Source: Rhizophagus irregularis
Taxonomy: Eukaryota > Glomeromycota > Glomeromycetes > Glomerales > Glomeraceae
Direction of reading: 5' to 3'
Assembly (NCBI RefSeq): GCF_026210795.1
Contig: NC_089440.1
Location: 1,426,001 to 1,490,000 of the forward strand
DNA length: 64,000 nt
A program made the translations under genes and the position numbers. Position 1 is the first letter of the stretch, and every line of letters begins with the position of its first letter. The notes beneath the pieces were generated by a model. That model was not told where the DNA came from. It saw nothing but the letters and a program-made list of their open reading frames with translations, and searched no databases. Positions 1 through 64,000 of the stretch are shown here, one piece after another.

Positions 1-741
1 TTGTCTCCTGTTATGGGTAGTATGCCTCCAGCTGATATAGAGGAGGAAGATATCTTCAAATATAGACAATGAAGATGTATCAAGACAAGGTAAACTATAA
101 AGATTATTTTTCTATTTATTTATTTATATTTATCAAACATCTAACTTTTTCCTTTATCTGCTTAGGCTATAATCAAATAATGTACTACTACTGTAAATCA
201 AGTTTATAACCACCAGATGATATCGTTAGGAGCGATTTGGATTTCATCTGAAAATTCAATAAATTTCGCAGATATTATCAAAATTCAACAAAAATTATTT
301 ATTGCCTACTTTATCAATTTCGGAGGAAAATCTCATGAAAATTTTGCAGAACAAATTAATCAATTCTTAGATGATAACTGAAGATATTGTAATTCAAGAA
401 TTTAATGAATAGGGTGATAGCGAACGGGATGAATTTAAAGGAAAAATATATCACGAACTTTTCTTAAAGCGACTATCTTTGGAATTACTATATATTAAAG
501 TCGTTGGAATTTGCAGAGAAGGAAGAAATTGACATTGGAGGATTGATTAATCAAGAAAAACCGAAGAATAAATTTCAATTTTAAAGGAGACATGACAAAA
601 TATTTAGAGCAATATACATTATTTTTAATCAAACGGTCGCTGGACAATCGACGAAATTGGCGATGGCTTTTGAAATGTGGTCGAATTATTTTAAAAAGTA
701 ATCTGTAATTATGTTATGACGGGATGGGAGGGTATGTTGTA
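1..741. repeat. Dispersed repeat A, copy 1
   Basis: Nearly identical, in direct orientation, to 5723-6450: both begin with tgtctcctgttatgggtag and run on with small indels. It carries coding-like pieces such as MPPADIEEEDIFKYRQ and FADIIKIQQKLFIAYFINFG. These are broken by stop codons, several of them shared by both copies, so it is a duplicated gene remnant or part of a mobile element. The left end may lie outside the window. I do not recognise the protein. Confidence 0.8.
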
Positions 742-1024
742 CGCAGAATATTTCATCAAAATAATCCTAAATTATTCAGTTTTATAAATTAAAATAACAA
801 TTTGAACTTTTTGAACTTTGTTTTTTTTGAAACTTGAAATTATTTTTGTCTGTCAAATTATATTAGAAAAATATACTTAACGGGTATCAAAGCTTGATCG
901 ATTTTTGATCGATTTATTGATTCATCGATTCATCGATCAAAAATAACAGAAGAGCATTAATTAAGAAAAATGGATTAGAGGATTTGGATAGAGATTTAGA
1001 ATTAATGATTATAATTAGGGATTA
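742..1024. repeat. Dispersed repeat B, copy 1
   Basis: Matches 8133-8450 in the same orientation, from cgcagaatatttca through the palindrome-rich part (aagcttgatcgatttttgat) to aatgattataattaggga. Here it follows repeat A without a gap, whereas the second copies of A and B are about 1.7 kb apart. No coding capacity was seen. Confidence 0.75.
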
Positions 1025-1187
1025 CTAATTCTCACACTCATACTTTTTTGATTTTTGAAATAAATTATTCTACTCATATCTATAAAATTTTCATTTATCT
1101 ATATTGTATGTGTATGGTATGGTTTTTTATTTATACAGTATAATTTTTTTATATACTAAAGTTACTTTAAATCTTCCTAATTTCTAA

Positions 1188-1302
1188 CCCAAGCAAATCC
1201 TAACCCTAATACTAACATTAATCCTAATCTTAATATACCTATCTTAATATACCTTAATCCTAACCTAGTACTAATTCTAATCTAACTCTAACCCCAATAG
1301 AT
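1188..1302. repeat. Degenerate telomere-like (CCTAA)n tract
   Basis: The tract is built from variants of the hexamer CCCTAA: cctaaccctaatactaac, ttaatcctaatcttaat, cctaacctagtactaattc, then ctaatctaactctaacccc. Filamentous fungi usually have TTAGGG telomeres, so this looks like a decayed interstitial or former subtelomeric repeat. It lies directly 3' of the minus-strand nuclease ORF. Confidence 0.6.
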
Positions 1303-1314
1303 GCAACGAGGGAC

Positions 1315-1869
1315 TTATTTATTATCGATGTAGACGTTGTATATTAATAATTCTATATTTTTATTTTCAATATTAATTTTTTTATTATTAAAATGTATTC
1401 CCTTAATAATTATTTCAGTAGTAAGTTTTATTTTTTGTTTCTTCATTTTTATATCACGTATTTCATGGATATTATTTAAATCAAATAAATATACATTTTC
1501 TTGTTTACATAAATCTATTATACCTGATGGTACATGTTTAATTATATCTGTAATAATTATTATTGGTATTGCTTTTAATCTTAACGCTGCCTCCTTTACT
1601 TTATACACATTCCTTGCTTCTAATAATGATTTATTTAATACATATCCTTTACATTCAATAACCACTACACTCCCTTCTTTATTTATTCCAAATATATCAA
1701 TTCCTTCATCACCCATTACCTTAGGCTGATTCCATATTCCTTCGATTTTTGGTCGCTTCCATGTCGTTTTTGTTTTTCTAAGATTTAATTTTTGAAGATT
1801 TCCCAAAATCATATTTTGCCATGTTGGCTGTATTTGTAACCTATCAAAATCTGATTTTAATCCTTCCAT
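1315..1869 (-). CDS. PD-(D/E)XK (Mrr-like) restriction-endonuclease-fold protein
   Basis: This is a 184-aa ORF with the core of a PD-(D/E)XK nuclease: GDEGIDIFG (D58), then VVVIECKGY (E72-x-K74), then a helix (LLEARNVYKVKEAALRLKA) and a hydrophobic strand IPIIIITDI. That order of strand, ExK, helix and strand is what Mrr-type DNA-cleaving domains show, so metal-dependent DNA cleavage is inferred. The N-terminal 50 residues are basic and have no clear domain. The ATG lies only 2 nt after the stop of an upstream coiled-coil ORF in another frame. In a fungus this suggests one gene split by a frameshift or an unrecognised intron, a bicistronic message, or decay. Function in the fungus is unknown. 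Confidence 0.6.
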   Translation of the reverse strand: MEGLKSDFDRLQIQPTWQNMILGNLQKLNLRKTKTTWKRPKIEGIWNQPKVMGDEGIDIFGINKEGSVVVIECKGYVLNKSLLEARNVYKVKEAALRLKAIPIIIITDIIKHVPSGIIDLCKQENVYLFDLNNIHEIRDIKMKKQKIKLTTEIIIKGIHFNNKKINIENKNIELLIYNVYIDNK

Positions 1870-1871
1870 TT

Positions 1872-2312
1872 TTATTTAATATAGATACTTGCAATTCTTT
1901 CAAAGTGCCCTTCTATTTCCTGAGTAAGGTTTTCAATTTCACTATATATTTTTTGTTCTAATGGTGTAAATCCACTAAGTAATGGTCTCAATACTTTTAA
2001 AAATTCATACCGTCGCGTCCTTTTTATTTTTAATTTTTCAATTTCATTCTGTATTAATTTTTTTCTATCTCTTCGCCTTACTGTTTCATGTTCTCCTTCA
2101 TATTGATATGACATTGAAGATACTTCACCGTACTCTTTGTTTTCTTCATTTAACAATTCTTTATATTTATTATTAATCCAATTTTCACAATTTTCAATAC
2201 TCAATTGTACTCGTGTTAATTCTTTTGTTGCTTGTGTCCTTAAATTTTCTAATTTAAGAAGCTCTTTTTCTTGCTCTTCAATCTCTTTACGAATTTTTTG
2301 TAAATTATTCAT
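1872..2312 (-). CDS. Coiled-coil protein directly upstream of the Mrr-like nuclease
   Basis: A 146-aa, highly charged ORF. Residues about 1-60 are heptad-like (EIEEQEKELLKLENLR), followed by a polar linker with SSMSYQYEG, a basic stretch (RRRDRKKLIQ) and a second helical part ending ERIASIYIK. No catalytic motif is visible. It ends in TAA two nucleotides before the ATG of the nuclease ORF at 1869, and both read leftward. Most plausibly it is the N-terminal dimerisation or targeting half of the same protein, but the frames differ and no phase-matched splice pair that keeps its tail was found. It could also be a separate small protein. Confidence 0.5.
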   Translation of the reverse strand: MNNLQKIRKEIEEQEKELLKLENLRTQATKELTRVQLSIENCENWINNKYKELLNEENKEYGEVSSMSYQYEGEHETVRRRDRKKLIQNEIEKLKIKRTRRYEFLKVLRPLLSGFTPLEQKIYSEIENLTQEIEGHFERIASIYIK

Positions 2313-2510
2313 TTTTATTTTAAATTACCTTAAACTTTTATTTTAAACCCGAAACTTATTTATCAAGTCATAAGATTGAAACTTTAAAAATGATGTAAAT
2401 TGGGTGTATCGTTACACTATGCAAAATCTTCAACGCGACAAAAAGAAATTCTTTAAACAAAAAGGTCTTTGTATTTGAAGAATTAATTCAAATGCTGGAC
2501 ATTGCCTAGT

Positions 2511-3524
2511 ATGTCAACCTCTATACCTTATAATCCCAAAACCGCCGCCTTGTTGGTCATTGACATGCAAGTAAGTCGTTGAAATTATTATTCCTAAAAT
2601 TTGCGCCTTTCTAAATAATGACACTTTAGTAGGAAATCTTTCGTAACGATGCTACTGATATTATTCCAAACGTACAATCTCTTGTCAAATCTTGTCATGA
2701 GAAAGGTGTTCCAGTTTTTTGGACTCAGCATGGTCACAGAAATCCTGAATTCGATGGAGGTGCTTTGGGACGATGGGTACGTGATAGTATTTTCTATTTA
2801 GCTATTTAGTAAACACTAAAAAAAATTATTTCTTTTAAGTGGGGAGATAGGCTGATCAAATGGGGATCTGACGAATGGCAAATTCTAAAAGAAATGCAGC
2901 CGTTTGTTTCTGTCAGTGTTCAATTATTCTCCAAAAATTCGAATCGGATATGATAATATTTAATATTCCATTTCGAATATTTGTACCTACTTGTCTTTTT
3001 TCCGTTTCTCTTTAGAGATCTCAAACTTCACTTGATACCCTGGACTTCATCATCAAAAGCAAAACGCGTTATGATGCTTTCTACAAGACTGAACTTAACT
3101 CTTTGCTTATCTCTCTTGGTATTGAGACACTCATCATTTCTGGCGTCAGGACAAATTTATGTTGTGAGACAACTGCCAGAAGTGAGTACAATGTATCTTT
3201 AACATTATATATAGAATTATTTATGCATAGTGAAAAGAGAAATTTGTCTGATCATATTATTATGTTGCAAATTTTTTAGGAGGATTTGACAAGAATTATG
3301 ATATTGTATTCATTAAAGACGCGACTGCTACAGAAAATCAAAAAATGCACGAGGTAGGCACGCGTTTTTCCATGCAAATATTAATTTTAATATTTTTATT
3401 AATGTCAAATTACTAAATACTTTTTTGTCAATAGGCAACTCTGTTGAATATGGAGTATGGATGGGCAAAAATCGTTACTGCTATTGACGTTATTGAATGG
3501 CTTGCACACATCGGGAAAACATGA
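2511..3524 (+). CDS. Isochorismatase-like cysteine hydrolase
   Basis: Six exons (2511-2570, 2633-2776, 2840-2911, 3016-3181, 3280-3353, 3435-3524) join in frame to 201 aa. The isochorismatase-fold triad is present: D18 in LLVIDMQ, K108 in KSKTRYDAF and C141 in VRTNLCCETTAR. The family hydrolyses amide or vinyl-ether bonds through a cysteine thioester (isochorismatase, nicotinamidase, N-carbamoyl hydrolases). The substrate cannot be read from sequence. No signal peptide is seen, so it is probably cytosolic. The fourth intron (3182-3279) is the least certain: family members usually have a few more residues between TTAR and GFD, so a small exon may be missed. The gene lies between the two copies of the duplicated segment but looks intact. 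Confidence 0.88.
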
Positions 3525-5622
3525 TTGTAGAATATATGGACATTTTAATGATTAGATGGGACATTTTAATAATTAATAGTCATTAGATCGCAAAGTATTC
3601 ACTAGATCAACTGTAAAATTATCGTTCACACCAATCGAACTATCATTTTTTTTTTTATTATATTTATCACGTGACATTATTTAATGGTTTTTAGTTTATA
3701 TGTTTCTCTGGTTTTTACCTTGTTTTCTATTCTACAATATTTCTATGATTTCTAGACGAAAAACAAAAATTACATGTAGTTGTCTAATTTTAATGAAAAT
3801 AAGACTTTAAAAATTATCATTAAATACATACTATAGCATAAATCTTTTCCAGCCATTTTGTGATTTTATGTTCCATTCTTTTTTCAAATGTTAAATGCAT
3901 ATGTAAGATCAGAAACCTTTTTACCGACACGATTTGCTAGGCATTCATCCATTCAGAGAAAGTCTTACTGCATCAAATTGAGCATTACTTATAATGAGAG
4001 AGATAAAATATTTAACAATAGAGCGTTTACAGATAACAGTCCTACAAATCTTAGTTCGCACGTGATCACTGAAGTATGATATAAATATAATGGATAATGA
4101 TCTACGTGCCCTCGTTTTTTTTTCACGCACAATTCTCAATTGCAGTAATGCTACAAGTATTAAGTATATAAAGATATATATTCTTATTCACCATAGTAAT
4201 CCATTATGTGATTGAATTAAAAGAATATGGGCAGTCAATAGCTCATTGCACAAACAAAGTACGATCAAACTCAGAATTAGGATGTATCGAGTTAAAAGTT
4301 ATTACATATTGATGACAAAACAAATTAATTGGAATTCGATTACATTAAATCATCACATTGTACCCATCCGTTCAGCAAATAACAAATATGTACATTAAAA
4401 TGGATACTTAAATATGTATTGTATGTCACTTAAATTATATTATCATAAATCAAAAAAATTATGGATAAACAAACAATAATTATATGTTTATGAAGGTAAT
4501 TAATGCTTAAATAATTTATTTTATTATATTACTTTATTAACAATTAAAAAAAAAAAATAATAATTTCTACGCACTCCTTAGTGAATCTGTGAGAACTGTT
4601 GCAGGTCCCTCTTTCTTAACCATAATGTTCAAACTCTTCCTTATATGTAAGTTACGATCTGTCATATCTTCGAGTTTTGCCTTACCGCACTGCTTAACCT
4701 CTGAGATTACCAAATACCCGTCTCAACATAACATGTAGACTTATTTATTTCATAAATCAGCCGTACATTTTAATGGTTATTATAAATCAAATTTAAAATT
4801 TTCATATATTAAATCCTTCTAGTACTATCAGAATGGAAAATGTACCCTGGGTATTATACAATTTTTAAGCCAGGTATTTTGTATTATACCCGGGTATCTT
4901 AAGCAGTGTGGTACGGTAGAGGTTTTCTTTTCATCCTTTAAATTTTATAGATTTTATTAGCAAATTTTTAAAGGATATTCAATTTAAATATAACTGAATT
5001 ATATAATCTTCTTATACAAATTATAGATATGGTACGCCAAGCACAATTAAACTGACGGAATCAGAAATTCAAAATGCAACTAATATTAAGATGATTGTAA
5101 TTTTTTTAATTTATGATGATGATTTTATACAATCATTTTAAAGGGCCTCTTATGAAAGTCTATCGGAAAAAAATGGACGAATTAAGTTGTACAGTACAAC
5201 CTTTGGTTTAGAAAGCGATACAATCAACTTATTCAAAAAGAAAATCCGAGAATTTCCGTGATGTGTTATTAATGATAAACTGGATGATGGAACAATAGAT
5301 GCTTATATTTAGAATACATATTCTTATTTTATTTTTAAATTTAGATACTAGTTTAATTTATCATGATAATTATTTGATAAATTGATATAAAGAACACTTT
5401 ATATCGGTAAAGCGTTCTTAAGTTTGGAAAAATTATATAAAATAAGTGGTATTCATCTATTACCAAGCTTTAATTAGATGGCACCAAAGCTTTGGATATA
5501 TCTAAGACAATCGGTTCCAGATTTTTTTTTTTCGCATTATGAATTTAAAATTTAAGATAATACAATTTACAATGGTCCCGCTTATTAAGGCGGTAGAAAT
5601 GTCAACATTCATTATCATTAAG
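3525..5622. other. AT-rich intergenic stretch
   Basis: No supported gene. Open frames at 3888-4139 occur on both strands and have biased, low-complexity composition. The only structured element seen is the inverted-repeat element at 4679-4922, listed separately. Confidence 0.6.
4679..4922. repeat. Foldback/MITE-like element with inverted ends
   Basis: The left end gccttaccgcactgcttaa and the right end ttaagcagtgtggtacggta are imperfect inverted repeats about 200 bp apart. The interior has no ORF and contains ccctgggta/acccgggta motifs; related tacccgg motifs recur near 6452 and 6552. I could not define a clean target-site duplication, so the class is open. Confidence 0.45.
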
Positions 5623-5735
5623 TGTGCCAGCAGCTGCAGCTGCTCCAATATCGTATGATCGGTCACCAATTCCAGGACAGATGCCTCCTGCAATGCCACC
5701 GGGTATGGCACCTAGACAGGTATGTCTCCTGTTAT
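5623..5735 (+). pseudogene. Proline/methionine-rich coding remnant (SmB-tail-like)
   Basis: Reads PAAAAAPISYDRSPIPGQ then MPPAMPPGMAPRQ in one frame. It runs into repeat A copy 2 with a one-nucleotide shift before MSPVMGSMPPADIEEED. The PPGM-rich composition resembles the C-terminal tail of spliceosomal SmB proteins, but the Sm fold itself is absent and no start codon fits. Treated as a decayed fragment; the SmB link is a guess from composition. Confidence 0.35.
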
Positions 5736-6450
5736 GGGTAGTATGCCTCCAGCTGATATAGAGGAGGAAGATATCTTCAAATATAGACAATGAAGATGTA
5801 TCAAGACAAGGTAACTATAAAGATTATTTTTCTATTTGTTTATTTATATTTATTAAACATCTAACTTTTTCCTTTATATGCTTAGGCTATAATCAAATAA
5901 TGTACTACTGTAAATCAAGTATATAACTACCAGATGATATCGTTAGGAGCGATTTGGATTTCATCTGAAAATTCAATAAATTTCGCAGATATTATTAAAA
6001 TCCAACAAAAATTATTTATTACCTACTTTATCAATTTCGGAGGAAAATTTCATAAATTTTGCAGAACAAATTAATTCAATTCTTAGTTGATAACTGAAGA
6101 TATTGTAATTCAAGAATTTAATGAATAGGGTGATAGCGAACGGGATGAATTTAAAGGAAAAATATATCACGAACTTTTCTTAAAGCGATTATCTTCGGAA
6201 TTATTATATATTAAAGTCGTTGGAATTTGAAGAGAAGGAAGAAATTGACATTGGAGGATTGATTATTCAAAGAATAAATTTCAATTTTAAAGGAGATATC
6301 ACTAAATATTTAGAGCAAAATACATTATTTTTAATCAAACAGTCGTCGGATAATCGACGAAATTGGCGATAGCTTTGAAATATGTGGTCGAATTATTTTA
6401 AAAAGTAAATCTGTAATTATGTTATGACGGGAATGGGAGGGTATGTTGTA
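5723..6450. repeat. Dispersed repeat A, copy 2
   Basis: Second copy of the segment at 2-741, same orientation, differing by scattered substitutions and short indels. It follows directly on the proline-rich remnant at 5623-5735, suggesting that this copy keeps more of the original gene than copy 1 does inside the window. Confidence 0.8.
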
Positions 6451-7200
6451 AAATACCCGGAGCAGTCGATATAAGCAGAGCTGACAAATAATTTCGGTCA
6501 CCGGACAATCAACGAAATTGGCGATAGTAAATCTGCAACTATATTATGACAAGAATGGGAAAATACCCGGGGCAATCAAATAAGCAATGCTATGATGTAG
6601 CATCCAAGCTTAAAAGGTTGTGGCTTTGGGCTTTACCACCTTGCCAGAAACGTATGATCCTTACAGTATTGGTCATGAACTACAAGACTTGATTGACCTA
6701 TATGGCTTGGAATCTTTCGTACTTCTTTCTAGTAATTTTACAACTTCCGCCAAGCGTTTAAACATTGAAATTTAGAACTTTCGATACTGTTGGACCAAAT
6801 CATATTCATTGGTCATATTATTACTTTAAATTTTCGCGTTTTTATTTTTGAATTATGCCAATAGTCTTGTGGTCTTTGACCGAAAGTCATTTAAAAAAGG
6901 TGATATATTGATATACTGATATGACCTAGTTATTTTCGAAACTCCAAAATCTTGTTGATATGAAAATACCTCTTAATCAGTGGGACTGGGACATGTCCTT
7001 GGATGGGACGGGACGGGACAGTCCAGGACTTGGACAAGATGTTGTTGATGTCCGGGACAAAAATTCATTATAAGAGGATATATGATTTATATATAATATT
7101 AATAAATTGGACAATGTTTTAGACGGGACGGGACGGGACAAATGAAATTGGATTTGGACAGGACATCGAAATTTTGTGGGACACTGTCCTGCGGTAACCA
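6451..7200. repeat. Repeat-derived stretch with GGGAC-rich block and a coding remnant
   Basis: Two related pieces, aaatacccggagcagtcgat (6452) and aaatacccggggcaatcaaa (6552), suggest another decayed element. At 6623-6775 a + strand frame reads FTTLPETYDPYSIGHELQ and about 30 further residues to a stop, without a start codon; I do not recognise it. From 6980 to 7195 the DNA is dominated by GGGAC/GGAC units, with (GGGAC) runs at about 7004-7019 and 7126-7140. No functional gene is supported. Confidence 0.45.
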
Positions 7201-7305
7201 TATGTTAATGCTATTTGTTTTTGGTCATGATCACATTAGTTTTAAACCGAAGCAGTTGATTAGTTAGAAAAAATGGGACAGCTAAAACTTGGGGGGAATT
7301 CAGTT

Positions 7306-7333
7306 GATGTAGATGTAGATGTAGATGTAGATC
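7306..7333. repeat. (GATGTA)n microsatellite
   Basis: A hexanucleotide GATGTA is repeated about four and a half times, followed by gatcttcg. Confidence 0.8.
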
Positions 7334-7397
7334 TTCGATTTTCTTTTTCAATAGTAAAATTCGAGTTATGAATTTTAGCACTCGTTGCAGTCGTATA

Positions 7398-7480
7398 CTC
7401 CGTATAACTGGGCATTATTGGAGGGGAACCTGCAGATCATCCAGTAAAATTTCGTATAACTGGGTATTCTTGAAGGATGG
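7398..7480. repeat. Paired tataactggg motif, possible pogo/Tigger terminal remnant
   Basis: cgtataactgggcattattgg at about 7401 and cgtataactgggtattcttg at about 7453 form a short direct repeat. Such tataactgg(g/t)cattcttgg strings are common at the ends of pogo/Tigger-type elements, so this may be a terminal scar. No transposase is present. Confidence 0.3.
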
Positions 7481-8132
7481 ACTGCGATTTCTATATTTGC
7501 AAGTTGTAACTGATCCTATTTATAAGGAGATGATTATGACGCTCCTTTTAAACTACTACAATGATATTTCTTATCCATCTACCAAAATACCAAAATTTAA
7601 GTATAATAGAAATCAAAGAACTCTATAATTGCCTATTTCTTTAATATTGTCAAACTGTTGTATAGTATCCATATAGTATCCATTCAAATATTAGTAATTA
7701 CGGGGCGGTAACATTTAGTTTACATCAGTCATTATAGTAGTAATATAATAAATAGTTATTGGATGAGGGAATCGAAGAATTTATAGTTTTGTTATTAGGA
7801 ATACTGCGGTGACCAATAGAAATTAATGCTACTAATACTGATTTTAATGGATGTCTCAAAAAAATACTGGTCAGAAAAAAGTAAAATTCCCGCATATTCC
7901 TAAATCCTAATCGACTGAACAATAAAGTATTTCCTTTCATTATAAAAAGTAATAATTTTATTAAGTATGCCTAGGGATGATTCTAGAACTTTTAACTATT
8001 TAGGATTATACAAATATTATTTTACAAAGGATGCAAAAAGCGTTAAACCATCCTCCATCCTGATCGATGATCGGATGATTTTAAAAAATGATTGTCTAAT
8101 TTGACGATCAAAACAATGATTAACTTATTTAT

Positions 8133-8450
8133 CGCAGAATATTTCACCAAAATAATCATAAATTATTCAATTTTATAAATAAAAATAACAATTTAAAACT
8201 TATTGAATTTTGTTTTTTTGAAACTTGAAATCTGTTAAATTATAATACTTATCAGGTTAACTTAAAGATTCTGATCAATCAAAGCTTGATCGATTTTTGA
8301 TCGATTTATTGATTTATTCATCGATTCATTGATCAAAAATAACAAAAGATAAAAGATTCGCATAATAATTAATTAGAGAAAATGAATTTAGTTTAGTTTA
8401 AGGATTTGGATAGAGATTTAGAATAAATGATAAATGATTATAATTAGGGA
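8133..8450. repeat. Dispersed repeat B, copy 2
   Basis: Second copy of 742-1024 in the same orientation, including the tcaaagcttgatcgattttt core, with about 30 nt of extra sequence by indels. Confidence 0.75.
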
Positions 8451-8521
8451 GTATTGATTATAATTAGAGATTATTTGATTAAGTTAGATTAAGTTAGGAA
8501 AAGTTAGGAGGTTGATAAATT

Positions 8522-8684
8522 GTGTCACGGGGTCCCTTAATGTAACAGTGAGTATTAACATACGAACTGGCCGGAATTAACGTTAACGCTATCGTGTGTA
8601 AGTGCATAACTCCCAAACTCGGGGCCAGTTCATTTGTTAAATATCGTACACCCACACTGTACGTTAAGGACGCCCTTGTGTCAC
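8522..8684. repeat. 163-bp imperfect palindrome (MITE- or cruciform-like)
   Basis: The left arm (gtgtcacggggtcccttaat ... catacgaactggcc, 8522-8572) pairs with the right arm (ggccagttcatttgttaaat ... aaggacgcccttgtgtcac, 8624-8684), allowing small gaps. The loop is about 50 nt. The stretch is richer in G+C than its surroundings. A 65-aa minus-strand frame across it is explained by the fold and is not called as a gene. Confidence 0.6.
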
Positions 8685-8699
8685 ATCCCAACTGTACTT

Positions 8700-11600
8700 A
8701 ATGGGCATACCCGAAAAAATAAATCCGCTAAATGCGTTATCTGTTACCATATTTCTTTGTTAAGGTTTATTGTTGTATTACGCGATGATGCAATGGACAT
8801 TTATTAAAAAAGACCTATTATGTAAACCTGTTACTGTACCGAGTAACTTTTTTATTGCAAGAAAAAAAAAGAAAATCAAAAGTTATGAAATAACCTAAGC
8901 CCTCTATGATACCGGACTTGATGAAAAAAAATTAAACCTATTGATATCGATTGATAATTCATTGATATCGGATTTGAAGGAGAAAACATTGAAGATTATA
9001 AATTAATAAACTAAGTCCGTTTGATAACGGCGGACTCATTCCGTCATTTCCGTGTATGATTTATTTCGTAATGATATTAATTATGATCAAACGATAAAAT
9101 TTTCAAAGAATATAACATTCAACCGGTTTTTTTTTTTGTACCAAGCTAAGCTTTTTTTTCTTAATAAATTATAAATTAATAAAAAATTATTGAATTTTTA
9201 TTATAAATTCCGATGAAGAAATAACATTGTTCAAAAAAAAAATTAAATTTCAATATTAAAAATAGAAAAATTATTCTAAAAAAAGGTACATACTTACATA
9301 CTTTACATAGTAAAAAATTTAAAAATAAAAGCAATTTTTTATAAAAAAAAAAATTATTTAATACTAATTTAGGATATTGTAAACAAACAAAAACGACAGA
9401 TGACGAAAAAATAAATAAATTAAAAAAATTTTTGTCAATTTTTTTTTTTGTAACTTTTATGAATTATGATTTATTTATAGAAAAATTTCAAAAAAACTAA
9501 AATAGTTAATACAACATTTAAATTTTATATCATTTTTATGGGTCATGGGATCAAACCAAAATTGTCAATAAACAAATTTGACGAATATGGTAACTGATGA
9601 CGAACTGTTGTTAATTTTGTTAATTTTAAATATTAATATAAGTCTGTTTAATTAGGTAAAGTTTAAGATTTTATCGTGTCAATCGTGACACCAAATTCAT
9701 GAAGATCAATTCCGAGAAACTTGAGGCTAAATATATACATCAGATTTTAGAGATTAGAGAGGTTACTAATTATGGAACCAATCGTGTAAGATAGCCTTCT
9801 CATGCATATCATATGAGCGAAAAACCGGTCAACCCTTCAACGATAAAAAGGAATAATAAGCGGAATAAACGGAATAAACGGAATGAAAAAAAAAAGCATT
9901 AAACGTTTATACTCCATTACCAATTAATAATCATTATAAAAAATTACTAAAAGTATTATAATTGTTAATTAACAGGGGAAGGAAAAGGTTTCATTTATTA
10001 ACAATTGTTCGATATTTTTGGTTTAATCAAAGAAAATTTTATGCCAAATAAGTAAAATGTATATGGAGAAAAAAAACAAACATGTTTTTTTTTTTCGAAG
10101 ATTATACATTACATTGAGGTTTAATTTTGTAAAGATTTTCTTAATATAACAGATACAATATATTTTTGATACTTTTGAGTAAATTGAAGATATTACGCAA
10201 TCATGCAAAAGATATCTGATATCTCTGGGAATCATATGTATTTTAATGACTCGGGGAAGGAGTAATAATATGACGTAACTTTTAACCAAATAATTAAGGG
10301 GTCCATGATTTGACCCGATTAAACACGTCGTCATATTTAATAAAACTAATACAAATTGGGAATCAAATTATGCAGTTAAATTCTCCGAGAATTTTCCGTA
10401 AGGATTCTAAATTTGAGAACCAATTATTAACAAGCCACATTGTAATTGTATTAATTGTAATTATAACAAATTCTGACGTTTTTCTGTTCTAATTTTCCGC
10501 GACTACCATTTAATTTTTTAAATGAGAATAGACTAAAAGATTCTGGATACACAGTAATACAGCATTAATGTATCTTGATAACGTGGTTTATGTGGATAAA
10601 AACGTGGTTTAACTAATGACTTATGATGCATAAGATATTCTTCTTCTTAAAATAGACTAAATTCTAATAAACAAAAAATTCAAAAAAAGTTAGATAAAAT
10701 AAAAAAGAAATTCTAGATCAAAAAGAAAACTTGTCAAAGAATGTAAACATATTAAAACATTTTTAAATTAATTAACTCATTATTATATAAACAATTTCAT
10801 AAGCAAAAATTTCATAAAACAATCTTATAAAACAATTTCTAATAAACTCTCATAAACAAATACTCTCATAAATCATTTCATGTACCCTTTTTCATAGATA
10901 AACTTCTTTATTTATAATAAAACTTCCATTTTTAACCAAAATGAAAAACTTTAAATTAATTAATTAATTGTATCTAAAAAAAAATGATATCTAATCTATA
11001 ATATTGTTTCGGAAAGCAAATATTTGTTGGGTCGGTGGTTTGCATTTGGACATTGTTGTTTCAAAAAAATCTTAACTTATAAAAGTTAAGATCTTAATGT
11101 TAATGATCTTTTTTAGGAATCTTTTAAAATTAAAATTTCCTTATTCAATAATTCTCATACAACATCATACAAATTATCAATTTTATCAAATAATAAATTA
11201 GTAATTAATTTTTATCTAATCATTGTTTTTTTTTTAATAAAGTTTATGGGTTAAAATGAATAAAATGAATAAAATAATAAATATTAAAAATTTCATTAAA
11301 AAGTACCGTTAAAAATTATTGCGGTCAAAAAAAATTTCCTTTTTCAATAATTTTCATATAATCACTCAAGTTACTCAAAAGAAATGATTTACTCATATAT
11401 GACAAAAAAATCCGGGAAGAAAATCTTTTACTAAAAAGACAATAATCTTGAAAAAGTAATAGAAAGATAATAAATTCTTGTAAAAAAGAAATAATGGACA
11501 TTAACTTTTTTTGCTTTTTTTTTGCCAAGAATTTTATGAAAAAATTTAAGCCAAGAATTTTATGTAAATTAAGCCAAGAATTTATGTAAAAATTAATAGA

Positions 11601-12400
11601 CAACCCAAATTTTAACAAAAAAAAATACAAAAAATCTTTTATTACAAGATATGTAAGATATGTATTTGATAAAACATCATAATTATTATTTTTTTTTTCT
11701 TTCTCTTTGGTTTTAAAAAAAACCTGTTTTTAACGAATCTATTTTAAGAACCTATCATGTGATTTAATAAAACTCTTAAAAAGTTACGTAGTTAGATGTT
11801 ACGACTGTTACGTAGTAGATCATACGTAAATGTGGATACATATTTCCGGGATTATTAATGATGCCATATAAAATATATTTTATTTATTATAAGCCACTCA
11901 ATAATAATTACATAAAAAAAAAATTTTTTTTTTTTTTTTTATTATTTATTGTTTCAAACATTATTATTACATTTATTATATATTATTTTATTATTTTATA
12001 TTATATTATATTATAATATATTATAATGTATATTTTTTTTAGCATCTAAAGTAAAATACATCATTGTGTTTTGATTCGGAACAATTTTTTACATAATTTA
12101 TATGACACATTGAATTAACATTTTTATCGTCTTGTACCGAAATGGGAATTTGAACTAATCTTGATTTGAAGGTTTCTTATCTTCAAATTTTATAAAAGGA
12201 CTCGGTTAATGTTTGATTTCTATTTCACGCCAAAAAGTTTTTTTTTTTTAAGCTTTTTGTTGTTAATTTAAATGACAAAACTAACGAAAATTATTTTAAG
12301 AAAAAAATAAAAAAAGTCCAATTTTTTTTTTTAAAAAAAACTTGAATTATTTTAGTAAAAAGATAATCCTATTATCGTTACGATTTAAAAAAATAAACAA
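8700..12400. other. AT-rich intergenic stretch
   Basis: About 3.7 kb of A+T-rich DNA with many homopolymer runs. I see no gene with conserved motifs and no tRNA. The final ~100 bp before the receiver gene holds a TATATA tract (about 12410-12450) that may be part of its promoter region. Confidence 0.6.
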
Positions 12401-12505
12401 ATACTTTATATATATATACATATATATATATTATATTTATTATATATAATATATTTTATCGAAATTTCTTTAAATCAAAAAAAATTATTTCGGATCATTT
12501 CTCAA

Positions 12506-13082
12506 ATGTCAGCTACAACTTGTAAAGTAATGGCGACTGTTGCTAACGATCTTTTAACCTCACCACCAACTTCTTTCTCTCTTTCTTCAACGATAATAAA
12601 AACTTTGGTTGTAGATGATAATATAATAACTGGCAAAATCCTCGCTAAAATTTTGGAAAAAGAATTTAATCATAAAGTAAAATGTGTTGTAAGTGGTAAT
12701 GAAGCTTTGGAATTATTATCAAATGAAATGTTTGATATCGTCTTCATGGATATTGATATGCCAAAACAGAATGGAGTTGAAACTTGTATTAAAATTCGTA
12801 ATACATCAATCGTATTAGAAGAAAACAGAAAAATTCCTGTTCTTGCTTATACAACAAATCCATGGGAAGAAAGTTTTGACCAAGCAGGAATGGTAGGTTT
12901 TTAAAATTATTATTTTTTTTTTAAAAAAAAAGTTATTATTATTATTTAAATATATTAGAAATAAAAATATTTATAAAATTTCTTTATTATTATTTTTCTT
13001 TTAGAATGGTTATATCGCTAAACCAGCTTCTTCAGCCAAAGTTCAAGCTGAACTAGAAAAAGTTTATCAAAATATATTATGA
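12506..13082 (+). CDS. Stand-alone response-regulator receiver protein
   Basis: Two exons (12506-12892 and 13005-13082, intron gtaggt...ttttag) give 154 aa. After a serine/threonine-rich leader (1-29), residues 31-153 form a CheY-like receiver with all key residues: D37-D38 in LVVDDN, phospho-acceptor D82 in FMDIDMP, T116 in LAYTT and K135 in YIAKPAS. There is no DNA-binding or kinase domain, so it should act in a His-to-Asp phosphorelay like fungal single-domain or Ssk1/Srr1/Rim15-type receivers; which pathway is unknown. The conserved lysine is encoded only in the second exon, so correct splicing is needed. It stands alone, with several kb of gene-free DNA on both sides. Confidence 0.88.
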
Positions 13083-15749
13083 ACACTCATTTTTACATTC
13101 TTTATAACCTATCATAATTTCCTATATTTCCTATATTTCTGTATATACCTTACTTACCTAAAATTAAAAAAAAAATTATTCTGTTATATAAATAATGTAT
13201 TATAAAACGTTAGAGATAAAAAAAAAATAATACCCTCCCCCCAAGAAAGAAAGAAAGGAAAAAAAAAGATTTCTTATTGTATGACAAAAAGAATTAAGTG
13301 GCGCGGGTCCTCACTTAGAATGTTATGAAACGAAATAATCTTCATTTTGAAAATCATTTAATCATTTTCAATTATTTCAATTATAGACGAAAAATTAAGT
13401 TTCTTATATATATATATACAATATATACATAATATAATATATAAAAGAGAAAAAAAAAGGAAAAAAGAAAAAAAAAGAAAAAAATAGATTTTTTTTTAAT
13501 TTAAGAGATCCACAGTAATTAGAATAAAACTACTGTAGTATGCTTTTCATTATGATTTTTTTTTTTTAAGTTTTTATAGAAAAAAATTAGAGAATTGAAA
13601 TTTTATATAATTTTATATATTTTATATGTAATTAATAAATAATTAATTAACAAATAAAGAAATGATTCGTTTATAATAATTCTTTGCTTAATTGTATTTA
13701 AACTCGGGTACTTATACATATTTTCTTTCAACCTAACATATTATATTAAAAATTTATCATATCAAAAAAATATATCGTTGAAAAAATTGTCAAGTATCCG
13801 TTTTATACAGTAAAATACATTTAACATAAAGTTGGGGAGGTGAAGTTCCAAATAAATATGCACTATGACTCTTAAAAATTTATTATTATTTTTAATTTTT
13901 TATGAATTAGGAAATTAAAAATGAAGCGCTTTTGGTTAAATATTAGGATCGGGTCAATTTTTCATATTTTTCGTACATATTTTGATGCATGTATTTTCTT
14001 TAAATAATAAATATTGAAAATTTTTACCTAAAGTAATTTTTTTTTTTTTTACAAAGGAATTTTACATAATCGTTAGAATCCGGTCCTGCGTCAACTCATT
14101 GCCATCTAAAGTTAATCAAAAAATGATTTTTTTTTGCTTCTTACTAAATTAAGAAATTTGTTTTTTTTTTTCACTAGTCATGGACCGCCCTTACCAAAAA
14201 ATTTCTGTATATCATATACAGTATATATTCTTTATTATATTACAATATATTACAGTATATATTTTGTTATCTATATCTCGTTTAAACCTCTTATAATTAC
14301 AATATATTTGAGCTTATAATGTTTATATTGTTTTTTTAAGTTTACATTTCGTTGGAAAAGTACTACTTTTAAATAATAATGAGATAATATAGATTTTCTT
14401 TCAACCCAAATACAATTGATATTAGTGACCTAAATTACTGTAATTACTTTAATTACTTGTAATTACCTTATGAACCAGTTTATTATATGAGCCACAGATT
14501 ATGGTTGTGGCGTTATATCGTTTGTTTTTTTTTTTGCCAAATCTCGATATCTCGTTTTCATTATTGTTATTACTAATTAGGATCATTAATAATGTATCCA
14601 ATATTTCTTTTCATCAACAAAAAATTATTTTTTCCTTACTGCGCCGATACGTTTTCTTTCAATTTTTACCAAGGATCGGGAACTTTTTTTTTATTTTCTT
14701 TCATTACGTCAATTCATGGTTTTTTAACATCATTTTTTTCATTTATAGTTTAGTTTTGTTATCTGTTGTGCTGATCGAATTTATTGGGATCCTGGTACAA
14801 AAGTGTGGGATTCCGTTGTTTGAATAATACTTATTTAGATAACAGGGAGAAAAGAAAAACTCAAAGGAACTTGTTTAGTACTCGACTTTAACATGTGACC
14901 TTCAAATTTCAAATAAAAAATTGCCTCATGTTAACGGCAAATTGAGGCTTAGATGAGAAGGGCTGATTTATCATCATTTCTCAGAATTACTTAAATGGCA
15001 CATGATGTAACCATTACATCCCTCCGATTTGTCGGGAATCAAAAAAATATTAATAAATCACAAAAAATATTTAAATCCTAGATATCCCAAATCGAAAAAA
15101 AATTATTATATGTGCTGATTTTATTATAGTTTCTGACTTTCTGGTATAAGTTTCCTTTAAATAAGTGAAAAAAGTTATTAAAAGAATATTCTAAACATTT
15201 ATATATATATATATATAAAAAACAAATTTATTTTGAACATCGAGAACATTCCAAACATTTTTTTTTTTTAATATTAAAATGGTTTGAATATAAAAAACGA
15301 TTGTTATTGTTTTTTACGTAAAAGAATATTACTAAACGATTATCCTTTTTTTTCACACTAAGAACATTTCAGATTAATAATGATAAATAGGTTAATTAAT
15401 ATTGAAAAAAAATAAATATTAAAAAATCATTACGATTTAAATTGAGATAAGAATCATTATTATTTTAAAAAAAAAGTAGACTAAATTAGATTTTACTAAA
15501 AGTTAATTAGCCAAACAATTTGAATTAAACTTGGAAAGGGTCTTTATTTCGGATTCAAAATATAAGTATATTTTAAGTTTGTCTACATTGAACTAGTGTT
15601 GTTAAGTACAAGTCAACAGTCGACTCAGTGTAGGTGAAACTTTAAAAATGAAGCTTAAAAAAAAAAATTAACCATTTTTATTGTTGTGTAAAAAATAGTA
15701 TCAGAATAACGAAGTAAAGATGGTCCTACTTGTGGACATGTTATTGTCA
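13083..15749. other. AT-rich intergenic stretch
   Basis: No supported gene. The open frames at 14134-14319 and 14501-14827 are phenylalanine/isoleucine-rich products of poly-T tracts. Short poly-A, poly-T and TATATA runs are frequent. Confidence 0.55.
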
Positions 15750-15833
15750 CAGTGTTGATATTTGGCTGCGCCCAAGGATTGTTTTGGCCAGTTTGGTAGT
15801 TTGGTCGGCCAAACTGGCCAAGTGCCAACACTG
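15750..15833. mobile_element. 84-bp miniature hAT-like element
   Basis: Begins cagtgttg and ends caacactg. The inner arms ttggccagtttgg and ccaaactggccaa pair perfectly around a short loop. The flanks are gttattgtca on the left and cgttattgca on the right, a near match compatible with a decayed 8-bp hAT target duplication. Too short to encode anything. Confidence 0.55.
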
Positions 15834-17307
15834 CGTTATTGCAAAGCTAAGGGACCGATACAGGTGAAGCTTAAAAAGATGAATCCATTTTTTGTTTTTA
15901 CATTAAAGTATCAGACTAGCGTGGTTAGTCAATAATCGTGAATACTCCCCTACTTGTGAACACTCTAACGTTGAATTTCGACGTATACTTGCCGTCGGAA
16001 TTAATTACGGCATATGAAGCTTATACCGTAATATATTAAATCGCCGTAATGCCGACGTATTGTGAGAAGATACTACTAGAGAATTTATTTTAATTTGCGG
16101 TCCGGTTCTGATTGATCGAACCGATGGAGTTGATATGTTGATAGGTCGATTCGATAGGGTTGGGCTGATGGGAAGTTGATGATGTTAAACAACTCAACAA
16201 ATGTTAGTCATAATTTGATTTTAATAATAGAGAAAGAGCAAATTCGGTCAAATTTGAAAATTTAAAAAATCAGTTTTTTGCAATTATCTCGTCATCCAAT
16301 GGTCAAAAACATCATATAAGAATTTTAAAAAAAGTAATTCCCTACTCCAATTGCTGTATGGACATCCTGAGTAAATGGAATATTCAAACTTGTTAAGATC
16401 GTATCCAAGCCAATTAACATTGAAACGCTGAAACGCGCTAAAAAAAATTAGTGACACCGGAACACGCTATTTTTAACTCCTTAAACGTAACATGAATTGG
16501 GGAATAGTTATTTAGTAATTAAATTTAAGATTTGCTAATAGTTGGCTTTAATTCTTCTTATTAAATAATTGTTCCATATTATACATATCATTTTTTGTGA
16601 TATGAATAGAAAGTTTTTTTCAAATCAAATTATTAATGACCTTTTTTATCAGTCTATTACCTAGGATAAACACTGTATATTATGATCCAATCGACTATTG
16701 TACTCTCATGTATATTTTTGCGTGTATCAAATCTATTATCTAAAATATGACTAGAAGAAATCTTCATTTAAAGCAAACTATTAATGACCCTTTTTATCAA
16801 TTTGCCTAGGATAAACACCGTATATTACGATCCAATCAATCCATTGTACCCTCATGACTCCCTCATGTATAATTTTACATTAATCAAATCTATTATCTAA
16901 AATATGATTAGAAGAAAATCTTTATTCAAAGCAAACTATTAGTGACCTCTTTTATTGGTTTACCTAGGATAAATACCGTATATCCCGATTCACGAGCCAA
17001 TCAAGCTATTGTACCCTTATGACTCCTCATATATATTTTTGCATGAATCAAATCTATTATCTAAAATTTGAATAGAAGAAAATCTTTATTTAAAGCAAAC
17101 TATTAATGACCTTTTTTATCAATTTACCTAGGATAAACACCGTATATCACGATCCAATCAATCCATTGTACCCTCATGACTCCCTCATGTATAATTTTGC
17201 GTTAATCAAATCTATTATCTAAAATATGATTAGAAGAAAATCTTTATTGGTTAACCTAGGATAAATACCGTATATCCCGATTCACGAGCCAATCGAGCTA
17301 TTGTACC

Positions 17308-18597
17308 TAGGGTTGGTAAAATAACCGTTAGTTATGAATTTGGTTAATTAACCGGTTAATTAACGGTTAGTTAACGGTTAATTAACCCATAAATAACCTG
17401 TATATATAATTTTAAGGAAGTTAAAATAAATTTATAATTTATTAAATATTATAAAATTTTAATATATTTTATTTATTCTTCATCATCTAAATTAATAACA
17501 TTTGCTTCAAATCCAAATATACTATCATTATCAGAACTATTATTATTATCATCTTCTTTATTTTCATTATCAGAACTATTATTACTATCTTCTTCATTTT
17601 CATTAAAATTACTACCCATTTAGCTGTATTTAGGCATTCTTCACCAGAATAAATAGCATCAAAGAATAATGGTTTTGGAGTACAAATAACAAAATTTTGA
17701 ACTGATTCTCGATTAATATTAGACCAACCATCTGAAACCATTGTAAGAGATTTAGCTTGTAAAATTTGTTCATTACATTCAGCTTTAACTTCATCAAAAA
17801 CATCATCAAGTAATTCATCAGCAAGTTTTCTTCGATTAGGTAATTTGAATGCTGGACGTAATTGTTGAAAAAACTGAATAACATAATTATTTTCAAGAAA
17901 AGAAAAAGGAACTCCAGCAGCAAATAATGCTTGAGCTAGTAAAATTTCAAGAGTATCTTGTTCTTCTTCACTCATACGATCAACAAAATTCTCAATTGTT
18001 GTATTTTTTAAATGCTTTTTTGATGTTTTTACTGTAGGAATAAAAGTAGAAGTAGTAGCATCAGAAGTTTCTAATAGTTCAGGAATTTGTTGTTTCTTTG
18101 TTTTTGCACTTTCTGGAGCTCTATGGACAACTATCATTAAGATGAACTTGCATTCTTTTAGCTGTACCTTGTTCAAAAACTTTAGAACAATAATTACAAC
18201 GTACAGAAGGATGTGTTTTTTTCTTAGACCTACTACTTTCTTCATTACTTTCTGCTTCAGTAATTATTGTCCAATGTTTCCAAACAGTTCCCTTTTTTTT
18301 TACCATGATAATGAACAATAAATTTGCAAAAAAAAGTGTTTTTTTAAAAAAAATTTATCTTAAAAAAAAGATCATGCAATATGTAGATCATAGATTTAAT
18401 CAATATTTATATTAATTAATATTTAATTGTGTAACAAAATAATGGATTATCATTTAATCACATGATTTAAATTCTGCATTTTGATTGGCTAATTATAAAT
18501 AACGGTTAATTAACCATTTTAAATCAATCATAACTAACAAAATTAACGGTTAATTAACCATGGTTAATTAACCGTGGTTAATTAACCCCCATCCCTA
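17308..18597 (-). mobile_element. Internally deleted hAT transposon with 8-bp target duplication
   Basis: The element starts tagggttgg and ends ccatcccta (imperfect terminal inverted repeats) and is flanked by ATTGTACC on both sides (17300-17307 and 18598-18605), the 8-bp duplication typical of hAT elements. ATTGTACC is also part of the host satellite unit. Both subterminal regions (17335-17400 and 18500-18590) carry many copies of ggttaattaacc, likely transposase binding sites. At 1290 bp it is far shorter than a full hAT element and encodes only part of a transposase, so it should be non-autonomous. Confidence 0.9.
17467..18306 (-). pseudogene. Truncated BED-finger hAT transposase
   Basis: Starting at the ATG near 18306, the first ~60 codons encode a BED-type zinc finger: CNYCSKVF with C-x2-C, then a histidine in QVHLNDSC. 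A one-nucleotide shift near 18125 then moves the frame to a ~165-aa stretch with RMSEEEQDTLEILLAQALF and MVSDGWSNINRESVQNF, the start of the DUF659/RNase-H-like part with the first catalytic aspartate (SDGW). It breaks off after ECLNTAKW (about 17620) and continues, in another frame, as an acidic tail (EEDSNNSSDNENKEDDN) ending in TAA near 17480. The middle of the catalytic domain and the C-terminal dimerisation region are missing, so the product cannot be active. Confidence 0.85.
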
Positions 18598-18901
18598 ATT
18601 GTACCCTTATAACTCCTCATATATATTTTTGCATGAATCAAATCTATTATCTAAAATTTGAATAGAAGAAAATCTTTATTTAAAGCAAACCATTAATGAT
18701 CTCTTTTATCAGTCTTTTACCTAGGATAAACACCATATATTACGATTCGCAAGCCAATTGAGCCATTGTACCCTTATGACTCCCTCATATATATTTTTGC
18801 GTGAATCAAATCTAAAATATGACTAGAAGAAATAAAGCAAACTATTAATAACCTTTTTTATCGGTTTACCTAGGATAAATATATATCATGAGCTAATAGA
18901 G

Positions 18902-19140
18902 CAGTAATGTGCATTGGAAGCGTCCAATAACTTTTTATTGGAATTGGAAGGCTTGAAATTGGAAGAATTGGAAGATACCAATATTCCAATAATTTTCAAC
19001 ACATATTAGTTTTTATATATATGTATATATTTCTAAGTGCAACTGGAAGCTTCCAATAAAAATTTGTTGGCATTGAAAGGCTTGGAATTGGAAGAATTGG
19101 AAGATTATAATTGCTTCAAATCTTCCAATACATATTACTA
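18902..19140. mobile_element. hAT-type MITE, copy 1 (degraded)
   Basis: Starts cagtaatgtgcattggaagc and matches the copy at 19801-20039 along its length. It lies at the same place in the satellite unit, after taatagag. Its right end is eroded (ccaatacatattacta instead of ccaatgcacatcactg), with differences that are mostly C-to-T and G-to-A. It is rich in ttggaag/cttccaa motifs. The ORF across it is not a gene. Confidence 0.8.
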
Positions 19141-19800
19141 CAACAAGAGCCATTGTAACCTCATAACTTCCTCATGTATATTTTTGCGTGTATCAATCTA
19201 TTATCTAAAATACAGTATGAATAGAAGAAAATATTTATTCAAAGCAAACCATTAATGTTCTCTTTTATCAGTCTTTTACCTAGGCTAAATACCATATAAT
19301 ACGATTCACGAGCCAATTGAGCCATTGTACCTTATGACTCCCTCATATATATTTTTGCGTGAATCAAATCTAAAATATGACTAGAAGAAAATCTTTATTT
19401 AAAGCAAACTATTAATGACCTTTTTTATCAATTTACCTAGTAGGATAAACACCGTATATTACGATCCAATCAATCCATTATACCCTCATGACTCCCTCAT
19501 GTATAATTTTGCGTTAATCAAATCTATTATCTAAAATATGAATAGAAGAAAATATTTATTCAAAACAAACCATTAATGATCTCTTTTATCAGTTCTTTTA
19601 CCTAAGATAAACACCATATATCACAATCCAATCGAACAATTGCTATTGTACCCTCATGACTCCCTCATGTATATTTTTGAGTGAATCAAATCTATTATCT
19701 AAAATATGACTAGAAGAAAATCTTTATTCAAAGCAAACTATTAATGACCTTTTTTATCAGTTTACCTAGGATAAATACCGTATATCATGAGCTAATAGAG

Positions 19801-20039
19801 CAGTGATGTGCATTGGAAGCGTCCAATAACTTTTTATTGGAATTGGAAGGCTTGAAATTGGAAGAATTGAAAGATTCCAATATTCCAATAGTTTTCAATA
19901 CATATTAGTTTATATATATATGTATATATATTCTATGTGTACTGGAAGCTTCCAACAAAAATTTGTTGGCATTGGAAGGCTTGGAATTGGAAAAATTGGA
20001 AGATTCCAATAGCTTCCAATCTTCCAATGCACATCACTG
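19801..20039. mobile_element. hAT-type MITE, copy 2 (intact ends)
   Basis: 239 bp with perfect 19-bp terminal inverted repeats, CAGTGATGTGCATTGGAAG at the left and its exact complement at the right. It is flanked by the 8-bp duplication TAATAGAG (19793-19800 and 20040-20047). No coding capacity. End sequence and duplication length identify a non-autonomous hAT-family element; it does not share ends with the hAT element at 17308. Confidence 0.88.
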
Positions 20040-20345
20040 TAATAGAGCCATTGTAACCTTATGACTTCCTCATGTATATTTTTGCATGTATCAATCTATT
20101 ATCTAAAATATGAATAGAAGAAAATATTTATTTAAAAGCAAACCATTAATGATCTCTTTTATCAGTCTTTTACCTAGGATAAATACCGTATATCATGATT
20201 CACGAGCCAATCGTCCCTCATATATATTTTTGCGTGAATCAAATCTATTATCTAAAATATGACTAGAAGAAATGCCCTTTTTATCAGTTTACCTAGGATA
20301 AATACCATATATCACGAGCCAATAGAGCCATAGTACCCTCATGTA

Positions 20346-20700
20346 TAATCTCATGTATTGTCTCATGTATAGTATTCCCTCCAAAAAAATTTTCCTGAAT
20401 TTTCGATTTTTAAATTTTAACTCCCGGGTATAATAAATATTAGGAACCGTAATGTAAAATATATTATACAATTCTTGCCACTGGTTATACCGAATCTGTA
20501 TATACCGAAATCCGAAAACTCGTTATACTGAACCAAGATTCCTAGAACTGATTTTTTTATAATTAATTACACTGGTTATAACGAATGTTTATAATAAAAT
20601 GCTATATACTCATTATACTGTATACCGAACTCACCTGAAATAATAAAACATCGTCCATGCAATATATACCCCCGAGTACAGACTCCCTATACGGTATGTA
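20346..20700. repeat. Tataccgaa-rich element remnant
   Basis: Contains recurring ggttataccgaat, gtatataccgaaat, cgttatactgaacc, ggttataacgaatg and ctgtataccgaact. Such repeated (g/t)tata(a/c)cgaa strings are typical of the ends of pogo/Tigger-like elements. No boundaries or duplication could be set. Confidence 0.35.
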
Positions 20701-20718
20701 TCGACTGTACTAATATTT

Positions 20719-21177
20719 TTGATTCAAATTAATGAAACTTATCGGAATTTACTTTTTTTGCAAAGTGAATCAAAGGTTCGTTCGTGGTGTGACTCTGCAA
20801 GCTCAAACTGCATACCAATTTTGGGATATCCTAGAATTAATTCCAGTGGCGATTTATTTATATTTGTAAAAGCTGGGTCAATAAGTCTTACCTATGTTTT
20901 GCCGACGTAGCGGATTCAATAGGATCAAATGTAATCATAATTTTACCATTTTTCAAAGAAAAGTGAAAGAAAAGCTAAGGAACTGAATCCAAGAATCAAA
21001 AAGCAAAACCTGTTTTATTATCCATTCATTGAAAGCGGGTCATTTGATGAATCTCAATGAACTGGATCTTCGATAAAACCGGGACCTTTGGAGTTTGGTA
21101 GAGATTTGCCTGTGTATCCGGATAATATTTTTTACAGTAAGATTATGCCCAAAAACGAAGCCAAATTTTTTATATAA
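20719..21177 (+). pseudogene. Unidentified coding remnant
   Basis: Less AT-biased DNA reads as protein in pieces: a 63-aa frame (SWCDSASSNCIPILGYPR ... LTYVLPT), then after stops NLFYYPFIESGSFDE and KPGPLEFGRDLPVYPDN and IMPKNEAKFF. The frames are interrupted and no splice model that I tried joins them. It looks like a decayed gene; I do not recognise the family. Confidence 0.3.
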
Positions 21178-23120
21178 TTAAAAATTGCAAACGAAAATTA
21201 CGAATTTATGAAATTTTATGTTCATATGCTATATACGTTTAAACTGTGAAATATTTGAAATATTAATAATCATATTTAGAATCCAATTTTAAAACTATAT
21301 TATATAAAATCATTTCACATTTATTAATAGATAGTAACACTGAACTCACCAAGATGTTAATAAAATGAAATTATTAATAATTTAGATAAACCGATACTGT
21401 TACTATCGCTCCAACATGTTTTCTTTAATATCATTCATGGGAAATTGCTGTAGGTCATGAGATAAAAAATGTCCATTTGAAAGGAAAGAATGCCATGTCC
21501 TGTTAAAAATTTATCTTTTTTAAGTACAATTCTCAACTATCATATGCGGGTTTACACTTATCATCATTTTACTGGATAAATTTGGCCAACATTACACATT
21601 AGCATGAAAAACATAAATATTCATGTGATTAAAACGGTTATGACCAGGTGTAACACGTATAATAATCATTTTAAGTATAGCGAATATGATGAAAAAAGGT
21701 TCACAAATTGTTTAATATGATACAGAATTACAGATTATCCAAACATTTCTATCACTTTTACATTTATTTTCCGTTATTTTCTATTATGGAACGTGTAATA
21801 TTCGCGTCGTCTTACTATTTTAAGTTCATGAAAGCGTCGATCTCGGAATTTTGAGAAACATAACCTTTCATAGTTTCACCTACTAGAATTTATATTTATT
21901 ACATATATTAGTATATTACACATAAACGTTGTGTCATATTTTTCTTCTTTTATTGCATTTTCAATTTGCAAATTTACAAGAAAAGACCATTTGGATCATT
22001 GAGACAATAAAAAATTAAATCATCCTCCCGGATTATATATTATGGATTTATGATTAACCGGATTAAAAAAAGTTGCTTTTAAAACTGCTAACCCCGTTAA
22101 TCATACGGAACCCTTGTGTCCAAACATCAAGTATTAGTTCCCTTGCGGATCGCTTTTTTATAAGGGATGAAAATTGACAAAATTTGACGTAAGGAATTTT
22201 ATTTGGGTAATACGTATTATCAAACATCAAACAAAAATTCTTGGATGTATTAAAATATTAAACGTATACGACATATACGATGTATACGTAATAAAATTTC
22301 ATAATATTCTGGGGATTCCCAACATAAATTAAATTAAAAAAATTGACCAATAAAAACTTTAAAATGATCACCTGGGCGTAAATTTTAATTACGTATAATA
22401 ATATTATTTATCGATCAAAAGATCTTTTTACCGACTTTGTCAACATTTTTTTTTTTACTCCGTTTTTGAATTATTCGACTAACCTTTTTATGTAATTTTG
22501 CATGAATTTGTAAATTTGCACAATGGATATCAAAGCGTACATTGACAAAAGTACAACGTCAAAAAAAAAAATTTTTTTGCCATTTCCGAATTCGGGTTTC
22601 TCATGTCCTTTTTATTAATCGTTATCGGTATTACAATTTATTACAATTTGAACCTTTTTTTTTTTTTGTTGTTTCTATATTATCAGATTTTTTTTTCCAC
22701 TAAATTTTCTTCTTTAAATAACAATACTTTTTTGTTTTTTTCTTATTATTTTTTGGTCATAATACCCAAAAACGATATTTATTTAAAAGCTCTTCTAGAG
22801 AACAAAATAGTCAAGTCGGTATCAAAAATATATATATATATATATATATTTTAATACTTATATATATGTGTGTATGTATGTATATATGTATATAATATAT
22901 ATAACGTATATATTAATTTTTTTATCAACTAACCCTAATATATATATTTTCACTTCAAAAATACTTCTTTTTTTATAACACGCGCGTCTAGATCCCAAAT
23001 TTTGGGAGAAATATAGAATAATAAAAGACAATTTAACCAAAAAAGAAAAAAAAAATTTCTCATACTTTCTTTTTTATTATAATAGCATACAATCAATAAG
23101 ACTTTTTATTGTCAAATACA
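21178..23120. other. Intergenic stretch upstream of the coiled-coil gene
   Basis: AT-rich, no supported gene. A TATATA/TATG microsatellite occupies about 22830-22915. A pyrimidine-rich leader and aataagac precede the coding start at 23121. Confidence 0.55.
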
Positions 23121-26100
23121 ATGAGCGATAAAGATCGCTCTGGAAATTCAAAAGGCTCACAAGCCAACGAAAAGTCTAGTAAAAAATCAAAGAATTCTGC
23201 AGAAGGTAGCAGTAATGGAAATAATAGAAATGAGATACCATTTCAAGGTTTATCACCAGAAACTCAAAAACTTATAGAATCAATAAAAAATAATAATAGT
23301 AGTCCTAAAAGAAAGGATGTCCCTAATTCTATGGTGGAAGAAATTTTAAGGGAGGCTAAATTGAAAGCTGCTAGTCGTGGGATTGATATTAATCATGGAA
23401 CAAAATCTTCACGCGATGAAAACCGTAAAAACAGCAAGCATATCAAACCAATACCTTCAGTAGTTGCTTCTTCAAGTAATTTTGCTGGTCATAATGATGA
23501 TATTTTATCCGAATTAGATCATGATGATATAATATTAAAACATGGTGCCAAGGATTCAGGTTCTTTCATGTCAGATGAATTTGATGATAAAATAAAATCT
23601 AAAAAAATCAGTGAGGAGCAACAACAACAACAAAAAACGGATATTACAAAAAATAATGGTGTATCTCAACCAAATCGTTCACAATCACGTTCATATTTAC
23701 CAACTCGTTTGGCAAGTTTAATAGGGATTGGCACCGGTGATAATAATGTAACCGATGAATCGAATTCTAATGCTGATAATAACAAAATAACAGTAGATAA
23801 TTCTTCAAAACCGAATATTGAAGAACCTTTTGAACTTGAAAATGATGACAAAAATGTTAATGTTAAATCTTTGGATTCTTCCAATAAAAATAATAATTCA
23901 AAAGATGGACCTGGTGTAACAATTGATACTAATGTAGAACGTTCTAATCGTAAAGAACAACGTTATATAGTAAGACCTCGTTTAACCAAAAAAAGAGCCG
24001 TAATACGTCGTGCTAGTGCTAGACTTGTTCAACCCTCGAGTAATGATTATCAACGTTCCTCAAAGTCTCCCCTCAAGACTGTGGAGATATCAAATAATGA
24101 ACTGGATGAAATCAATGCTCAATTTGAGGAAACATTAAATCAATTTTCAAAAAGGTACCAGGATTCAACAGTTGCACTTGCTGAAAAGTCTCATTTATTA
24201 AAAAGGAACCAAGAATTACATCATAATCTTGCTTCCAAAGAGGAAGAAATTGAATATCTTAAAAATGAATTATGGGAGGCTGGAAATAAAATTCAGAATT
24301 ATGAATCTGATTTAAAGGATATCATTGAACAACAACTAGAACCTCTTACACTTACTCATGAAGACTTAGTAAGAATAGAAAGAGAAATGGAAGATCAAGA
24401 AGTACTAATTGGTGGTTATCAGAAGGAGAATGATAAATTGGTCAATGAAATAAAAAGTTTGAATGAACGGTTAAGAATTTCGGATTTGGAACAAGAAAAA
24501 CAACTTAATAAAACTCATGAGTTATATGGAGAAATTGATCATTTGAAGGAATTGTTATATGAGAGAGAAACTCAAGAGACTGTACCAGAAGGAACTATTC
24601 AACAGATTGATGAATTAAAGAAAGAGATTGAACGGTTGAAAGAGAAGGAAAAAACTTACGAATTTAAGGAACTTGCTTTAAAGGGAATGGATGATTTGAA
24701 AAAGGAGTTGAGTGATCTAAGAGATAGGGAAAGTGAATATATGATTAAAATTGATGATATGGAACATCAATTATCATTAGCACGTGATGAAATTGATGCT
24801 GTGTCTCAGGAAAGAATGGAATCGTTAGAAAAAATGACGGAAGAGATGAACATCATGAAATTTACTTATGAATCACAAATTGAAGGTGTTAAAAAGGATG
24901 TGATTTCAAAGGACGGACGTGAAACTCGTTTCAAAAAATTACAAGGTGCTATTGAAAAAATTGAAAGCAAGTTGAATTCAAATCCGGAAATAACTCAGAT
25001 TTGTACCGATTTACGAAGGGGCAATTTACTTCCTCCAAAGAAGAGACGCAAGTCTGCAGCGGATGGTTCTAAAAATATCAAAGAACCAACTACACCACGT
25101 TCTCCTACAACAAAGACTCTCAAAAAAGCTACATCACAATCTTCTTTAGGTGGAATGTCACGTGCTAGCGCCGTAACTAGTCCCACACCTTCAGTTTTAT
25201 CCAGTGTAAGTGCTTTTAGCGGTAAGGATGATCTCATGGATTTACAAGAAGATGACCTCATTGATATTACTAATGAAGAATTTGCTGAAATGAAAGTTAA
25301 ACTCATGAAAAGTGAAAAAGAAAATCAATCTTCACGTGAGACCATTGAAAAATTAGAGGATGAATTAAAATCTTTACAAGAAATAAATATTAACCTTGAA
25401 AAGGAACTAGAAACTTTGAAAAAAGATCACGCTGAAAAAAAAGAACATTATGAACAAAAAATGCGTGAGATGGAAGAACTTTTATTGGAACTTCCTTCTG
25501 CCGATTCAACAGAAAACAGTATGGCCGCCAATAACAATCCAATACCTCCTCAACCTGCACCAAATTTAATACAAGATTTAGAAACTAAGCAAAAAATTAT
25601 TGAAGAATTAGTGGGTAAATTAAAAAGAAAGGAAGAACAGTTAGAATATTACCAAAATGCTTACCTTGAAAAAACTGAAGAATTTGAAGAATACGTTGAA
25701 AAGGTTAAGAATGCAAACCAATCATCTACAAATGGTGGTACGGCAGTTGTTAATGCGGGTGCCTCTACTGCACCTAGTGGGACCGAGGTTACACCTAACT
25801 TTGACGCTTTTAAATTTCTTAGTGATGCTTTATCTTTTGATGATGGAATTGGAGATCTTTCTTCTTTACCTATCACTAGTGATATTATGGGACTTTTTGG
25901 AGGTCTTGGTGACAACCAAGAAATATCAGTTATCGAGAAACTTATTGCTCAACTCGAACGTACTATTGTTGAAAGAACGATGCAACTTGGTGCTGCTCAC
26001 CAACGAGCTAGTGACGCTGAATCTAAATTATTAGCTCTCTCTCGAGAAAAAATGTCTTGGGGAAGTGGGTATGATACCACTGTTAAACAACTAAAGGCAC

Positions 26101-27047
26101 AAGTTGAGTATTTACAGGAGTTATTACAGATGGAAAGAAAGGTAGCGAGGAAAGAAATGAGTGATGGAACAATTTCAGGTAACGATACAACGAAATCATC
26201 AAATGAATCAAAAGTTGAACAAGTTACAAAGTCAACTCCAGTTTCAACAATGGATATTCAAAAGCTTCGAAGCCAAATTGAATCGCTCACCGCTGAAAAT
26301 ATTACATTAAAGGCTGAACTAACCACATCCGAAGCAATTAGACAAGCTATTCACGAAAATACATTGACCATTTTACAACAGACCACCAAAACTAATCTTG
26401 CCACAGATGAAGATATAGCAGGATTAAGGTGTCAATCAATGGAAAAAGAGGCAGAAATCAATGTCTGGAAAGGAAGATGTACTGGTTTAGAAAACGTTGT
26501 TGAACGTCAACGTGAGTTACTTACACTCGTTGTACCTTCACTCCCAGAAAATAAAGCCTTAGATGGAAAGACACGTGACATAACAAAAATTCTTGCGGAT
26601 GATGGAATTGATTCTAAAGTAATTGAAGGTTTAAATGAAACTGCAAGGAAGCTTGTCCAACAACTTCGGGAGGAGAATGCAATTTTGCGACAAACTATCG
26701 TTGCTCGTCAACAAATAATAAATAAAAAGGTTGAGACTCCATCAGCACCGATTCCCGTTAATCCTACTACCACATCAACAACCGTACAACTTGAGATTCT
26801 TGCAAAACAAATTTCTGAGATTGAAACACGTTTCACGAAAAGAGAAAAGGAATTACAAGATATAATAGTAGAAACAAAACGTCAAGGTGAATTACAACTT
26901 GAGCGATGGAAAGCAAAATGGGGAGCCGTAATTGATAAGAAAAATTCTGAAATAAGAGGTTTTAGAAATGAATTAGAATCTTTAATGAAATGTTTGGGGA
27001 AATTGGACTCTGTTAAAGTAAATGGGAGTGATAATGGCGTTATATAA
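23121..27047 (+). CDS. Large coiled-coil protein, CEP162/QN1-like in part
   Basis: A single 3927-nt exon encodes 1308 aa. The open frame extends 12 nt upstream to a TTG, but the first ATG is at 23121. The N-terminal ~320 residues are polar and probably disordered, with a basic cluster (RPRLTKKRAVIRRASAR, near residue 290-305). Long coiled coils cover about 330-620, 730-860 and 960-1290. A basic PPKKRRK signal lies near residue 638 and could be a nuclear import signal. The stretch HEDLVRIEREMEDQEVLIGG followed by YQKENDKL recalls CEP162/QN1-type centrosomal proteins; this is from memory of the family and is tentative. There is no CAP-Gly, motor or ATPase motif. Absence of introns is unusual beside its intron-rich neighbours. 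A structural, cytoskeletal or spindle-pole role is inferred. Confidence 0.8.
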   Translation: MSDKDRSGNSKGSQANEKSSKKSKNSAEGSSNGNNRNEIPFQGLSPETQKLIESIKNNNSSPKRKDVPNSMVEEILREAKLKAASRGIDINHGTKSSRDENRKNSKHIKPIPSVVASSSNFAGHNDDILSELDHDDIILKHGAKDSGSFMSDEFDDKIKSKKISEEQQQQQKTDITKNNGVSQPNRSQSRSYLPTRLASLIGIGTGDNNVTDESNSNADNNKITVDNSSKPNIEEPFELENDDKNVNVKSLDSSNKNNNSKDGPGVTIDTNVERSNRKEQRYIVRPRLTKKRAVIRRASARLVQPSSNDYQRSSKSPLKTVEISNNELDEINAQFEETLNQFSKRYQDSTVALAEKSHLLKRNQELHHNLASKEEEIEYLKNELWEAGNKIQNYESDLKDIIEQQLEPLTLTHEDLVRIEREMEDQEVLIGGYQKENDKLVNEIKSLNERLRISDLEQEKQLNKTHELYGEIDHLKELLYERETQETVPEGTIQQIDELKKEIERLKEKEKTYEFKELALKGMDDLKKELSDLRDRESEYMIKIDDMEHQLSLARDEIDAVSQERMESLEKMTEEMNIMKFTYESQIEGVKKDVISKDGRETRFKKLQGAIEKIESKLNSNPEITQICTDLRRGNLLPPKKRRKSAADGSKNIKEPTTPRSPTTKTLKKATSQSSLGGMSRASAVTSPTPSVLSSVSAFSGKDDLMDLQEDDLIDITNEEFAEMKVKLMKSEKENQSSRETIEKLEDELKSLQEININLEKELETLKKDHAEKKEHYEQKMREMEELLLELPSADSTENSMAANNNPIPPQPAPNLIQDLETKQKIIEELVGKLKRKEEQLEYYQNAYLEKTEEFEEYVEKVKNANQSSTNGGTAVVNAGASTAPSGTEVTPNFDAFKFLSDALSFDDGIGDLSSLPITSDIMGLFGGLGDNQEISVIEKLIAQLERTIVERTMQLGAAHQRASDAESKLLALSREKMSWGSGYDTTVKQLKAQVEYLQELLQMERKVARKEMSDGTISGNDTTKSSNESKVEQVTKSTPVSTMDIQKLRSQIESLTAENITLKAELTTSEAIRQAIHENTLTILQQTTKTNLATDEDIAGLRCQSMEKEAEINVWKGRCTGLENVVERQRELLTLVVPSLPENKALDGKTRDITKILADDGIDSKVIEGLNETARKLVQQLREENAILRQTIVARQQIINKKVETPSAPIPVNPTTTSTTVQLEILAKQISEIETRFTKREKELQDIIVETKRQGELQLERWKAKWGAVIDKKNSEIRGFRNELESLMKCLGKLDSVKVNGSDNGVI

Positions 27048-27914
27048 TAAAAAGGTACTTTTTTTTTATTTAGATTATTTAGATTGTAATATTTTTATTT
27101 AAATAGTTAAAACTTGGAATTTAATTATATCAAAAATTCCCATGTAATGAGGAGAGAGAGGGGAAAAAATTTTTTTTATAGTAACTGAAGGCGATTATAA
27201 TAATGATTGCCTTAAAATTGCCCCATTCTGCTGTTTCTTTTTTGGAGATGGAAATCAGTGATTAAATATGTTGTTAGGTGAGGATTTAGTTCATCACTTG
27301 TATGACTTTAAGGGGTTTGATTCATATTTAGGACAAAGCCGATGTGGATAGTTTAAAAAATTTTTTTTTGTAAAATATTAATTGAAATATATACAATATA
27401 TACATTGTTTTTTACACCTATAAAATTTCACAGAATATCAATTTGCCTTAACCATAAAAAATACGGATCATTTCTAAAAAATTAATTTCCAAGCTTTTTA
27501 CAAGGAATTAAAAATCAGTTTAACTTAATATATATATAACTAATTTAATATGAGATGCACAATAATATTTAAAGTTTAAAAATAACTAGTATTTTTCAAG
27601 TTTTTAATAATATATTTTTCATGTGAATCATATTGTGAAGAAGAATTGGTTATTTATACATGCTAGTCTAACATTAAATGCGATCCAATATGCACTGTAA
27701 ATTCGATTGTCTTTGTCTAAATTAATCTCTTGCAACACGCGTGGCGTTAATATACAATTTATTTGGTGGTTGTACGAGCGATCAAAGTTTTTTGTGGAAG
27801 TTGTGGAAGTTGTGGAAGTTGTTTGTTGTGTTAGTTGAAACTTGATAATAATAATGAAACTTAAATAACTTTTCTATATCACACCATTATTTACAAATTT
27901 TTATTATCAAAAAA
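27048..27914. other. Intergenic stretch
   Basis: 3' region of the coiled-coil gene followed by the upstream region of the ankyrin gene. A short direct repeat gttgtggaa (three copies) lies near 27795-27822. No gene seen. Confidence 0.6.
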
Positions 27915-30900
27915 ATGAAGCCACTTAACAAAGGTAAGTTACAAATGCAAAGCTTCAAAATTTGTACACAAATTTTTATATCTAACTTCTTGTTCCTTTA
28001 GGTTTTGTTAAATTATCTTTTCCAAGACACAGCAAGAAAACCAACAAACAACTTTCTCCATTACTTGGCCCAATCAACGATCCGCCTGTAGTGAACTCTA
28101 ATGAGATTTCTAATGATTCTGATAATAAGAGGAATTCAATTCAGGAATCTCCGGCTGATACCTTACAACCACTAGAAAACATTCCCAAAATTACAATACC
28201 TGAAAATGAAAGTGACGAAAATCCCTCACCGCTACCAAAATCACAATCAGCTACAGAACTTCGACCACCGGCAGCTGCTAAAGCTGTTCGTTCTTCATCA
28301 CAGACTGACATTTTATATCCAAATTCTATAAATCGACATCCAAACTGTCTGTCAATGATCACGTCAAGCGACTCAGCGAAAGCTAGTACTATAACGTCTG
28401 TGCGTAAGCACAGTTTACCACAAGTCATGGATTTGTTTCCAAATCAAAATCAGCTAATTAAACCATATATGACTTTAGCAGAATTTAAAAAAATTGATGA
28501 ATTTCCTCGACAACAAAGAGCCATTTTGGCTGCATTGCAACGTCAAGATAATCGATTAAGAAAAGAGGGGGTCATAAAAGAGATGAAGAAGGCCTCTTTA
28601 AGAGGGAAAAGAGGTAGCTTATAATTGATTTCATCTTTTTTTTTTTTACTCTTTAGTTAAATATAATTAAATTGTTTTACTTATTTTATAAAATTTCTAA
28701 AAGAACGAAAAATTACAAAGACAGAATCAACTACTAATAGGTCGATACCTCTAGTAAGACGAGGTTCTTCTAGTGGTAGTGTTGCTCTGAAATTTTTTGG
28801 AATTAAAAAGGGTAAAAAACGAACCACATCAGGTAATTAATAATGTCCCCGATTTGCTCCGAAAATTAATATAGGTTTAAGCTTTTGTTTAAAATGTGTT
28901 TGATTATTATATTAATCACTTTCTGACTCCTATTTATACAAATTAGTTTTATTAAACAATCTAATCTTGGCTATTAGAGATCATAAAACTTCAGATGCAT
29001 TAGCAATCCTTTCCCAAATATCCAGTACTACACTGAAAAAGAAAAAAAATGGAGAGGTGAATAAAGCATTTTTATTGGCTATGGCACATCGTTTAGAAGA
29101 TATAACATTATCCATGTATGAACGTGGTTTTCCGAGTGATGTAAATTCACCAATATTCTCTAAACCAAAGAATGCTGATCGTGGTGGCATTTCAGGATTA
29201 AAATTTCCAAGTTATTTCATTTTGGCTGTAGCACTTGGATTGCATGATCTTGTCAAAGCAATGATAAAGGTAACTTTCAATATGTATATACGTATATATA
29301 CGTGTATATATTATATTATATACATACATGTTTATTAATTATTTATTATTTCGATAACGTTACTACTAAATTTATAGCGAGCCAATATGAATCAAGCATG
29401 GTTTGGGTTAACACCTTTAATTATTGCTACAGCTCAGGCATCCCGTGCACCTGCAATAGATCGTCGTTCAACAACATCCAATATCATAATTATTATAAAA
29501 TTATTTTTGGATCATGGTGCAGACCCATCACAAGGGTTACCATTAGAACAGTTTAATACACTGAGACGACTAAAGTCAAAAAAATATATGAGAAAATTGG
29601 AGGTTTTGAATTTACTTGATTCGGCAAATGTACCAAGTAAATCACATAAAACCTTTTCAGTACCTCACCAACTTGGTAGCAATGATATAAGTGCAAAGAA
29701 GGCTAAAGAAGATATGGAAAAATTCGCCAAGGGGAAATGGGTGCTTCCAATAGACATCGCTGCTATATCGGGAGACATTGAACTAGTTAAGATTCTTCTT
29801 TCAAAGTTAGTTATTAAATATTTATCAATTAGAATTGTTATTATAATCTATATATTTTTTAATATAATACTTGTACTTTACTTTTTAGGATGGAAGGATC
29901 GAATATCGCAAGCAGTTCTTTTTGTCTTTCTATACAGAATGATGATGTAATGCTTACCCTTGAGCTTGTTCATGCAGGTGCAAATGTTAACCAAAAGAAT
30001 TTTAGGTTCGTTACTTATATTTTCTCTTAAAATAAATAAATAAATATATATATATTTTTTTAATAATTTTTCATGCGTTAATATTTCTAAAATTTAGAGG
30101 AAGTACAGCTTTACATCGTGCTGCACGTTCAGGTCATATAGAGATGGTTGTGGTATTATTACAATTGGGTGCAAATGTCAATATTAAAGACGATAACGAT
30201 TGGTATATAATATTTGCTTTGTAAATGTGATTAATAATGAGGTGTGATATTCAATTTTTAATTTTATTTTTAGGACCCCACTTCATGAAGCAATAAGTCA
30301 AAAACATTTGGACGTTTGTCCAATTTTAGTGGCCGCTGGTGCAGACTTAACTATTAATAACAATTTAGATAAAACACCGAAAGAGTTAGGAATTGAATGT
30401 GGTTTAACTCCAGAACAAGTTGATCAATGCTTAAGTATGCTTTATTATATTTTTCTACAAGTTATTTTGGTTTATATTAATTAACTTAATTCGTTTCGAT
30501 TCAGATGCAACCAATAATACACATAGTATATATAATGATAAAAATAAAATAATAGTGAATCAAAAGCGGGATTCTTCAATTTCAAATGGTGCACCACCTT
30601 CTCCAAGAAAGCGATTCGGAACATTTCCGAAAAAGTCGCAAAATCTTACATCTATTTTAATGGGTAGTAGTAGCACAGAAAGCATCAAGGTACGTTCGAA
30701 TAAAAATTAGCAACCCCACCAAAATTGTGCAAATTATTTACAAATTGGTTGAAAGGCGGTTGAAAATTAAATCATTACTTTTATAATAATTTGGACTTTA
30801 GATTTTGATATTTAATTGAGGGAAATTTGTAATTTTATTGCACTATTATATTACCATAATTCAACCCTTGTAGATTATCATTTATTTGTATTCTATTAAA

Positions 30901-30971
30901 TTACCTATTTAATTTACATTTTATAGCATTCTCAAAAAAAAGAAGCAATACAAAAGCTTTTCGATAATTAA
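27915..30971 (+). CDS. Ankyrin-repeat protein
   Basis: Ten exons (27915-27933, 28002-28613, 28704-28832, 28947-29269, 29378-29805, 29889-30005, 30098-30202, 30274-30434, 30505-30689, 30927-30971) keep phase throughout and give 707 aa. The N-terminal ~250 residues are Ser/Thr/Pro-rich and probably disordered. Ankyrin-type helices start near residue 260 and include LTPLIIATAQA with LFLDHGADPSQG, LPIDIAAISGDIELVKILLS, LTLELVHAGANVNQKNF, STALHRAARSGHIEMVVVLL and TPLHEAISQKHLDVCPILVA. The C-terminus is basic (SPRKRFGTFPKKSQ). No catalytic domain is seen, so a protein-binding adaptor is likely; the partner is unknown. It converges on RVB1, with 341 bp between the two coding ends. Confidence 0.88.
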
Positions 30972-31312
30972 TTTTTATATTCTTTGTATATATTTACACT
31001 TATTAAGGTATAGTCATATAGTTTTATATGCATAAATACATCTATCAGAAATAGCATAATTTCCTGTATTAGCAAGTCTTAACAGGTTAATTTTATTTTC
31101 AAAACATTTTTGTTGATTCTTAAGTGATCATGATTAGATCCTTCACTTGCATTTTCATACCAAAATCTATCTGAATCTCTGATTAACAACCATAATTACT
31201 CAGACCTCATTATTTATTATGAAACGTATCGTGCTAAAAAATTAAAAAAAAATTTGTCAAAAAAAAAAATAGTATGTAAAAAAAATAAATGTCTCAATAA
31301 TAAATTGCATTA

Positions 31313-33176
<1,864 letters not shown>

Positions 33177-35612
33177 TATGTTGAATGCTAAAGAGCCGAA
33201 AAATTTAAACGTGATTTCGTGTGGTTAAATCAGATAAATGAGATAATCCTTGATTATCCAATAAAATTAGCTGTAATCGCGGGTTACTTTTTATGGAAAT
33301 CGACCTTAAAAAAAATTAATAAAATTAATGAAATTTGATATCGATATCGTTTATTTGTTTATTTATTCTTTATGTAAACAATCTTTTAAGTTATTTTTCA
33401 AAAAATTATAAATCTCATTATTGTAAACTTCTTTATTGTTGTATTTGTGAAAACGAATTTACATTCAAAACAAAAGCTAGGGCTGCTAAGCATCATAATT
33501 ATTTATCCTAATAAATTTTCTTTGATAATTCTTTGCCAATATCTTTGTTGCCATCAATTTTTCTGCTTGGTCGGGTAGAGCATCATTCAAATTTATTTTC
33601 AAGCACGCTAACGATAGGAAGTGTGCTACGCCATGTTTCTGTGAGTATGGACTCATTAGCTCTGCAACATACGCACATTTTCTACAAGGTTCTTTGATTA
33701 AGGTCCACTGATTCTGGAAGGGAATCGGCTACGTACCTTCCTTATAATCTTCTTTTTTGTGTTACAGAAATCCAAAATAAGTTATCAACAGATGTTGAAA
33801 GATATTCAAAACAATAAATGCATCTCGATCCCATTTTCTTAAAACATTCCTTGCGATTTGCTTGTTTACAGATGTTACAGATTATCATTCATCTCACCCA
33901 CCGAGCCAGAACCCAGTTTTACAATTATAAAACCTGTTGGCAATGCTCCGATAGGAAATTTTTAGTAAATGGAGGAAAATAGTAAAATACTTTATTGATT
34001 ATTGTGCCTTCAATTTTTCTCTCTGCTTGCCCTTATTACTCCAAATTTTCTCTTTAAGAGACATATTTTTGACTGTTTTCCAGTTTTGGATATGAACGAT
34101 TAGATGTAAATGATTGTGCAATTTCGATGATAATCAATGAGAATTGCATCGTGTCTCAACCGTTCTCCAGTTGTTACTTTTCCAGATGTACGTCTTCATG
34201 GAAACTTTCAACTGGATATTCATTCAAGATTCACAATTGAAATCTAAGAGTATTGATGATAGGGTGTTGAATGGAAACCCAGTATTGAATATCGGAAATC
34301 AAGGCATAATCATAATTTTTCATCCAAATTTCTCATTACTGTCCATAGGCAAAATACTGTTTCAATGTATTGATCAAAATTATTTCCGTGAAACAATACT
34401 GTATATACTTCTAGTGTAGTAGAAACTAGATTGTCCAACAACTCTATAAATGTGCGATATTCAATATCTTTTTGATTGTCCAAATTGTGCGAAAATATAA
34501 GGTTTTATGATATCCCACCCTGCATGCTCCAGATAAAGTAGGAGGTTAATATGTCAAGGCTATTCGAATTTTTGTACGATTGCTCTTCGAATATATAATT
34601 GATCCGGAAAATCAGCAGGAACGGGTATAATATATAATTCTTTAAATATAATTTTTCTTCGGACAATCTTTTTAATATAGATAAATAACGTAATTAATAC
34701 TTATAATAATTACTGGAAATAAAATTACATTTACCCAAATAGTATAATCAATACTTTTAAATGATCATTCATATTTTATAAACCCTATTGGTATAAAATA
34801 ATTAATTTAGTTATATTAAATCCTCGAACATGTTTTCTGATAGCCTGCATTATAAAAATATAATAACAAGTTTCTACTAGATCGGATTCATTTGATGCTA
34901 TAATGAAAGCCAGGTGAATTTTGCACATTGTAGCCAATTGGCAAATTCAGCCATGCGAATTAAGTACCTGTTTAAGCAACATGGCATCAACGCCATTTGA
35001 ATTATTGAATAATAATGAATTTGACGCGAACAATGGAATTGGAAGGGTATTATTCGTGTTAAGTAAAAAGAGTTACCATGTGAATTCTGAGAACTGCAAT
35101 AACAGTTTAAAAAATTTTAATCTACACTAACTATTGCATACTGTATATAATTTTTGCCAACTTTAGTTGGAGGATTTAAAATTAGATCTGTGATCGTCAA
35201 ATTTTGATCAAAAAAATTTTAGCCAATCATTTTTCATAAATTTTAATTTTTTTTTTAAAAAAAAATTTTTTTTCTCATCGTTGTCAGAGTGAGTTTTATA
35301 CTCTCTATATTTGACCGATTTGTAAAAACGCTTAAAAATTGTAATATGTTATTTCATACAAATTCTCTTTTTGTTTCAGGCTTGATTTTAATTTTCTTCA
35401 ATTGCATTTTTTTGAAAACAATTTTTTTAAAGAAAAGAATTATTGCTAACCCTCAAAGCTTAGTTTGTTTCCTTCACAGTTAAAAAAAGAAAAAACTAAT
35501 AAATTTAATTTAAACGTCATTTATCAAGCAAAAACAACTTGATTATCCAAAAATTATATCACCAAATAATTTCGAAAAAAGCTCCAAACAAAATATAATC
35601 AAAAAATTCACC
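33177..35612. other. Intergenic region between divergent RVB1 and UTP17
   Basis: About 2.4 kb. The first ~250 bp upstream of RVB1 and the last ~200 bp before UTP17 should contain their promoters. Between 33486 and 33893 the minus strand has coding-like pieces (listed separately). Open frames at 34144-34419 and 34921-35130 on the + strand have no recognisable motif and are not called. Confidence 0.5.
33486..33893 (-). pseudogene. Possible cysteine-rich gene remnant
   Basis: Two open blocks lie in order on the minus strand. The first (about 33893-33745) reads CNICKQANRKECFKK then MGSRCIYCFEYLSTS. The second (about 33713-33486) reads NQWTLIKEPCRKCAYVAELM and continues for about 55 residues to TAG. 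The CxxC...CxxC...CxxC spacing suggests a zinc-binding fold. A stop and an awkward short gap separate the blocks, and no start codon is certain, so this is either a decayed gene or one whose introns I have not resolved. Confidence 0.35.
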
Positions 35613-38600
35613 ATGATTGAACTGCAACAGCCAAATTCTAAAAATCCTAAGGTTCGATCTGCACGTAATCCATCAAATCCATCGCATGAATTCAAAGATA
35701 GTAATAAAAATCAGAAACAAATAAATAATAATAAAGATACAAAGCGGAAAAAGAATGTAAGATTGGAAGTCCAAAAAATGCTAGGTGGACGATTTATCGA
35801 TCGACCTGTAGTATTTTCAAGGGATTCTAAGTGAGTAATCGGTTCTTTCTTTCTAATATTAGTATGTTAGTTGTTATTTAAGATCGTTATATAGACAATA
35901 TTATAATCCGACGAATTAATTTAATCTTCGTAAATACATGATGAATTTTTTTTATCAATTCAAAGTATATTTAATTGTAACATGTTAAACATAAATTGAT
36001 TAAAAAAACTTCGATTTTATTACTTCGAAAGAAAATTTTTTTCTCCACATATAAGTGGCTGATTTATTATTTTAGATATGAAAATTTTACAAACATGAAT
36101 TAATCAATTGCAAATAACAATAACAATAATTGATAATGACGTATTGCTAATAATAGTTCTTATTTTTTCCCCACATAGATATTTTTTCTGTTATTGTTCA
36201 AACACCATTAAAGTTACCAGCGTAGAGACTGGTGATATTCTCAAAACAATTTCCATTACACCAGAAATGGGAGGCCATAAGAACGATATAACTTTTATAA
36301 GGATTGACTCAAACAATGTTAATCAGGTAAAAAGATAAATTGACTATTTTTACAAGCATATGATAATTTAACGTCTCATTATTATTTTATATTAGTTATA
36401 TTCTGCATCTTTAGATGGTACTATCAAATTGTGGAACTATAATAATATGCGTCTTATAAAGGTATAAGAGAAATTACATATTAGTATAATCTGTTTAAAA
36501 ATTTAGATTTTTAAAATGTAAATGTCAATATGTAGGAATATTGTGTTGGTTTGCCAATTCTTCGAATGGAAATGCATGATTCATATCCGGATCAATTTTT
36601 TATCGTCACTGCTGAACCTCATAAAGTCGATTCAAAGACAGGTATTAATCATATTTTGAATGAAATAAACCTTATGCTAAATACTTTATTCATTTTTCAA
36701 CTTGTTAAATATATTAATAGGTTCGCGGAATAAACAAGTAAAACACGCATTACTTAGTATCAAATTTGATAAACAAGCAAATATTGTTCAGAGCTCTCTT
36801 ATATGTAAATCTAACAGTACTTGTACTAGCATTGAAATTAGTGAGAATGGAGATTTATTAGTTGTTACCTTTTCTCATGAAATTCGAGTGATCGATTTGA
36901 AATCAATTAATGATACACCGACTCAAAATTGGCCGAAGTACGTAAATTGTCCGAGTCGTTTTATTGCTAAATTTTATTATTGTCTCTTTTTTTTAAAAAG
37001 AAACATTGTTTCTGTTTGATTTTTTAATTGTTAGGTATAAACATCCAAATAAAATTTCTTGTGCTGCGATTAATTCGCATAAGGGTTTTATTGCTATTGG
37101 TGATTTGTCCGGCAAAATTACTTACTGGTATTTATTTTGAATATTCGCATATTTCCATGTAAGATTATCAATGTTCCTGAATATATTTGAATTTATTTCG
37201 TTTAAGGTATTGCCTTGAAAAATCGCAACTAGAAGATCCTGTAACATCCGAGTCCCATTGGCATGCACATAAAGTTAATTCTCTCGTTTTTTCAAGTGAC
37301 GGTGATTTACTTTTCGCTAATTTAATTTATATTTTTATTTGTCTAAAGTAATGACAATTTATTTAATTGATTATCACTTTCTTATTTTTAGGCAATTATT
37401 TAATATCTGGTGGTGAAGAAGCCGTTCTTTGCATATGGCGTGTTGAGGATAGTTTCGTTATTTTTATTCCACGACTTGGTTCCGAAATTATGAACATTTC
37501 GATTAGCCCTGATCAAACTATATATGCAGTCGGTTTGTTGGATAATTCAATAAAATTGGTATCTATGATTAATTATTCTTTCAAACAGGCTTTACAAGGG
37601 TTAAAACATGGTAATTAAATTTCGTATGATTTTTTTATTAAGGGATTAATAATTTAAAATATTTATCCTTATTAAATTATTATTTATAATAATATTCCTT
37701 TTCAAAAGAGTCTCTTGCCAATCCATTATCTACTGGCCTTGTCTTGGAGCCTAGAAACTACGATGTCGTCCTTAATGGTCACCCTGGAACTATTCAGTTT
37801 TATAATGCTTACATGGATAGACATGTGATGGAGCTTGAGGTCTCGGTAACGAATAGGGTATCGAGAATTTTTGAGGAAGAAGTAGTCCGTCATCATGTGA
37901 AACACGTTTGTTTCTCTAAAAATGGGAAGTGGATGGCAACGGTAAGTATTATTTCCTAATTGGATGCTTAATTACATAAAATAAGTTGTTAAAGTAAATT
38001 AAAAAAATTTCCAATCAAATTATATTAGGTCGATGCGAGAAATGATGGTGTTAACACTCCTGAATTATACTTGAAATTTTGGCATTTTGATCCTAATTCA
38101 CAAACTTATCAACAGAATTGTCGTGTTGATTTTCCTCATTATGAAGATATTTTGTCATTATGTTTTCACAATGGTACAACGGATGATGATCCAACCTTCA
38201 TTACCACTGGCCTTGATACCAAATTTAAAGTATGGGAATTAAATAAGATAGATGACAATGATTCCATAGAATCGGGTAAGTATTTCATTTTTTAAGCTGT
38301 TATTATTTTTATTAAACTTTAACACCCTTCTTATTTTAGTCATTTGGACATGCGTGTTTATTGGTTCCTACAAAAAATTTATCCCGAGAACGGCTGCTGT
38401 TTCAAAAGATGGATCTGTACTAGCCGTCTCATTTAATAACACAATAACTTTGTGGGATGCTTTTACATATACACTTAAACGAAATTTACAATGTATGCCG
38501 AGTAGTGAAAATGTGAAGCACATTCTATTCACGAATGATGAGCCATTTCTTGTGTCAGCAACAAATAATTTTCTTTACGTTTGGAATATTCACACGTGTG

Positions 38601-39999
38601 AAGGTAAGAATTTCATTTTAATATTAACTGATTCAAATTACATATACATATTCACACATTGACAAATTGATTATATATTTGTTAGTTTTATACAGACATG
38701 TATTGGAAGTTGAAATGACGGCTCTTGATCCAAATAGTTCAGATTTTGTAGTCGCTTGGAATAACCGATTTTTGAAAGGTAATATATATTTATTTAGGTT
38801 AAATTGGATTCTCTTAATTCTAAAGTTTTTCTGCTATTTACAGAATGCAAGCTCATGATTTATAATCCAAAGAATCATGATCCTTTACAAATTCATAAAG
38901 TGAATCATATTGTAAAATCATTGACTTACTTGCCTAGGCGTTCAGATGACCTGGAGTCATCACAGTCCGAACAAAAATCGAATATATTATATATTACAGA
39001 TAAGAATGACATGTATATTTTGGGCGAACCTTCATCAATTAAGCCAAAGGTATGTGCACTTGTTTTTTATCTATACTTTTATTATATACACACTAATAAA
39101 TTTAATTAATTACATTATGACATTATATAGGTATCAACTCGAAAGTTGGAACAAAAATCGCATTCATATTTTTCAGATATTTTCGGAAATAACAATAAGG
39201 TATATTATAGTTAGCAAAATAACATATTTCAATACAGTGAAAAGAACGATTTTAAGATTCTAGCAATTTTAGCGCTTATAATGTTTTTAAATAAATCTCA
39301 TTAGACTTTGGAACAATTATCATCAAAAGAGTCCGATGTAGATGAATCTGATATCGAGGAAGAAAAACAAAAAGAAAGTCCAATTTCTAAGAAAAAGAAA
39401 AAGAACAAGAAGTCATTTATGAAAGGTATTTCGATTTATTTTTTGAAGAATGAATTATAAGATTTTTTTTTTAATTTAAAAATTGAATTAATAAATAAAT
39501 ATATAAAATATTAAATCATAATATTTCAGCTAATCAAACATCAAATAATTTGTCGACACCGGTATTAAATTCTAAACCGGTGTCAAAAACAAATAAAGAT
39601 GAGTCGGTAGATTTAAATAATGATGAAAAAAATGAACACACTGTTGAAGACGTTGAAGACGTTGAAGACAAGTCACAGAAGATCACTAAAGTTACTAATG
39701 GAACATCAACACCAATAACGTCAGTTCAAGTAGTGACTAATAACACATTTCAACAAAATGAACAATATGATAAACATAAAGAAGATAAGAACCAAAATAT
39801 GGTTAAGAAAATTCGAGATGATGATGAACAAAAGAAACCCACGTTACCTAAAACAAATGGAAATGGTAAACTAAATGGTAAACATAACAGTAAATCAAAT
39901 TCTATTAACCATAAGTCCAAAAAAAGAGAAATGGACTCATCAGATGATCTTACTTTAAATAATACTAAAAAGAAAATGAAAAAACTCCTGCAATCATAA
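35613..39999 (+). CDS. UTP17: U3 snoRNP/t-UTP subunit Utp17 (Nan1, WDR75)
   Basis: Sixteen exons (35613-35830, 36179-36326, 36396-36461, 36536-36641, 36721-36937, 37035-37127, 37207-37301, 37392-37610, 37709-37941, 38029-38275, 38340-38603, 38686-38778, 38844-39049, 39131-39199, 39305-39425, 39530-39999) keep phase and give 954 aa. Two WD40 propellers are recognisable: LYSASLDGTIKLWNY, AAINSHKGFIAIGDLSGKIT, YLISGGEEAVLCIWRVED, FIPRLGSEI, LVLNGHPGTIQFYN, WTCVFIGSYKKF and VLAVSFNNTITLWDAFTY all match the WDR75/Nan1 pattern in order. The last ~190 residues are lysine- and acid-rich (KKKKKNKKSFMK), as in nucleolar proteins. Utp17 belongs to the t-UTP/UTP-A complex that couples Pol I transcription to pre-18S processing in the nucleolus. 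It converges on TFIIE-beta. Confidence 0.93.
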
Positions 40000-40039
40000 C
40001 TAGTTTAAATAAATAATAAAATAATCAAAAATTTAGAAC

Positions 40040-40070
<31 letters not shown>

Positions 40071-40100
40071 CACACACACAGTATATATATATAATTTATG
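40040..40100. repeat. Poly-A, (CA)n and (TA)n microsatellite
   Basis: A run of A is followed by about 12 CA units and a short TA run, in the 3' flank of UTP17. Confidence 0.9.
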
Positions 40101-40474
40101 GTTATTAAATGATGGATGGAAATAAGTAATAAAGCTTTAGAATAAAAAAAAAATTGATTTTTTAAAAAGCGATAAAAACAGATCAACGATTTGTTTATTT
40201 TTTAATAAGAATAATAAAACATAAATAAAATTAAGTTTTTTCTTTGCCAATTTATTTAATAATTTGTTTACCATCATTAAAACGTCAACATTTTGTAAAT
40301 TATATTTTTTTTCAGCAAAGCTTTCAAATTGCAAAAACAAACAACTAAATGTTTATATATTAAGCTTGATATAATCAAGGTAACAAAATGTTTATAGTAA
40401 TATAATATATATCAAAAAAAAAAAAAAGAAAAAAAAAGTAAACAAAATATTTTGTCATAATTCTTAGGTATTTT

Positions 40475-41777
40475 TTAAGATTTTGTTGGCATAAGAAAAT
40501 TTTCCAAATGAGTGTTAGTGATTTTAATTTTTCTATTTGGTTGCTTCCTCTTTCTTTGTTTTGGCTTATCCTCTGCACGAGTTTTATTCTCGAGTACCGC
40601 CATAGTTCGTAAACCAGCTATTAATCAGAATTTTATAAGTATATAATCGAATAAATATAACTTCTATACATAATTAATAACAAACCTCCTTCAAGTGATT
40701 TCTTCAAATCACTCTCATCTGGTACTTTAACATTATGAAACATCTCAACGAATTCTAAACAAATAAATATAACTAATAAGCTTCATATTAAATCAAAATA
40801 CTAAATAAACAAGTAAAGTAATCGAACCTTTGTCCATAGGAGTATTAAATTGTAGATCATTGTAATAGAGTAATCTAGGTGTACCATCCTTCATCAAACG
40901 TATCACCATTATTTTACCCTCGCTCTCTAATTCCTTTTTTTAAAAGAGATTAATACAAGTTGTTTTCAACAAATTATTAAAAATAAAATTTATTAAAAAA
41001 AAAAAAACCTTGATTGAATTAGTCAAATCTATACAATCATCTAATTCTCTATATGGCATTCCCCGCGAAACTCCTTCTTTCTCTTGTCTTTCCTTTAAAA
41101 GATTTAATAAATCTTCCTTGGATCGAATAGCATAATCTGGCTATATAAATTAAATATAATGAATAATAACTACTATAGTTTTTTTTTTCACTTTCTAACA
41201 TTTAATCTTACTTTATATTGAAATGTGTGATCAACACTATTGTAGTGAATTTTTTCATTATTTATCATATGGTTATAAAGTTCTTTATTGGCATTTATAT
41301 CAGCGATCTTGTTTAATTTGAGATCTTCAGCTGTTTGAGGAACATCCACTCTCTCCTATAGTGGTGAAAAGTGTTGAAAGTTTCATATAATGAAAAAAAT
41401 ATAATAAATAAAATTTCAAAAAAGAAATAATTTTTTGCAAGAAAAAAATGACTATTTGCCTTCAAAAAGCGAATGACATTATGAAGCTGACTCAAGGTAT
41501 GTTTTACGACACCGGTATCAGTTGGTTGCGAGTAAACTAACATTTAAAATAGATTGGTAGTGTTTTAGTTTTACATCATTTTAACTTAAAGATCTAATAC
41601 TAAGTTGAGCATACCGGTCTTTTGTTTCTTCTTCTTTGAAGAACCATTTGATTTTGGTGTAGAGCTTTGTGAAGTAGTGGAAGGTGCATTGCTTACAACT
41701 CTAGGTTGAGTATAATCGAGAGCTGCAAGCTGTTGCTTTTTAAGCGCTAAAATTGATTCAGCGGACAAGCTTGACAT
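40475..41777 (-). CDS. TFA2: Transcription initiation factor TFIIE subunit beta
   Basis: Seven exons (41777-41615, 41536-41460, 41355-41212, 41140-41009, 40933-40828, 40754-40686, 40617-40475) give 277 aa. A Lys/Ser-rich leader ending SKKKKQKT is followed by the first winged helix (VVKHTLSQLHNVIRFLK to FQYKPDYAIRSKEDLLNLLK), the second (RELDDCIDLTNSIKELESEG, LLYYNDLQFNTPMDKEF) and a basic C-terminus (KPKQRKRKQPNRK), the layout of the TFIIE-beta family. The factor works with TFIIE-alpha to recruit TFIIH at Pol II promoters. The ATG at 41777 is chosen because the frame upstream continues only to non-ATG codons. The second intron starts with GC (AAG|GCAAAT); no GT alternative keeps the reading frame and the conserved sequence. 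Confidence 0.9.
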
Positions 41778-43629
41778 TGTATGAACAATCGTCAACACTT
41801 GTAGGATAAAAAAAGAAAGAGTGAATTTGATGGTCTATGAAATTCATCCACAACATACTGTATTTATAATTTTTTTTTGAAGAATTACTATACTATTATA
41901 AATCAATTCGGATTTCAGATTGTGAGAGTATCACGTGCGAGGCGGGCAGTTCAGACAACAATGAATATTGAATGAGGTCAGAAATCAGAATATGCCATTG
42001 TGGAATATGTGGAATAGTCCGAATTCTGCGGTGTGGCTTGGTATATATACATAATAATTATGGCATTAAGACCATTAATGTGACAAATAATTGTTATAAT
42101 ACAAATAATACAAATCCTAAGTTACAATTCATAATCCCCAACTCATTATCCTGACACTTATTATCTTTTTAATTTTACATTATTAGACGTAATAATTAAT
42201 ATTATTTATTATTAAAAATATGCACAATTTTTTAAAATTCATTTTAATAATACTTTATACTTTACAAATAAACAATGAATTATTATAATTATTATAACTA
42301 TTATAATTATTATTAAAAGTTTTTATTCCGAGTTTATTAATTAGAATATATATATATATATTTATTTATATTTTTTAAATAAAAAATTTTACTTATATTA
42401 ATTCAAAATACAATTTTTGCATCAGAATCTGATCGTCGGGATTTGAATGGTTCCCCAAATAAATTATAGATAAACAGATTTCATTTGTTCCTATTCATTA
42501 AAGCATCACTAAATAAATGCCTTTCATAATCTATGAATAATAGAAAAACGGTTAATAGTATTTTCGGTGATATAACTAAATGAAGCTAAAGTTTACTAAT
42601 TAAAGGAAAATTTTGATCAAGAATACAAATTGTAAAGTCAAGTCAGTATTACTAACTGTTATCAACTAAACTCTGAGTAATTCTCAAGATCAAAAGCTGT
42701 GCCCGTGTAACGTTCGTTAATTCTGATGATTGATTTGCAGACATTCAGGTTTCCTGGCTGATTTGCCCTTTTAGCAAATAAAAGGAAAGGATGAATAAGC
42801 TTTAAAGTTGATGCTAAAACATAAATAAAATATCTTTTTTTTTTTATTCATACCATGCTGGGCAATGACATTACCATTTGTAAATGTGAAGACGACATCA
42901 TTATAATTTTGTTGCACCATTTTGCAACAAGGTCTTCGATTAGATCATTTTTTGACTGATTTGCTATGCCATTTCGAAAATTTGTATTTGCAGTTCCATT
43001 CAAATACGAGTATAGGCATAATTTTATAATGGATACACGTAGAATCAATATAGCGATTTTCTTGAAGATTTAAAGGTTCTAAACACGAGAACTTTAGTCA
43101 ATATTTATGATATAAATAATTTCATAATGGAAATAATTCTTCTTATCTATTACACGCTTTCTTGCAAATTTTTTTGGTTTTTTTCTTTCTTGATCAAGAA
43201 ATAAAGTAGTGAAAAAGAGATAAAATTTTACCAAGTTGAAAAAGATAGTACTTTTGCCCGGAAAAGATTTAAAGGACTAATTAGACTGGGACAGGGTAGA
43301 GTTTACCTCATAATTTTCTTATTAAACATGCCGATCAATTATAGGGTAACACGTGATTTAAGAATAATTAAATTTTCTTGCGTCATAATGACTTCAAGGA
43401 ACAAGTTGTTATTTTTTTTTCAAAATTAATAATAATATATACCTTTTATTTTTCGTAGGATGAAGGAAATTTATAATTTGACATCATTGAATCTATTTTA
43501 TTAAATTATTTCTTTTTTTTTAAAAAAAAAAAATCCTATCTTTAAATGAATGTCTCAATAATTTGATTTATTTGGAAAATGATACGATTATTATTTGTAT
43601 TAATGTATTTATAAAATGTTCTAATCTTT
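41778..43629. other. Intergenic stretch
   Basis: AT-rich, with a short TATATA run near 42345. Minus-strand pieces at 42690-43050 (NDLIEDLVAKWCNK and, further on, CKSIIRINERYTGTAFDLE) look faintly coding but are broken. No supported gene. Confidence 0.5.
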
Positions 43630-46600
43630 TTATTCATTCTTTCTTCTCTTCAATATTTCAACATTTCTTCTATTTTCCATAAAATCTTCCTTAAGTTCTT
43701 TACCAAGTTTACTGCTATCAACCACACCAACCCATCGATCAATCAAATCAAGTACGTTGTTAGTGTCGATATCGTATCTGTAAGATAATTAAAATAAATT
43801 AAATAACACTAATGAGATATATATCACAAAAAAATTTTTACTCACAATTCTTCACTAGATTTAACCCATTCACTGAGTATGTAAGAAAGTTCTTGAAATA
43901 AAAACCGTAGTCCATCTCTGATATATAACGATTCATCCTAAATTAAAACGGTTTTATTATCAATAAGTCCTCATGAAAAAAAAAGTTGTTATCGCATTCC
44001 TGGAGAATTTCGACTTACCGATCTATTATTTAAAACACGTTTAAATGTTTCAAATAAAACAGCATAATTTATATTAGCCTGCCTCAGAATCCTTGTAATG
44101 ACACCAGGATCATTAAATCTACGATCTATTAAATATTTCGATACTAAAATAATGATCTTATCTATAATCAAAGAAAAAAAGAAGAGAAAAGAATAAATAA
44201 TTTTTATAAATTCAATAAAATTCGAAATTATTATAAAAATACCAACACACCCAATGGTAACATTCGAACGTCACTAGGATAATATTTTCGACCAGCGCTT
44301 ACAAGTGTATCTGCTATCGGCTGAATAGAACCAGTATCTTCACTTCTTTGTATAGCTTTTGATTTTAAATCAAATCAAATCGAGAAGAATTAATATTAAT
44401 TTTTTTTTAAAAAAAAATAGATAAATAATATTTGATAACCACCTTTTTGTATTATATCATCCCAAACATTCGCTATTTCAGTACTATAAGGTGCATCTTC
44501 TACAATTTGTAATAAAGCTAACTTCTTTTCAAACAAATTGAATGGTTGAATAAAATCATTCAAAAGCTATAAATTAACATAAATAATTTGTAAGTGAAAC
44601 TAAGTAAAACCCAAAAAGAATATATTCAAACGTAAAATATAGGGACAATAATTACAATTGGAGGGTCGTAGAGCTTTTGATTAAGAAGTGCAAGTACTTC
44701 AGCTTTACTAGGTATTCCATGCAATTTAGCAAAATTATTAAATACATTATCATTCATGCTACTTATTTCCAAATAAATTTCGAATTGTATTTGCGCAATC
44801 TAACAAATAATAAATATACTAATTAATATCATATAAAAAATTAATATGTTATGTATGAATCTATACGAAAACAAATACCCTCATTTTATTGCGATACTTA
44901 TTTAATATCTCGATTACTTTAGCACTTTCGCTGAATTCTTTGGCACTCTCAGCTTGTCCTACGGCATGACTTAGATAATTCAATCGCTCTTGTAAATCAA
45001 CATCATCTCTAAAAAAAAAATTATGTAAAGAATCGTGATGAGTTTTGGTTTTTTTTTAAAAAGTTTATCAGTTTATCTTGATAAATCTATCATTACCCTG
45101 CATTCTGAGCTATGTAATCCTTCACATCGGCCGCTTTAAGATATTCGTGACGTTTCACACAAAAATCACAATATAAATCTAATTTTTTCCTTACTTCTGG
45201 TGAGGATAAATCTTTTGAATCAGTAAGGTAACCTTCAATGTAAGGGGCTGCCGGCTAAATACGTACAAAATAAAAAAAAAAACTTTTTTTTCAGAACAGG
45301 TAAAATAATTGCGATGTATCGATTTTAATCGTATAAAATTTATGGAATTACGTCAAAGAGTTGTGAAATAGAGTCTGCTAACAAGAATTCGTCATAAACC
45401 GTAAAAAGGAAATCTATGTCTTTCAAGGTCAAGCCAAGTTCTAGAGCCTTATGAAGAACAGGGTTAAAAGTACGTGTTTGACCTTGATTAAAATTATAAA
45501 CACATTAGTATTCTTCAATAAAAGAAAATAAATAGACAATTCAAATATCGGATAATAAATATTACGATGAACTCCTTCGTTAAAGACGCCAGCGTCTCGT
45601 AATGTGTCGATAACGCTGTCAAGAATTGATTTACGTTTATCAGTTACATGCTCCATAGTATGTGCAGCTTTTAATAAAAGTTCAACAGCTCCTAATAATG
45701 AAATTAAATATTATTTAAATAATTCTTTATTTGTTAAAATGAAAGTTTATAATTAACTTACCTTCATAAAACTTGAAATTTTTGTACTCATTACATAAGT
45801 TAATTAAGGTGCCATATGTCATGGTATTAATGGATTCAGTGAATAATCTAAATTCAACGGTGATTAGTGATATTATTAAAAAAAAAAATATTGAAAGAGT
45901 AGAGCGTCTTTAAAGTCTTGTAATTTCCTTTTTCTTTCGTAAATAATATATCACTTCAATCTTGGAACTTTCAAGATCCAAAAATATATCACACTGAGAA
46001 AATTTACAAGATGATTTAATTACTATGAAAGACGCCCAAAAACTTTTCAAATATCAATTACTTTAACGAACTACGTAATGCTTCATTAGTAGTATGCTCA
46101 TCTTCATTCTTCTTAGCCTTTTGTAAAGCTTCGTAACCCTAAACATTGTTTATATTTTAATTTTAGTATTATAGCGAATTCTTAAAAACAAATTCATAAA
46201 TTTAAAATTTAAAAACATACCTGGTATAATTTAACTTCTATAGCGTTACAGAAGGTTGGACAACGCGCTTCTAAATTACGACTGAGATTTTCAACCTGTA
46301 GTTGTTAAAACAAACGGATGAATTTAGAAAAAAAAAGATATGTGTATAGTTACTTATCTTATATTTTATGTAAATGCTAGAAAATATGAAATTAAATATT
46401 TACACGCGGCGTAGTTTCTTTCCTGATTATAGCCAGAACTACATCGTGCCAACTACTCCTAACTGACGGATCAGTTACCAGTTGATCGAAATTTGAATTA
46501 ACTATAGTTTGTTTAGTTGATGGGTCAACCCTATAAAAAAAAGACTATTATTAAACTTTTTACAAACTAAAAAGTAGACAAATAATAATTAGGGAATGAA

Positions 46601-49600
46601 ATCGAATTTTTGACAATTTTTTACGTATAAGCCGATTAATCTGACTCTGACACAAAATTTCAATGCTACTTAAATGTTGATAAAAATATTAGGATTAACT
46701 TGGGGGAATTAGGGTAGAAACTGGTTTGGAGTCAGGTTAACAATTTATAAACATAATCGATAATCGATTTCAATCCCTACGATATTACGAATATTTAAAA
46801 TATTTTTAAATGTACCTCGCGATTGTTTCGGGTAAATTATATTCTAGCATAAGTATAATAAAAGATATTGCATCAGCCATCCTGACAAGTGCATCATATA
46901 AACCACCTATACCAATGGCTTGTGCCTAATAACAAATTAAAATTCAATAAGAATTCTTTTTTTTTTTTAAAAAAAAGAATTTATTCACAAGTTTAATATA
47001 GAGTTACTTACTGGAGTCAGAGAACTACTAGATGTATTCTCGACATGGTGAAGAGTTTTTAAATCAGGGTGCCTTTAAAATTTTTTGAAATTTAGTAATT
47101 ATTCCCATCATTCTTATCAAGTAAAAAAAACTTATATCTCACTTATCACAAAATTTCTTCAAATTTAATAATTTCTTGATTATATATTGAAGTTTTGGTT
47201 CAGGAATATTTGTGTCTACGTAAGTGATGGCGCCAGTTGATCTATAAACAATTAAATTTAGAATAAGTTATTTTATAGGTAAATTACTAAAAAAAAAACA
47301 ACAGAATCATAAATACCTTAGTTTTAGAATTTTTTGACGCCATACAGGTCGAAGAATTCTTGCTAAGCAAAAAGCAAACCCTTCGAATAAAATCGAATAT
47401 TCTAAAAGAAAATTTTTCATAATTTAATGTAACATTACTTAATAAAAAAAGACATGATGTGTACATACGAAAGTATTTCAAGGTTGCATAGCTTTCCTCA
47501 TTGGCGATCAAAAAACACATTGCACAAGTTTGTTCCTGTCCATAACTAGATAAAATAATAAATGAATAAATGAAAATTTTCTTAAAAGCAACATAAGTAT
47601 AATTATACAAAAGATTTACTTTTCAACAAAGGCTTTTGACACTTCATTTTGAAATCCTCTTTTGATAATATTTTCTAAATGGTCAACAGGTCTTAATTTA
47701 TTTAACATTATTATACCTTAAATTTAATAAATTTAACAGATTAATAAATCAACCTAAAAAAAAAAAAAAAAAAGTCTCAATAAAAAGAAACAAACCATGA
47801 TGAGAATATACAAGGAATTTTCTAGGAGGAGCATAAAATTGATCGATCAAATCATTTGAATACTCCTCAAAAACTTTAGGATCATGTAATGGATTTCTAA
47901 TTTCTTGAATTTCATAAATATTATGATAAGGAAATGTAAAGATATGCTCAGAGAAGATGAGCTCTTGACTCTGAAATAAATAAATATAGAGAAGGATATA
48001 AATAAATATGGAGAAGGATATAAATAAATATGGAGAAGGATATAAATAAATATAGAGAAAGATATAAATAAATATGGAGAAGGACATAAATAAATATAGA
48101 GAAATATATATATATATACATATATATTAAAAATAGAACACATAAATGAAACATGAATATTTTGAAAACATACCTGAATGAATCTCATGAACATTGCACC
48201 ATAGTTAGGTTGGGTGGTGGTTACAACATGAGATGCACCTTCCCTTTTTAACGCAAAAAATACTCCGTGAAAGTATTTGAACATTGAAAATCCACTATTA
48301 GTCTGTTGGGCCACCTGAGATTGGGGTTGAGGTGGTGGTTCATGAACCTCATATAAAATTAAACAATTAGGTTCCGTATTTCTATAAGAGGTTGTATCAG
48401 TTACTACCGACCAATTGTACCCCCTATTAATAGAATAACAAGTAAAATATCCACGATGACCTAATATAAAGATGATTCATTAACGAAAAAAGTTCCCGAG
48501 ATCTATATATAAATTAAATTTATATAAATTAATACCTGTACTTGTAACAGCCAATAAACAATAAAATGAGGATTCGGTGACGTGAATTGGGTGTATTGAG
48601 ATAATTGTCCCTTTCAAACCAGATTTGTCATCGTTGATAGACCATTTCCCCAAAGATTTTAAAGGACCTCCATTCTTCATGATAAGAAATGACTATAAAA
48701 AAATAAAATCATTATAAAATTCGCAAATTTTTATAAAAAAAAAAAATAACAAACAAACAATTAATACCTCAATATGATGATCGGACATTACGCTTAACAA
48801 ATTCCGTGCGTCATCAACCACAACAGACCTTAGACGCGCTTAAACGTTGTATAAAAATAACGCGTAATTATTTTACTTATTGTCAAATAATCAAATATAA
48901 AAAAAAAAATGATATAAATGGTCTTACATGAATAATTTGAAATAAATCTCAATTGTTGATCAAGCGTGCTAAGTGATCGAATTTCTAACCTACAAGGATG
49001 AGAAAACCAACCTTCATCCTAAAAAAAAAATCTCATAATAAATAAATACGCTTTTTTTTAAAAAAAAAATCACATTTTTTCAAAGGATGTCACCTCATAG
49101 ACTAATTCACAAAGTTCTCCAGCATCAATAAGAAAAATACGACCATCATCAGTACCAATTATTGATTCCACAGTTTTTTTACTATAATTCGCTCGATATC
49201 TATCCGACGACATATCATGAAAAACTATTCCCGTCGGAGTATTACTTAATCCAAATATATGTATGGCTTTATCGGTGACTATAACCAACACATATTGAGC
49301 ATCATCAATAAAACGGCCTAAAAAAAGAAAAAAATCAATGATCAATAAATTTGTTAAAAAAAAAAATTCAAAATAAATTAAATAAATTCAAAATAAAATT
49401 TCTCTATCAAAGAATTAATTTTCAAACTTATTTAAAAGCATATATTATATGGATCGAAATCTTTATATGTTAAAACCGGTTTATCATTTATAATTTACCT
49501 GCTCTTGGTTTAACAAGACCCACACATTTTATATAAAGATCTTGTAAAGGATGAACATCTATGTGACCGATAGCATTTTCATCATTTCTATTAATAAAAT

Positions 49601-50073
49601 CATGAATATAAATACGTATAGGTATATGAAAAGATTTTGTAACGCGTTTAATAAAAATTCACGCATAAATTCGCGTAATAACTTTAAACATCTACCCTTT
49701 TTCGTATTCCCATATAAATAGGTTGTCGTTAACAGTAAAATATACCAAGTTTGTATAAGGAAAACAACCTAGTTTTACCACTATTTCGTCTGACGTGTCT
49801 ACATAATAATCCGTTAAGGAATATTGAAAAAAGAAATTTAATAAATATAATAAAAAACTATAATAAAGAAAGGATACTAGCAAGAAGTTCGCGTAAACGA
49901 CTCGGAATCAATATAATTTTTTCTTCCTTTAAAGGAAGTGTCTCTTGCATCACAGGTTTATAACGTTCTTGAGTTCGATCAGAACTTTGCCTAAATAAAG
50001 AGGTAAGATATTTGTTGTCCGTATTAACCTTGTTAGAAATAATGCTTTCTTTTGTCACCGTGGTGGTCGCCAT
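43630..50073 (-). CDS. NUP155: Scaffold nucleoporin Nup155/Nup170 type
   Basis: Twenty-nine exons from 50073-49878, 49798-49696, 49587-49499, 49317-49094, 49018-48928, 48838-48768, 48692-48536, 48460-48174, 47970-47796, 47716-47620, 47545-47469, 47401-47317, 47241-47143, 47072-47012, 46925-46816, 46530-46404, 46295-46221, 46138-46062, 45847-45762, 45691-45566, 45482-45352, 45254-45097, 45008-44879, 44799-44656, 44566-44443, 44355-44251, 44161-44019, 43937-43846 to 43777-43630 join in phase to 1195 aa. The N-terminal half reads as the family beta-propeller (VYFTVNDNLFIWEYEKG, IKCVGLVKPRAG). The C-terminal half is the alpha-solenoid of non-repetitive nucleoporins (TYGTLINLCNEYKNFKFYEG, LTLKDIDFLFTVYDEFLL). 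It is an inner-ring subunit of the nuclear pore that binds membrane and Nup53. Shorter than human Nup155 (about 1390 aa). The join of exons 1 and 2 is the least certain. Confidence 0.9.
47975..48112. repeat. 22-bp minisatellite inside a NUP155 intron
   Basis: About six copies of gagaaggatataaataaata(tg/ta) lie in the intron between the exons ending at 48174 and starting at 47970, followed by a TATATA run. The overlapping minus-strand frames rich in F, S, Y and I (e.g. YLFISFSIFIYILL) are products of this repeat and not genes. Confidence 0.9.
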
Positions 50074-50523
50074 TATTCAAATGTTTGGAATACGAAATTA
50101 TCGTAAAAAACATGGAATTTATTTCGACTTATGACTTTGTAATATTTTTTTCAAACGAGTAACGGTAACAGTGACACAATACCATTACCATAAAGTTGTG
50201 TAATTTTCATATCACGTGTTCACATGCTAAACTCATACTAACTCCGCTGTCTCCGCGCGCAGCAAACCCAAAAGGTCAAAACCTGGATTAAATCTTAAAA
50301 TTTAAAAATTTATTATTATTTTTTTTTTTTAAAAAAAAAAAAATTATCATAAAAAAAAAAAAAAACCAAGATAAAACAAATCTTAAAAGATCGAATTAAA
50401 ATCGATATATCATAATGGATCATGAGATCGTTAATTAAACTTCAGAAAATCCCTTAAAAGAGAGGATCATTAGGAGTGACATCTTTTTTTTGTATTGTTT
50501 GTGCAAGGTAAAGAAATAAAGAA

Positions 50524-50549
50524 AGAAAGAAAGAAGGGGGGGGGGGGGA
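50524..50549. repeat. Purine tract with poly-G run
   Basis: aaagaaagaaagaagg followed by about a dozen G residues, the longest G run in the window and striking in such AT-rich DNA. Confidence 0.8.
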
Positions 50550-50786
50550 AACGGAGGCATAAATTTATCCATAAAAGGATTTGCAAAATTTTTCAAGCTA
50601 AATAAATAAATTTATTGTATGAATAATTACGGAATATCCAAAAAAAAATTGAAGTCGTCAAAGTTACGAAATTGTATTACGACTATTAAGGTTATCTAAA
50701 CTTCTATTCTGTCAATGGTTCTAACTCCGATAGCTCCGATAAACAGATTTAGAAACGGGAATAAAGAAAAAAACTAAAACTAAAAC

Positions 50787-50814
50787 TAAAACGCGTTATG
50801 CATAACGCGTTTTA
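50787..50814. repeat. Perfect 28-bp palindrome with two ACGCGT sites
   Basis: taaaacgcgttatg is followed directly by its reverse complement, with no spacer, after three copies of actaaa. It contains two ACGCGT hexamers, the core of the fungal MluI cell-cycle box bound by MBF-type factors. It lies about 0.7 kb upstream of the NUP155 start. Function is inferred only from the motif. Confidence 0.6.
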
Positions 50815-53800
50815 AATTAATGAAATAAACCATTACCCAATGAATATCATAAATATTTATATTTACCCAGGTATTGTGAAATAATTTAAGAGAAAAAAAT
50901 AACCTTAATTTAAATTTTTTTCTCCCTAAAAATTCTTTGTGTTATAATTTAAGAGAAGGGAAATCAAAAATTTGATAAACAATAAAAAAAAAAGATTGAA
51001 GCTAATACAAATTCAATGAAACAATATCGTATGAAATGAAAGGACCCTTAATTTTTCGCACGGACATGGTCACAAACAAGTTTTTATTTAACAAGTAAAT
51101 ATAATAAATATTTGTTTTCTTTAACTAAATGCTAACCACGTTACATTGTTATTCTTAAGATTTTTGAATATAAAGGAAAAAAATTTCACAAAATTATATA
51201 AAAGGTAAAATCTTGTTTATTAACGAGTTTATAATGTTTATTTTACTTGTGATAAATGAAATGAATGCAAAAATGAGATGAATGCAATAAATGCGGTAAA
51301 AAGCCGAAAAAATAATAAATATTAAAAATATTTATTATGAGTTGCCAAGAATAATTTTGTTTGCAAGATTAAATTAGTTAGATTAAAATTTGATTGCATA
51401 CAATAATTTCCTTCGTTCAGTAATGATCAGGGATTTACGGATTTTTTATTCCCCGAGTCCAGAACAAAGGAAGGAATTCCGATAACCTTATTGCATTCTC
51501 ACGAAATCGATACTTTTTAGCCGATTTTATACGATTTAAGAAAACGGATTTAGTTTTTGAAACTCAAAACTTTGTGTAATCTCTAATTATGTAGTGGTAA
51601 TCCTCACAATTTAATGTTTCTCGGGTTTCAATTTTCGGGCACGCGTAACGAAGATTCATTATTATTCTTGTTTTAAAACAAGAATAATTATTTTTTTTTT
51701 ATTGTACTATAATAACAATGATACAATGATAGATCTTTGATTATTTTAAATTAAGATAGATAAATCATCATTTAAAAAAAAAAAAAAAACAAATACATAA
51801 TATTCCAGCAATTATAATGAAATCAAATTAAGAATTAATTAAAATATAATGTTTTTATCCAGAATTTTAAATTTGCGTGATTTGCGTGGTGCGATGAATG
51901 ATGATGAAAAAAAAAAAAAAAAAAAAAAGATATCAATATAATCACTGATAAAATAGTCGTGAGAAAACTTATATTAAATTATGCAATAATTAAAAGGTTA
52001 TACGACATAATCAGCAATCGCTCCGAAAACAAATATTCTTTTTCCGCTCAAGATGTCAAAAAGAAGAAATTATAGGAAAGAAGAGGGTACGAAAGAAGTA
52101 CCTTTTAATATTGCACCCTTTTTTTTTTTTCAAATTTATTATTGTAAACAAGTTAGACCAATCGTTGGAAATATTCTTTAAATTTAAGTTTATTATTCAC
52201 GACAACACTCAATGCATGTGAAAGTATTATAATCTTAATAGTGGATAAACAAAAGACAAAGTATTGTAGATTATTATTATAATAACGCGTAAAAAAAGAT
52301 TTCTTCTAAAAAAAGATGAATCTTAGGTCGAAGATATCATTAAAAAATGAATTTTCAATTTGTCATTTTTTTTTTCCTTCCTTGTACAAAAATTATTATA
52401 TTATTGCACATGTGATGTCATAATGAATAACATTATAACTTTTTGTTTATTTAACTTTACAAATCTTATTAGCATAAATTGATCAAAAACTTTTTGAAAT
52501 TGACATGTGTTGTTCTTTTTTTAATTTTTTTAATCTAAGAAAAATTAGAAAAAAACATTATTATTTTTTTAATTTTAGTAATTTTCAGACATTTGTAAGA
52601 AGAACGAATGGGAGTTAAAATATATATATATATATATATGTAATATTGTATACCTAATACCTGATATGACCGGATAAAGGTAAATTTTAACCGATATAAC
52701 TTTAAAAAATTCGAACTAGTCATCTTAATTGTTAAGTTTTTTAATAAACGGATAATTGGCTTGCGATCACGACACCATGTACATCAAATATTTTTATCAC
52801 CAGGGTACACAACATATAAACATGTGATGTGAGAGAGTCATTAGATTAGATATGACGCAAACCGATCGATGGGCAAATTGATGGGGCAAATTGATGACGA
52901 CACCTTATTGACGTATATTGACGGGGTATAAATTTGACGTCAACAATTAAATGATCATAAATAGATCACTCATACTATTAAAGGATTTAAAGTTGGTACA
53001 AAAAAAATCTCGTTATTTCTCATGAAATGATTCTCGTTCTCTCTCTCTCTTAACAAATATACCGGTATATTATAAAACGTGCAATTTAACACATGTTTTT
53101 ACTTTCTTTTTAGAATTTTTGATTAAAAATATAAAAAGATTTGTTTGTTAATTTATACAAATTTGTAATTCTAAATCAAGAAAACAAAAAACAGATTTGA
53201 AATCTTTTTTCTTATACAAGAAAACGCGGGCTATTTCAATTGATAAATAACAAGATTATTATATTTTAAAGTTTAATTTATAATAAATAAATCAAGAACG
53301 AATCATTCTTTTAGAAATCATCATAAATGCCTTATTACCTTGTTTGAAAAATGATATTTACATTATAACGTAATAATAAATTCATGGAAAGTAAACCACG
53401 TGTGTAAAACACGAGTTTTCTATCAAACAAATTTCTCATTTCTCGGGATTTTTATGAATTTTAATAAACCTGATATGTAAAAAATAAAAACAATTTGATA
53501 AATTTATTAAAAAATCTTATTATATGAGAATAATTATAAATACAACCATAATTTTTTTTTTTTTTTTTTTCTCTCTCTTTAACCTCGAATTAAAAAATTT
53601 TTAAAATTTTTTTGGAAGAAAAAAAAAGGCCATTTAACTAGTTGATATTTTTTTTTTTTTTTCAAACTAAAATTTTTTTTTTTAACGAAGCAGATGAAAA
53701 AAAAAAAGAGACTAGATTACTTAAAGTAAAAATATTGGCGTAAAATAAAGAGGAAAAAAAAAAAAAGGTTTGGCTAAAAACAATAGTTTCGGCTACAAAT

Positions 53801-55819
53801 TCCCACTTTTTTTTTTTCTTCCACATCTTCATATAAAAAAATATTAATTACTACTTTTAAAGTATGTGACACGAAAATAATTAAGAACCAATTACAAATA
53901 ATTTTACACACAGACTATTTTTTTTATATATATTAAAAACACACAACGGAAAATATTAATTTATAAATAAACATTAATACAATAATTTGTATATACTTTT
54001 ACATTTACGAAATATTTTCATGTGTTTAATAAGTATCTGATAAACAAGGATTTACACGATGAACTCGATAGACTAGCATAAATAAAATAGAAGATAAGTA
54101 TTACTGATTAAATGCAGATACTCGATTCCTAATTTGGAAATAGAAAGTGTGTTAAGTAAGATATATTTCGTTGTTCTAAAAAAAATTTTTTTTTTCCTGT
54201 TGAAAAAAAAAAGGTTCGGAAATTATTATTTTAATGTTAATACAATTTCTAAAATAGAATTAATAATATGTATTAATATAAATATATAAATATATATATA
54301 ATATAATAATATATAATATATAATATATAATATAATATAATATAATATAATATAATATATATATATATATATATTATATATAAATTATATATTTTAAGCG
54401 GAAATGCGGAACGTTGTGAAACATTCTCATGCCATTACTCTTTATATGGGCCAAAGTAAAAAATCGAAAACTGTACCGAATGTACCAATTAGAAACAATT
54501 AGAAACAATTAGAAATACAAAATGAATTGCCCAAATTGCCCAAATTCCTAAATTGCCAAATTGCCAAAAATACAGTATAACCCTATTATAAATAATCTGG
54601 GGTAATATTATCTTAAGTACATTCGGGGTGGACAAAGAGCGGATTAACGGACACGTTTTTTTTTCTATAGATTTTAACAAAGAAATACATTAACAAAGGA
54701 TTTTACACGTTTTTTCTCTTTTTTTTTCTTTTTAACAAATAATTCATTCATTCAAAAAAAGAAAAAAAAGTATAAAAACTGGTTTTTTGCAGATCCGTGA
54801 ATTATTAAATAATAACGTTTTCATAGAAAAATACATTTTTTTATTTTCATATGGCAACGTTAAAAACAATGACAGAATGAAATTTTTATGATTACGAATT
54901 ATCGCGACTCAAATTATTAGAAACACGAGATTTGAGATTATTTTTTTTTTTTTAAATGCACATTACGCAATTTCATATTCAGTCCCAAAATGTTCCTGTT
55001 TCCGTTGTACAACGCAAAATTCAATTCTGATTGGTCAATTAAATTGATTCTCCTCTTAATTTCCATAATCATCAAAAAAAATTGTTTAAAAATTTTTTTA
55101 AAGTCTTTTTTTTTTTTTAATAAAAAAAAAAAAAATTTTTTCAAGATATTATTCAAGTAATTTTATGGCTTAGAATCTTTTATTTTACGTAATAAACTTA
55201 CAAAAGTATTCTCTAAATTAATTAAAAAAAAAAATCATGATTTTCTTCTAAAATAAGAATGGAAACCGATCGTGTTATTATGGGTTAAAACCTATAAACA
55301 ATGGTAGCCTAATTTCCAATTATAATGTTTAATTTTTCGATCACTTGCATTTATTTAGTTAGCAAAATATAAAATGTTTACGGTCCTTTTTTTTTTTACA
55401 CACGTTTTTTCGCCACGAGTTTTTACCACGTTTTTGTGTTTCTAATAGGGGAAATTGTTTATTTCTCCTCTTGTGATCAAAAATGAATAAAATTTTTTTT
55501 TTGTATTACAAATATCGTTCGTTTAAACAATTCTTTTTTCATTCCATAAATTCTTATTCTCTTTCCTTATTAAAATTTTTTGTATTCACCACAAAGAAAA
55601 AGAGAATTATCTTTTTTAAATTTTTTAAATTTCACGAAACGTCACACATTTTTTTTTTTTTAATAAAGAAAAATTGTTAAGGGGAAAAAAAAAGGTCTAG
55701 ACTCTCTTTTTTTTAAAAAAAATGAATATTTATTTTTCATGTTAGTTTATTTTTTTCATTTTTTCAATGGAAGTAAACAAGAATACAAAATTTGTAATCA
55801 CATAAATTTTATTATTAAT

Positions 55820-55910
55820 AATTATTAATTTTATTTTTTTTATTTTTTTATTTTTATTTTTTATTTTTTATTTTTTTTATTTTTTTTATTTTATTTTATT
55901 TTATTTCAAG
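55820..55910. repeat. (TTTTATT)n simple repeat
   Basis: Imperfect tandem ttttatt/tttta units on the + strand. Confidence 0.8.
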
Positions 55911-56005
55911 AAAAAAAAATAATAAAAAATTATTATTATTATCATTATCCATCACAAAAAACATCACAAACAAATTATTTTCTTAACATTTAATAAAAAA
56001 ATGTT

Positions 56006-56040
56006 TGATCATTTTTGATCATTTTTGATCATTCATTGAT
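56006..56040. repeat. (TTTTTGATCA)n short tandem repeat
   Basis: Three consecutive gatcatttttgatcattttt-type units, each carrying the TGATCA palindrome. Confidence 0.75.
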
Positions 56041-56377
56041 TTGACTTGATTCTCGTGGTTTGACAAAAAACACGTTTAACATGTCTTTTATGTTTATTGT
56101 TTATTATTTATTTACACTTGAATTAACCTTTTTTCTTCTATTAATAAAATAAAAAAAAAAGTTATATATTTTAAAATCTTAATCGGTATTATTTTAAATC
56201 GGTATTTTTTTTTTTATGACGGAGTTTTAAAAAATATAGGGGAGCGTCAGCATGGAGAGTATGAAGAGTATGGTCAAAATAAGTAAGTTATAAGTAATAT
56301 AAGTTATAAGTTAAATAAGTTGGGACTTACAAAGATACTTATAAAAATAATTTAATATAAGTAAGTTAAGTTATATA

Positions 56378-56500
56378 TAATCGCCATACTCACCAAATTA
56401 TAAGTTATACTCACCAAATTATAAGTTATACTTACCAAATTATAAGTTATACTCACCAAATTATAAGTTGTATATAATCACCATACTCACCAAACCATAC
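56378..56500. repeat. 22-bp minisatellite (caccaaattataagttatac)
   Basis: At least four tandem units of caccaaattataagttatac plus two bases, with diverged copies on both sides (catactcaccaaaccatact). No ORF. Confidence 0.85.
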
Positions 56501-59500
56501 TCAACCGACTTCCCGAGTCACCGTACTATTCATACTATATTATTATAAACTTAAATACTTTATTACTTTAAAATTTTTTTAAAGTTTAATAACTCATTTC
56601 TCACTCATTCGAATTCGATTAATAATTCGGATATACTCTTTGATTTTATGGGTTTAGTAAAAATGTATATCGATTTCACAGATTTCCCACACCACACAAA
56701 TGATTTGCGATATTGTCAATACTTCGAATACTCGTGTAATTCGGAAAGCTTGAAAAAAGAAAAAGAAGCAAAGGTCAGAGATTCGGAAGAAAAAAGAATT
56801 TTTTACATCAATATTTTTAATAATTGTACAAGATTGATAAAAATACTAATAACTTTTTTAACTATTATCTGTTATAATATTATTAATATTTATTATACGA
56901 AATATTTGATTTTTTAGGGTAATTCCGTCCTCCGTGATGTTTATGTGTGGCTTAAAAAAAAAAAAAAAAAAAAAACTAAAACTAAAACAAAATAATAATA
57001 AAAAATAAAAAAATATAAAATATATAAAAAAAAAAAAGCCACAAAAGAATTTAAGAATTCATAAATTCTTTTAATAATTAATAATATGTCAAAAAAAAAA
57101 AAAAAAAAAAAATATTTTTTTTTTTTTTAAATTAAAAACGGATAAAAGACAATGATGACAATGATTGAAATGACGCCATATGAAATCACAAAATTTACTT
57201 ACTGCATTTTTCAATATAAACAAAAAAACTTAATTCATCAATATTTTATCACAAATTTTCCGTAAAAAGAAACACTAATCATGCTTTCAAAAAAAAATAA
57301 AATAAAATAAAATAAAATAAAAATAAAAATAAAAAAATAAAAATAAAATAATAATAATAATAATTAAATAATTTAGACGGAAAACCAAGAATAAAAAAAA
57401 ACATTTCATTAATTAATTATTCATCTCAAATAACTTTCGTTTTCATGAGTGGTAAATAAAAAAAACAAGACCCTTCTTTGCATAAACATATTTTTTTTTT
57501 TGTCATCCCGAAAAAGAAGTATTATTATTAAATTAGAGTGAATATTTGTATACTTACTAATTTTGCTATTTATTGTGGTTGCCTAGTTTATATAATTAAC
57601 AATGAACATGTACTACCCTAAAATATTTCCGATGTATAACCAGTTTTGGGGTCGTTTGTATGATAACCGGGACCGGATTCTCCGTAAAATAGAACACAAC
57701 TGATTATCAAAAGGATAAATTTAAGTCCCGCAGCTTTAATTATGTAACATATATTAATATAAATATGTACATATATGAATTTTTTTTTTTATTTATTTAC
57801 ACAACTTTTTGAAATTCGAATAACGATTAAATATTCAATTAATGATAAATTCATTAAAGAAATCTCCGGTCGACCTGGGATTTCATCCTAAAAGGGTATA
57901 CGAATATCCGATAATATAATTTTAATATTTTAATGTAATTTGTTCAATTTATCATTTGTTTAACCTAATGATTATTATTTATCAAGCCGAATTTCCCTCA
58001 TAAGTCATTAGGTTTTTTTTTTAAAAAAAAAAAACCTGAAACTTTTATAAACTTTATAAAGTTTATGAGTTACAATCTTACAAGGATAAATTTATAAATT
58101 TGTAATTCTTACAATTCAAAAAAAAATTCAACTTAAAAAAGTCAAAGATTCGGTGTATTACAATGAGGTATTACCGATTATATACATTATCAACAAAGAA
58201 AACGCGTTTTGTTAATCATTATTTTAAGTAAAAAAGGCATCGGATCGGAAAAAATTTCCTTTCTTTACTTTATTTTTTTTTTTAGATAAAATAAAACCAT
58301 AAATAAGAAAAAAATTCTTGAATTCGAAATCACGATCTATTTATTTATTTTTCAATTTAGACATTGATATACATATATATGTATATGTATATTATGTATA
58401 TGAATATATATATATATATATATATGATGTATATATATATATATATATAATTATGTTGATGCAGATTATGTACAATACAATAACGCATACACGCACAGAT
58501 ATATATACATATATATATAAATATCTTTTTTAAATCTATCTAAGATTATTTAGATTATTTAAAAAAGTTTTTTTCTTATGATTTTTTTCCCATGGCTTAT
58601 CTATTTCACAAAAAAAAAGATTTATTTGTTATCCAAATTCAAGATTTTTCTTAATTCGTAAAATTTAAAATACTTGTAACAATTAAAAATATCTTGATAC
58701 ACTTGTTACATAACATTATCGAATTGATCTGTTTGTAATTAATTTATTATTGTCAACTCAATCGCGTAACCCAACATTACCACAAAAGTAATAATAATAA
58801 TTAAAAAAGAAAAAAAAGGATAAAAAAAGGATTGTTTCACTTTATCCTGGTATATATATAATTTTTTTTGATCTAATTAAAAAAAGTATAAACCAAAATG
58901 CGGCGCAAAAAAAAAAAATAAATCATTCATTTTTGTCAACAAATAAATCATAAGCCAATACAATACATAAGCCAAGAGTTTTTTTTTTCAAATAGTTTGG
59001 AATTCCCGTAAAACACCGAACATAGCCACTTTTAATAGCACAAAAATAGGGGGATTATTGAGCCCGATTAGTATAATTAGTATAATTAGTTATAAGCCTT
59101 TAAAAATTTTCACTTGACCAAACATCCGCGTTTTTTTTTTTCATTTTTGGAATTTTAAAATTTTAAAACTCCTCAAAAACATCAGTAAATGATAATGACG
59201 ATCTTCTTGTATTGGTTTGTTTTAATTTACAAAAATAATCTTTTTTTGTAAAAAATCGCGTTTAAATCTTGATTTTTTTTTGGTAAAAAATGACCAATTT
59301 TAATAAATTTAATATTACCATTTTTAAATAAATATTGGAAACAAATTTTAATTTTTTTGATTTAGAGAGTTTATAGAAATTAATTGAACTAATTTTGGTA
59401 TATATAAATTTTTACGAATAACAATATGATGTCATTTAATTACAAAAAAATTCTTAAAAAGAATTAGTAACTTTACTTTAAACAATCGTATTTAAATTTA

Positions 59501-60818
59501 TCATTATATAAAAACATATGATTAACACGAAATTCTTTAATTATAATAAAAAAAATAAAAAAACATTTTGAAAAAAATCCGAATATATATAATTATTTAT
59601 ATCATCGATGACTTAATCAGTTTTAGTTTGATTTTTTTTTTGAAATTCAAAATTTCTTAAATTAGTTTGAGATATTTAAAAGGGAGTGGCTTGAATTATA
59701 AGTCGCGTCATTCGTCATTTTTTCGTTTTTACTGCGTTTCTACGAGTAATTAAAACAGGAAATCGAAGCGAAATTATTTAAAATTATATAAAAAAAAAAA
59801 GTATTAAAGTTATTAAAGTATTAAAGGTAAAACTAATTATTTCAATTATTTCAATTATACGAATGATTTTGATAATCTATTACTGAAATGTTACTTAAAT
59901 AATTATTTTCTTGTTGGGAGTTTTAAAAATTTTTAAATATGAACTTTTAACACGAGATATTGTCAACAAGAAAGCATGATTCATCATTAAATTTTTGATT
60001 TCACAAGTTCTTAACATGTTAAGCCAAATTTACCAAACAATTTACTTTTATCTCTTGTTTAAGATATTTGTTTAAGATATTTAAGATATCTTCTTTAAAC
60101 AATTTCCCACCCCTTTAATAAAAAAAAAATTTTTTTTTTAAAAAAAAAATAATATTACCATTAAAAACGATAATGATGAAAAAAACCAAGTATTTTTTCT
60201 TGGTCCTTATTTCGAACGCAAATAAAGAATCATATTATGTACACAGTATCGAACATATAATCGAATGTTATTTTCTTCTTGTACTTTTCGATATTCAAAA
60301 CAATTTCACACGAAAAGTTAAATAGAAAATTCAAAAAAAAAAAAAAATACTGCAAATATTTCAAACATTTATATATATGTTGTGTTAAATTCATTAATCC
60401 TTTTGAATTTAACCCTTTTTTTTTTTTCTATTATTATAATAAATCTCGTTTTTTTTATTATTATCACATTACCATATTAACCGGGTTTACTTTCGCTGGG
60501 TCATATAATCATACTGAATGACGACAATTAATCTGATTAACAACAAAAAAAAAAAAAAAAAAAAAAATTTTATATAATAACCATACACATGTACACATGT
60601 ATATATATATATATCCTATATATCCTTATTCTCTTTAACTGATTAAAATGATAAACTGATATAATTATGACATTTTGTATTTAAAAAAAAAAAAAATGGT
60701 CGTAATGTTCTTTTAGTCGAAATAGATCATTTGATTCATTTGATTGTGGCACGGGATATGTTATGCGCCACGATTATATGAGTATGTATAATCATATAAA
60801 TAAATAAATAAATAAATG

Positions 60819-60851
<33 letters not shown>

Positions 60852-60934
60852 ATATATGCATATATATACATATTATACACATACATATATATATATACAT
60901 ATTATACATATACATATATATACGTATATATATA

Positions 60935-61045
60935 TATATAACAATATTATAATGTAATATTATAATGTAATATTATAATCAGTGTAATAATATTATAATG
61001 TAATTTATAATGTAATAAATATTATAATGTAATAATATTTTCTAT
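60935..61045. repeat. (ATAATATTATAATGTA)n tandem repeat
   Basis: About six units of aatattataatgta with small length changes, following a long TATATA/CATATA microsatellite (60815-60945). Confidence 0.8.
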
Positions 61046-61534
61046 ATTTACTAAATCATGATCGTACAAATCGTACAAAAAATTAAATTATAGTTAAAAC
61101 CATTTCCTAAAAATTAATTTCTTTTTTTTTAAAAAGATTTCTTTTTTTTTTTTGGTAACTAAACATTTCACCAACAAAAATTTCTTTTTTTGTAAGTTTT
61201 ATCAGTTTATCATCTTGTTAACAGTTAACATTATTTTAAAGTTATCATCTATTTAAAATAAAAAAAAACCGTTGGAATAAACATAATACCTAATTTATCT
61301 TAATACCTATATTTTATCGATCACTTACATCATAAAATTAACAATCATTGTTTTTTATTATCAAATGTTAAAAAAAAAAAAAAAAAATTTATTTTTAACA
61401 AGTTGTAATTCCCGTTTTTTATTTAATACATAAGCCACCAAAGTTTCCATTATTCTTAATAATTAATTCTAATTGTGACTCCTTGAACAATGACAAAACT
61501 AACAAAAGGAGAGATTGAACCCTTTAGAAAAAAA

Positions 61535-61590
61535 AAAAAATAATAATAATAATAATAAAAAAAAATAATAACAACAACAATAATAATCTC
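61535..61590. repeat. (AAT)n/(AAC)n microsatellite
   Basis: Poly-A, then taataataataataataat, poly-A again and aacaacaacaataataat. Confidence 0.8.
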
Positions 61591-63059
61591 CCAAATTTGG
61601 TTCTTGATATGGAATAAATTCACATGAACCGAATAAATTATTTAATATGTTACAAAAAAAAAAAAATAAAAATAAAGTTTTATTTAATCAGTTTTAATCG
61701 GTTTTATAATTCCGTGAACTTCTATCATAGAAAAAAAATATTATTTCCATTTTAAGGATTGAGTTGTTCTACCCGCGTTTTAAATTATTTGAATTCTAGA
61801 TTTTTACGGTAACTTTAATCTCATACATCCTTTTCCCCCTAAGAGTATCACAAAAAATCCAAAATTATCCTTTTCATTTAGTAATCAGTTTGCACAAAAT
61901 GATTTTGAAAGAATCCTTTTTTAAATAAATAATAAATTTAAAAAAAAAATGAATTATTGAGGACTTGGCGTTTTTTTTTAAAAAAAAATATTCTTTTCAT
62001 TTTTCGTAATCTTCATTATTAAATTTAAAAACCGTAATCTATTAATCTTTTAGCAATTAACTGAACAAAATTTTTAAAAATTAACCATATATGTGCATAA
62101 TAGTAACGACTTGCACGTGATTCACATAGAATTTAGCGCAATATTCTACACACGTGATAATTGGACTCTAGTGAAACCAACTAAAATTCTTACGCGTAAA
62201 GTTTAGTAAACGCGACCAAAGAAAAAAAAAATATTAGTACATTGTTTTACCGTAATAGAAATTCAAGTCGTACAACCAAATTTATCGAAAACCTATGAAA
62301 CTTCAATCTTATTTTATATCATGAAAAAATCATTTTTAAATGAAAAAAAACATTCAAAAATTTAAATTTATATTGTTTTTTAAAAAAAAACCAATGAAAA
62401 TATTTTTCCTCTCTTTTTTTTTTTTAGTTTATTTGTTTTTTTTTTTTTTAGAATAAGTTTTTTTTTTGTCCAACTTTTTTTTTTTTCGCCAACCCAGTGG
62501 CGCCACAACACTTCAAATAAAATAAAAAAAAACCAACACCCCGAATAATAGTTTATAAGTAAAAGAATCGCTAACCGAAAATAACCCGTAAAAAAGTATA
62601 GAGAAAAAAAAATAAAAAATGGAATTTTTTTTGTTTTTTTTTTTTGACGGTTAACAAGTTCAATGAAAAAAAAAACTAAATAAGGGGAAAATTGAATGAT
62701 AAAAAAATGAAAGGTGATTTTTCTAACTCGCGTGAATATGATTAAAGTAATATATGCAAAAAAAAATGCGAGTATTATGGTTATAATGATAAAAATGTTA
62801 TATTCAAGGAAGATGTTCTAATGTAGAAGAAAAAAAAATATACAAAGAAGATTCATAAGAAAAATCCGATATAACACAATCTTCACAATGAAACCCAAGT
62901 TATTTAAAAATTAAAAAAAAAAAAAGAGAGATAGAATAAATGATAGATATCATACTAGATTATATAAACAAAAAATAAAGGTATCTTCTGGATTCAGAAG
63001 TACTTTTTTTTGGAAAGAAATGAATGTCCTTGCAGAAAAAAAAACCCTCCCCTAAATGC

Positions 63060-64000
63060 TCATAGACCAATTGCGTATATTTTATCAAGAGTTTGTTTTT
63101 GTCGATAAAGTGTACCCATTCTATGAAAAAAGATGTGATGAAATCGAAAGTCAGTATATTTCTTTAATTTAATAAATGTATAAACGAACAATCAATCATA
63201 TTTACCTTTTCTCTTTTTCTAATTCCGCGTTCAAATATACGCAGGTTTGAGTTAGACGATTGATTTCATCAAGAAGAAATGACTCCTTTCTTTGCATATT
63301 TTTCATATGTGAAACGGCTATATATAAAAAAATATTTATTATTACACGCCCAAAATAAAAAAGAAACGCGTAGATTCAAATTAAATACCTTTTTGTAACA
63401 AAACGGCTTTACTCAATTTACGACCAGTATAAGTTGTCGGAAGTTGTCTGCGAAGTTCTTCGAATCCATCTTTGATTTCAGCACGTCGTTTTTGTTCTGA
63501 TTGAATATGTATTTGACGCCGAAACTCAACCTGTGACATTGTACTATTTTGGGTACAAGGTAATATTAGATGATTGCAACTATAATTTAATTGAAAAAGA
63601 GAAAAAAAAAATGTGAAATCACAAAGAATTTACAACAGAAAATGTCGCGTCATATCTTTTTTTAAGTCCAAGAAAATTTTGAAATTGATACTTGCCTTAC
63701 ATTATCATCAACATCATCACCACCATCCATCGACGATGTTTCACATTGCTCATCACGTGTTGATTTTCTCCGTCGTTTACAACCTGACTTTGCACTTTCA
63801 TATTTTTCTTTACTATATTGAAAAAATTCTGGAACATCCAACTCATCAGCAGTTGGAGAATCACGATATTCAAGTAACGAAAGTGGTGATGAAGGTGAAT
63901 GAGAGGGAGAAATTATTTGAGAGACTTGTGATGGTTGTGAATTATCAATAGAATACATGTTTAATGATAAAGTTGGATTCATGCTCAATGGAAGGGGTGG
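63060..64000 (-). CDS. bHLH transcription factor, Mlx/Mondo-like (may be 5'-partial)
   Basis: Exons 64000-63692 (edge), 63530-63389, 63317-63206 and 63120-63060. From the ATG at 63982 it gives 201 aa, but the frame stays open to the window edge (PPLPLS before the M), so the N-terminus may be missing. The first ~95 residues are Ser/Pro-rich, then acidic, with a basic KSGCKRRRKSTRDE. The bHLH has HIQSEQKRRAEIKDGF as its basic part and first helix (His, Glu and Arg-Arg in the positions that read CACGTG E-boxes), the loop TYTGRK, then LSKAVLLQKAVSHMKN. A short leucine-zipper-like helix follows (LLDEINRLTQTCVYLNAELE). The KLSKA(V/I)xLQK second helix is typical of Mlx/Mondo proteins. It is predicted to be a nuclear, dimeric transcription factor; target genes are unknown. 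Confidence 0.88.

Follow-up and report, generated by a model that had tools for sequence, protein, structure and literature searches.

Two minus-strand frames separated by two nucleotides in Rhizophagus irregularis: a probable coiled-coil protein and a divergent Mrr/Hjc-like nuclease-like protein

The described nucleases closest to the locus reported here are those with the Mrr catalytic domain (Mrr_cat, PF04471), the fungal RRG7 proteins (PF10356) and Hjc (PF01870), the archaeal Holliday junction resolvase, whose residues D33, E46 and K48 in structure 1gef are given in an excerpt of PMC1913061. Coiled coils are paired with nucleases in the CoCoNuTs, or coiled-coil nuclease tandems, which an excerpt of PMC11090510 presents as prokaryotic McrBC-type systems. 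Two ORFs on one fungal mRNA, and a restart of translation after a stop, also have precedents. Passages of PMC4503453 describe polycistronic mRNAs in Agaricomycetes, with a mean inter-ORF distance of 364 nt, and passages of PMC10352335 describe IGG6 re-initiation, which uses a 9-bp element from G. lozoyensis.

We analyzed a stretch of 64,000 nucleotides of R. irregularis DNA (C12:1426001-1490000, hereafter the window) and searched the genome to which it belongs, 146,748,485 bases in 32 contigs. Near one end of the window, two ORFs lie 2 nt apart, which is unusual for a eukaryote. The second frame, ORF2, resembles this genome's own Mrr_cat and RRG7 genes (C16:188725 and C15:524567) in having a G-[IV]-D...(E/Q)-C-K core in register with theirs, but neither family profile is listed for it. 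Its D-to-E spacing of 14 is close to the 13 of Hjc in 1gef, but it scores below the 21.1-bit cut-off of that family and, on visual inspection, shows no obvious glutamate for motif I. As in the CoCoNuTs, a coiled coil may be paired with a nuclease here; the CoCoNuTs, however, are prokaryotic, and neither ORF1 nor ORF2 showed a McrB GTPase or another part of such a system, in scans that took in some of the neighboring genes. The 2-nt spacing is also far from that of the Agaricomycete polycistrons, and the present locus lies in a Glomeromycotina-like genome, with a shared transcript that we infer.

Two coding frames on the minus strand

The earlier note on this DNA had described two minus-strand ORFs in different frames, 2 nt apart, in a fungal genome. 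The fungal assignment is supported, and the coordinates, lengths and spacing of the frames are all correct. In window coordinates, the features of the locus are:

1872..2312, minus strand: ORF1, a probable coiled-coil protein of 146 aa, longer than chance and marked by helical periodicity and codon usage
1315..1869, minus strand: ORF2, a divergent Mrr/Hjc-like PD-(D/E)XK nuclease-like protein of 184 aa (D58, E72, K74)
1870..1874, minus strand: the junction, stop TAA plus a 2-nt spacer AA before the ORF2 ATG; the two frames share a single open base, 1875
1851..1888, minus strand: a candidate in-phase intron of 38 nt, CAA-GTATCT...AATCAG-ATT, which would fuse the frames into 319 aa
2313..2510, no strand assigned: a divergent intergenic region of 198 bp, shared with an isochorismatase-domain gene; a candidate promoter, by position
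1099..1299, no strand assigned: a copy of a dispersed repeat with a degenerate CCCTAA tract, ending some 16 nt beyond the ORF2 stop and outside the unit

The TAA of ORF1 (1874-1872) is followed by two A's and then by the ATG of ORF2 (1869-1867). Both ORFs begin in the context AAAAATG, and across their 330 codons the junction is the sole interruption.

Both frames are longer than expected by chance, and each looks coding right to the junction. Thirty 64-kb sequences simulated with a third-order Markov model gave no ORF of at least 146 aa; the longest frame in them reached 141 aa. GC content falls across codon positions 1, 2 and 3 in ORF1 (0.395/0.245/0.156) as it does in ORF2 (0.351/0.222/0.162), with overall values of 0.265 and 0.245, respectively, and 0.271 for the window. 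Codon usage was scored with a table that was built on 16 long ORFs and leaves out ORF1 and ORF2; in each of seven segments, two of which overlap, the true frame was the best of the three forward frames. The final 45 codons of ORF1 reach 5.2, a value that none of 2000 Markov sequences attained, and the opening 14 codons of ORF2 reach 3.1, where the two remaining forward frames give -1.3 and -0.2. The final 49 codons of ORF2 reach just 2.1.

Upstream of ORF1, an isochorismatase-domain gene (Pfam E 4.7e-37) runs divergently from position 2511. Five introns of 62-104 nt could be placed in it; with its Pfam domain and these introns, this neighbor is an ordinary fungal gene. Codon scores computed for its exons without phase correction were set aside. 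Searched with DNA and with protein, the genome yielded one copy of the ORF1-ORF2 pair, a count that is a lower bound, and the DNA search gave one further match, 52 nt at 85%. An Rfam search of window positions 1-9000 returned no match.

Predicted proteins

We consider it likely that ORF2 contains a PD-(D/E)XK domain, to judge from its sequence; nuclease activity is less likely than the domain itself. The nuclease reading as a whole is likely, yet weaker than the earlier note put it. That note had pointed to D58...E72-x-K74, that is, the motif II aspartate and the motif III (D/E)-x-K of the PD-(D/E)XK fold. The three residues are present at these positions, but the motif alone is not significant: the pattern D-x(8,18)-[ED]xK occurs in 13782 of 20000 shuffles of ORF2 (69%), which is chance level. 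A stricter motif, which was picked with ORF2 already in view, turns up in 85 of 20000 shuffles. Of 512 frames, ORF2 and the RRG7 gene are the only two to contain it; the second Mrr_cat gene, added as a control, does as well. The helix-1 glutamate of motif I is not evident in ORF2 by eye.

A genome search with PF04471 identified two genuine Mrr_cat genes, one of which is RRG7; ORF2 was not among them. We aligned the RRG7-like gene with the second Mrr_cat gene (alignment A1) and compared ORF2 with the result using hhalign. The score was 24.2 with the catalytic columns in register, at a probability of just 4.8% and a P of 0.008. None of 400 shuffles reached this score (shuffle maximum, 22.1), and ORF2 ranked first among 128 frames of at least 90 aa, the next scoring 20.9. 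Two overlapping loci, L002 and L032, are in both the 512-frame and the 128-frame sets, so a few frames are counted twice.

Of the aligners tried, only the profile aligner set ORF2 apart. By Smith-Waterman, its similarity to the two Mrr_cat genes was not significant (reached by 465 and 208 of 2000 shuffles). A two-sequence HMM placed it sixth of 513, that is, the 512 frames including RRG7 plus the added control, with both controls and three unrelated frames ranked above it. In Pfam, Hjc was the only profile listed for ORF2, with an E of 0.088 (13.2 bits) for the whole frame and 0.013 (15.9 bits) for a trimmed core, both below the 21.1 bits for membership in PF01870. When the genome was searched with the Hjc profile at E 1, there was no match, and ORF2 was missed too. 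Mrr_cat and RRG7 (PF10356) were unlisted for the whole frame at E 1 and for the core at E 10, in searches whose HMMER filters drop weak matches.

ORF2 had no match in PHROGs, NCBIfam or PADLOC at E 1, and a sequence search of the PDB gave none for ORF2 at E 1 and none for the core at E 10. Single-sequence structure models were poor (pLDDT 36 and 48), and in the fold searches MspJI came at ranks 10 and 14 with an E of about 1. What stands of the Mrr-like assignment is a divergent Mrr/Hjc-like signature recovered by profile alignment, with Pfam scores below the cut-off and a putative fold.

The second genuine Mrr_cat gene besides RRG7 (C15:524567-524878) is an open frame of 307 aa with a Pfam score of 29.6 bits. 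Its domain had no match among the plasmids searched, and the frame had none in the PDB.

ORF1 is probably a coiled-coil protein. Its hydrophobic power at a period of 3.45-3.65 residues was reached by none of 2000 shuffles of the whole frame; for residues 1-70 the count was 7 of 2000, and for residues 71-146 it was again zero of 2000. This range of periods does not tell heptads from a plain amphipathic helix. The coiled coil proposed for ORF1 in the earlier note thus has indirect support from strong helical periodicity. Searches of PHROGs, NCBIfam and PADLOC gave ORF1 weak matches only, the best in PADLOC being JetC at E 0.0097.

Readings of the junction

We favor a reading in which ORF1 and ORF2 are two cistrons on one mRNA, joined by stop-restart translation, with a probability of about 0.45; its rivals, an intron or a broken gene, are still in play. 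The grounds for it are that both frames are beyond chance and coding up to the junction, that the junction is their sole interruption, that the two frames close at nearly the same point, and that AAAAATG stands at both ATGs. One transcript would carry both cistrons, the coiled-coil protein first and the divergent PD-(D/E)XK nuclease-like protein second. The ribosome would terminate at the ORF1 stop and re-initiate at the ATG two bases on. Both products would then be made together, with the coiled coil assembling, tethering or restraining the nuclease, and the pair might cut or repair aberrant or foreign DNA. We infer the shared transcript, the re-initiation, the partnership, the nuclease activity and the role in DNA cutting or repair alike. 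It is also possible that ORF1 and ORF2 have two separate transcripts.

Re-initiation after a frame of 146 codons is generally inefficient in eukaryotes, which counts against stop-restart translation. Published experiments bear on the two-cistron reading in both directions: in the passages of PMC10352335 cited above, re-initiation across the 9-bp element is shown in yeast, but a stop codon without that element gave no second product, and this counts against the reading.

If the two-cistron reading is true, a native mRNA with 2-nt spacing would mean that an early-diverging fungus uses stop-restart translation to make two partner proteins, and the coupling of a nuclease to a coiled coil would make repair, or defense against mobile DNA, a candidate role. 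Its most far-reaching form would be a eukaryotic nuclear two-gene operon, with stop-restart across two bases, an orphan Mrr/Hjc-type nuclease with a coiled-coil partner, and perhaps a fungal counterpart of restriction-type genome defense. We regard that combination as a long shot. If the locus is instead spliced or broken, it would be an ordinary gene with its family unassigned.

The geometry of the junction bears on several of these readings. In the ORF2 frame a stop lies at 1876-1878, and the ORF1 stop occupies 1872-1874; the two frames have a single open base in common. We simulated single random breaks in 18 ORFs of at least 184 aa, ORF2 itself included, over 7200 trials. A gap of 0-10 nt arose in 269 trials, and such a gap combined with at most three bases open in both frames, a criterion set after seeing the case, arose in only nine. 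With one shared open base and so few simulated breaks of this form, frame-shifting decay, sequencing error and programmed frameshifting would each need a coincidence. Of the possibilities that the earlier note had listed, frameshifting is therefore disfavored, and by eye the junction contains no canonical -1 slippery heptamer. Stop-restart translation, also on that list, holds up as a serious possibility.

The rival that survives best is a single gene in which an intron removes the stop, yielding one protein with a coiled coil and a nuclease-like part; we think this unlikely, though well worth weighing. Fusion by splicing would account for the proximity of ORF1 and ORF2, and the isochorismatase neighbor does contain introns. 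There are 16 in-phase GT-AG candidates of 30-250 nt, including ones of 38, 80, 92, 167 and 170 nt. The 38-nt candidate, GTATCT...AATCAG, would retain nearly all of the coding sequence (319 aa), and its donor shares with the GTATGA donor of the 170-nt candidate the top score on a crude consensus (5 of 6). However, all five introns of the neighboring gene have a G at +5, and four of the five begin GTNNGT; the 38-nt candidate lacks this G and is shorter than any of them (62-104 nt). The splice suggested in the earlier note, AAA-GTATTG...ATACAG-CCA, is indeed in phase. It spans 167 nt, and its donor, at 1994, lies about 120 nt ahead of the stop where the note gave about 110, but this candidate and the 170-nt one would cut out 40 to 45 codons of ORF1 with coding-like scores.

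Somewhat less probable again is a single gene that was recently broken, or an assembly error, with the frame shifted at the junction. A sample of 216,019 bases, with 78 ORFs of at least 80 aa, contains three tight same-strand pairs, ORF1-ORF2 being one, and the two others resemble broken transposases, in one case on visual inspection alone. Should the assembly be that of PMC10234402, the quality value of 36.27 given in an excerpt of that report corresponds to about 0.24 expected errors in 998 nt. Against this, a single shift would have to hit the one base that is open in both frames, a geometry as rare as the nine simulated breaks above.

The two other tight pairs can be described briefly. The first (L019, minus strand, 4154-5292) has a Pfam MULE transposase domain, looks broken and mimics a stop-start pair. 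The second (L023, plus strand, 559-1440) appears by eye alone to be a broken transposase and has no Pfam match.

Origin and surroundings

The least probable reading is a two-gene cassette of bacterial, viral or mobile origin, acquired horizontally: operon-like spacing, an Mrr/Hjc-type motif and nearby repeats speak for it, but the GC content and codon usage of ORF1 and ORF2 match the local DNA and the genome yielded one copy (a lower bound), and we give it very little credence. The earlier proposal of a mobile or acquired unit is not supported on these grounds, nor by relatives or position, as no relatives were found in the collections scanned and the unit lies outside the duplicated flanks. 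In R. irregularis strain 4401, the giant-virus insert has a GC content of 36.58%, according to an excerpt of PMC10640383, compared with 27.1% for the window.

Searches that included pattern scans, which reach close relatives only, found no relatives of ORF1 or ORF2 in viral contigs or plasmids and none in phages, where a single unrelated chance match appeared at E 2. A scan of the same reach with ORF2 only found none in prokaryotic genome contigs. Further genome copies, looked for as a sign of a mobile element, were not found beyond the one copy, itself a minimum count. Seventeen neighborhoods around further copies of the 1099-1299 repeat, together with loci L023 and L032, held no relative of either frame (best E outside self, 2.0). 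Literature searches found nothing linking Rhizophagus irregularis, restriction endonuclease-like and HGT, nor RRG7 with Mrr; for Rhizophagus and polycistronic, no title among the matches listed was on this subject.

Arbuscular mycorrhizal fungi have repeat-rich genomes, and repeats flank the present locus. The telomere-like tract pointed out earlier exists, but it is part of the dispersed repeat at 1099-1299 and separate from the ORF unit. A 2-kb query gave 32 genome matches, 25 of them on this repeat, and roughly half of those fell on the CCCTAA part alone. By eye, four other copies carry TATACAGTATA-like ends. The sequence suggests that the repeat may be a small non-autonomous element with telomere-like insides.

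Duplicated segments are likewise present, as had been proposed, pairing 2-724 with 5723-6432 and 742-1030 with 8133-8459, but the ORF unit lies outside them rather than within. Identity across this nearby duplication is 87-100% in ungapped blocks of at least 92 nt, and about 1.7 kb interrupts the second copy. Elsewhere in the window, positions 23121-27047 hold an open frame of 1308 aa with no Pfam match at E 0.01, 17490-18245 a DUF659-type fragment below the cut-off (E 3.1e-5), and 12506-12901 a response-regulator receiver domain (E 2.9e-15).
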